From Microcaldota archaeon (GTDB lineage: Archaea; Micrarchaeota; Micrarchaeia; Micrarchaeales; CABMGC01), in assembly GCA_028867435.1 (NCBI GenBank), contig JAGWGI010000008.1, forward strand, positions 1 to 45,937: a stretch of 45,937 nt of DNA. Direction: 5' to 3'. The translations under genes were made by a program, and so were the position numbers. This document shows, piece after piece, positions 1 to 45,937 of this stretch (within the stretch, counting starts at the first letter, position 1; the number at the start of each line of letters is the position of its first letter). A model generated the notes under the pieces. It had not been told where the DNA came from, searched no databases, and saw nothing but the letters and a program-made list of their open reading frames with translations.

Positions 1-2
1 TA

Positions 3-506
3 GTGATAATGCCAAGCAACGTGAAGACCGACGTCAAGAGCATAGAAATGCACCACCAGCAGCTGCCTAGCGCAGGGCCTGGAGACAACGTGGGCTTTAA
101 CATAAAGGGAGTTGACAAGGGAGTGATAAAGAGGGGAGATGTGGTCGGGCCTTCAAACAACCCGCCAACTGTGGCAGAGGAGTTTACCGCCCAGATAGTG
201 GTGATCGCCCACCCTACCGCAATAGCGCCTGGATACACCCCGGTGTTCCACATACACACCGCTCAGCTCGCTGCCACTATAACTGAGATACTAGAGAAGA
301 AGGATCCTAAGACTGGGGCAACCCTGCAGAAAAGCCCTGAATTTATAAAGAACGGTGACGTGGCCATTGTAAAGATCAAGCCTTCGAGGCCTGTGGTTGT
401 CGAGAAGTATACTGACTTCCCACAGCTGGGCAGGTTCGCAATCAGGGACATGGGCCAGACAGTTGCCGCAGGGGTAATACTCGACGTTGTAAAGAAGCAG
501 ATGTGA
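3..506 (+). CDS. tuf: Translation elongation factor EF-1alpha (aEF1A), C-terminal part; gene continues upstream of the window
   Basis: Translation contains EF1A domains 2/3 signatures (GDNVGFNIKGV, RGDVVG, AQIVVIAHPTAIAPGYTPVFHIHTAQ, GRFAIRDMGQTVAAGVI); followed by uS10 as in many archaea. Confidence 0.96.
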   Translation: MIMPSNVKTDVKSIEMHHQQLPSAGPGDNVGFNIKGVDKGVIKRGDVVGPSNNPPTVAEEFTAQIVVIAHPTAIAPGYTPVFHIHTAQLAATITEILEKKDPKTGATLQKSPEFIKNGDVAIVKIKPSRPVVVEKYTDFPQLGRFAIRDMGQTVAAGVILDVVKKQM

Positions 507-514
507 GTGTTTAG

Positions 515-820
515 ATGCCAGTAGCTAGAATAAAAATCATCAGCAGGAACAAGAGGGACGTCGGGGTGATAGCCCGCCAGATAATAGGCATAGCCAAGGC
601 GCTTGGAGTGAAGAACAAGGGCCCGATACCCCTCCCCACAAGGAGGCTTAGAATCGCGACAAGAAAGACGCCTGCTGCTGACGGTTCCCACACTTTTGAT
701 CACTGGGAAATGCGCATACACAAGTGGCTCGTGGAGATAGACGGAAGCGAACAGGCATTAAGGCAGGTCATGAGGATCCCGGTACCGGACTCTGTGCAGA
801 TAGAGATGAATTTGAGCTGA
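515..820 (+). CDS. rps10: 30S ribosomal protein S10 (uS10)
   Basis: 101 aa; KGPIPLPTRRLRIATRKTP and HFDHWEMRIHKW-like motifs; directly downstream of EF1A. Confidence 0.95.
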   Translation: MPVARIKIISRNKRDVGVIARQIIGIAKALGVKNKGPIPLPTRRLRIATRKTPAADGSHTFDHWEMRIHKWLVEIDGSEQALRQVMRIPVPDSVQIEMNLS

Positions 821-908
821 TAGGCTTCGTTTTTCCCTGTTTATTTTTCCCGGATTTCGCTTGAGTCAGAGCCTATAAAAGGTTTTGCTGAGAAACGATG
901 CTGATTTG

Positions 909-1715
909 ATGAATAAGAGGAACCTTGCAATAGTGATCGTGATAGCGCTTGTTGTAGTCGCTGCTCTTATCTGGACTGCTCTGCAAAATAACAGCGGCGC
1001 GGCCTTTGCTGCTCTTGACAACGTGCAAGTGGGCCAGGCATTCCTCGACAGGCTAACTTCTATCCCAAACAGCACCTTCGCAAGCGTAGGCGTTGGGGCT
1101 GCAGGCGGGAGCATAAAGAAGATCTCGAATTCGCCAGAGCTAACACTTGGCGGCAAGCCAGAGGTGCTATACATCGGCGCGGAGTTCTGCCCTTACTGCG
1201 CGGCTGAGAGGTGGCCGATGATAATAGCCCTCTCCAGGTTCGGCACATTTGGCAAATTGCACTACATGACATCAAGCTCATCAGATAGGTATCCAAACAC
1301 CCCGAGCTTCACGTTCTACAATTCCACATACACTAGCGACTACGTCGCATTCGTGCCTGTGGAGCTTACCACAAATAGGCAGATAAACGGCACATACCCG
1401 ACCCTGCAGACAACAAACGCAACAGAGCAGCAAATAGGCGCAGCATTTAGCCCGAACGGACAGGTATCCTTCCCGTTTGTTGATTTCGGCAACAGGAGCG
1501 TGCTCTCAGGCTCTACGTACAGCCCGCAGGTACTTAGCGGGATGAACTGGACTCAGATACTCGGCCAGATTTACCAGTCCAACTCTACAATCTCGCAGTC
1601 GGTAGTCGGCTCTGCGAACCTGCTGACTGCGCAGATCTGCCTTGCCACGAACAACACCCCTTCAAGAGTGTGCTCGCAGGCCTACATCCAGAGGATAGAG
1701 AAGCTGTTCGGGTAG
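909..1715 (+). CDS. DUF929-type secreted/membrane-anchored thioredoxin-fold protein
   Basis: N-terminal TM segment, [25 protein letters not shown] motif typical of archaeal DUF929; ATG at 909 preferred over the TTG at 885. Confidence 0.8.
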
Positions 1716-1722
1716 TGGGAGA

Positions 1723-2133
1723 ATGATGCTTGCAAAGAATGCAGTGAAATATCAGGCAGTGCTTGTAGTAATAGGCCTGATTATATCAGGCTACCTCACT
1801 GCATATCATTACTTTGGGGGCGTGCCGCTTGCCTGCTCAGACAATGGGGTAGTGGACTGCGCGGCAGTTCTGGTAAGTCCATATGCATCGCTTTTTGGGA
1901 TACCTGTCGCGCTCTTCGGGGTGCTCTTTTTTGTAATCGCAATAGCCCTTCTTGTGCTCAGGAGCAGGGAGTACTTGCTCTACTGGAATACCGCAGGGTT
2001 CCTCTTCCTTTTCTATCTCTGGTTCACCGAGTTGGCGCTTGGCAAGATATGCATATATTGCACGGCAGTCCATGCTGTAGTCATACTGCTCTTTTTTATC
2101 TCACTCTTCACATCAGGCGAGCTTAAGGAATAG
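1723..2133 (+). CDS. VKOR-family membrane protein (vitamin K epoxide reductase-like)
   Basis: Multi-TM 136 aa protein with paired Cys (LACSDNGVVDCAAV), Ser/Gly region and CIYC motif in a late TM helix. Confidence 0.88.
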   Translation: MMLAKNAVKYQAVLVVIGLIISGYLTAYHYFGGVPLACSDNGVVDCAAVLVSPYASLFGIPVALFGVLFFVIAIALLVLRSREYLLYWNTAGFLFLFYLWFTELALGKICIYCTAVHAVVILLFFISLFTSGELKE

Positions 2134-2138
2134 CTGGT

Positions 2139-3578
2139 CTATGCGTTCTTTGCCTGCCTGAGCATCTGCAGGGCAAGAGGCCTGTTCTCACCTATGATGT
2201 TATGCTCTTCGCCCTTGTCGCTGTTCAAATCAAAGAGCTCGTCCTTTAGATTGCTGTTGAAGTAGTGAAGCAGCTTGTAGTTCTTGTAGTAGACAGCGCT
2301 TGCAAATGTGTTGTGGTGCCTCTTCGCCTCGAAGATTGCATTCGCGTACTTTGATCGCTTCTTTATCAAACTAAGCAGGTACGTGTCCCACACCTCTGTT
2401 ATCCCGACGTGGTCGCTGAAGACGAAGTTATCCCTTCTTAGCGATCCGTCTATCATCTCCTCCTTGCCGTACCCAATGTCCAGTATCGAGTCGTGAAGCG
2501 CCGCTAGGCTTACAAAATTGTCCACTCGCTCTTTGGTCTTCACCTGCTTGCCGTTCACAAACCTTGCAGAAAAGAGCGGGATGTTTGTGAGCTGCTCGTA
2601 TGGGAACATATTGTGATAGAGCTGGTTGTGCTCTAGGAACGACTGCCCGTGGTCGCCTGCAAAAACCAGGACCGCGTTGTCAAGTATGCCCCTCTCCTTT
2701 AGCATCTTCATCAGCTTTGCTATCTGGGTGTCAAGGTATGCAACCCGCTTATCGTATGCGCCCTTTATTATTCCAATATTCTCCCTGTCGGCTATCCCGC
2801 TGAGCAGCATCCACTTGTCCTGCTCCACATACTCCTTTGTTATCAGGTTGGTCGGATAGCCCTCGTGGGCTTCCATGTAGTTGATGAACAAAAAGTTGCT
2901 GCCAGAGTTAATATGCTTTAGATAGTCACCGACTGCCTGCGTTGTGCGATACGCGCCCTTGTCTAGATCGTAGAAGCCGTACTCATTTGCAAAGTGCCTG
3001 TTGAGCCTGCTCCTCAGGCCGTAGTATAAGGTGTCGACTGTGCTCCTTGGCATGCCCATGGTTAGGAGCGAGGCAAACTTTATGAGCGACTTTCGCACCT
3101 TGTCGTTTTGAATCATCTTGAGCGCGAGCTTTATCGACTTCCTGTTGCGCTCTATCTTGCTCTCAAACCACAGGTTCTGCACATACCCAAAGCCCTCTGC
3201 AAGGCCTGTCGGTTGGGAGACAAACGGATTGTTTGAGAAGAGTGCGGTGTTGTACCCAATGTAGCTCATCTTCCTTGCAAGAGTCATGCTGCCCTGCTTG
3301 ACGTACCTGTTCTTTGACAGGAATGGATCAGTATTCTCATCGCAGTGGTCTATCGGATCCTTGAGCAGCTGCTTTATAGAGCGCACTCTCTGGCCCATGA
3401 AGAGCGAGACATGGGAGGGGACGGTGTATGTCCCGGGGGAGATTGCGTTAGTGTACAGAGCTGCGTCGCTTGCTATCCTCCTTATCGCATTGGTGCGCAC
3501 GCTGCCACCATATGCATCAAGGCAGTCAGCCCTGACGGTATCAAGCATGACGAATACGATATTAGGGCGGTCACTCAT
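2139..3578 (-). CDS. Sulfatase/alkaline phosphatase superfamily hydrolase
   Basis: N-terminal RPNIVFVMLDTVRADCLDAYGG, SPGTYTVPSHVSLFMG, FAGDHGQSFLEH motifs. Confidence 0.85.
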   Translation of the reverse strand: MSDRPNIVFVMLDTVRADCLDAYGGSVRTNAIRRIASDAALYTNAISPGTYTVPSHVSLFMGQRVRSIKQLLKDPIDHCDENTDPFLSKNRYVKQGSMTLARKMSYIGYNTALFSNNPFVSQPTGLAEGFGYVQNLWFESKIERNRKSIKLALKMIQNDKVRKSLIKFASLLTMGMPRSTVDTLYYGLRSRLNRHFANEYGFYDLDKGAYRTTQAVGDYLKHINSGSNFLFINYMEAHEGYPTNLITKEYVEQDKWMLLSGIADRENIGIIKGAYDKRVAYLDTQIAKLMKMLKERGILDNAVLVFAGDHGQSFLEHNQLYHNMFPYEQLTNIPLFSARFVNGKQVKTKERVDNFVSLAALHDSILDIGYGKEEMIDGSLRRDNFVFSDHVGITEVWDTYLLSLIKKRSKYANAIFEAKRHHNTFASAVYYKNYKLLHYFNSNLKDELFDLNSDKGEEHNIIGENRPLALQMLRQAKNA

Positions 3579-3644
3579 CCCAAATCACTAAACAACTAAC
3601 TTTGCTAGCTAATCATTATAAAGATTTCCCACTGATTCGCTTTT

Positions 3645-4016
3645 ATGGTAGCAAGCCGATTATTCCTCGGCTCCCCTGAGTTGAATGTCAGATGGGACAC
3701 TGCATGCATAAGCGAGAATCTGAGACTGCAGATAGAACTGTTCATAAACATAATCTCTGACCCTGAGGTGATACTTGATAGGATAATGAATGCCAACGAC
3801 GGGCGCAGGGAGCAGAGGCTTGGGAAATACGTCAAGTACGGCAATAGCGTGCTAGATGGGATAAGGAACGTGCAGCAGAACTCATCATTCATGGCCAAGG
3901 CAATGGCTGAGGAGCTAAGGAAGCCCATGGTGCAGGTAAACAACGACTCATCGATAGAAAGGGCAGCCAACATAATCTATGATGCCGCTAGGCGCGTACT
4001 GGATGGTAAGGCTTAA
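3645..4016 (+). CDS. Hypothetical protein (123 aa)
   Basis: Intact ORF in gap between confident genes; antisense ORF discounted. Confidence 0.6.
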   Translation: MVASRLFLGSPELNVRWDTACISENLRLQIELFINIISDPEVILDRIMNANDGRREQRLGKYVKYGNSVLDGIRNVQQNSSFMAKAMAEELRKPMVQVNNDSSIERAANIIYDAARRVLDGKA

Positions 4017-4028
4017 TATTCTGAGGCG

Positions 4029-4553
4029 GTGATTAACATCGTGTACGTCTATAGAAGTAAAAAGTTCCTCATAGAGAGGAAGAAGGTAACCCTGCCAAAC
4101 GGAAAAAAGATGACGATGGAGGTGCTTCTAAAGAAACCTGGGGTCAGCATACTGCCGATAATGGAAGACGGGAGGATAATCTTAATTCGTCAATACAGGG
4201 CATATGTGAATAAGTGGATCTATGAGATGCCAGGAGGCAGTATAGAAAAAGGCGAAACGCCAAGGCAGGCTGCACTTAGGGAGCTTGAGGAGGAGACAGG
4301 CTACAAGGCTACGAAGATCAGATTTATGCTTAAAGCTTATACGACACCGTACTTTAGCACCGATTCCCCTTACGTGTTTGTCGCCTCAGGACTGCGTAGG
4401 GCCAAGGCAAGCCGTGAAGAGGACGAGATGATATCTATAAAGGTACTTAGCATTAAGCAAGCACTTAGAATGATCAAAAAGCAAAAGATAGAGGATCTTG
4501 GCACTGTTACTGCAATACTAATGTACTCGCACATTAGCAAGGGGCTCATATGA
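4029..4553 (+). CDS. Nudix hydrolase, ADP-ribose pyrophosphatase-like
   Basis: Nudix box GGSIEKGETPRQAALRELEEETGYKA preceded by IRQYRAYVNKWIYEMPGG. Confidence 0.88.
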   Translation: MINIVYVYRSKKFLIERKKVTLPNGKKMTMEVLLKKPGVSILPIMEDGRIILIRQYRAYVNKWIYEMPGGSIEKGETPRQAALRELEEETGYKATKIRFMLKAYTTPYFSTDSPYVFVASGLRRAKASREEDEMISIKVLSIKQALRMIKKQKIEDLGTVTAILMYSHISKGLI

Positions 4554-4693
4554 AGTCTGGAGATTCGCCAACAGACGAATGCCCAGCCAGATTTATGAAC
4601 GTTGAGTGTAGCGGCGCCAAGAAGCGAATGGGTCTGGCATTCTATAAGCACGGCCCTGCACACCTATTGATAAGGTGTGAAAATGCAGATTGA
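4550..4693 (+). CDS. Small Cys-containing protein (47 aa), overlaps neighbours by a few nt
   Basis: ATGA overlap with upstream Nudix stop and overlap with idi start; MKSGDSPTDECPARFMNVECSGAKKRMGLAFYKHGPAHLLIRCENAD; not in the supplied ORF list (<60 aa). Confidence 0.5.
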   Translation: MKSGDSPTDECPARFMNVECSGAKKRMGLAFYKHGPAHLLIRCENAD

Positions 4694-5264
4694 CCAATTC
4701 GAATATGACAAGGGTGTGAGCCTGGTCGCGGTTGATGAGAACGGCAGGGAGATGGGCACGGTAAACAAGATAGAAGCACATACTCCAGGAGGCCAGCTCC
4801 ACAGGGCCGTGTCGATATTCATAGTAAACTCAATGGATCAGATACTTATACAGCAGAGATCGATGCAGAAGTCGCATGCACCAGGCGCATGGAGCAACAG
4901 CTGCTGCTCCCACCCGGGATGCAGTGAGACGCCCATGGAAAAGGCAAAAGAAACGCTGAAGAGGGAGCTTGGTGTCGAGTGTGAGATAAGGGAAGTTTTC
5001 ACAATGGTTTTGAAGACTAATCTTGGTCATGGGCATGGGGAGAACGAGTACGACCACGTATTCTTCGGTAAATATGACGGGCTAATTATGCCAAATCCCA
5101 GAGACGTTGCGCAGTGCAAATGGGTAAACATAGCTGAGATGAAGAGGGAGATTGGAATAAACCCCGATAAATACTCGACAGTGCTAAAGAGCGCCTTTGA
5201 CAGGATAGTACAGATTGGGAATTCGGAGAAGGCAGATAAAAACATCGGAAAAATCCGCTCATGA
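4683..5264 (+). CDS. idi: Isopentenyl-diphosphate delta-isomerase, type I (Nudix fold)
   Basis: LHRAVSIFIVN, APGAWSNSCCSHPGCSE, GENEYDHVFFG motifs of IDI-1. Confidence 0.92.
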   Translation: MQIDQFEYDKGVSLVAVDENGREMGTVNKIEAHTPGGQLHRAVSIFIVNSMDQILIQQRSMQKSHAPGAWSNSCCSHPGCSETPMEKAKETLKRELGVECEIREVFTMVLKTNLGHGHGENEYDHVFFGKYDGLIMPNPRDVAQCKWVNIAEMKREIGINPDKYSTVLKSAFDRIVQIGNSEKADKNIGKIRS

Positions 5265-5274
5265 AGCTGAGAAA

Positions 5275-6093
5275 ATGGCAAGGGAACTTGTGATAGTGAA
5301 GATAGGGGGCAGCATAATAACCGGTAGGGAAAAGGAGACAATAAATTTTCAGGGTCTCTCGCGGATTGCAGATGAGCTAAGGGATGCGTGCAAGTCAAAG
5401 CAGTTGATAGTGGTGCATGGTGGTGGCTCTTTTACCCACCATCTGAGCGCGGATTACAGGCTTTATGAGGGTGCAAAGGATGAGAGAGATAGGATCAACG
5501 CGGCTATAATACAGGGGAACATGATGCGCCTAAATCTGATCTTTGTAAAGAGCCTGCACGAGAGAGGAGTACCAGCAATCTCCGTCGTCCCTTCCACAAG
5601 CACGATAACTAGGGAGGGTAGGATACTCAAGTTTGACCTTGAACCCATGCGTCTGGCACTGAGCAGCGGTTTCGTGCCTGTTGCAAACGGAGATATTTCC
5701 CTTGATTACTCAAAGGTCGTGTCGGATTCTCCGACCGAGGGCCTTGTAGGCTATCTTGCCATGCAGCTTGCCCCAGAAAAGGTGATAATAGCAACAGATG
5801 TTGACGGCACGTTCACTACAAATCCAAAAAAGGACAGTTGTGCGAAGCTGATAAGCACAGTGGATGAGCGCAATATTGCTCAGGTTATCGAGGCTGTGAA
5901 GCCAAGCGACGGATATGGGGGGGAGATGTTCTCTAAGGTTGCCAGCCTTTATGGGATTTCCGCAAGCGCTAGCTCGGAGTGCCAGATTGTGAATGCAAAT
6001 GTGCCTGGAAGGCTTTATGGTGCCATAACCGGGGAGAAGGTGATTGGCACCATGATAAAAGCAAGGCCTAATGGCCTAAAAGGATTATATTAA
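5275..6093 (+). CDS. ipk: Isopentenyl phosphate kinase (amino acid kinase fold)
   Basis: VIVKIGGSIIT, VVHGGGSFTHH, SPTEG..., ATDVDGTFTTNP; genomic context with idi. Confidence 0.9.
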   Translation: MARELVIVKIGGSIITGREKETINFQGLSRIADELRDACKSKQLIVVHGGGSFTHHLSADYRLYEGAKDERDRINAAIIQGNMMRLNLIFVKSLHERGVPAISVVPSTSTITREGRILKFDLEPMRLALSSGFVPVANGDISLDYSKVVSDSPTEGLVGYLAMQLAPEKVIIATDVDGTFTTNPKKDSCAKLISTVDERNIAQVIEAVKPSDGYGGEMFSKVASLYGISASASSECQIVNANVPGRLYGAITGEKVIGTMIKARPNGLKGLY

Positions 6094-6106
6094 TGGTATA
6101 GGTGGT

Positions 6107-6754
6107 TTGATGGATGGGGAGGAAGTTTTGGACATATTCGATGATAGTATGAAATACATAGGCACCGCCACTAGAAGCGAGGTGCACAAGAAGGGCTACT
6201 GGCACAAGACCTTCAACTGCTGGATTGTGAGGAAGGAAGGTAACAGGGGTTACATACTTTTCCAGTTGAGAGGAAAGCAAAAGTCATGGTTTCCCGGAAG
6301 GCTTGACATAACTGCCGGTGGGCACATACTAGCTGGGGAGAGCATGGAGAAGAGCGTCAGGGAACTCAAAGAGGAAGTGGGCATAAGCGCGAATTTGGAG
6401 GATTTGGCTTTCTTGGGGATAAGAAGCGATCCATTTATCTTCAACGGATTGCTCAATAGGGAATTCTACTATACATATATGCTCAGATATGACAAGCCGC
6501 TGATGGAGTACGAACTGCAGGCAGATGAGCTAGATGGGATATTTGAGATGGAGATACAGGATGGAATCAGGTTCTTCTCTGGGGAAGCGGATGGCATAGA
6601 GCTGCACGGCATGAGAATCAGAAATGGGAATAAGGAAAGTGCGTCTATGACAGCAACGCGAGCAGATTTTGTGGAATCGATTGACAACAACTTCCTCAAG
6701 TCACTGATAATGGCGGATAGATACCTCCAGGGAAGCAGGTATCTTGCCGTTTGA
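6107..6754 (+). CDS. Nudix hydrolase, IDI/YfcD-like
   Basis: SEVHKKGYWHKTFNCWIV and GGHILAGESMEKSVRELKEEVGI Nudix box; directly downstream of ipk. Confidence 0.85.
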   Translation: MMDGEEVLDIFDDSMKYIGTATRSEVHKKGYWHKTFNCWIVRKEGNRGYILFQLRGKQKSWFPGRLDITAGGHILAGESMEKSVRELKEEVGISANLEDLAFLGIRSDPFIFNGLLNREFYYTYMLRYDKPLMEYELQADELDGIFEMEIQDGIRFFSGEADGIELHGMRIRNGNKESASMTATRADFVESIDNNFLKSLIMADRYLQGSRYLAV

Positions 6755-6792
6755 TCTATTCCTCCGTATTTTTATGTCGTATATTATCTCTA

Positions 6793-7809
6793 TTATACTT
6801 CACTAGGTCCGAGATGCCCTGAAGTATGTTGAGCTTTCTCTTCCTCTTTTCCGTATCCCAGTTCTACTAGGGTTGCCGCCAATTCGTAGCTAGAGCTTGA
6901 GGAACGTTCCGCCTTAGCGTACTTTTCGAGGAAAGTGAGTATAGGAACAGTATTGTTCGTCATCGTAGAGTTTATTACTTGCTTGAAATCATTTACATCA
7001 AATTCAACACAGGTTTCGAGTAGCGCTATCGTTTTGAGCTGCTCTGCAAATGAGGTATACTCTATTATTCGTCCTATCAGTAAATCTATCGTTTTGTGAA
7101 GTTCCTTTTCCACCTCATTAGATAGTTCATCTTTTTTTACATGGTCAGACAGACCAGTTGCCAGCATTACAACTACCTCATTCGAGAGATTTTTTATCTC
7201 GCATACCTCGCTAATAAAGCCCAAAAGATTGTGGAGTTTCTGACTATGGGTGGCACTGCCAGGAGTGAAGTCGTACGATTCATCTACTAGTATATTGACA
7301 AGTTCTTCTGGAGAAGTCGTAATATTTCTTTCTCTTCTTCGTTTTGATGTTTGATCGATTAACAATGCAAGCTGTGCATTACTCCAGCTTTGAGCCGCAG
7401 CTGAAAGGATGGCTTCTAGATTGTAGTTATGAGCTTCATCAGATTTAGTAATTAGGTGATCGGCAATCTGACGTATTATTTGAACAATAGTGCTATCTGT
7501 ATTAATCATCCGTATACTATATATGAGCGAAGCGATTCCCACTCCCTCTTCCATGAAAGCGCCTATTGTTTCCTTTAGGGCATCACCCTTGAGTTTCCCA
7601 GCATTAGAAACTAACCGTGCTATCTCTACGCTTCTGCTGGATATAGATTTTGTATATAATGGACGGATGGTGTTTCCCAATATTTCTCGCCTAATCATCT
7701 CATTCTTCTTTTCCAAAAATATTGCTGAGAAATCCTTAAGGGAATTATCTTTCTTACTGTTGTCGTTCTTATAACAGTTATCGCCTACGGCCATATCATC
7801 AAATGGCAT
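6793..7809 (-). CDS. Hypothetical all-alpha protein (338 aa)
   Basis: Long intact ORF; no family recognised. Confidence 0.65.
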   Translation of the reverse strand: MPFDDMAVGDNCYKNDNSKKDNSLKDFSAIFLEKKNEMIRREILGNTIRPLYTKSISSRSVEIARLVSNAGKLKGDALKETIGAFMEEGVGIASLIYSIRMINTDSTIVQIIRQIADHLITKSDEAHNYNLEAILSAAAQSWSNAQLALLIDQTSKRRRERNITTSPEELVNILVDESYDFTPGSATHSQKLHNLLGFISEVCEIKNLSNEVVVMLATGLSDHVKKDELSNEVEKELHKTIDLLIGRIIEYTSFAEQLKTIALLETCVEFDVNDFKQVINSTMTNNTVPILTFLEKYAKAERSSSSSYELAATLVELGYGKEEEKAQHTSGHLGPSEV

Positions 7810-7875
7810 TTATTGCGGCCATTTATATACATTATCCAGTAATCGTTTAATTCGACTAGAGCCGAAATTTGCGCT

Positions 7876-8832
7876 TTAGCACATGTCAAGGCTGGCGAGG
7901 ATTATCGGCAGGATTATTGTAACATCTCCATCGATTGTTGCATACTTCGCCTTTGCCTTGACCTTGCCCCATGAGACTGCCTCTGTTAGCCTTGCTCCAG
8001 AGAGGCTTCCATCGTACTGGCTTGCAGTGGTGATATACACCGCATAGTCAAGTCCCCCTTTGAACTGGTTCCACCAGATCACGTGGTGCTTGCTTATCCC
8101 GCCGCCTAGCATCAGTGCGCCGGTGGTCTTGTTGTCAAATGAGATGTTGCTAAGCTCCACCTCGTCCTTTAGCAGGTTTAGCTTGAAGTCATGGTCCTGC
8201 GAGAAGAGCATTAGCTGCGTACCGAAAGCACCGTCCACTATCCCAGGACAGAATATCTTGACCTTGTTTAGGTATGCCTGCCTTACTATGGAGTTGCTAT
8301 CCTTCATCCTCTTTCCAAACTCGTAGAGCAGCTCGCTGGGGCTGTACTCCTTCTTGTACTCCTTGGACTTGTATATCTCGTTCATTATTTCGGTGAAGTA
8401 TTTCTCAAGCGCAAGGCCGTACTGGTCGCGCTCTATGAAGATGTTGCCAAGGCGATATATGTTCGCCTTGAGAAGCTCCATGTCATCAGCCTCGAAGCTC
8501 CCAAGGTTGTACACCCCACCATATGCCTTTGCTATGTCGTGGTCAAGGGTACCGCATGTTGTCATAAGCGCGTCGAAGTACTTGACAGAGCCGGCAATCG
8601 CACCCCTCAGGCCTGTTGAGACTATGTTAGCAGGGAATGATAAGAAGTTGTAGGAGTTCTTGTCGCCAATCATCTTTTCTATTATGTCTATTCCAATGAC
8701 CATGTTCTGGCCAGAGAATCCGCCTATGTTGCGCATGCCCTCTATTAGTTCGCGCACCATCATCCCCTTCCTTATCTTGAGGTCCTTGACCTTTTCCTTA
8801 AGCAGTGACTTTTTGTCATACAAAGAAAACAC
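7876..8832 (-). CDS. dys: Deoxyhypusine synthase
   Basis: GGFSGQNM, TTCGTLDHDIAKAYGG, YAVYITTASQYDGSLSGARLTEAVSWGKVK (catalytic-Lys region). Confidence 0.95.
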   Translation of the reverse strand: MFSLYDKKSLLKEKVKDLKIRKGMMVRELIEGMRNIGGFSGQNMVIGIDIIEKMIGDKNSYNFLSFPANIVSTGLRGAIAGSVKYFDALMTTCGTLDHDIAKAYGGVYNLGSFEADDMELLKANIYRLGNIFIERDQYGLALEKYFTEIMNEIYKSKEYKKEYSPSELLYEFGKRMKDSNSIVRQAYLNKVKIFCPGIVDGAFGTQLMLFSQDHDFKLNLLKDEVELSNISFDNKTTGALMLGGGISKHHVIWWNQFKGGLDYAVYITTASQYDGSLSGARLTEAVSWGKVKAKAKYATIDGDVTIILPIILASLDMC

Positions 8833-8944
8833 CTCTGCCCTTATTCACATCAAACAGAACGAGGCAGGTATATAATAGTCGGAATATAAATTTATATTGT
8901 TTATCATAGATAGTATATCGCGACTATTAAACCAAGGTAATGCT
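8833..8944. promoter_or_regulatory. Divergent dys/ftsZ intergenic region with palindromic A/T core and flanking 9-nt inverted repeat
   Basis: Perfect palindrome AATATAAATTTATATT at 8883-8898; arms TAATAGTCG (8873-8881) and CGACTATTA (8921-8929). Confidence 0.55.
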
Positions 8945-10048
8945 ATGCCTGAAGCTCCAGTAACCACCCAGCTCTCACCAGACGATGAGGAGCTGCTAAA
9001 ATTCATTGAAAACGCAAGGCCCAAGATATACGTTGTCGGTGCCGGAGGCAGCGGGTCCAACACCATCTCGAGGATGGCAGAGATGAACATAGACGGCACA
9101 ACGCTTGTGGCTGCAAACACCGACGCTTCGCACCTTGCAAAGACCAAGTCAACAAGAAAGATACTTATCGGCAAGAAGTCGACGCGGGGCCTGGGAGCTG
9201 GAAGCGAGCCGAAGGTAGGCGAAGATGCAGCAATAGAGAGCAGGGAGGAGTTAAGGCATGTGCTAAGCGACGCCCAGCTTGTATTCATAACCTGCGGGCT
9301 GGGCGGCGGGACTGGAACAGGCTCTGCACCTGTGATAGCCCACGAGGCAAAAGAGATGGGGGCACTGACTATAGGAATCGTGACCCTTCCTTTCTCAAGC
9401 GAGGGACGGGTAAGGATGCGAAACGCCCTTGAGGGCCTTGCAAGGCTAAAGCGCGTGACAGACACGACGATAATCATACCAAACGACAAGCTTCTTGCAG
9501 TTGCCCCTGACCTTCCGCTCAACATGGCATTTCGGGTAAGCGACGAGGTGCTTGCCAACGCCACAAAGGGGATACTTGAGATGGTCACAAAGCCTGGGAT
9601 GGTCAATCTCGACTTTGCAGACCTAAGAAGCGTGCTAAAGGACTCAGGCTATGCTCTGGTTGGAATCGGCGAGGCCAACTCCACACAGACCACCAACAGA
9701 GCGCAAATAGCTATAGAGAACACGCTCAAGAGCCCGCTTCTAGACGTGGATCTCTCTACAGCAAAGAAGGCGCTTGTCAACATAATTGGCGGAGAGGACC
9801 TAACTCTAAGGGAGGCAGAATCAATCTTCCAGGAGGTCGCAAGCAGGATAAGCGACGAGGGACTGCTCAAGTGGGGGGCAAGGATAGACCCGACCATGCA
9901 AAAGAGCTCGGTGAAGGTGATGGTGGTCCTAGGAGGCGTAGAGTTCGCGGACTACACCGAAACCGGGATAAAGAACAAGATACAAGAGAGCGAGGACATA
10001 GACCTTGACGAGATTTTTGGCGAGGGGGAGAAGCCGGAAAGAAGGTAG
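8945..10048 (+). CDS. ftsZ: Cell division protein FtsZ (copy 1)
   Basis: GLGGGTGTGSAP tubulin signature, NTDASHL, T7-like region; ORF track begins at 8897 but ATG 8945 preferred; followed by secE. Confidence 0.95.
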   Translation: MPEAPVTTQLSPDDEELLKFIENARPKIYVVGAGGSGSNTISRMAEMNIDGTTLVAANTDASHLAKTKSTRKILIGKKSTRGLGAGSEPKVGEDAAIESREELRHVLSDAQLVFITCGLGGGTGTGSAPVIAHEAKEMGALTIGIVTLPFSSEGRVRMRNALEGLARLKRVTDTTIIIPNDKLLAVAPDLPLNMAFRVSDEVLANATKGILEMVTKPGMVNLDFADLRSVLKDSGYALVGIGEANSTQTTNRAQIAIENTLKSPLLDVDLSTAKKALVNIIGGEDLTLREAESIFQEVASRISDEGLLKWGARIDPTMQKSSVKVMVVLGGVEFADYTETGIKNKIQESEDIDLDEIFGEGEKPERR

Positions 10049-10101
10049 GGCAGAGCACACAAACGGCTAAATGTATTCAGTTCCAATTATAGGATGATGC
10101 A

Positions 10102-10284
10102 ATGAACCTTAATTTTATCCCAACGCTAAGGAGTTTCTACGGCAACGCAAGGCATATCCTTAACGTCAGCTACAAGCCCGGCATGCAGCACTTCCAGAAG
10201 ACGCTAAAGATAGTGCTGCTTGGCACCATGATAGTCGGAGTTCTAGGGTACATCATATCAACAATCATTAATGCGATAATCTAA
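10102..10284 (+). CDS. secE: Preprotein translocase subunit SecE (Sec61 gamma)
   Basis: 60 aa, single C-terminal TM, LRSFYGNARHILNVSYKPGMQHFQKTLKIVLLG; follows ftsZ. Confidence 0.85.
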   Translation: MNLNFIPTLRSFYGNARHILNVSYKPGMQHFQKTLKIVLLGTMIVGVLGYIISTIINAII

Positions 10285-10291
10285 TTATTCC

Positions 10292-11062
10292 ATGGAAACC
10301 CAGATAGACCTCACCAAATCGGCGCAGGATAACGCAAACGACTATTTTATCAGGTCAAAGCGAGCAAAAAAGAAGCTGGAGGGAGCGCAGCAGAGTGTTC
10401 TTGACCTTGAGAAAAAGCTGGAGAGGGCAAGGAGCAGGCTTGAGAGGAGCTCTTTTAAGAAGAAAATCAAGATTATAACAAAGCAGGAGTGGTATGAGAA
10501 GTTCAACTGGTTCTTTACCAGCTCTGGGATGCTGACCATAGGTGGGCGAGACGCTGTGCAGAACGAGGCTATAAACTCCAAGCACTTTGAGAATGCCGAT
10601 CTCTTCTTCCACGCAGACATCTTCGGGGCATCGCTGGTTGTGCTAAAGGATGGCAGGGATACAGATGATGGAACCAAGCTGGAGGCTGCACAGTTCGCGG
10701 CATGCCACTCGAGTGCATGGAAGCAGGGCCTCTCCACGGTCAATGTCTACGCACTTAGAAGGGAGCAGGTGAGCAAGTCAAGCAACAAGGGCTCGCTTGG
10801 CACTGGGAGCTTTGCGATGTCTGGGGAGAGGGAGTGGTTTAGGGGCGTGAAGCTTGAGCTTGCCGCATTCCTTGACGAAGGAAAAAGACTCAACATCGTG
10901 CCAGCCATAGCCCTTGAGAGGCTTGGGCAGAAGGGGGTCAGGATACTGATAGGGGAGACGAAGAAATCAGACGCAGCGAAAACCATAGCAAAGAGGCTCG
11001 GATACGATGATATCGACTACGTAATGCAGCAGCTTCCGGCAGGAGAGTTTAGCATAGGATAG
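10292..11062 (+). CDS. NFACT-R (DUF814) domain protein, equivalent to the C-terminal part of RqcH/NEMF
   Basis: DLTKSAQDNANDYFIRSKRAKKKLEGA coiled-coil entry, KKIKIITKQEWYEKFNWFFTSSGMLTIGGRDAVQNEAI, DLFFHADIFGASLVVLKDG. Confidence 0.88.
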   Translation: METQIDLTKSAQDNANDYFIRSKRAKKKLEGAQQSVLDLEKKLERARSRLERSSFKKKIKIITKQEWYEKFNWFFTSSGMLTIGGRDAVQNEAINSKHFENADLFFHADIFGASLVVLKDGRDTDDGTKLEAAQFAACHSSAWKQGLSTVNVYALRREQVSKSSNKGSLGTGSFAMSGEREWFRGVKLELAAFLDEGKRLNIVPAIALERLGQKGVRILIGETKKSDAAKTIAKRLGYDDIDYVMQQLPAGEFSIG

Positions 11063-11070
11063 GCGGCTCA

Positions 11071-11838
11071 GAATGCCTCTATAATTCTTTTGTAGATTGC
11101 AATTAACTCCTTGTAGCTGGAGAGCGAAACCCATTCGTGCTTGAGTGGATGCCTCCGCCTTGAGGGCCTATACCGATAACTGGGATTTTGAGCTGCGTTG
11201 CTACAACGTTATCATCAGCAACAGAGCTCGCGTAATTAATCCTTGGTGCTGAGGCGCCTTTTCCTATCAGGCGGATCATCTTGACTCCCCTGGACGTCGA
11301 TATTAAATACCACCCTGCCTCTCCTGCCCACAGTTACCATGTCTGTACCTCCAACCCCTATGCTCGACGCGCCTGGCTCCCCGGACACCATTATGCTAAC
11401 GCCCCTGAACCAGCTTCTGCTGCCCCAAAGCACCTTCCAGACCCCTTTGGAAATGTTCTCCTCATCCGAACATAGTAGTAGCTTTACCTTCCCCTTGGCA
11501 GTGGTTGCGGCATAGATTATTGCGCACAGCCCAGCCTTTATGTCACATGCCCCGAGGCCGTAGAGCCTATCGCCTATGACCTTGGGCCTGGGTGGATTAG
11601 TCCTCCATCAGCCGTACGCAGATACGGTGTCAAGATGGCCGTAGAAGAGCAGCGCACTTTCGCCTTCCCCTTTTTCTGCAAGGATATTGAACCTGCCCTT
11701 TTCTATCTCCCCAAGATCTGCCGTGAACCCGCTTGCCTTTAGGTATGAATAAACAAAGCGCGCGAGTTTTGCCTCGTTTGGGAGCACTGAATTTATCGAC
11801 ACCGCTTTTAGAAGCAGCTGCTCAGGACTCATCTGCAT
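11071..11838 (-). pseudogene. Decayed M20-family peptidase/deacylase (LysK/ArgE-like)
   Basis: N-terminal M20 ORF (FYGHLDTVSAYG) hits in-frame TGA at 11608-11610; same frame continues WRTNPPRPKVIGDRLYGLGACDIKAG...SGEPGASSIGVGGTDMVTVGRRGRVVFNIDVQG, then needs frameshifts to reach PRINYASSVADDNVVATQLKIPVIGIGPQGGGIHSS and EWVSLSSYKELIAIYKRIIEAF. Confidence 0.85.
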
Positions 11839-11936
11839 GGCTTTAAATGGGCATTGCCTATTTTAACCCTTTCATGAAGTGGGGGAGCTATTAGAGTAGC
11901 TATTTATATCTTCGAGGTGAAATCGAATTGCGTTTA

Positions 11937-12539
11937 ATGAAGGTATATCTGGTAAGCAACGTCGAAGCCGAAACCGAGGAGATAGTAGACGCCCTTGACG
12001 ATGCCAACGTGAGTGTAGTGGCAAAGGAAATAGAGGGCAATGCGCAGGACGCGGCGCAGATAATAGCCAGGCAACTTGGAAAGGGGAGCTCTGACGTTCT
12101 GGTCTTTCTAACTGACGACACAATGGATGCAGGCATGGAGCTAAACAAGGTGGCAGGAATAAAGGCAGCCATATGCAACAGCCCCGGTGAGGTCCAGAAA
12201 GCCAAGGTGCGCGGCGCGAACGTGATAATAGTTGGGGAGGAGACAGGAGATTTGGGTGGGATAGCAAGGGCTGTGGCTTCTGAGGGCGCCTCGGAGAGGG
12301 TTGTGCAGACGCCAAGGCCCCAGCAGCAAAAGAGGAATGCAGAGGAGAGAATCGCCGGAAGGCAGGAGGAAGAGGAGCGGACACAGTCCAAGCAAATTAG
12401 GATAAATATCAAGGTACCGCAGCTATTTGCCCAAAAGCCCAGGCCACAGCCAGAGCCTGCCGATGAGCCTTTGCCAATGGGCAAGCCCAGAAAGGGGATC
12501 CTTGGGAAGCTAAAGGACGAGCTGGGCATAGTGGATTGA
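11937..12539 (+). CDS. RpiB/LacA-like domain protein with Pro/Gln/Glu-rich tail
   Basis: ELNKVAGIKAAICNSPGEVQKAKVRGANVIIVGEE resembles the NKVPGIRAA..HDPYSA...NNANVLALG region of RpiB; long low-complexity C-terminal region. Confidence 0.5.
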   Translation: MKVYLVSNVEAETEEIVDALDDANVSVVAKEIEGNAQDAAQIIARQLGKGSSDVLVFLTDDTMDAGMELNKVAGIKAAICNSPGEVQKAKVRGANVIIVGEETGDLGGIARAVASEGASERVVQTPRPQQQKRNAEERIAGRQEEEERTQSKQIRINIKVPQLFAQKPRPQPEPADEPLPMGKPRKGILGKLKDELGIVD

Positions 12540-12543
12540 GCGT

Positions 12544-12900
12544 ATGGAAGACCTTTTGTGCAGGGCGGCCACCAGATTGATACTCCCTGCCGTAAGGATA
12601 AGCATTGCCCAGAGCCTGAGCAAGGAGCACAAGTACACCCAGGAGCAAATCTCTGGCAAGCTTGGCATAGTGCAGGTTGCAGTCAGCAAGTACATAAACG
12701 GAAAGTATTCTAGGGAGGTAGGGGAGGTGAAGGAGTACATAGAAAACGAGGGGCTGGGCAAACGAATCTTGGACGGGATAGTAGGCGGCGCAAGCCTCAA
12801 GGAAACCGAGCGCAGGATAGATGCACTGTGCAACGACCCAGAACTGATACAGTTCGCGATTGGTGAGGGAATGGCAATAAACACACACAGGGGCAAGTAA
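12544..12900 (+). CDS. HTH (XRE-like, COG2522-type) transcriptional regulator
   Basis: LILPAVRISIAQSLSKEHKYTQEQISGKLGIVQVAVSKYINGKYS helix-turn-helix. Confidence 0.8.
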   Translation: MEDLLCRAATRLILPAVRISIAQSLSKEHKYTQEQISGKLGIVQVAVSKYINGKYSREVGEVKEYIENEGLGKRILDGIVGGASLKETERRIDALCNDPELIQFAIGEGMAINTHRGK

Positions 12901-12968
12901 TAAAAGTTAGAGGAGTGATGTTTACTCGAAGCCTCTTTGGGCTCCAACAAATTATTTTTGGTGAAACT

Positions 12969-14234
12969 ATGGCCGAAGAACTAGATCCTTTCAAGATAGC
13001 GCAAAAGCAGCTAGACGAGGCTGCGGAGATAATGAAGCTCGACAAGCAGGCTCATGCAATGCTAAGGGAGCCGATGCAGACTGTGATCGTGAACATACCG
13101 GTCAAGATGCGCAGCGGAGCCACGCAAACATTCACCGGATTTAGGGTTCTATACAACAACGCTAGGGGCCCTGGAAAGGGCGGGATTCGATTCCATCCTA
13201 CTGAGAGCATAGAAACCGTGAAGGCGCTCTCCGCATGGATGACCTGGAAGTGCTCACTTGCAAACATCCAGTTCGGCGGCGCCAAGGGTGGAGTGATATG
13301 CGACACAAAGAAGCTAAATCCTATGGAGCTTGAGAATCTTTCAAGGGCATACATTAGGGCGATAAGCAAGTTCATCGGGCCAGAAGTTGACGTTCCTGCT
13401 CCTGACGTTTACACCACACCTCAAATCATGGCATGGATGATGGATGAGTACAGCAGGATAAAAGAGCACAGCGAGTTCGGCGCAATAACCGGCAAGCCGC
13501 TTGAGGTATGGGGATCTGAAGGGAGAAACGACTCAACTGCCCTTGGCGCAATGTATGTGCTTAGGGAAGCCGCAAAGATGAAGAAGATAAACCTGAAGAA
13601 GGCGAAGATTGCGGTGCAAGGATTTGGAAACGCAGGGCACTTTGCATTCTCACTTGCTGCAGGCATGTTTGGCTCCAAGATAGTCGCGATAAGCGACTCT
13701 GAGGGAGGGGTCTATTCAGACAAGGGCCTGGATCTGGCAAAGCTAGACGAGGCAAAGGCTAAGACCGGAAGCGTAGACGGATACAAGGGAGCGCAGAGGA
13801 TAACAAACGAGGAACTCCTTGAGCTTGACGTTGACATACTGATACCTGCGGCAATAGAGAACCAGGTTCACAAAGGCAACGCCGACAAGATCAAGCCGAA
13901 GATACTTCTCGAGCTTGCAAACGGGCCGGTTACCCCTGATGCAGACAAGATACTAGAACAGAACGGCGTTTTGGACCTGCCCGACTTCCTTGTTAACTCC
14001 GGTGGTGTCATAGGCTCGTACTTTGAGTGGGTGCAGAACACCGCAAGGTACTACTGGACAAGAGAGGATTTTGATGCAAAGCTCGACAAGATAATAACTA
14101 GGTCGTTTAGCGATGTGATAGCGACCCAAAAGGAATACGCAAGCAAGGGCAAGAAGATACAGCCAAGGATGGGAGCTTACATAATCGCCGTGAGCAGGGT
14201 CGCGGCTGCGATGAAGATGAGGGGCTGGTACTGA
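12969..14234 (+). CDS. gdhA: Glutamate dehydrogenase (Glu/Leu/Phe/Val dehydrogenase family)
   Basis: GPGKGGIRFHP, MTWKCSLANIQFGGAKGG, DVPAPDVYT, VQGFGNAG motifs. Confidence 0.96.
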   Translation: MAEELDPFKIAQKQLDEAAEIMKLDKQAHAMLREPMQTVIVNIPVKMRSGATQTFTGFRVLYNNARGPGKGGIRFHPTESIETVKALSAWMTWKCSLANIQFGGAKGGVICDTKKLNPMELENLSRAYIRAISKFIGPEVDVPAPDVYTTPQIMAWMMDEYSRIKEHSEFGAITGKPLEVWGSEGRNDSTALGAMYVLREAAKMKKINLKKAKIAVQGFGNAGHFAFSLAAGMFGSKIVAISDSEGGVYSDKGLDLAKLDEAKAKTGSVDGYKGAQRITNEELLELDVDILIPAAIENQVHKGNADKIKPKILLELANGPVTPDADKILEQNGVLDLPDFLVNSGGVIGSYFEWVQNTARYYWTREDFDAKLDKIITRSFSDVIATQKEYASKGKKIQPRMGAYIIAVSRVAAAMKMRGWY

Positions 14235-14296
14235 ACTTGCTGGAGGAGGGGACTAGGCATTCTTCAGATCTGATTGGCTAGTGCAATTTGTACTTG

Positions 14297-14482
14297 CTAG
14301 CTATGCCTATCTCTTAGCTCGTTGCGCAACAGGATAGATAAATCGATTATTCCCGCCGCAATTGCGTACATTCCAAATGCAAGTGGCAGTGGGCGACCAG
14401 CGCTGTCGCTGCCGTTGATATTCGCCTTGAACATCTCCTTTACCTCACCCAAGTACTTCCATTTGGTCCCGCCCTCCGTCAT
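14297..14482 (-). CDS. Small predicted single-TM protein (61 aa)
   Basis: ATGA overlap with upstream minus-strand gene; hydrophobic segment LPLAFGMYAIAAGIIDLSIL. Confidence 0.45.
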   Translation of the reverse strand: MTEGGTKWKYLGEVKEMFKANINGSDSAGRPLPLAFGMYAIAAGIIDLSILLRNELRDRHS

Positions 14483-14922
14483 TCACCCCAGTCCTCTGCG
14501 ACCTTCTCCGCAGGCTTTATCCCAAAGGCATCCCCATCTTTCTTAGTGAGCTCGTAACTCTCGCCGCAGTCCTTGCAAACTGTTATCTCTCCTACTTTGG
14601 AATCCTCGGGTATGTCAAGACGGCCGTCGCATCCAGTGCAGTGCACTTCATTGTGGTCGTGCGGATTGTGAACAAGTCCTTTGAGATGCTCACTTGCCTG
14701 CCCCACAGCTCCGCCAAGCTTATCAGAAGATCCAACGAAGGCAATCTCTACTTCACCTTTCTCCAGCGCATTCTTGAAATCCTGCACATCCTTGGCCTGC
14801 TGCTTGGTGAATAGTATTTTTGTTTTGTTACTACCTTGCTGGGCTGCGCCAGCATTTGATTCCGCAGAGGCAGTGTTGCCTTCGACCTTCTCAGTGCCTT
14901 TCTTTTTGACTTTTTCAGACAT
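14479..14922 (-). CDS. Zinc-ribbon hypothetical protein
   Basis: CTGC...CKDC pattern (VHCTGCDGRLDIPE...ITVCKDCGESYEL), charged N-terminus. Confidence 0.65.
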   Translation of the reverse strand: MSEKVKKKGTEKVEGNTASAESNAGAAQQGSNKTKILFTKQQAKDVQDFKNALEKGEVEIAFVGSSDKLGGAVGQASEHLKGLVHNPHDHNEVHCTGCDGRLDIPEDSKVGEITVCKDCGESYELTKKDGDAFGIKPAEKVAEDWGE

Positions 14923-15020
14923 CTAAATCACATATGGTTTAGACATTTCAATGTATTTTTAAATTAAGGCGCAAATGTTACACATTTATATTAAATTGTA
15001 TCAAATGGAACAATGAGAAA

Positions 15021-15614
15021 ATGACTATATCCGATGCAGTAAGGACTTACTTAAGGCACAAGCCTTACATGCTCGAGGCGCTTGACAACGGCATAGTTAA
15101 CACAAGCGCTCTTGCAAGAGTGCTGCAGCTGCGGCTTAGGCTCAAGAACTACCAGGCTGTGAAAGCATCGATAAGGAGATTCGCCGAAACCAGGGGAAAG
15201 GTTAAGCAGGGAATAGAGGAGCGTGCATTGTCGGTCCTCAAGGACAATAGAATCACGCTTCTTGATGGGATCTCGGTGATAATTTCCTCAAGGAAGCTTG
15301 AGATAGAGAACGATGCCGAGGTGAAGATAGATTCCTATCATGTCTATCTGACAAGGAAGGTGGTACTAGCGAGAAGCAAGGCGCGGATAGTGGAATCGAT
15401 AGTGAAGGTTCACGAGGGATGCTCAGCGGTAATAATCTACTCAGACACAAAGCTTGAGGGAGTATCAGGGGTCATAGCTTTCCTCACTTCCATACTTGCC
15501 GAGCAGGGAATAAACATAGTGGAACTGATATCCTGCTACACCGAGACCATAATAGTGGTCAACAGGGTGGATGCGCTCAGAAGCTATCAGACGATATCCG
15601 AGCTTACAAGATGA
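15021..15614 (+). CDS. ACT-like domain regulatory protein with N-terminal HTH-like segment
   Basis: GVSGVIAFLTSILAEQGINIVELISCYTETIIVV resembles the aspartokinase-type ACT domain. Confidence 0.6.
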   Translation: MTISDAVRTYLRHKPYMLEALDNGIVNTSALARVLQLRLRLKNYQAVKASIRRFAETRGKVKQGIEERALSVLKDNRITLLDGISVIISSRKLEIENDAEVKIDSYHVYLTRKVVLARSKARIVESIVKVHEGCSAVIIYSDTKLEGVSGVIAFLTSILAEQGINIVELISCYTETIIVVNRVDALRSYQTISELTR

Positions 15615-15678
15615 ACTTTAGCCGATACAAACAACGGGTAATGCTTAAATAACCTGAAACCTTATAACCACTGGTTAG

Positions 15679-16566
15679 ATGGCACAAAGGCAGAGAGGAG
15701 AGGGGTTCCTGTGCTTTTCCGACATGGTTTCGGAGAAGAATCCAAGTGCGAAGGTCAATGAGGACAGGGCTTATGTTGGAAAAAGGATGGCATGGGTCAT
15801 AGATGGTGCCACGCCGCTTGGTGTGAAGAATTATACTAAAACCGCGAGTGATACGGAATGGATTGCGGAAAGATTGAACAGAGAGTTTCTTAAGGCTGAT
15901 CAGGGTGGGGAGAGGTGGCCTGCCACTGTGCTTGAGAATGCAGCAGTGAAGATACGCCAGGAGTTCTTTAGGGTTTCTGGATTGAATGAGCTCCCGCCAC
16001 CAGCTATGATGCCAAGCTCTCAGGTGGCTATGCTCATGTGGGAAGAGGATGAGAGGAAACTTAGATACTTGATGTTGGGGGATTCTAGGATAGCTATAAG
16101 TACACCAAAAATTACCGTTGAACTTGCAGACAATAGGCTGCAACGCTTCGACGCAGAGGCAATAGCAGAGATGTACAAGCTGCAGAAGACGCTAGGCATC
16201 AGCCATTTAGAGGCCAGGAAGAAGATCGACAGCATAGTTATCGATAACCGCGCACTGATGAACAGGAAGGACACCTACTGGATGTTCGTACCAGATAAAA
16301 AGGCAGTGGAGCATGTGCGCATTGGGAACATAGATGTAGAGGAGAAAATGAAGGTTATTATTTCGTCTGACGGGTTCTATGGCGCGATAGGAAACATGCC
16401 AGGGATAGAATCTTGGGAGGCAATGTTCAAAGAGCTTGAAAGAACCGACCTAAAAGGCATGCTTGCCAGGATAAGGAGGTATGAGGAGAGCGATTCCGAG
16501 TGCCGGGAGTTCCCAAGGTTCAAGAAGCACGACGACGCGTCTGCAGTGCTTCTAGAATTCCAATGA
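15679..16566 (+). CDS. PP2C-like Ser/Thr protein phosphatase
   Basis: NEDRAY, VIDGATPLG, LGDSRIAI, ISSDGFYG, KHDDASAVLLEF motifs in PP2C order. Confidence 0.8.
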   Translation: MAQRQRGEGFLCFSDMVSEKNPSAKVNEDRAYVGKRMAWVIDGATPLGVKNYTKTASDTEWIAERLNREFLKADQGGERWPATVLENAAVKIRQEFFRVSGLNELPPPAMMPSSQVAMLMWEEDERKLRYLMLGDSRIAISTPKITVELADNRLQRFDAEAIAEMYKLQKTLGISHLEARKKIDSIVIDNRALMNRKDTYWMFVPDKKAVEHVRIGNIDVEEKMKVIISSDGFYGAIGNMPGIESWEAMFKELERTDLKGMLARIRRYEESDSECREFPRFKKHDDASAVLLEFQ

Positions 16567-16576
16567 GATGTGACGC

Positions 16577-17917
16577 TCACTTTTTAACTAAAATATTGTA
16601 GATTGTGTACAGCGAGACGGCACCGAATAGAAAACCACCGGTATAGCTTCCTGATATGATAGTTGCGCCATAAATGAGTGCAAGCGCAACTAGATCCTTG
16701 TTTATAATGCCCAACACCTTGGCTTTGGTATGGCCATTGGCGCCGTATATTTCGGTGAGCCTTGTATTTACTTTTTCTTTGCTAATGCCCATCATTGAGA
16801 TTAAAATTCTACTGAAGATTATTGTCAATAGTATCAAAGTGGTAAGATAGATTATGACGTGTGCCATCTCTGGGATGGCTAAGCTTTGACCGTTTGGTAG
16901 GAGTAAAGCCGATGTATGAGATGAAAGGTAAGTGAGATATGCGGAGATGCTCCCCACGCCATAAGGTAGCGGATACGCAAGAGGGAACAGAGGTGCAGCC
17001 AAGTAGAGTATTCCGCCTGTCAGGTAGGGCTGTATATACGGGGTAGGCTTCGAATATTGGGCTATAAATTGAGCAGTGCTGGAATTCCCTAATAATCCCG
17101 CCCAAATGGGCAGGATAAGTAACAGGCTTGATGCCAGTAGGATTGGCAGAAACAGTGCAAACATCCTGCTTAGCGGCTGTTTCCAATTGTCGCCACGGAC
17201 TATAAATGCTGAGAACGTTTCGCCTATTTTTTGCTTGTATATCCAGATTATTAGCCACATTAAGATAATTGTGACTACTACTGGAACGAATGCTTGAATC
17301 TCGTTTGATATCGAAAGTGCACCGCGACTGACTAATGCGGCGGCGGCACTGCTAAACCCTATGGTTGTTGCATATAGGAAAAGAGAGTAGATTATTCCAA
17401 TTGCAAAGAAGATCAGAAGTCCGCTCCCTATCAAGCCATACTTACACTCTATTTCATCTAGATATATTAGAGACAGGCCACCGGCAAAAAGTAAGACAGT
17501 AGCTATAGGCAAGGATCCAAGAAGTACTGGGAACAAAGTAATGAAAAGGAGTAAGCATATTGCCAGAATCTTTCTTAGAACCACAAACCTTCTATTCTGC
17601 TCTGGATCTTTCAAGTCAAACTTAAAGAATCTTGAACCGTTAAATAGCATTAGAAAAATTACCGATCCAACAAGCGCAGAGATACCGACACCGCCAAGTG
17701 CATCGTATGCCCTTCCAGTCAGTATTGAATTTACTAGTGAACCCTCTGAACTGATTGTTAGGGGTCCGCCATATATGGCAGATGCAGGAATTACGATAAG
17801 GATTGCTGAGATGGCGGCCACTGCGATTGTCCACTTAAGCCTTTGTTCCCTGGTGAGTTCTCCTTTTGGACCCCTGATTTTTGGCAGTATCGAATCAATC
17901 AGATCTAATAATGACAT
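16577..17917 (-). CDS. secY: Divergent preprotein translocase subunit SecY (Sec61 alpha)
   Basis: ~10 TM; LGGVGISALVGSVIFLMLFNGSRFFKFDLKDPEQNRRFVVLRKILAI and LSLIYLDEIECKYGLIGSGLLIFFAIGI match SecY-type order; REQRLKWT N-terminus. Confidence 0.78.
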   Translation of the reverse strand: MSLLDLIDSILPKIRGPKGELTREQRLKWTIAVAAISAILIVIPASAIYGGPLTISSEGSLVNSILTGRAYDALGGVGISALVGSVIFLMLFNGSRFFKFDLKDPEQNRRFVVLRKILAICLLLFITLFPVLLGSLPIATVLLFAGGLSLIYLDEIECKYGLIGSGLLIFFAIGIIYSLFLYATTIGFSSAAAALVSRGALSISNEIQAFVPVVVTIILMWLIIWIYKQKIGETFSAFIVRGDNWKQPLSRMFALFLPILLASSLLLILPIWAGLLGNSSTAQFIAQYSKPTPYIQPYLTGGILYLAAPLFPLAYPLPYGVGSISAYLTYLSSHTSALLLPNGQSLAIPEMAHVIIYLTTLILLTIIFSRILISMMGISKEKVNTRLTEIYGANGHTKAKVLGIINKDLVALALIYGATIISGSYTGGFLFGAVSLYTIYNILVKK

Positions 17918-17923
17918 GCGGAA

Positions 17924-19651
17924 TCATCTGTTTAGAAACTTCAAGAACTTATCGATTGCAAGAGTGTTGATTACATCGCCTTTCGTTATCCATCCCCTTT
18001 GCGCAGTTCCAATCCCATAGCGCATCATCTCCATGTGCGCAGTCTGGTGTGCATCGGTATCTATCGCAAACTTCAGCCCGTAGCCTCTTGCCCTTATGAT
18101 GTTCTCATCGTTTAAATCCAGCCTTTCTGGGCGCGAGTTTATCTCCATCACCACATTGTTCTCTTTTGCAGACTCGAAAACTTTATCCAGATCAAGCTGG
18201 ACTGGCTCTCTCTGGTTTATCAACCTTGCGGTGGGGTGCCCGAAAATCCTAACATATCCAGACTCGAATGCCCTCATCACCCTCTTCGTCTGGTCTTCTT
18301 TTGGCAAATTGAAGCTTGAATGGATAGAACAAAGAGCATAGTCCATTTTGTCCAGAGTCTTGCTGGAGAGGTCAAGCGTACCGTCCTTTAGTATATCGAC
18401 CTCGCCGCTTTTGAGTACCTTTATTTTGCCATCAAGCTTGTCGTTTGCCTTGTCTATCTGCGCAAAGTAGTTCACAAACTTCTTGTCGTCCATGCCGCCC
18501 GTCTGGTACTCGCTCTTGGAATGATCTGTGAGGCCTATGTATTCGTAGCCAAGTGAGGCCGCCTTCTCAGCCATCTCCTCTATTGTGTTGATGCCATCTG
18601 TGAACTTGGTATGCGTATGCAGGTCGCCTTTCATGTCAGTTGGGGCTATCAGTTTGGGGAGCTTGTGGTGAATGGCAAGATCCACTTCCCCTCTTGCCTC
18701 CCTCATCTCCGGCACTATGTAATCAAGGCCGAGCTTGCCATATATCTCCTCCTCTGTCCTGCTCACAATCTTCTTCCCGTTCTTGTCAGAGAGCTGGTAT
18801 TCGTTTAGGCTGTAGCCTTTTCTCACTGCAATCTGCCTTACCTGCACGCCGTGGTCCTTGCTGCCTGTGAAGTACTGGAGACCAGCCCCGAAGCTGTCCT
18901 TCTCAATTATCCGAAAGTCGCAATTGATGCCCATCTTGAGCACTACCGAGATTTTAGTAGGCCCTTTTGCAATTATGCTATCAACTTCACCCATCTTGGC
19001 GATGGCCTCTTCCACCTTTGAGGGGTCTTCGGAAACTATGAGTATGTCAAGATCCCCTACGGTCTCCTTCATCCTCCTTGCCGAGCCTGCGACTACAGCA
19101 TTCTCCACAGTTTTTGATGCTTTGAGCTGCTTGACTAGCGCTTCTGCAACCGGAAGCGCAACGCCCAGAAGCTGCCTGCCACCGCTCTTCTCAAGAAACT
19201 CTATCCCTTTTGTTATATCCTGCTCACTCTTCTCTCCGAATCCATCAATGTCGCGGACTCTGTGCTTTGCTATCGCCTTCCTCAGATCGTCCATGTTCCT
19301 AACTCCTAGGGCCTTGTAGAGTTTGAATGCCTTTCTGGCACCCATTCCCTGTATCTTGGTGAGAGCTGCAAAGTCTATCGGATACTTTTTCTTGAGTTCG
19401 TCGTACTTCTTTATCTTCCCCTTCTCTACGAATTCTATTATGTGGGAGGCGATGGTCTTTCCGACGCCCGGAAGCTTCCTGAGTCCCTCCTCCCCCTCCT
19501 TCTTGAAGATTTCCTCAACTTCCTGTTGCATTGTCTCGAGCGTCTGTGCGGCCTTCCTGTACGCCCTGACTTCAAAAAATAGGTTTTCCCCCTCGAGGTC
19601 GAGCATACTCGCAATCTCTTCCAGGATCTCTGCGAGGCGCTTGTTTGACAT
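17924..19651 (-). CDS. polX: Family X DNA polymerase/3'-5' exonuclease PolX with PHP domain
   Basis: HhH repeats, GDLDILIVSED polymerase motif, GDLHTHTKFTDGINTIEEM PHP motif. Confidence 0.95.
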   Translation of the reverse strand: MSNKRLAEILEEIASMLDLEGENLFFEVRAYRKAAQTLETMQQEVEEIFKKEGEEGLRKLPGVGKTIASHIIEFVEKGKIKKYDELKKKYPIDFAALTKIQGMGARKAFKLYKALGVRNMDDLRKAIAKHRVRDIDGFGEKSEQDITKGIEFLEKSGGRQLLGVALPVAEALVKQLKASKTVENAVVAGSARRMKETVGDLDILIVSEDPSKVEEAIAKMGEVDSIIAKGPTKISVVLKMGINCDFRIIEKDSFGAGLQYFTGSKDHGVQVRQIAVRKGYSLNEYQLSDKNGKKIVSRTEEEIYGKLGLDYIVPEMREARGEVDLAIHHKLPKLIAPTDMKGDLHTHTKFTDGINTIEEMAEKAASLGYEYIGLTDHSKSEYQTGGMDDKKFVNYFAQIDKANDKLDGKIKVLKSGEVDILKDGTLDLSSKTLDKMDYALCSIHSSFNLPKEDQTKRVMRAFESGYVRIFGHPTARLINQREPVQLDLDKVFESAKENNVVMEINSRPERLDLNDENIIRARGYGLKFAIDTDAHQTAHMEMMRYGIGTAQRGWITKGDVINTLAIDKFLKFLNR

Positions 19652-19736
19652 GGATTAGGTATCGGAATAAACAATTAAAATACTTCAATCGTTCGGAGAT
19701 TGAGTTTGGCAGTACATAATGGCATCAGTCGGCTAG

Positions 19737-20078
19737 CTATATCACGCGCTCGCCCTTGCCATTCTCAGGGCAACTCTTGTCCCACGCCGATCTCTCTCGC
19801 GCCATAAATTCAGGCAGCAACAGTTCAACTAGGTCGTATCTCAACTTGACGAGCCTTACCCTATTTGAATCTCCGTTAAGCTTGTCGTCCTTCTTATTGT
19901 AAAGCCTTCTGAACTCCTCTATCATGGCTTCCTTGCCATTTAGTGCAGATAGGGCAAGACCCGTTGCAGCTGTATTTTCTTTGCAAATCACGCCCCTAAG
20001 GTACGTGAGTGCCGAATCTGTTGCCTTCTCCTTCACTACTCTCTCTACATGCTCCCTTGAAAGTATTATCTTTTCCAT
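19737..20078 (-). CDS. Hypothetical protein immediately downstream of prephenate dehydratase
   Basis: MEKIILSREHVERVVKEKAT...; start 1 nt after the pheA stop; no family recognised. Confidence 0.5.
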   Translation of the reverse strand: MEKIILSREHVERVVKEKATDSALTYLRGVICKENTAATGLALSALNGKEAMIEEFRRLYNKKDDKLNGDSNRVRLVKLRYDLVELLLPEFMARERSAWDKSCPENGKGERVI

Positions 20079-20079
20079 T

Positions 20080-20955
20080 TCAATCTCCTTTATCAAAAGT
20101 CTTGGCATACTGCTCTGCCATTGGGTATGAGCCCAGAATCTTCACCCATGAAGACCTTTCGGCAAGATCATCAAGCGCATCGCCGATTCTGTTGTCATGG
20201 TTATGCCCTTCGATGTCTATGTAGAAAAGGTATTCCCAGGGTTTGCCAGGCGCTGGCATGGATTCTATTCTGGTAATATTTATTCCGCCAAGGGAAACGA
20301 GTGCGCTGGCGAGTGCATGTGGCTTGTGGGGCAACGACACTATCAGAGAGGTCTTGTCGTTTCTTGTGGGCATCGCAATTATATCCGCCGCTCCAAGGAT
20401 TATGAAACGTGTAGTATTTGATACGTCGTCTTCTATATCCCTCTGAAGGATCTTCAACCCATAAAGTTCAGCGGCTCTCTCACTTGCTATAGCTGCGGCG
20501 TAGGTAAGCTTCTCTTCGCTTACTATTTTCGCGGAACCTGCGGTATTGTACATTGGCGCAGTCTTGAAACCATGCCTATCGATGAAACTGCTGCATTGGC
20601 CCAGAGCCTGTGGGTGCGAATATACGACCCTCACCTCTTCCATGCTTACGCCGTTTCTCGCCATCAGGCAATGGTGTACATCCACATACACCTCGCCCAC
20701 TATCGATAACCCGTTTCTGAGCAGCAGCCTGTGGGTGTCGTTTACACTGCTCTCTATGGAGTTTTCCAGTGGCACTATCCCATACTCTGCCTTTCCTTCA
20801 CTTACTTTATCAAAGACCTTTGAGAATGTAGGGACATTAGAAAGTTTTGCCTGCCAACCAAGCCTCTTCAAATAGCTAATGGCAGCAATCTCGCTGTAGG
20901 CTCCGCGTTCTCCTTGGTAAACTAACGTTGGCCTAGAATTAGCCTTGGGGATAAT
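20080..20955 (-). CDS. pheA: Prephenate dehydratase
   Basis: YGIVPLENSIESSVNDTHRLL, VYSHPQALGQCSSFI, NTTRFIILG, ACT domain with IESMPAPGKPWEYLFYIDIEGH; conserved N-terminus TLVYQGERGAYSEIAAISYLKRLG extends upstream of the track start at 20871; ATT at 20955 used as provisional start. Confidence 0.88.
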   Translation of the reverse strand: MIPKANSRPTLVYQGERGAYSEIAAISYLKRLGWQAKLSNVPTFSKVFDKVSEGKAEYGIVPLENSIESSVNDTHRLLLRNGLSIVGEVYVDVHHCLMARNGVSMEEVRVVYSHPQALGQCSSFIDRHGFKTAPMYNTAGSAKIVSEEKLTYAAAIASERAAELYGLKILQRDIEDDVSNTTRFIILGAADIIAMPTRNDKTSLIVSLPHKPHALASALVSLGGINITRIESMPAPGKPWEYLFYIDIEGHNHDNRIGDALDDLAERSSWVKILGSYPMAEQYAKTFDKGD

Positions 20956-21146
20956 GTTGCTGTAAATTCCATGGCACCACTGCTATTGAAATAATTACAT
21001 TTATTCTGCTATTTAAGCCTTTTCTCCAAACTAGGTTTTGGACAAAAAGCCGACCAGTCACACTCGACCGTCTTCTTTGCAATCTTGGTCATTGCCCCTA
21101 AGATTAAGCATCATTTCGTGGAGCATGGGTGCACAAGGAAGTTTGC

Positions 21147-22262
21147 CTAAAGGCACCATCTCTTGATAATGGATCTATAAGTTTCTGTGGCTCTTTTCAG
21201 GTTGGCAATGCTTACGCTCTCATTGGGATCATGGCTCCACCTGCTCTCACCCGGTCCGTATACAACACACTCGATGCCCGCAATGCGTCCGTATAATTCC
21301 GCTTCGGTGTATGTTCTGGCGTAGTAGGTCTCGGCTTTTGTTAGTCCGATTAGCCATTTTACCAGTTTTGAGTTTGGGTCGATTTTATACGGTTCTCTCG
21401 CCACCTTTATCTCTATCCTTGCATCATTATCATGCCTTTTTGCAATTTTTTTAATCTGCTCGAAAGCGGCTGCCGTCTTACTGCCTTGAGCCACCCTTTT
21501 GTCTATATGCACCTCGCAGTAATCTGGAATGACGTTTCCCGCCACCCCCCCATTTATCCTTGTGACTGCAATTGTGTCCTTCTCTTCTCTTTTGTCAACC
21601 TCAACCGCTTCGCGAGCCTTTCCAATCTCCTGCACAAATGATGCAGCCTTGTATATTGCATTGTCCCCCAACCATGGCGAAGAGCCATGAGCCATCTTAC
21701 CAGTGAAGCCAACCTTGACCCCCAATATGCCTTTTTGCCCCAATCGTATCTTTAGCCCGCTAGGTTCGGCTATTATTCCATACTTAACTCCTTTGAATAG
21801 GCGCTTTCTCTTGCTAAGCAAATACGTAGATCCCTTAAATTTAGATTCCTCATCCGCAACGAATACTAGAAGCAACCTTCTCCTAAAGTTCTCTGTATCT
21901 ATTCCTTCAAGAGATGCAAGTATTGATGCAACTGCGCCCTTCATGTCGGCTGCGCCCCTTCCGTATATCCGCCCCGCCTTTACTGACGCCAAATTTCCCA
22001 GCCTGTTGCTAGGGAATGGTACAGTATCAATATGACCGTTGAGCATAATGCCCTCGCCTTTCCCTATGCCTGCAACAATATTCGCCCTGCCTGGAGCAAA
22101 CTCGATAATCTCTGAGCGTATTCCCAAGCCTTTCAAGTAGCTGCGCATATACCGCGCCGCCTCAACCTCCCTGCCTGGTGGATTCTCGGTGTTTATGTTG
22201 ATTAGCTCTTTGGTTAGCCTTACCACTGTTGGCTCGCTACTTTTCATGCTGATAGATTGCAT
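21147..22262 (-). CDS. M20-family peptidase/deacylase (ArgE/DapE)
   Basis: GIMLNGHIDTVPF, YGRGAADMKGAVAS, ADEESKFKGS, NINTENPPG motifs; intact relative of the 11071-11838 pseudogene. Confidence 0.9.
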   Translation of the reverse strand: MQSISMKSSEPTVVRLTKELININTENPPGREVEAARYMRSYLKGLGIRSEIIEFAPGRANIVAGIGKGEGIMLNGHIDTVPFPSNRLGNLASVKAGRIYGRGAADMKGAVASILASLEGIDTENFRRRLLLVFVADEESKFKGSTYLLSKRKRLFKGVKYGIIAEPSGLKIRLGQKGILGVKVGFTGKMAHGSSPWLGDNAIYKAASFVQEIGKAREAVEVDKREEKDTIAVTRINGGVAGNVIPDYCEVHIDKRVAQGSKTAAAFEQIKKIAKRHDNDARIEIKVAREPYKIDPNSKLVKWLIGLTKAETYYARTYTEAELYGRIAGIECVVYGPGESRWSHDPNESVSIANLKRATETYRSIIKRWCL

Positions 22263-22268
22263 GCAATT

Positions 22269-23003
22269 TTATATAAAATCGAGCTTTGCAGCAACCATCA
22301 GCGCATCTCCACGGACTTGATTCAGCCCTATTTCACCGAACCTGCGAAGTATTTTCATGGCTAAGGGATCTGTTTGGTCTGAGGTGTAAAGCCCAAGCTT
22401 GCCTTCATGATAAGCCTGCTTGCAAAGCCCGGTCAACTCGACATCGGCATTGTGTTTCTGGATGTTCTTTGCCCTAAGCGCATCAAATATTTTCCTGTTA
22501 GTTTCTGATGCCGTGTAATCCTCGTCTATGGGCAATAGTGCCTTTGGCTTGAGGCCATAAAGCATTTTTATCAAGTTAGGGTTCTGTGTTCTTGCAGCTA
22601 CGATTCTGTTTTGTGAGGAAGCTGCGGCGTCCTGCACCAATACTCTTCCAAGACCAAGACCCTGATGCGAGAACCCTATAGATGCGACATATAGTATGTC
22701 ACCTGCTCCAGATGGTATGGTTTCAAACAATGCATACCCTATCCTTTCCTGCGTCCCCTCTTTGTGCACAAGGTACCCAAGGCTGATCTCGCCTAGCCTT
22801 GTCTCTACTTTTTCCGCTGGCCAGCCGCTTGGAGTCTCCGAATCCCCATAGAAAGCCTTACCAAAAATTCCCGAAATTTCTTTAGCAGCTTGTCTAATTC
22901 CTCCCTCCCTAAGTGATCTAGGCACGAATGCCAGAAGCTCGTATCTCATGCCGCTCGCTGCGATCACAGAAGACTTCTCAAAACCCTTGTTTGCAAAGGC
23001 CAT
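22269..23003 (-). CDS. GNAT-like N-acetyltransferase
   Basis: ILYVASIGFSHQGLGLGRVLVQDAAA acetyl-CoA binding motif. Confidence 0.65.
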   Translation of the reverse strand: MAFANKGFEKSSVIAASGMRYELLAFVPRSLREGGIRQAAKEISGIFGKAFYGDSETPSGWPAEKVETRLGEISLGYLVHKEGTQERIGYALFETIPSGAGDILYVASIGFSHQGLGLGRVLVQDAAASSQNRIVAARTQNPNLIKMLYGLKPKALLPIDEDYTASETNRKIFDALRAKNIQKHNADVELTGLCKQAYHEGKLGLYTSDQTDPLAMKILRRFGEIGLNQVRGDALMVAAKLDFI

Positions 23004-23196
23004 AACATCATAACTTTTCCGTTTTCAGACTTTATAAATGAGATTCAGTTTTTGTACCGTATAAAAGGTCTTGCAATAAGCGCCAAAAAACGAAATATTG
23101 AAAATGTTTATAGAATATTCAGATTGCGCAATGTCCTAATTTGCAAAATCATGTTTTCCAGAAAGGTTTTTAGATATGGGAATGACAAATTCTCTC

Positions 23197-23742
23197 ATGA
23201 GAAAATTGCAGATAGGCGTAATGGGTTCGGTCAGCGACCTTAAATACTCAAAAGCAGCAGAAAAGGCTGCAGAAGAACTGGGATATCTAATAGCCAATAG
23301 CGGTGCCATACTATTTTTTGGAGCAGAGAAGGATTATGATTCACTGTCAACTGCGGCTTGCAGGGGCGCGAAGAGGGCAAAGGGCACCACTGTTGGTGTC
23401 ACCTATGGAAAACATAAGAACATCTGGCAGAAGGACGCTGACGTAATAATACCTACAGGCCTTGAGCGGGGAGGGGGCCGTGAGCTCGTGCTTGTACTCG
23501 CGTGCGATGCAATAATCTCAATAAGTGGAGGTTCAGGCACACTCACGGAAATGGCCATAGCGTATCAGGCAGATATACCGATGGTTGCGCTGAAAGGGTA
23601 TGGGGGCTGGTCTGACGAATTGGCAGGCAGATTTTTCGATGGCAGGAGGAGAAGACAAGTGCTCATGGCCAAGACGCCGAAAAAGGCGGTGGATCTCGCG
23701 CTTGCAGAAGCTAAAAGATATGTGGCAAAGTATGGAAAATAG
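23197..23742 (+). CDS. TIGR00725/SLOG-fold (LOG-like) nucleotide-binding protein
   Basis: QIGVMGS, ISGGSGTLTEMAIAYQADIPMVALKGYGGW. Confidence 0.82.
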   Translation: MRKLQIGVMGSVSDLKYSKAAEKAAEELGYLIANSGAILFFGAEKDYDSLSTAACRGAKRAKGTTVGVTYGKHKNIWQKDADVIIPTGLERGGGRELVLVLACDAIISISGGSGTLTEMAIAYQADIPMVALKGYGGWSDELAGRFFDGRRRRQVLMAKTPKKAVDLALAEAKRYVAKYGK

Positions 23743-24543
23743 CTACTTTAGGATTCTGTTATTGAGTATGTCATCAACTCCCATTGCGTAGCTGTATCTT
23801 GAAACGTAGTCTGCCTTCTCTTTTATTCTCTCCTTGGCATTTGAGAGGGTGTAGAACTTACCAACAGATCCTATCATCTCATCGCTCTCATCATCGCTTA
23901 TCATAATTACCTCGTAGCCCGCATACTTTACTTCAATTACCCTGCTTAGTGTAGAGGACTTGCTGCATGACTTGGGGTTTATGAGCACGTTTCCGTTTAT
24001 AGGTGAGGCCACCACATCGAAATCAGCCCCTAGGGAACTCACTTCAGTGGCAATAGCCCCTGCAACACGCTTCAGGAGTTCAAGATCTGTGACAAATTTT
24101 GCATCTTCTACTCTGCCTACGAACACACTCATGGTATATTTTCTGAATTTATTCGAAACGAAAAGTATCATGGCATCGCTCTTTTCGGGATTCTGCAGGA
24201 AGGCTACCGTGTCCCGAACAAGAAACTCGCTGCTAGGAAACTTCGATTTCAACATTTCCGGTATCCTCTGAGCAAGAGTTGCGATTTCCTCATTATTTGC
24301 ATACGATTCGAGTTGTTGCCCCGGGATCACTGAGAATGCGCCATTCTCTCCGATAATGAACCCATTAAGGCCGAATTTTTCGTATATGGGCATGAGGTCT
24401 TCTAGCGACCTGTTCGAATTGAGCGAGAAAATCGCGCCCTTGCTTTCTAGTGTTTTTATCGACTCGAAAATTGAATCGGAGTTCACCTTGTACCCTGCGT
24501 CTACCAGGGTACCATCAATATCGAGCAGTATTATAGTGCGCAT
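23743..24543 (-). CDS. HAD-superfamily hydrolase (Cof/SPP-like), paralog 1
   Basis: LLDIDGTLVDAGYKV, SNRS, ENGAF; weak C-terminal SDDESDEMIGSVG motif. Confidence 0.85.
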   Translation of the reverse strand: MRTIILLDIDGTLVDAGYKVNSDSIFESIKTLESKGAIFSLNSNRSLEDLMPIYEKFGLNGFIIGENGAFSVIPGQQLESYANNEEIATLAQRIPEMLKSKFPSSEFLVRDTVAFLQNPEKSDAMILFVSNKFRKYTMSVFVGRVEDAKFVTDLELLKRVAGAIATEVSSLGADFDVVASPINGNVLINPKSCSKSSTLSRVIEVKYAGYEVIMISDDESDEMIGSVGKFYTLSNAKERIKEKADYVSRYSYAMGVDDILNNRILK

Positions 24544-24544
24544 T

Positions 24545-25363
24545 TTATGCACGCTCTACGCCACCGAGTACCTCGCTATTAAGCAGCTTGACTTTTGCAA
24601 GTATCTCCATCACCCCTTCAGAATACTCGCTACTAGAATATATGTCTGCAAATGCTTTAGCTCTGTCTGTTGCATTCCCCACTACTCCTGCAAGCCCTCC
24701 GTGCATCTGTATCATCCTGAATGCAAGCACGTCATTGTCACCGTCACCGATTATTATTGTTTCCTCACCGTTTATGAGCCCCTTTCTTACCATATACTCC
24801 ACGCCCACCCCTTTGCCTGAATCTACGTACCTGACCAGAAAGTTGCCTCGCCCGGTATCGTAGGTTATAAGATTTGTAAAGTTCGCCAATATGCTCTCAA
24901 CAGCTGGAACGATCTGTGATACTAGATAATCGCATCTGGTACCATCATTCTTCCTTATGTGCACACTTATGCTGTATTCCTTTTCATCGTTCAACTTGAA
25001 TACTACATCGTCCATCTTGAGCTCAAACGCCAACTTGCCAGAGTTTATCGCCTCGACAACCAGCGCCTTGGCGCTGTTGAGCTTGACAACATTAGTTATC
25101 AGGTTGACCCGCTTGTTCTTCAAAGGAAGGTAAATTGCAGCGCCGTCCTCAAATAATATGGGACCATTCAGGCCAAGTTCTTTGTAGATTCCCATGCTAC
25201 TCTTTAGCGCCCTGTTTGTCGAAACTCCTACACAAACGCCATCTCGCACAAGCTCGCCTATCTCGTTCTTGAGCCTTGAATTGTAGCAATTCTTTGCATC
25301 AACCACTGTGCCGTCTATGTCGAGCAGAACAGTACTTATCCTCGTAGGTGCGATCCTGGCCAA
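24545..25363 (-). CDS. HAD-superfamily hydrolase (Cof/SPP-like), paralog 2
   Basis: LLDIDGTVVDAKN, STNRALK, FEDGAAIY, IIGDGDNDVLAFRM. Confidence 0.87.
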   Translation of the reverse strand: MARIAPTRISTVLLDIDGTVVDAKNCYNSRLKNEIGELVRDGVCVGVSTNRALKSSMGIYKELGLNGPILFEDGAAIYLPLKNKRVNLITNVVKLNSAKALVVEAINSGKLAFELKMDDVVFKLNDEKEYSISVHIRKNDGTRCDYLVSQIVPAVESILANFTNLITYDTGRGNFLVRYVDSGKGVGVEYMVRKGLINGEETIIIGDGDNDVLAFRMIQMHGGLAGVVGNATDRAKAFADIYSSSEYSEGVMEILAKVKLLNSEVLGGVERA

Positions 25364-25367
25364 TTAA

Positions 25368-26291
25368 TCATCTCTTCGTTGCGACAATTATGTCATTCAG
25401 ATTCCTACGGATTGACTCCACGAATGCAGGTGATCTCTGGTCCTTTTCCTTCCTGAACCTCACAGATAGGGAATATTGAAAAGCCTCTCCGAGCTTGAAA
25501 AGCTCCTCAGAATATGGTGTTCTAAGCAAATCCTTGCCAATTTCCATGGCAAAGCTGCGCGCAGCTTCGGCACTCTTGACACCATTCGGCAATCCGTATA
25601 CCTCCCCAGTTAGGGTTGTGAACATGGCGAGGTCGAGAAGCGGTACGCCCCTTGCATCCCCCTTCCCGTCTATGTAAGTTAGCCTGTCTCCGTTTATGAA
25701 TATGTTGTCTGGCGTAAAGTCCCTAGTGGCCCATGCAATGTACTTTGGGGCGAGGCTCACGATGTCGAGCCTTTTCAACGTATCGATGTCACTAATAGAT
25801 CCGAATCCAAATGGTATGAGATGCACTGTAAAGTAGCGTATGAGGTCAGACCTTCTGCCTTCCAGCCACTTCTTTGACGATTCGTGGTCTAACTCAATGC
25901 TGGATATATATACTTCCTTTAGCCTGTCAATCATTGTTCTGGTCATGTCCATTATGTTATCCTGATTTGCATTTGTCCTGAAGTCCTTACCAAGGTACTC
26001 CATTATTATATAAGGTAAATCTCCTGTTCCATTATTCTCGAAGATTTTAGGTGCAACTATGCGTGCAACATTGATTTTCTCCATTTCTGAATAGGATGCC
26101 AAGTTGCTCGATATCTCTGCCCTGCCTATGTCATCTACCCCTATCTTGACTACCGCATCCCTTCCCATATGCAGTATCTTAAACACATTGCAACTCCCCC
26201 TGCCTTCCTTAAGCTTGGAGGCCATGCCGTTATCTGACAGCGATGCCGCAAGGTCTGCAACTGTTTTAGTTTTCATCAATTTTTTCACCAC
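25368..26291 (-). CDS. Predicted APH/choline-kinase-like phosphotransferase
   Basis: ATRDFTPDNIFINGDRLTYIDGKGDARGVPLLDLAMF resembles the catalytic loop and DFG-equivalent of aminoglycoside phosphotransferase-fold kinases. Confidence 0.6.
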   Translation of the reverse strand: MVKKLMKTKTVADLAASLSDNGMASKLKEGRGSCNVFKILHMGRDAVVKIGVDDIGRAEISSNLASYSEMEKINVARIVAPKIFENNGTGDLPYIIMEYLGKDFRTNANQDNIMDMTRTMIDRLKEVYISSIELDHESSKKWLEGRRSDLIRYFTVHLIPFGFGSISDIDTLKRLDIVSLAPKYIAWATRDFTPDNIFINGDRLTYIDGKGDARGVPLLDLAMFTTLTGEVYGLPNGVKSAEAARSFAMEIGKDLLRTPYSEELFKLGEAFQYSLSVRFRKEKDQRSPAFVESIRRNLNDIIVATKR

Positions 26292-26346
26292 TTCTAGATT
26301 CTAAGTGTCAAGAGTTCAATCCATACACAGCAAGTGTTATGGACTA

Positions 26347-27738
26347 TTAGGAATGATGGGTCTGCTCGCTTAGCCTCAGAGACTCCTTCAGCCTGATCCC
26401 CACGGTATTCAGGTCATAAAGTTCTTCTTTGCCAGACTCCATATCTCTAATATTGACTTGTTTGCCTTTTAATTCTTTCTCTCCAACAATTGCAACGAAC
26501 GGAATTGATTGCTTGTTCGCATAGTCCATCGCCTTGCCCAGTTTCTTGTCAAAAGAGATATCGCAGCTCACCTCGTTGCTTCTCAGTTGGCTTGCAAGCT
26601 CAAGACAGATGTTGAGGGTATTTATGGGAACTATCAACACCGCAGGTATGTGTTCTAGTTTAGACTGCACGGACACATGCTTCCTTTCCTCAAGCGCAGC
26701 GTATATAACATCAAGGCCGAATGTCATTCCGGTAGCAGGATATTCATCTTTACTATTCAAGAACTCCTGCACCATCTTGTCCCACCTTCCACCAGCAGCG
26801 AGCGAACTTTTTACCTTCCCGTCACCATTCATATAAACTTCCCACATGGGTCCGGTATAGTATCCAAGGCCTCTTGCGAGTGTCGGAACAAACCTCAGAT
26901 CCCCCTTTGTCTGGAACCCGATGCAATAATCAAGCATCTCTTTTAATTCCTTAATCCCTTGGGCACCGAGCTCGTTTTGCATCAAACCCCCGAGGAATGA
27001 AAGCTTCTCCTCATTCGTCTGCTTCTGGCTCACTGCGTATAGTATGTCAAAAAGTTTGACTATGGATTCGTCATTTATCCCTTTCTCCAAAAGCTCCTTC
27101 TTCACTACATCCTCGCCAAACTTTTCAAGCTTGTCAAGTGCAAGTGCGGTATCCATGTGGCTCTTCTCGGCTATCCTGCATTCAGAGAAGAGGCCGAAGA
27201 GCACCTTCCTATTATTTAATTGGACATTGACATTGAGCCCTAGCTGTGCAAACACCTTGAATGCCATGTCTATGAATTCCGCATCTGCTGCAAGGCTCTT
27301 CACACCAACAACATCAACATCGCACTGCGTGAATTCCCTCAATCTGCCGGTCTTCACCGGACCGTCACGGAACACCTTCCCTATCTCATACCTCTTGAAA
27401 GGCAGCCTTATTGTCGGATTCATCTCAATAAGCTTGGCAAATTTGAAGGTTAGTTCGTACCTCAGGCAGAGCTCCCTTCCTCCTTGGTCTTTTAGTCTGT
27501 AAGTTTCCTTTAGTATCTCTGCACCACCACCGTACTTGCTGGCGGCCACGTCGTAGAGCTCCAATATGCTTGTCTCTATTGGCCCGTAGCCATAGCGCTT
27601 GAAGTTCCCTTTAAGAATGTCTAATACTTTCTCCCTTACCAGTTGCTCTGCTGGAAGGTATTCCCTGGTGCCCTTTACCTCCCTTGCTTCCTTCTTGTTC
27701 TCGCCATTAAGTATTTTTTCATTACTCATTTCACTCAT
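26347..27738 (-). CDS. hisS: Histidyl-tRNA synthetase
   Basis: KGTREYLPAEQ, LRYELTFKFAKL, RDGPVKTGRLREFTQCDVDVVG, LARGLGYYTGPMWEVY. Confidence 0.96.
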   Translation of the reverse strand: MSEMSNEKILNGENKKEAREVKGTREYLPAEQLVREKVLDILKGNFKRYGYGPIETSILELYDVAASKYGGGAEILKETYRLKDQGGRELCLRYELTFKFAKLIEMNPTIRLPFKRYEIGKVFRDGPVKTGRLREFTQCDVDVVGVKSLAADAEFIDMAFKVFAQLGLNVNVQLNNRKVLFGLFSECRIAEKSHMDTALALDKLEKFGEDVVKKELLEKGINDESIVKLFDILYAVSQKQTNEEKLSFLGGLMQNELGAQGIKELKEMLDYCIGFQTKGDLRFVPTLARGLGYYTGPMWEVYMNGDGKVKSSLAAGGRWDKMVQEFLNSKDEYPATGMTFGLDVIYAALEERKHVSVQSKLEHIPAVLIVPINTLNICLELASQLRSNEVSCDISFDKKLGKAMDYANKQSIPFVAIVGEKELKGKQVNIRDMESGKEELYDLNTVGIRLKESLRLSEQTHHS

Positions 27739-27739
27739 C

Positions 27740-28648
27740 CTAACTTCGTTTTGCAAGCATCACGTGTTTGCCCACCCTGTCCCTGTTGATTTGAAGCTCA
27801 TCTAGCAATTCCATAACCTGATTATAGAATTTATAACAGGTTTTTCTCGCCGCTTTCTCGTAACTCGCAATGTTAATTACATGTGCTTCCTTAACTAGCA
27901 TCTCGGAATATGGTACAAAGTGCCTGATGCCATTTACATAATGGCCCATCACAGCTTGCCTGCCGTCTATGAGCATGAGATCCCTCAGCTCCATCCACTC
28001 GTATATGTCATCATAAAGATTGCATACAAAAACGCTATCTCCATAAGCGTCCTTTAGCGCAGTATGCCCCCACGATGTGGACACCCCAAGCACTATCTTA
28101 TCCACTTTTATGCCATTCTCCTGCAGCAGTGATACTAGCATCTTCAATGTTGTGCCATCAAACGCCCCGACATCCGTAAGTATGACCATCAATGGCCTGC
28201 CCATGTTGTTTCTCTTCTTTATGTCCTGCAGCCACCTCAAATCGGTAATCTGCACTTCAACAGGCATCGTATTATGCCTGTTCACGCCGTGTAGACTTTG
28301 GGAGGTGTGTGGATCCAAACCTCTGGTGACTTCTATGTGATGATCTGCCATGGGCACGTATACCCTGTCCAAACTTATTAGTATGTGATTTGGATTGGCT
28401 TCGCGAAGCTCCGTAAGCTTACTTTTCATATCTGAGGCAAGGCTCTCTGCATCAACTTTTTTGATTACTGCTTTATCTCCAAGCGTCCACTTGAATTCTG
28501 ATATGAACTCATCCTCAAGCCTCTTCAACTGCTTGCAGGCATGTCCAAGTACCTTGAGCTCCTTTATGTCATACTTGTTTATCAGTGTTGGGACTATGTC
28601 CTTGGTTATCAAATATCCATTCATCCCATTTTTTGCTGACGAGGCCAT
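27740..28648 (-). CDS. Predicted PRTase-fold protein
   Basis: PLMVILTDVGAFDGTTLKMLVSLLQENGIKVDKIVLGV resembles a phosphoribosyltransferase PRPP loop. Confidence 0.4.
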   Translation of the reverse strand: MASSAKNGMNGYLITKDIVPTLINKYDIKELKVLGHACKQLKRLEDEFISEFKWTLGDKAVIKKVDAESLASDMKSKLTELREANPNHILISLDRVYVPMADHHIEVTRGLDPHTSQSLHGVNRHNTMPVEVQITDLRWLQDIKKRNNMGRPLMVILTDVGAFDGTTLKMLVSLLQENGIKVDKIVLGVSTSWGHTALKDAYGDSVFVCNLYDDIYEWMELRDLMLIDGRQAVMGHYVNGIRHFVPYSEMLVKEAHVINIASYEKAARKTCYKFYNQVMELLDELQINRDRVGKHVMLAKRS

Positions 28649-28804
28649 GAGATCGACACCTAGGAAACCTAGTCTTTCCGTGTTTAAATATGTTCACTAA
28701 CAGTTCGTCTCGCATGCTGATTTCTCTTCCTCGGCAAAACCTAGCACCGCAATAAGTCAATAATTGTGGCACATAATGTTCTTAGTAATATAGAGTCCCC
28801 TAAT

Positions 28805-29596
28805 TCAGCCTAGTATCCCCTTCAAGTAGCGCATCGAGCTTGCGGCATCGCTTTTGGAGGTGAACACTTCCAGCGTTATCGTCCTATTGTAATCCATCCC
28901 CTTGAGCATACTCGCCACGCCATTGAAGTCTATCGTACCCATGCCAAGAGGCAGATGCTCATCGTGTTCCCCGTGATTGTCGTGTATGTGCAGATGCGCA
29001 ATCTTATCTGAGAACCGCTCGACATACTCGCGGATCATCTTCATCCCGCCCTCTGTATATGCATGCGCTATATCAAGATGCACCATCAGACCTTGGGTAT
29101 TTTCAATAACTTGGGAATATTCTTTTATGGTGGGGCCATTTCGCTGCAGCGGCACGTTCTCTAGCATAAGGGTAACCTTGCTTTTCTTTGCGAATCTGGA
29201 GAGCTCAAGCATTGAGTCTGTGAAGTTGCTCACAAATATATCCCTGCCGAATTTTGTTTGCATGCTCTGGCCCTCACCGCCATGGAAATGGAAGTTGAGC
29301 AGTTTTATGTTTAGGGAAGCGGCCACATGAATCATCTCCTTGCCCTCTGCAATCCAACCTTCCCGTACTTTGTTGTGCGAGCTTCCGAAGCCAACCCAGT
29401 AGGATGTGTGCCCGAGTGCCTGCATTCTGTATTCTTTTAGCAAGCCCAGTATCTGCGCCTTCTGCCTTATCAGTATCTGCGGAGTCGCCTTTGGCTCCTC
29501 TATCCCTATCTCTACGTAGTCAAAGCCCAGCTTCTTTATGCTCTTTATCTCTTCTGTGAGATCGTATATCGCACTGCTTAGAAGACCGTACTGCAT
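28805..29596 (-). CDS. Sugar phosphate isomerase/epimerase-like TIM-barrel (AP endonuclease 2 superfamily)
   Basis: NFHFHGGEG, MLENVPLQ, HLDIAHAYTEGG, HLHIHDNHGEHDEHLPLGMGTIDF. Confidence 0.85.
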   Translation of the reverse strand: MQYGLLSSAIYDLTEEIKSIKKLGFDYVEIGIEEPKATPQILIRQKAQILGLLKEYRMQALGHTSYWVGFGSSHNKVREGWIAEGKEMIHVAASLNIKLLNFHFHGGEGQSMQTKFGRDIFVSNFTDSMLELSRFAKKSKVTLMLENVPLQRNGPTIKEYSQVIENTQGLMVHLDIAHAYTEGGMKMIREYVERFSDKIAHLHIHDNHGEHDEHLPLGMGTIDFNGVASMLKGMDYNRTITLEVFTSKSDAASSMRYLKGILG

Positions 29597-30894
29597 GTAT
29601 TGCTATCTATGCTAGTTGTTAAATCCCTTTCTAATGTAGAAAATCGCTCAACAAGCTCGTCACTGCGCCTCACCGCCTCCGCCAATCTGCCGTTGAAGAA
29701 GGTTTTTGTGGAATCGAACACATTTGTGTAAGCGGTAAGATCGTGCCTTGCGATTATACCTGTTAGAGTCTTGAGCGAATCTAGGAATATCTCATCGTGC
29801 GCTATGAGTTTTCTATCTGCCATTGCATTTATCGACTCCTCGAACAGTTCCTTGTCCTGAAATAGCGCCTGCACCATATCGCACATGAACCGCGCAGGAG
29901 GGGGAGCAAGCTCTGGGCTAAAGAACGGATTAACCCCGGTATTTAGCCATGCTAGGGGATGCGAAAATAGGCTTATGTTGGAGTTTCCAAGTCTCTCCTC
30001 CTTGGGTATGCAGCTTAGGCTGAACTCCTGCATAACGCTATTGTCGAGTATGCGCATCTTTCTGGGGATGAATGCTGCATCTCCAGCCTTTGAAAGCGTC
30101 TCGCGTATCCTTCTGATATCGCCTTTTCTTACCATGTTCATTATGCTCATGGTCTGCATGCAGTACTCAAGTATCTGCTTGCGTGCGAACTGGTTGTCCA
30201 TAGCCAAACTGCCGTACACATGAGCCTTGCCGCCAAGTATTCTCTGCATCATGAGCACCTTTATGTTGTCTAGCCCGCCTATGTAGTGCCTGTTCTCCCA
30301 CGGGAAAAAGCCTGCGGTTGTGCAGGCCAATGCCATGGCAAGGAAGCTTGTCTGCACAGTAGCCTGCGTGTTTGCGGTCACCTGATCGTGTTGCTCTGGA
30401 GATTGCACCTCGAATATCTTTACCTTAAGAGCTGTAAAAGCGCTTATTGCATCGTTCCTTGACTTTTCGGTGCTTTTAGTATCCAGCAGTATGCTGCGTT
30501 GGCCGCCAAGATCCCTTACAGAAGGGCTGCACAGCAGGTGAAGACTCATTATGTTAACATTGTCTGGTATGTGAAGATTGAATGCTTCAACACCTGGAGT
30601 CATCACAGACAATCCGGAGCATACAGTTGCCTGTGCTCTTGTGTGCTTTCCAAAATCGTGTGCCGCTTCCCAGATATTTTGCACTGGCACGAGGTAGAAG
30701 ATTATGTCGCTTTCCGCAGACACCTGTCTTCCGCTTTCTGCAAGCCTTATCTTTTCGTGCAGAGCCTTGAGCTCTGAACCAAGCTGCCGCTTGTCTTCCC
30801 TGGAGTCGTGGCAGAGAACATCAAATCCCGATTTTGCGAACTCCAATGCATGCCTTTTTCCCATAGCGCCTGTGCCTATTATTCCTATCTTCAT
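29578..30894 (-). CDS. tyrA: Prephenate dehydrogenase-like (TyrA family) NAD-binding protein
   Basis: KIGIIGTGAMGKRHALEFAKSGFDV Rossmann motif, SGLSVMTPGVEAF, SLHLLCSPSVRDLGGQ, EQHDQVTANTQATVQTSFLAMA. Confidence 0.78.
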   Translation of the reverse strand: MKIGIIGTGAMGKRHALEFAKSGFDVLCHDSREDKRQLGSELKALHEKIRLAESGRQVSAESDIIFYLVPVQNIWEAAHDFGKHTRAQATVCSGLSVMTPGVEAFNLHIPDNVNIMSLHLLCSPSVRDLGGQRSILLDTKSTEKSRNDAISAFTALKVKIFEVQSPEQHDQVTANTQATVQTSFLAMALACTTAGFFPWENRHYIGGLDNIKVLMMQRILGGKAHVYGSLAMDNQFARKQILEYCMQTMSIMNMVRKGDIRRIRETLSKAGDAAFIPRKMRILDNSVMQEFSLSCIPKEERLGNSNISLFSHPLAWLNTGVNPFFSPELAPPPARFMCDMVQALFQDKELFEESINAMADRKLIAHDEIFLDSLKTLTGIIARHDLTAYTNVFDSTKTFFNGRLAEAVRRSDELVERFSTLERDLTTSIDSNTCSTVF

Positions 30895-30991
30895 AGCCAT
30901 CACATCAGTTTATCACATAATCTTGGCCATGCGCCACCATATAAGGATAATTGAATAAAATCCGAATATTAAGCCGAAAAGAATTTAAAAC

Positions 30992-31006
30992 TTGAATAAT
31001 ATTCAA
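30992..31006. promoter_or_regulatory. Candidate operator: perfect palindrome TTGAATAATATTCAA upstream of the Lrp/AsnC-family gene
   Basis: 7-1-7 perfect inverted repeat between a TATA-like TTTAAAA and the ATG at 31012; extra half-site TTGAATA at 30951-30957. Confidence 0.6.
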
Positions 31007-31011
31007 ATATC

Positions 31012-31461
31012 ATGAAAAACATAAGGAAAGAGCTTATTGAGCTCATGAAATCAGGGTACTGTGCACCTAGGATAGTAGAGATTGCCAAGAAGCTAAAGGA
31101 GCCATCAACCACAATACATTATAACATAAAGCAGATGGAGAAGGGTGGGGAGATAGTAGGCTACCGCGCGGTACTGGACCATAAGAAGATAGAGGAAGGG
31201 TTCTGCACCTATGTTTTGATATCGCTCTCCCCTGACGAGTATACCGACCCAGAGCGCATAGCCAAGGAATTATCGAAATACCCGCAAATCGAGGATATAG
31301 ATGTCATAACAGGAGGCTGGGAGATGATAATAAAGGTGCGGTCTAAGGATATCGACGAATATTACCAGTTCGTAAAGAACGTTTTGTCAAAGAAGGGGAT
31401 TGCCAAGACCACATCGCTCAACTCGCTTAAGGAGGTAAAGAGCAACTACGTGACGCTTTGA
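31012..31461 (+). CDS. Lrp/AsnC-family transcriptional regulator
   Basis: N-terminal HTH (EIAKKLKEPSTTIHYNIKQMEKGGEIVGYRAVLD), C-terminal RAM-like domain (IDVITGGWEMIIKVRSKD). Confidence 0.9.
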   Translation: MKNIRKELIELMKSGYCAPRIVEIAKKLKEPSTTIHYNIKQMEKGGEIVGYRAVLDHKKIEEGFCTYVLISLSPDEYTDPERIAKELSKYPQIEDIDVITGGWEMIIKVRSKDIDEYYQFVKNVLSKKGIAKTTSLNSLKEVKSNYVTL

Positions 31462-31506
31462 TGCCCAGAGAAGTATTTTATTCCTATTCATCGATATTAA
31501 AGCGGT

Positions 31507-32550
31507 GTGAAAGTGGACGAACTACTCAACTCTAGAAACTTTGACCTTAGCGAAGCTGAACTCTTCAAGCCAAGGATAGCGGTTGCAGGAGTAGGCGGGG
31601 GGGGCAACAACACCGTACAGAGGCTAAGCACACTAGATGTAAAGGGTGCGCAGCTCTTCGCATTCAACACGGACAACAAGCAGCTGCAGACGCTAAACCC
31701 GAACATAAAGAAGGTGGCGCTTGGCTACGCTGTAACGCACGGCCTTGGGGCGGGCGGCTTCCCTGAGATGGGGGAGAAGTCAGCGGAGCTGTCTAGAAAC
31801 GAGATTGACATACTTTTAAGGGACACCAACCTGCTCTTCCTAACTGCTGGAATGGGAGGGGGAACAGGAACTGGGGCCGCGCCAATAGTTGCAGACATCG
31901 CAAAGCAGAACGGCGCGATCGTTGTGGGCATAGTGACTATACCCTTCTCGCTTGAGAGGAGCAGGCTCGCCACTGCAAAGAAGGGAATAGAGAGGCTAAG
32001 GCAGTCGGTAGACACGCTCATAGTGATAGACAACCAGAGGCTTGTGAACCTCTATCCAAACCTGCAAATTGAGCAGGCATTCAAGCTAGCAGACGAGATA
32101 ACCTCAAGGGCTGTCAGGGGAATCACAGAGGCGATAACGCAGCCGAGCATGGTGAACATAGACTATGCCGATGTTAGGACGATAATGCAGTCTGGAGGGC
32201 TTGCAGTAATAAGCGTGGGGTCGGGCCAGGGTGCTGACAGGGTGAGCGAGGTGGTCAGGAACACTTTAAAGAACAAGCTGCTTGATGTCGATTACGAGGG
32301 GGCCACAGGCGTGCTGCTCCATATAACCGGAGGGCCAGACATGACCCTTGGAGAGGCGAACAAGATAGGGGAGATGCTAACAGAGAGTGTCTCACCAAAT
32401 GCTAGCGTCACCTGGGGAGCGAGACTGGAGAACGACAACCAGGGACGGGTTGATGTTATAGCCATATTCACCGGGGTCTCAAGCCCATCGATCTTCTCAG
32501 GAAGCGCAGGCAGGGAGCAGGACTCTGGGATAGGGATAGACAGGCTCTGA
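31507..32550 (+). CDS. ftsZ: Cell division protein FtsZ (copy 2)
   Basis: VAGVGGGGNNTVQRL, GMGGGTGTGAAPIVADIAK, FNTDNKQL; GTG start. Confidence 0.95.
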   Translation: MKVDELLNSRNFDLSEAELFKPRIAVAGVGGGGNNTVQRLSTLDVKGAQLFAFNTDNKQLQTLNPNIKKVALGYAVTHGLGAGGFPEMGEKSAELSRNEIDILLRDTNLLFLTAGMGGGTGTGAAPIVADIAKQNGAIVVGIVTIPFSLERSRLATAKKGIERLRQSVDTLIVIDNQRLVNLYPNLQIEQAFKLADEITSRAVRGITEAITQPSMVNIDYADVRTIMQSGGLAVISVGSGQGADRVSEVVRNTLKNKLLDVDYEGATGVLLHITGGPDMTLGEANKIGEMLTESVSPNASVTWGARLENDNQGRVDVIAIFTGVSSPSIFSGSAGREQDSGIGIDRL

Positions 32551-32567
32551 CCTCTTTTGTTGGTTTG

Positions 32568-33215
32568 ATGGCATTGCTATCGGAAAAGGACATAAAGTAC
32601 GTGAGCGGCATATTTTCAAAGAAACTCTTTGGGGAGGTAGAACTCACGCTTTTTGTAGACCCGGAGGGCCAGTGCGAATACTGCGAGAGGACAGTGGAGC
32701 TACTCAGGGAGCTGGCCGCAGTGGACAAGAAGCTGAAGTTGGAAGTGAATGACATCACAAAGGAAAGGCAGAAGGCAAAGGCTGCTGGGATAAACAAGGC
32801 TCCTGGGCTCACCATCTCATCCAAGAACCGCGAGATGCACCTGCTCTATTTCGGGATACCTGCAGGATATCAGTTCGCAGCGCTGTTAGATGACATAGTG
32901 GACGTCTCGAATGTCAAGACAAGGCTGGCTGCGACGACTGTTGCCCAGATAAGCGGAATAAAGAAGCCTGTGGAGATAAGCGTCTTTGTGACAATGGATG
33001 AGCAGCTGTGCGCTGGCGCAGTGAGGATAGCCCACCAGTTCGCAATCGAGAACCCAAAGATCTGGGCAAGCATGATAGACGCCGAGGAGTTCACAGAGCT
33101 TGCGATACATAGCAACGTCACCAAGGTGCCAAAAGTTGTGATAAACGGCATGATAAACTTCGAGGAGCCGCTTCCGGAGAATGAGTTCCTTGATTATGTC
33201 ATGAGTGCAAATTGA
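32568..33215 (+). CDS. Protein disulfide oxidoreductase (PDO/glutaredoxin-like, two thioredoxin folds)
   Basis: DPEGQCEYCERTVELLRELA first Trx fold; VFVTMDEQLCAGAVRIAHQFA and VTKVPKVVINGMINFEEPLPENEFLDYV second fold. Confidence 0.85.
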   Translation: MALLSEKDIKYVSGIFSKKLFGEVELTLFVDPEGQCEYCERTVELLRELAAVDKKLKLEVNDITKERQKAKAAGINKAPGLTISSKNREMHLLYFGIPAGYQFAALLDDIVDVSNVKTRLAATTVAQISGIKKPVEISVFVTMDEQLCAGAVRIAHQFAIENPKIWASMIDAEEFTELAIHSNVTKVPKVVINGMINFEEPLPENEFLDYVMSAN

Positions 33216-33219
33216 ATTC

Positions 33220-35526
33220 TCATTGTTCTTGTATAGTTGTGGCTCCGTTCTCCCCTTTGTTCCTTGTAAGTATGTAGGTCTTCGAGCTAGACGCCTGCTT
33301 TAGCTGCTCGTCGTGTGTTATGATGAATATCTGGTCGATTATCTGAGGCAGCTTCTCGTTGAACACTCTCACAAACCTGGCCATTCCCTGCTCGTCGATG
33401 TTATGGGTGGGCTCGTCAAGTATCATCCACCTAAGGTTTGGCACCAATACTAGGGCAAATGCGACCCTCATCGCAAGGCATCCGATGCTTCTCTCCCCTC
33501 CGCTAGCTATTCCCTGAACCTCTTCCCACTTTTCCTTTGCACCAGTGGCTGTTCTGACCTTTAGTACATAGTCGTCTGAATCAGCCTCTAGCATTATGCC
33601 AGTGTAGTCATCGTATGGGTATATCTCCGGCCAGATGCCCTGCATGACGTCGTTTATAGATCCCACGAGCCTTGTCCTCATCGCGCGCTGCGTCTCTTCG
33701 AGCGCGTTCTTGAACTTTGAGAGGTTGTCTATAGCCGCTTTCTTCTCGCTTATTTCCCCGAGTATCTTTTCGATTCTGGAGAGCTGATCATTCTTCTCGT
33801 CTATGAGCTTCTGCTTGTCGGCGAGGTACCTCACATGCGCTTCTATTTCTGATTCGAGCTTGCTCGACCTTGAGCTTATTTCGACAAAGCTCTTCTGAAT
33901 GCCCTCTAAGGTCTTCTCGTCGACTTGGATTGCCTCGGATTCTCCTGATTTCTTTTCGTGGCGCAATCTAAGCTCCTTGAGCTGCCTGGAGTGGCCCTCT
34001 AGACGCTCTGACTTCTCCTTGTTTGAGTTTAGTTCCGATAACCTGTTATGTAGCAGTTCGTATTCCTTCTTTACTAACTCGCTCTCCTGCTTGAACTTTT
34101 CATATGCACCCTTGGAGTTCTTGATTTTGCCATCCGAAACTGCAAGCAGTTCGTCGAGTCCTACGTAGTCCTTGAGCTTTGAATGCGCAAGCCGCAGGCC
34201 GTCCAGGCTCTTGCGCAGGTTCTCAATTTCGGTCTTCTTCGCCTTTATCTGCACTTCAGAAGATTTTATCCCAGTCTCCGCAGAGCCTACTGCCGCCTTC
34301 TTCGCATCGATTAGCTTCTCCTTCATCTGTGTGTCCAGTTCTCTTTCGCATGCAGGGCATTTGCTGATGTGCTTCTCAAGCTCTGCTATCCACTTCTTTG
34401 TCTCTTCCTTTTGGGATTGATAGGCTGCAAGCCCCTTTTCGAGCTGGTGAAGCAGGTCCGAGGCATAGGCAAGCTTCTTCTCCTCGCTCTCCAAGTTGTA
34501 ATCCTTGTACTGCGATTGTAGCTTGTCTCTCTCGACTATCCTTTGCTTCACTACTGAAAGAGCGGCTTCAGCATCTGAGAGTTCCTTTGCAGCCTTTCTC
34601 TCATTCTCCATGGCCTGCTGCTCTCTGGCCATGGCATCGGAGAACTGTCTTGTGACCTCTGCCATTATCTTCTCCAATTCAGGCCTTGACGGCAAGCCAA
34701 GTTTGTTTAGCTTATCTATCTCCGCATCTATGAAATCTGACTTGCTCTTTATCTCGGCACACTCTTTTATCAAGGAGGTCTTCTTTGCCAGTAGTTCCTT
34801 CATTGATTTGAGTTTGGTTTCAGACTCCCTGGCTTCTACTTCCGTCTCCTTGTGCTCCTTCTCAAGCAGAAATTTCTTGGTCTTCAAATTCTCCAGCTCC
34901 AGCTCCAGGGACTTGAGTTCCTTGGACAGCCTCTCGCCATCGAAATTCTGGACCAGCTTCTGGTGCTCAACTATCGTGTCCTTTATCCGGTTTATCAAAC
35001 TGGTCGCGTTCTCCTGCGCCTTTGCAAATTTGTCCAGACCAAGGAGCTCATCTATCTGGGATTTTCGCTCCGATGCACGCAGCTCAAGGAAGTAGTCTAG
35101 TCTGTTCTGCTCTGAATAGATTGCGCGGGAGAATAGGTCGTAGTCCACCTTTAGTATCCTCTCAATCTCCTCGCTCACCCTCTGCGGCTGCGATTGCAGA
35201 TATGAACCGTTTTTCTGCAGTGTTGCTTTCGCTCCCTCGCCTGTGGAAATGCCTCGCTCGACGGTGTAGTTGTTCCCATCGAATGCAAAAGAGAGCTTGA
35301 CGCTCGCCTCATTCTCCTGATTTGGCCTGCTAGTTATGATGTCATTTATGCCAAGGCGCCTGTGCTGTATCGCAGGGAAGGTTCCAAACAGTGCGTAGGA
35401 TATCGCATCCATGATTGAGCTTTTACCGGCACCCATCAGGCCGACGAGCACGTTGGTGCCTTTGTTGAAAACAAGCCTAGTATCCTTGTGCGTTTTCCAG
35501 TTGTGAAGCTCTATGGAATTTATCAA
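33220..35526 (-). CDS. rad50: DNA double-strand break repair ATPase Rad50
   Basis: LVGLMGAGKSSIMDAISYALFG Walker A, CPAC zinc hook, ASGGERSIGCLAMR signature, MILDEPTHNIDE Walker B, IITHDEQL. Confidence 0.94.
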   Translation of the reverse strand: MINSIELHNWKTHKDTRLVFNKGTNVLVGLMGAGKSSIMDAISYALFGTFPAIQHRRLGINDIITSRPNQENEASVKLSFAFDGNNYTVERGISTGEGAKATLQKNGSYLQSQPQRVSEEIERILKVDYDLFSRAIYSEQNRLDYFLELRASERKSQIDELLGLDKFAKAQENATSLINRIKDTIVEHQKLVQNFDGERLSKELKSLELELENLKTKKFLLEKEHKETEVEARESETKLKSMKELLAKKTSLIKECAEIKSKSDFIDAEIDKLNKLGLPSRPELEKIMAEVTRQFSDAMAREQQAMENERKAAKELSDAEAALSVVKQRIVERDKLQSQYKDYNLESEEKKLAYASDLLHQLEKGLAAYQSQKEETKKWIAELEKHISKCPACERELDTQMKEKLIDAKKAAVGSAETGIKSSEVQIKAKKTEIENLRKSLDGLRLAHSKLKDYVGLDELLAVSDGKIKNSKGAYEKFKQESELVKKEYELLHNRLSELNSNKEKSERLEGHSRQLKELRLRHEKKSGESEAIQVDEKTLEGIQKSFVEISSRSSKLESEIEAHVRYLADKQKLIDEKNDQLSRIEKILGEISEKKAAIDNLSKFKNALEETQRAMRTRLVGSINDVMQGIWPEIYPYDDYTGIMLEADSDDYVLKVRTATGAKEKWEEVQGIASGGERSIGCLAMRVAFALVLVPNLRWMILDEPTHNIDEQGMARFVRVFNEKLPQIIDQIFIITHDEQLKQASSSKTYILTRNKGENGATTIQEQ

Positions 35527-35596
35527 GCAGACCCCAGACTTAGATGGGGTTTACATTTATTTAATCCTTTTGAACGGTATGGGCTACGTCGCTCAT

Positions 35597-36106
35597 TCAT
35601 AGCCTTATAGAATCAGCAAACACGTCGAAATTCCTTAGTTTCCTTGCAAGCATCTTGAAATCTTCCATACTCGACAGTGAACCGAGTTTCGATATGGTAT
35701 TGTTTACAGCTTCGTAGAATTTGGGGTCGAGTTCGACGCCGTAGCTTTTTGTGATCTCTATGGCAAGGTCGCTGGGCTTGCCGCCCTTAAGGGTGCGGTA
35801 AAAATTGATCACGTATCCCAAACTGAGGTCTGGGGTGCTGACACTTATGCCATTTTGGAGAATTCCGCCTTCCCATTTATAATCGTCCTTGTCGCTTGGC
35901 ACAGAGTGTTTAGCTTCAGGATACGTCTCCTTTAAGGTCTTGATAAAAAGCTTCCTGACCAGTGGGATGAGTTGTTTGCTTCCAATGTTACCATTCATTG
36001 ACACGTAAAGGGTGTTGACTGTAAGGTTTCCGTTATCTGATAAACCTACACCATTGCCGAACAGTTTAGCCTTAGAGGTTTCAGGTTTTACCTGCATACA
36101 ATCCAT
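35597..36106 (-). CDS. Hypothetical protein (169 aa)
   Basis: Intact ORF between confident genes. Confidence 0.6.
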   Translation of the reverse strand: MDCMQVKPETSKAKLFGNGVGLSDNGNLTVNTLYVSMNGNIGSKQLIPLVRKLFIKTLKETYPEAKHSVPSDKDDYKWEGGILQNGISVSTPDLSLGYVINFYRTLKGGKPSDLAIEITKSYGVELDPKFYEAVNNTISKLGSLSSMEDFKMLARKLRNFDVFADSIRL

Positions 36107-36161
36107 ATGCTAGGGTAATTAAACTATTTAGTCCTTTTCTAAATTGGTTAGAAACAGTTGA

Positions 36162-36407
36162 TTAAACGAGGCTTTCCTCTGCGACCTCGACTTCCCTGAC
36201 GCCGCTGACCTTCCTGAGGCTATCTTCTATTCTTGAGCTGCCCTGCTCGTCCTCATAGACGAACATCGCCTTGATGATCTTGATGCCGTAGCCTACTTCT
36301 TCCATCTGCATCGCCGTGGGCTTTAGCTGCTCATGAATGAGTTTGCTGACCTCGGCCTCCTTGCCTTCCTCAGCATATATCTTGAAAAGAACTGCTACCT
36401 TCGCCAT
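36162..36407 (-). CDS. ef1b: Translation elongation factor EF-1beta (aEF1B)
   Basis: MAKVAVLFKIYAEEG..., GYGIKIIKAMFVYEDEQGSSRIEDSLRKVSGVREVEV; internal ATG at 36405-36407 used. Confidence 0.92.
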   Translation of the reverse strand: MAKVAVLFKIYAEEGKEAEVSKLIHEQLKPTAMQMEEVGYGIKIIKAMFVYEDEQGSSRIEDSLRKVSGVREVEVAEESLV

Positions 36408-36565
36408 TACGGCCCCTCGTATCCACACTCCTTGCATGTGTACCTTGTGAAGTTCTCCCTGCAGCTGTAGCATCTTACGATTGTACTCTTAGCGCACCTG
36501 GGGCACTTGAACTCAACGTATTTGTCAGTGAGCCTTCCGCATGAAACGCAAACTTTTCCTGCCAT
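36407..36565 (-). CDS. Small zinc-finger protein (HVO_2753-like; 52 aa) coupled to EF-1beta
   Basis: MAGKVCVSCGRLTDKYVEFKCPRCAKSTIVRCYSCRENFTRYTCKECGYEGP; four CxxC pairs; TAATG overlap with ef1b; absent from ORF track (<60 aa). Confidence 0.9.
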   Translation of the reverse strand: MAGKVCVSCGRLTDKYVEFKCPRCAKSTIVRCYSCRENFTRYTCKECGYEGP

Positions 36566-36646
36566 TACTATATAATCACCATTATTAACTTTGCTTAGAA
36601 GAAGTTAATTATAATCTTTTAGGCAAGAAACATATAAAAAAGCTAT

Positions 36647-36721
36647 GGGTGTGTGGCGCAACTTGGATAGCGCATTGGCTTGCGGAGCCAGAGGTTGCGG
36701 GTTCGAATCCCGTCACACCCG
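36647..36721 (+). tRNA. tRNA-Arg (anticodon GCG)
   Basis: Acceptor GGGTGTG/CACACCC, D stem GCGC/GCGC, anticodon arm TTGGC-TTGCGGA-GCCAG, T arm GCGGG-TTCGAAT-CCCGT. Confidence 0.95.
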
Positions 36722-36774
36722 AATTTGACAGCCTATTCAAATTTGGATGCTAATGGTGGCGTCTCGTTGGTTTT

Positions 36775-37647
36775 TTATGATGCAAGGATGGCGAGTGCTA
36801 TCGCACTTGGGATTGCTATAAGTAGCCCAAGCTTTTGGTGCGAGCCGAACTTCTCCTTGTTGACAACTAGGCCCAGAACCACGGCGACTATTATGTAGCT
36901 CTCAGAGATCGTGAGGGCTATGGTTATTGGTATCAGGATGGTTGCAAATGCGTAGGAGATCCAGGCGAGGTTGTCAAAGACAAGGGTTGAGAGAAGCAGC
37001 TTTGGTATCTTTGCCGCATCCTTTAGCATCTTGTGGGCCTTGCCCTTGTAGAGCAGGTAAGCAAGTGTGTACACAGTCAGCATTATGTTGAAGAACCAGT
37101 TGACTATTAGAGGACTGGTCAGCCTTGATGTATAGCCCACAAGGAAGCTTGCGGTGCCCATGATTATAGCTGCCACTATAGCGAGCATTACCCCCCTCTC
37201 AAGCGACCTAAGCTTCCAGAAATGCTCCGACCTGAAGGAAACAAGCCCAAGCCCTATGAACAGCACTATTATTACAAGCAGCTCTAGTGAATTGAGCGCC
37301 TCGTTTATTATGAATAGGGAGAGTATTGCGACAACAGGTATCTCAAGGGAGAGGAACGGCTCTATTGCTGCTATCTTGCCCTTCTTGAGTGCCTCGAAGT
37401 CCAAGATTGCGCAGACAAACATGAAGATGGAGAGCACAAGAAGCGCCGCCAGGGTCAGCGGGTGCCGCAGATAGCCGATCAGGCTTGGGTATACAAAGGG
37501 GGTGAGGATCAGCGCCCCGAATATCACTATGAAGAAAAGGGTCTCCCAGTCACCTATCGCCCTTGTGGTTTTCTGTATCAGGAAGTCACCGCCTCCCCAG
37601 AGGAATATCGCTGCGAATGCGAAAAGTGCGCCTAGGCTAAAGAGCAT
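36775..37647 (-). CDS. EamA/DMT-family multi-TM transporter
   Basis: ~10 TM, two EamA-like halves (FAAIFLWGGGDFL..., SLEIPVVAILSLFIINEALN). Confidence 0.75.
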   Translation of the reverse strand: MLFSLGALFAFAAIFLWGGGDFLIQKTTRAIGDWETLFFIVIFGALILTPFVYPSLIGYLRHPLTLAALLVLSIFMFVCAILDFEALKKGKIAAIEPFLSLEIPVVAILSLFIINEALNSLELLVIIVLFIGLGLVSFRSEHFWKLRSLERGVMLAIVAAIIMGTASFLVGYTSRLTSPLIVNWFFNIMLTVYTLAYLLYKGKAHKMLKDAAKIPKLLLSTLVFDNLAWISYAFATILIPITIALTISESYIIVAVVLGLVVNKEKFGSHQKLGLLIAIPSAIALAILAS

Positions 37648-37686
37648 AGTGGTTATTTGCTAGGAAACCGATAAAAAGCTATGGAG

Positions 37687-38349
37687 CTAGCTTCTTGGCA
37701 CTATCGCTATGTTCGCCATTATCCCCTCTATCGCCGCTTCTCTTTGTGCCTGGATTTCGTAGCCGCTAAAATTGTTTCTGGCATATTCCAGTTTTATCTC
37801 AATTGGCGTATTTGGGTGCTTTATGGCCTCAAGCCTTACCTCGAGGCTCCTTGTCTCAAGGAACTTTGTCTGTGGACTCTTGAATGTGGGCTTTGTCAGC
37901 TCCGCAAGCACCTCTGGGCTTGCGGCACGGTTTTTTGCAAGGCCCAACTGGCCATCATACACTGGATTGTGCTGGCCATCGTACTCTATGTGTGTTGAGA
38001 GGTAATTAACCGTCGGCAAGAAAAATTCGCTACATGTGGGGGAGAAGAGCAGCGGGTTCATCGCCCCGTAATAGATTACGATCCTTGAGATGTTTTCGTC
38101 AAGCAACTTATTTCTAAGTACCTTCCAGTATATGAATTCGCTCGAGAGCGCAACCGCCTGTACAGTATCGTTCCTGTCTTCGGATAGGGCCTGCAGCTTC
38201 CATGGCTCTATTGTTTGCTCGGCAAGCTTTACGCGCTGGTCGTTTGTATAGGCCCTTATGCTATTTTTGAAGTCAGAAATCGTCTCACGCCTGAGCTTGT
38301 CTACATCGGCAAAGTTCACCTTCTTTTGACCTTGCAGGGATTGTGCCAA
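37687..38349 (-). CDS. Hypothetical protein with LRV/HEAT-like repeats
   Basis: Repeated ALSEDRNDTVQAVALS / GLAKNRAASPEVLAELTK / EAIKHPNTPIEIKLEYARN pattern. Confidence 0.55.
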   Translation of the reverse strand: MAQSLQGQKKVNFADVDKLRRETISDFKNSIRAYTNDQRVKLAEQTIEPWKLQALSEDRNDTVQAVALSSEFIYWKVLRNKLLDENISRIVIYYGAMNPLLFSPTCSEFFLPTVNYLSTHIEYDGQHNPVYDGQLGLAKNRAASPEVLAELTKPTFKSPQTKFLETRSLEVRLEAIKHPNTPIEIKLEYARNNFSGYEIQAQREAAIEGIMANIAIVPRS

Positions 38350-38449
38350 GCGTAACTCCTAGTTAATATTAGCCATAGCCTCATATTTATTCCTTACCTA
38401 ACAGAATTGATGATTACCGGATGCGCCTTTGGCAGCGATGCGTGATTAA

Positions 38450-38800
38450 ATGGGATTTAAGATACCTTTTCTTAGCAACATACCTGTGGAGATAACGCAG
38501 GTCAACATAGCCTACAACAGCACAACCCACAGCTTCGGAGGAATCAAGGGCAAAAAGAGATTTGTCTACAAGCTGCCATTTGCAAACACCGAGACAGTGC
38601 CGATGCGAGTCCTTAGGATAGAGGTCGACAAACCGTTCGTGCTCAGGAAGATGAATTACAGCCTTCCAACTGACGTCGAATCTGGCCAGAAGATAGTCTT
38701 CGAGCTAAGGTGCGAATACGATGGGAATTATTCTTACAGCGGCCCGCTAGGGATAAGGCTGATGGCACTTCCGATCGGATCTAGGCTTTTCAAGAAATAG
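38450..38800 (+). CDS. Hypothetical protein (116 aa)
   Basis: Intact ORF, no overlap with other likely genes. Confidence 0.55.
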   Translation: MGFKIPFLSNIPVEITQVNIAYNSTTHSFGGIKGKKRFVYKLPFANTETVPMRVLRIEVDKPFVLRKMNYSLPTDVESGQKIVFELRCEYDGNYSYSGPLGIRLMALPIGSRLFKK

Positions 38801-38862
38801 GGCGACGTTCGCGGAAAATAAAAATTGGGAAAATAGAAAATGGGGCGGGTGCCCCAAAAAAT

Positions 38863-39087
38863 TTACCTTCTGCCCTTTCTGTTCATCTTAGCTCTTGCTA
38901 CGTATCCGCCCTTGTCGATGAAGTAAAGGTAGCCTTCAGCCCTGCTTACCTTTTCGCTCCCGATCTTACCCTTCCTTCCACGTGGGTTAGTCTTCATCGG
39001 AGTCTTCCATACGTATCCGTCCTTTCCTAAGAAATACAGATACCCGTCTTCTCTGCTTATTTTTTCCTTTCCTACTCTTTCGGCCAT
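38863..39087 (-). CDS. Small basic protein made of two tandem ~35-aa repeats (KxSRxxGYLYFxxKxGYV)
   Basis: Internal duplication visible in translation; TATA-like A/T box upstream. Confidence 0.7.
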   Translation of the reverse strand: MAERVGKEKISREDGYLYFLGKDGYVWKTPMKTNPRGRKGKIGSEKVSRAEGYLYFIDKGGYVARAKMNRKGRR

Positions 39088-39256
39088 TAATTCACCCTCG
39101 ATAATATCTCGAATGATATATTTATATAGTTATCCTCGAGGATACGTCAACAAACTAAAAATTTTATCTCGTCAATTTATGGTATTTTGCGCGATTTTTG
39201 CGCATTCGGCTGCCGAGAATCAATTTAAACCTTTGTTGCCAAATCTATCTGATTGG

Positions 39257-39991
39257 ATGATCGAGATAAAACTATTCAAAGAGGCAAAGCTGAAGGGATA
39301 CACGCTAATAGAGGGATTCCCGGGCGCAGGCCTTGTTGGACCCATGGCAAACAGCTACATAATCGAGAAGCTGGACATGGAGTACATAGGCCATATAGAA
39401 AGCGAGGAGTTTCCGCCGATAGCTGCCGTGCACGGCGGGGTGCCGATGTTCCCAGTGCGCATATACAAGGAGGACAAGTACAAGACGGTTGTGATAATGT
39501 CAGAGTTCACAATACCCACACAGGTTATCTATCAGCTGGGCAATGAGCTGGTGAACTTCATAAGGAAGCAGGGAATCGCGCAGGTGATATCCATAGGCGG
39601 GATGCCTTCGCAGAAACCCACGGATGTAGCATACGGCGTTGCGACAAACAAGGCACTCACGCAGAAGCTAAAAGATGCCAAGATAAGCCCGATAAACGAG
39701 GGGGTTGTTGCCGGGGTGAGCGCACTGCTCCTTGCCAACAGCAGCGAATTTGGCATACCAGTCACCGACATACTGGTGCAGGTCGACCCAGCGGTAATGG
39801 ATCCCAGATACGCGGTCACTGCAATAATCAACCTCAAAAAGTTGATAAAGATCCAGGTGGATGTCAATGAGCTGGAAAGGGAATCTGCAGTGGTTGAGGC
39901 TAAGGTTAAGGATATACTAAAGAAGGCCAGGGACACCCACGAGAGCTACAAGAATGCGGTTGACGCCACAGGGCCTTCGATGTATGCGTAG
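39257..39991 (+). CDS. PAC2-family proteasome assembly chaperone-like protein
   Basis: LIEGFPGAGLVGPMANSYIIEKLDMEYIGHIESEEFPPIAAVHGG and ISIGGMPSQ; upstream part of the 39113 ORF judged noncoding. Confidence 0.88.
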   Translation: MIEIKLFKEAKLKGYTLIEGFPGAGLVGPMANSYIIEKLDMEYIGHIESEEFPPIAAVHGGVPMFPVRIYKEDKYKTVVIMSEFTIPTQVIYQLGNELVNFIRKQGIAQVISIGGMPSQKPTDVAYGVATNKALTQKLKDAKISPINEGVVAGVSALLLANSSEFGIPVTDILVQVDPAVMDPRYAVTAIINLKKLIKIQVDVNELERESAVVEAKVKDILKKARDTHESYKNAVDATGPSMYA

Positions 39992-39996
39992 TAGTT

Positions 39997-40100
39997 GCAG
40001 GGGTTGCAGAGTCTGGTCTGGCAGCAAGCCACAGAAAAATGCGCAGGACTTAAGATCCTGTGGCCTAGCGCCTTCGAGAGTTCAAATCTCTCCCCCTGCA
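39997..40100 (+). tRNA. tRNA-Leu (anticodon UAA) containing a ~20-nt D-loop insertion (candidate intron 40018-40037)
   Basis: Acceptor GCAGGGG/CCCCTGC-A, anticodon arm CAGGA-CTTAAGA-TCCTG, variable arm, T arm GAGAG-TTCAAAT-CTCTC; 104 nt, 84 nt after removal of the insertion. Confidence 0.9.
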
Positions 40101-40142
40101 CATGATCAAAATTTACTCCCTTAGACGGGTGGTTTTGTTTAA

Positions 40143-40562
40143 TTAGAGCCGCTTGTCAAGCCATGTCAGTTTTTTCCCCTCTTTGTAGCCCAGATGCACC
40201 ATTATCTTGACCATTTTTTGGTTTGTGGCAAGCCCGTATACAGACTTTGCCCCCTTCGATTTGAGCCATTCCTCCGACCTTGCGGCCAATGACTTACCTA
40301 TGCCTTTGCCCCTTGAGCTTGGTATCACAACATCATATACTAGACACCCGTAGGTCTTGCCTTCCATTGAAGCATAAGAGAATCCTAAAATCCGCCCACT
40401 CTCGCGGGAGACAAGGAAAACTCCCTTCCTGTTTTTTATCGCTGCTGCCATTTCCTCCCTGTTCATTGGGGGCTCCCTTGCAGAGGTCCTCAGCTCCGGT
40501 GTGCTGCTGGCGATTTTGTATAGCGCGTTAATCTCGTCGATCTTCGCCTTGCTGATTTTCAT
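40143..40562 (-). CDS. GNAT-family N-acetyltransferase
   Basis: VYDVVIPSSRGKGIGKSLAARSEEWLKSKGAKSVYGLATNQKMVKIMVHLGYKEGKKLTWLDKRL. Confidence 0.85.
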   Translation of the reverse strand: MKISKAKIDEINALYKIASSTPELRTSAREPPMNREEMAAAIKNRKGVFLVSRESGRILGFSYASMEGKTYGCLVYDVVIPSSRGKGIGKSLAARSEEWLKSKGAKSVYGLATNQKMVKIMVHLGYKEGKKLTWLDKRL

Positions 40563-40626
40563 CAGTTTAACTTTTGGTAAGCAGCTATATAAAATTGATA
40601 GGACAAATGTATCTTCAGTATTTTGT

Positions 40627-40698
40627 GCCTCTGTAGCTCAGTGGTAGAGCGCGTGCATGGTAAGCACGAGGTCGCGAGTCCAATTCTCGTCGGAGGCT
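40627..40698 (+). tRNA. tRNA-Thr (anticodon GGU)
   Basis: Acceptor GCCTCTG/CGGAGGC with T73, D stem GCTC/GAGC, anticodon arm CGTGC-ATGGTAA-GCACG, T arm GCGAG-TCCAATT-CTCGT. Confidence 0.92.
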
Positions 40699-40709
40699 TT
40701 GTGATTGCA

Positions 40710-41192
40710 ATGAAATCCCGCATACCCGCAGCGCCTTACAGAAGGATCCAAAGGTCTATGCCGATACTGTGCGTTGATGTCATAATAAAAACCGATGATG
40801 GCTTGCTGTTTGGCGTTCGCAAGAACGAGCCGGCGAAAGGGAAGGTATGGTACATTGGAGGCAGGGTGCTGAAAGGCGAGCTGCTGGAATCGGCTGTTAA
40901 GAGGAAGGTGAAGGAGGAAACCGGCCTGAAGGTTAGGATAAGCAGGATGGTTGGAGTATACGAGACGTTCTTTTTTAGCGGAGAGAATAGGCACACGGTA
41001 GCGGTACTTTACCTAGTCGAAAAAATAGGAGGCCTGCTGAACCTTAAAAATTCCGATCTTTCTGAATTGGTCTATCTCAAAAAATCGGTCAAAGGTATGG
41101 ATAAATATGTGAAGCAGGGCATAATCGACAGCGGCGCGCTTTCGGCAAAGAAGCACAACGCGTTTCAGCATAGGGCATATTTCTATAGATGA
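40710..41192 (+). CDS. Nudix hydrolase (GDP-mannose hydrolase-like)
   Basis: WYIGGRVLKGELLESAVKRKVKEETGLKV Nudix-like box; start moved downstream of the tRNA-Thr gene. Confidence 0.82.
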   Translation: MKSRIPAAPYRRIQRSMPILCVDVIIKTDDGLLFGVRKNEPAKGKVWYIGGRVLKGELLESAVKRKVKEETGLKVRISRMVGVYETFFFSGENRHTVAVLYLVEKIGGLLNLKNSDLSELVYLKKSVKGMDKYVKQGIIDSGALSAKKHNAFQHRAYFYR

Positions 41193-41310
41193 ACGCCCCA
41201 CGTGCTTCTCTTCCTTCTCATTCTTCTTCTAAATAGGATATCCACAGATAGCTGCTTGAGTAGCCAATGCTTTGGGATTGGGCTCCTGTTGCAAAACTTT
41301 GACCTGTTCT

Positions 41311-42549
41311 CTACTCGAAGGCCTCCCGTGCAAGTTTTGCTCCCTGGGAGAGCGCCAGCAGTTTGGAATATGCCACATCCCAACTCCTTGTCCTAAGGCC
41401 GCAGTCAGGATTGACTACTATCCTGGCAGGGTCTACCACCACCTTTGTCGCATAGAGTATCCTGTCTCTCACAAGCTCCGGTGTCTCGAGTATGTCCTGC
41501 CCCTGGGCATTTCTAGGGTCGCCAGGCCTGCCCATGTAGTCATGTATGTGCTCGACCCCAAGGGCATAGCTTCCCTTGTATCCTGCATCTTCGAAGAGCC
41601 TGAGATCCGAGTAGCCAGGCCTTGAGTGCGCGTCTATGCCATACTCGCTTGAGTCGCGGTTCGCGAACTCTAAAGAGAGGAGCGTTATGTCCTTGAGCTC
41701 AGGCACAAAGCGCGCCAGGAGCCCGTAGTCGCTGTAGCAGTTGTGCAGGCTAAAGGTGACTCCGTCTATCCCATGGGTCAGCTCGTTTATGGCCTCGACA
41801 AAAAGCTCCATCTCAGGCTCGCTGGGCTTTGTGGTTATTGCTGGCTCGTCTATCTGTATGGACTTTGCGCCGCTGCTGGCAAGGAGTTCAACCTCCTTGC
41901 GCAATACGTTCCCCACAAAGTCGAGCATGAATTCCCTTCTTGCCTTGAAGCTAACCTTCTGGACATCGGTGCCTGGGCTGCGCGACTTGAGCCTCTTCTC
42001 GTAGAACTCGTCAAACGACCATTCCACAAGAGTGTAGGGCCCGGTTATCGGCACCTTGATCTGCAGGGAGGTGTGTTTCTGGACGAACTTGAGCTCGTCT
42101 AGGTATATCGGGTGCACGAACCTCGGGGTTGAGATTACTGCTGCCTTCGTGTAGTACTTGTTGTCAAAGGACTGCACACTGCCCAGCAGCCTAAAGCCCT
42201 CCACGTTCTGCACAAGGTGCTCGTACATCTCCACTCGCCACTGCTCGCCAGAATAGACCACGTCAAGTCCTGCACTCTCGAAGAGGCGCAGCGCGTATAT
42301 CGCAGACCATTCGCGTACTTGGTTCTTCTCCTCAAGGGTTGGCGCACAGGCGGAGTGTGACCTCCTTTCAAGCAGTTCGACAAGCTTGCCGTAATCCTTA
42401 ACCTTTAGCCTCCTGCCCCACAGCATAGCTTCTGCTATCTGCTCATCACCCAACCTTGCGCTCTCCGATACGCCCTTCACCCTCCAGCCTGGCTTTGCTA
42501 TGCTTCCTATCTCTTGAACTGGGAATAGTTTTTGTTTGCCCTCCCTCAT
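41311..42549 (-). CDS. metE: Cobalamin-independent methionine synthase catalytic (C-terminal) domain protein
   Basis: Zn-ligand motifs SLHNCYSDY, LSLEFANRD, VVNPDCGLRTR; IQIDEPAI. Confidence 0.9.
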   Translation of the reverse strand: MREGKQKLFPVQEIGSIAKPGWRVKGVSESARLGDEQIAEAMLWGRRLKVKDYGKLVELLERRSHSACAPTLEEKNQVREWSAIYALRLFESAGLDVVYSGEQWRVEMYEHLVQNVEGFRLLGSVQSFDNKYYTKAAVISTPRFVHPIYLDELKFVQKHTSLQIKVPITGPYTLVEWSFDEFYEKRLKSRSPGTDVQKVSFKARREFMLDFVGNVLRKEVELLASSGAKSIQIDEPAITTKPSEPEMELFVEAINELTHGIDGVTFSLHNCYSDYGLLARFVPELKDITLLSLEFANRDSSEYGIDAHSRPGYSDLRLFEDAGYKGSYALGVEHIHDYMGRPGDPRNAQGQDILETPELVRDRILYATKVVVDPARIVVNPDCGLRTRSWDVAYSKLLALSQGAKLAREAFE

Positions 42550-43565
42550 TGCACCGCCTCTAGCCTTCTCCTTAGCAGGCTCGCCGAATCTGCCAGCACC
42601 TTTAATTTCCTGTCGGCATAGTCCCTTGGGAGATATCTTAAGTCGCTGCTGGGCAGGATCGTAACTCCTGATGCTCCCTTGAGGGCCACAGAATTTGCTG
42701 CAAATTCCGCCACCCACTTTGGATCCTCTACCAGGGAGTTTCTGGAGTTGACGCACCCGCAGCCCACCATCTTGCCATTGAAAGATGACCCCTCAAGCTC
42801 GCTTATCGGGGTCTGAGTGAAGTCTATGCCAAGAGTGGTAATGCATTCTATTCCCGCAAGCTGCGATACTATGGGTGCGGAGTTGCCGAAGTAGGTGTGC
42901 AGCCTCAGCTCCACAGGCAGGTCTGAGAGCATATTTTGGAACCCTCGCCTGTAGTTGCTTAGCTCCTTGGAGCCTATCTGCGAGGCTTTCCCTTCGCCGT
43001 ACACCAGAGATGGCTCGTTGAACTGCACGCATGACACGCCGCTGCGGAGTAGGCTGCTCACTATTTCTTCTAGGACCTTGCAGAACGCTGTTACCAGCTC
43101 GTTCTTTGAGTTGTAGAACTTGTCATCGACAAGGGAGGCCAGGGTGTAGGGCCCTGGAAGAAATGCAATCCTGTTCTTTAGTCCACTAGTTTGATCCGGC
43201 CTGTAGTCTATTAGGCTACTACCAACCCTGTCCCATCCTGTCACTTCCAGCTCGCCAACCACCGTGGGCTTCTTGTAGAATGTGTTTGTATCGAACCAGC
43301 GCGAGAGGTCGGCGCTGATCACAAGGCCGCCTGTTACCTCAGAGATAGGACGCAACGGGTCCTGCCATCTAAGCTGCCCATCAGACACTTTTGAAAAGCC
43401 GTAGGACTTTTGGAGCGCAAAAAGCGCATCTGCATCATCCCTGAAGGCGCGCGAGAGCTCTTGTGCCCCGGCTCTTCCCCGTTCAAAGTCTCGGGAAACC
43501 CTTACGGTATTCTCAGACCTTGAATGAATCCCAGATAAAGTTACTTCTACTCTAGTGTTTGCCAT
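42546..43565 (-). CDS. MetE N-terminal-domain-like protein
   Basis: KVSDGQLRWQDPLRPI, LPGPYTLASLVDDKFY, VQFNEPSLVYG; ATGA overlap with the catalytic MetE gene. Confidence 0.85.
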   Translation of the reverse strand: MANTRVEVTLSGIHSRSENTVRVSRDFERGRAGAQELSRAFRDDADALFALQKSYGFSKVSDGQLRWQDPLRPISEVTGGLVISADLSRWFDTNTFYKKPTVVGELEVTGWDRVGSSLIDYRPDQTSGLKNRIAFLPGPYTLASLVDDKFYNSKNELVTAFCKVLEEIVSSLLRSGVSCVQFNEPSLVYGEGKASQIGSKELSNYRRGFQNMLSDLPVELRLHTYFGNSAPIVSQLAGIECITTLGIDFTQTPISELEGSSFNGKMVGCGCVNSRNSLVEDPKWVAEFAANSVALKGASGVTILPSSDLRYLPRDYADRKLKVLADSASLLRRRLEAVQ

Positions 43566-43655
43566 TTTTACAACCTCGTCCAAGATTAGGCAAGTGCCTG
43601 GACTATCAAGAAATAGAAGTCCGATGTATTTAAAGATTCCCTACAGGTTTTGCAC

Positions 43656-45002
43656 TTATCTGCTGCGTGAGTTCCTGTCCCTGTTGAATCCGCCGCGATG
43701 GCCTCCGCCGCCTCTTTGTCCTCCTCCGCGGAAGAATCTGCGAGGGCCGTTTCCTCTGCCCCCTTCTCCGCGGCCTTCTCCCCTTCCTTCGCCCCCTCTG
43801 TTGCGGTTGAAGCCCCCTCTGTTGAATCCTCCTCTGCTCCTGCCAAAGGTTCTGTGCTCATGTGGTATGACGATGTTCTGGAATGGATTTAGGTCCAGTT
43901 CTATCCTGTCCATCTTGACATTCGCGTAGTCCTGGATGTCCCGCAGCAGCTTGGTTGAGTCGCTGTCAACTATTGTTAGCGCTCTCCCGTCCTTACCCAT
44001 CCTTGCCGACCTACCGATCCTGTGTATGTAGATATTAGGGTCGTCAGGACATCCGAAGTTTATTATGTCTGAAATGTCGGCGATGTCAAGCCCCCTTGCT
44101 GCAACGTTGGTTGCTATTAGGAACTGTGCACCGCTTTTGAAGTGTCCAAGAGACTTCTCTCTCATCGACTGGGTGAGGCCACCGTGCATCAGTATTGCAT
44201 GCATCTTCTGGCTTACTAGTAGCCTGTGAAGCGTGTTAGCCTCAAACTTGGTCCTTGCGAATATTATCGCCTTCTTTGGCGAGTACTGGCTGATGTATGC
44301 CAGCAGCGCAGCGAATTTGAGCCTATGGGGCACTATGACAAAGTTCTGCTTTATCGTACTTACTGCCAGATCCTCTTCCTCGCCCACCGTGATCTTGATC
44401 AGCTCATTCTTAGCGTATCTCTGCGCGACCTTCACTATCTCCCTTGGCATTGTGGCGGAGAAGAGCATGAACTGCTTGTCGCTGCTGACCCTTGAAATTA
44501 TGCTCTCTATGTCTTCTATGAAGCCCATGTCCAGCATTACGTCCGCCTCGTCTAGGACAAGGAACCTTATCCTGTCCAGATTTATCGCCCGTCTCTCTAT
44601 CAAATCAAGCAGCCTGCCTGGAGTCCCAACTACTATGTTAACGCCGTTTCTAATCTCCCTCATCTGCATGTTTATCGATGCACCCCCGTATACCGTAGTG
44701 GTGCTCAGGCCAAGGTTGCTGCCAACCTTGTCAGAGAACTCGGAGACCTGCAGCGCAAGCTCCCTTGTAGGTACTATTATCAGGGCCTCTGGCCCGCCTG
44801 CGTGCTTGTTTATTCTGTTAAATATCGGCAGCAAAAAAGCTGCGGTCTTGCCGGTTCCAGTCTTTGCCCGAACTATCGCATCCTTTCCAAGCAGCAGTTC
44901 TGGTATCGCACGTTCCTGCACTTCAGTGGCAGAGATGAAGTTTATCCGGTTCAGGGAGTTAACTAGCTCTGGCTTCAAATTCATATCTTTAAATTCTTTC
45001 AA
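43656..45002 (-). CDS. DEAD-box RNA helicase with C-terminal RGG-rich tail
   Basis: AKTGTGKTAAF, PTRELALQ, GTPGRLLDLIE, VLDEADVMLDMGF, FSATMP, HRIGRSARMGKDG; tail RGGFNRGGFNRNRGG... Confidence 0.95.
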   Translation of the reverse strand: MKEFKDMNLKPELVNSLNRINFISATEVQERAIPELLLGKDAIVRAKTGTGKTAAFLLPIFNRINKHAGGPEALIIVPTRELALQVSEFSDKVGSNLGLSTTTVYGGASINMQMREIRNGVNIVVGTPGRLLDLIERRAINLDRIRFLVLDEADVMLDMGFIEDIESIISRVSSDKQFMLFSATMPREIVKVAQRYAKNELIKITVGEEEDLAVSTIKQNFVIVPHRLKFAALLAYISQYSPKKAIIFARTKFEANTLHRLLVSQKMHAILMHGGLTQSMREKSLGHFKSGAQFLIATNVAARGLDIADISDIINFGCPDDPNIYIHRIGRSARMGKDGRALTIVDSDSTKLLRDIQDYANVKMDRIELDLNPFQNIVIPHEHRTFGRSRGGFNRGGFNRNRGGEGRGEGRGEGGRGNGPRRFFRGGGQRGGGGHRGGFNRDRNSRSR

Positions 45003-45377
45003 CTGAAAACACCGAGAATAAGGAAAATTAGCTCTGATTTTCTCTATATTTCTACAATAAACATTACAGTATCATGATATATAGAGCTTTCTGTTAAGGG
45101 AGGGTTCTTTCAAAAAAAGCTTGGTATTCATATAGGGCACCGGTGTTTCTAGGATTTCAACAGAGTCATTATAGGCATAATTTCCTTCGCTTTTGATAAT
45201 ATTCTTGAGGTATAAATTGGTGGTGTTGCTATCACAAAAGGGACTCCGCTAACGGTTATAAACAGATATTCCTGCAAAATTCGGTAGCGACGGTTTTGCT
45301 GTAGATTTCTTTATCAACGGAAAAGAAGTTGTAATCTGCTTTAACGGAACTAAAAGCAAGAACTAACGGCTATTTAA

Positions 45378-45937
45378 ATGTTGAACGCTCCCGATATAGC
45401 AATGGATGGAAGTTGGAGAGATTTCAGACTTCAAAGTGCAACGGAGTTTCTCCCCACCTATGGATGGGCCTTTCTGATAATGGCCGTTGTTCTGGCAGCC
45501 CTTTACTTCTTTGTAATCGCCCCATCCAACATAGCCCCAGGTTCCTGCCAGTTCTCAAGCGGCGCGAACTGCCAGGATATAATCATGGGTTCTTCCTCCC
45601 AGTTAACCAAAATCGCGGTCCTGCTCTCAAACACACAGTCCTATCCAATAGCCTCGCCAAGGCTGATCTTCAATGCAACCCAGTTCGGGTCGCTAATTGC
45701 AAGGTGCGTTCCAAACCTGGTCCTGCCTGGAGGTGCGATAATCTGCAATGCAACAATAAAGCAAAATAACATCGCAGCAGGCGCCCTTGTTGCAGGCAGC
45801 TTCCAGCTAAACTATCTTCCCTGCCCGAGCGGGAATGCCTCGAATTGCCAGTCATCAACAGGGAGGACAAACTTTGCTGGCTCATTTAATGTGCACTCCT
45901 CCCCTCTGCTCTCTCCACTTCCAATCTCCATAACCCT
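45378..45937 (+). CDS. Partial secreted/membrane-anchored protein with Cys-containing ectodomain; truncated by window end
   Basis: Open frame to the window end: ...FLPTYGWAFLIMAVVLAALYFFVIAPSNIAPGSCQFSSGANCQDIIMGSSSQLTKIAVLLSNTQ...; single N-terminal TM; TATTTAAA box just upstream; not in ORF track because no stop in window. Confidence 0.75.
   Translation, partial: MLNAPDIAMDGSWRDFRLQSATEFLPTYGWAFLIMAVVLAALYFFVIAPSNIAPGSCQFSSGANCQDIIMGSSSQLTKIAVLLSNTQSYPIASPRLIFNATQFGSLIARCVPNLVLPGGAIICNATIKQNNIAAGALVAGSFQLNYLPCPSGNASNCQSSTGRTNFAGSFNVHSSPLLSPLPISIT

Follow-up and report, generated by a model that had tools for sequence, protein, structure and literature searches.

Within the window (the whole stretch of 45,937 nucleotides that was analysed), a gene for tRNA-Leu(UAA) contains an insert in its D-loop. 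It raises the question whether this insert is spliced out of the precursor, stays in the mature tRNA or marks a gene in decay. The source genome is a Micrarchaeota genome of 1.05 Mb with a completeness of 94%, and the gene is the only one for tRNA-Leu(UAA) that was seen in it. It comprises a 7-bp acceptor stem, a 3-bp D-stem (GCA/TGC), an anticodon arm with a 5-bp stem and the loop CTTAAGA, including the anticodon UAA (CAGGA-CTTAAGA-TCCTG), a long variable arm and a T-arm. ARAGORN called no tRNA on the unspliced stretch, and Rfam RF00005 yielded a sub-threshold partial match alone on the intact gene, with 21.8 bits and a start at 40021. Once 20 or 18 nt of the insert (coordinates in Table 1) were taken out, ARAGORN returned a normal cloverleaf. 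Thus, it is the D-loop insert that makes the tRNA finders run here miss the tRNA-Leu(UAA) of this micrarchaeon. The letters and coordinates given for the gene in an initial annotation, which was made from the sequence alone and had already proposed an intron, all proved correct on re-check.

Table 1. Features of the tRNA-Leu(UAA) locus and of the insert in its D-loop (positions in the window).
Feature	Position	Strand	Basis or remark
PAC2-family gene, directly upstream of tRNA-Leu(UAA)	39113..39991	+	PF09754, E 5e-40
tRNA-Leu(UAA) gene including discriminator A, insert in D-loop	39997..40100	+	stems read, ARAGORN, minimum-energy fold
Central helix H, 5' strand TCTG, exon	40012..40015	+	pairs with 40032-40035
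5' bulge GTC with predicted 5' splice site	40016..40018	+	cut between GT and C (20-nt register) or after C (18-nt register)
Intron hairpin TGGC-AGCAA-GCCA	40019..40031	+	helix pairs kept in 93-100% of relatives
Central helix H, 3' strand CAGA, intron	40032..40035	+	minimum-energy fold, relatives
3' bulge AAA with predicted 3' splice site	40036..40038	+	conservation in relatives
Predicted intron, 20-nt register (cut after second of three nucleotides in both bulges)	40018..40037	+	alternative 18-nt register: 40019-40036

The isolated D-arm was folded with a minimum energy of -10.7 kcal/mol (ensemble -10.78). The resulting structure consists of a 4-bp helix TCTG/CAGA, the 3-nt bulges GTC and AAA and a hairpin with the stem TGGC/GCCA, and is exactly the one that had been drawn from the letters. 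The same D-arm is retained in the predicted fold of the whole pre-tRNA, which is a cloverleaf. A chance hairpin was rejected by the comparison with relatives and by shuffling of the 20-nt insert, as both 4-bp helices appeared in the same geometry in 5 out of 200,000 shuffles. The arrangement is that of a relaxed bulge-helix-bulge motif of the HBh' form: the central helix has about 4 bp, a bulge of 3 nt lies 3' of the helix on each strand and TGGC/GCCA forms the helix on the intron side. The exon side is represented by the 3-bp D-stem alone, beyond an internal loop, so that the minimum-energy fold also bears out the imperfect outer helix of the initial annotation. Furthermore, a normal tRNA is left after removal of the insert, and homologues without it exist.

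These intronless homologues were found in two places. G113, a genome of the same order, has a tRNA-Leu(UAA) with the ordinary D-loop GAGCCTGGTCAAA (L122), and the other parsed members of its genus carry the intron. Seven further tRNA-Leu(UAA) genes, parsed from another family of the class (f4), are intronless as well. It had been suggested at the outset to look for relatives that lack the 20-nt block, and it is indeed absent from G113 and the seven f4 genes. In addition, the four other tRNA-Leu genes of the source genome have ordinary D-loops with no insert at this site. The PAC2-family gene marks the orthologous locus; it lies upstream of the tRNA in L005, L047, L054 and L061 and, as in the window, upstream of the intronless gene of G113. 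There, a TnpB-like gene is situated between the two (G113:C3:153000-157000, L404). Two candidates for intronless tRNA-Leu(UAA) genes of the order, L150 and L152, were discarded and are actually tRNA-Leu(CAA) and tRNA-Leu(UAG). Since both families of the order carry the intron and the outgroup is without it, the simplest history that the sequences suggest is a gain before the order diversified (or a loss in f4), presumably followed by one later loss in G113.

The distribution of the insert was determined in 164 genomes of the order, which belong to two families, and in 137 other genomes of the class. Most of these genomes are metagenome assemblies. A tRNA-Leu(UAA) was detected almost everywhere in the 164 genomes, and nearly all matches skipped the D-arm of the spliced query. 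An explicit intron pattern matched in 104 of the 164 genomes and in none of the 137 others, while the reversed pattern gave no match in the same genomes. When the intron pattern was run against named public genomes, 116 stretches matched. NCBI places 98 of them in the phylum Microcaldota, mostly under the title Candidatus Micrarchaeota, among them a Candidatus Mancarchaeum and Candidatus Micrarchaeum sp. A_DKE. The scan also brought up about ten records of bacteria, which were regarded as chance matches.

When all fetched loci were parsed, 125 different tRNA-Leu(UAA) genes with the intron were obtained across the order, a count that takes in those whose D-stem holds an A-C pair. The 5' bulge has a length of 3 nt in every one of them (GTC in 69, GTT in 32 and GAA in 24). 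The 3' bulge reads AAA in all but one (124), which has AAT instead. The initial annotation had named as counter-evidence relatives that share the expansion and have lost the bulges; no such case occurred among the 125 genes. Pairs 2-4 of helix H are paired throughout, and pair 3 covaries between TA (73), TG (42) and CG (10). None of 2000 shuffles, which ignore the kinship of the sequences, was as well paired at this position of H. A smaller compensatory series was observed in the intron helix (GC/GT/AT and CG/TG/TA). The cores of the helices hardly differ between the genes, while the hairpin loop varies freely between 3 and 20 nt, with 116 distinct loops among the 125 genes.

A non-canonical intron of this kind should depend on a splicing endonuclease of broad specificity, and a three-unit enzyme of the ARMAN type had been predicted for this genome. 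The only EndA found in it has 383 aa and is indeed of the epsilon2 type. It is a single chain with three units (alphaN-alpha-betaC) in the size class of about 390 aa, and its residues 13-383 align to residues 15-387 of the ARMAN-2 epsilon2 enzyme (4fz2) with an E-value of 1.1e-156. The catalytic residues Y236, H251 and K282 (ARMAN-2 numbering) as well as Y160 and K161 of the ARMAN-specific loop are present at the aligned positions. Lys228, Ser252, Arg275 and Trp384, which are named as RNA-contacting in the ARMAN-2 enzyme (PMC12397907), are conserved too, so that all nine checked residues are kept. Epsilon2 enzymes are known to cleave relaxed motifs (PMC6379350, PMC4033280). In family f4, most genomes (G184-G226) possess a second, short splicing-endonuclease homologue of about 150-210 aa, which accompanies a three-unit enzyme of roughly 400 aa.

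Given the fixed bulges, the kept and covarying helices, the drifting loop, the intronless orthologues and the epsilon2 EndA, the insert is very probably (about 95%) an intron of the protein-spliced archaeal kind, located at position 20/21 of tRNA-Leu(UAA), as the initial annotation had it. In the folded precursor, the D-loop exon TCTG would be paired with CAGA near the 3' end of the intron. Thereby, a relaxed bulge-helix-bulge motif would form that has a central and an intron helix and, in place of a full outer helix, no more than the imperfect D-stem. The homodimeric epsilon2 endonuclease would then cut in both 3-nt bulges, its lineage-specific loop (Tyr-Lys) presumably providing the tolerance of relaxed motifs, and a putative tRNA ligase would join the halves to a tRNA with an ordinary D-loop. 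We infer that cleavage and ligation take place, and likewise where the cuts lie (20 or 18 nt). Among the observations against this reading are pair 1 of helix H, which is T-A in 89 genes and mismatched in 36 out of 125 (C-A in 35, A-A in one), the intron stem, whose sequence is more conserved than a pure spacer requires, and the short D-loops that the canonical cut would leave.

Concerning the cut register, the canonical motif is cut on each strand between bulge nucleotides two and three (PMC12397907), which leads to an intron of 20 nt. Its fold is 5 kcal/mol more stable than that of the 18-nt register. The initial annotation had stated that this cut leaves an ordinary D-loop; however, the D-loop would be 2 nt shorter than that of every parsed intronless relative. 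It would have 11 nt, or 10 nt in the genes with a GAA bulge, in which the canonical cut would take out position 20 altogether, and it has no counterpart among the parsed intronless tRNA-Leu genes. Their D-loops have 12-13 nt and end in TCAAA, TCAAT, CCAAC or AAAA. Alternatively, the endonuclease might cut a real intron with both sites shifted inwards by one base and release 18 nt, a variant that concerns the splice sites alone and overlaps with the intron reading given above. Helix H would then be CTG(G)/(A)CAG with a G-A pair, the bulges would be TCT and AAA and the intron helix would have 3 bp. This cut would join TC to AAA, TT to AAA, TC to AAT, TC to AAC or AA to AA, and such D-loop ends closely match the intronless tRNA-Leu genes of G113, of f4 and the other four of the source genome. 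Moreover, the net length of the insert in the window gene relative to its intronless G113 orthologue is 18. On the other hand, the 18-nt register has the less stable fold and puts an invariant G-A mismatch into the central helix. As the 20-nt cut would leave D-loops unlike those of the parsed intronless tRNA-Leu genes, we lean slightly towards 18 nt on the basis of these sequence comparisons.

It is very improbable that the insert is retained as a lasting part of the mature tRNA, in the form of an extended D-arm hairpin, even though the expansion is conserved throughout the order and its helices are stable. A loop that changes freely in size and letters, combined with a constant 3-nt 5' bulge and a constant AAA, is typical of an endonuclease substrate. 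The insert is missing from some orthologues and from sister tRNA-Leu genes, and the same genome contains the matching endonuclease and other apparent non-canonical introns. Decay of the gene, or a spurious resemblance to a tRNA, would explain why tRNA finders reject the unspliced gene, but this pseudogene reading was rejected as hardly credible because none of the other stems is damaged, orthologues are spread over the order, often beside the same PAC2 gene, and no other tRNA-Leu(UAA) was seen in the 94%-complete genome.

In 44 of the 125 intron-bearing genes, e.g. L064, L073, L005 and L006, the D-stem pair 12-23 is A-C (GCA...CGC). This mismatch was found in none of the eight intronless genes and never in the class with a GAA bulge. 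Editing, a bulged A12 with a G13-C23 pair or plain tolerance are possible explanations. The TGGC/GCCA stem is nearly invariant while its loop drifts, and A12-C23 is confined to intron-bearing genes. Both observations would fit an added role of the intron hairpin, and it is conceivable, if unlikely, that it holds the D-arm together before splicing or serves an intron-dependent modification or editing that repairs the mismatch.

Besides tRNA-Leu(UAA), Rfam alignments pointed to anticodon-loop introns in several other tRNAs of the source genome. They also showed apparent inserts in the D-loop of tRNA-Ser(GCU) and in the T-loops of tRNA-Leu(CAA) and tRNA-Arg(UCU) (G000; L116, L117 and L118). The latter three are likewise short D- or T-loop inserts with sister tRNAs that lack them, but differ in tRNA and position, and their motifs were read by eye only. 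In other genomes, a 3' piece of tRNA-Leu(UAA) is duplicated 1-1.7 kb downstream of the full gene (G063, G067 and G058:C31). An AbiEii toxin gene and a probable partner lie between the tRNA copies in G063:C29:9900-12100 (L401) and G067:C16:12700-15000 (L403), an arrangement reminiscent of a small island targeted to a tRNA gene. The listed ORFs that separate the full gene from the 3' piece showed no integrase.

The 125 variants of one bulge geometry, together with intronless outgroups, make tRNA-Leu(UAA) a clean natural set of substrates for the epsilon2 endonuclease, whose structure has been solved. They also allow a direct check on whether cleavage keeps to the canonical register in relaxed motifs. 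The intron itself is of an established kind, given that position 20/21 introns and epsilon2 endonucleases have been described before. This position is listed among the known non-canonical ones of archaea (PMC4090602), ARMAN-1 and ARMAN-2 belong to the archaea for which multiple-intron tRNAs are listed (PMC4033280), and genomes that combine an epsilon2 enzyme with many non-canonical introns have been reported (PMC12397907, PMC6379350). No paper naming a D-loop intron in tRNA-Leu(UAA) was found in the literature searched, which did not extend to the 2011 ARMAN endonuclease paper, and the intron is possibly already tabulated in earlier ARMAN literature. Possibly new are how widely it is conserved, the doubt over where it is cut and how often intron-bearing genes have the A12-C23 mismatch in the D-stem.

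Compared with the epsilon2 endonuclease of ARMAN-2 (Candidatus Micrarchaeum acidiphilum; 4fz2, 9w2k; PMC12397907), the enzyme of the source genome matches the three-unit chain over its full length with the same catalytic and loop residues. It shows no notable difference and can be regarded as an ordinary orthologue. The intron shares its position, size class, 3-nt bulges and relaxed HBh' layout with the known archaeal bulge-helix-bulge introns at 20/21 (PMC4090602). It differs from them in that it resides in tRNA-Leu(UAA), is conserved through an order of the Micrarchaeota and has an almost invariant intron stem.
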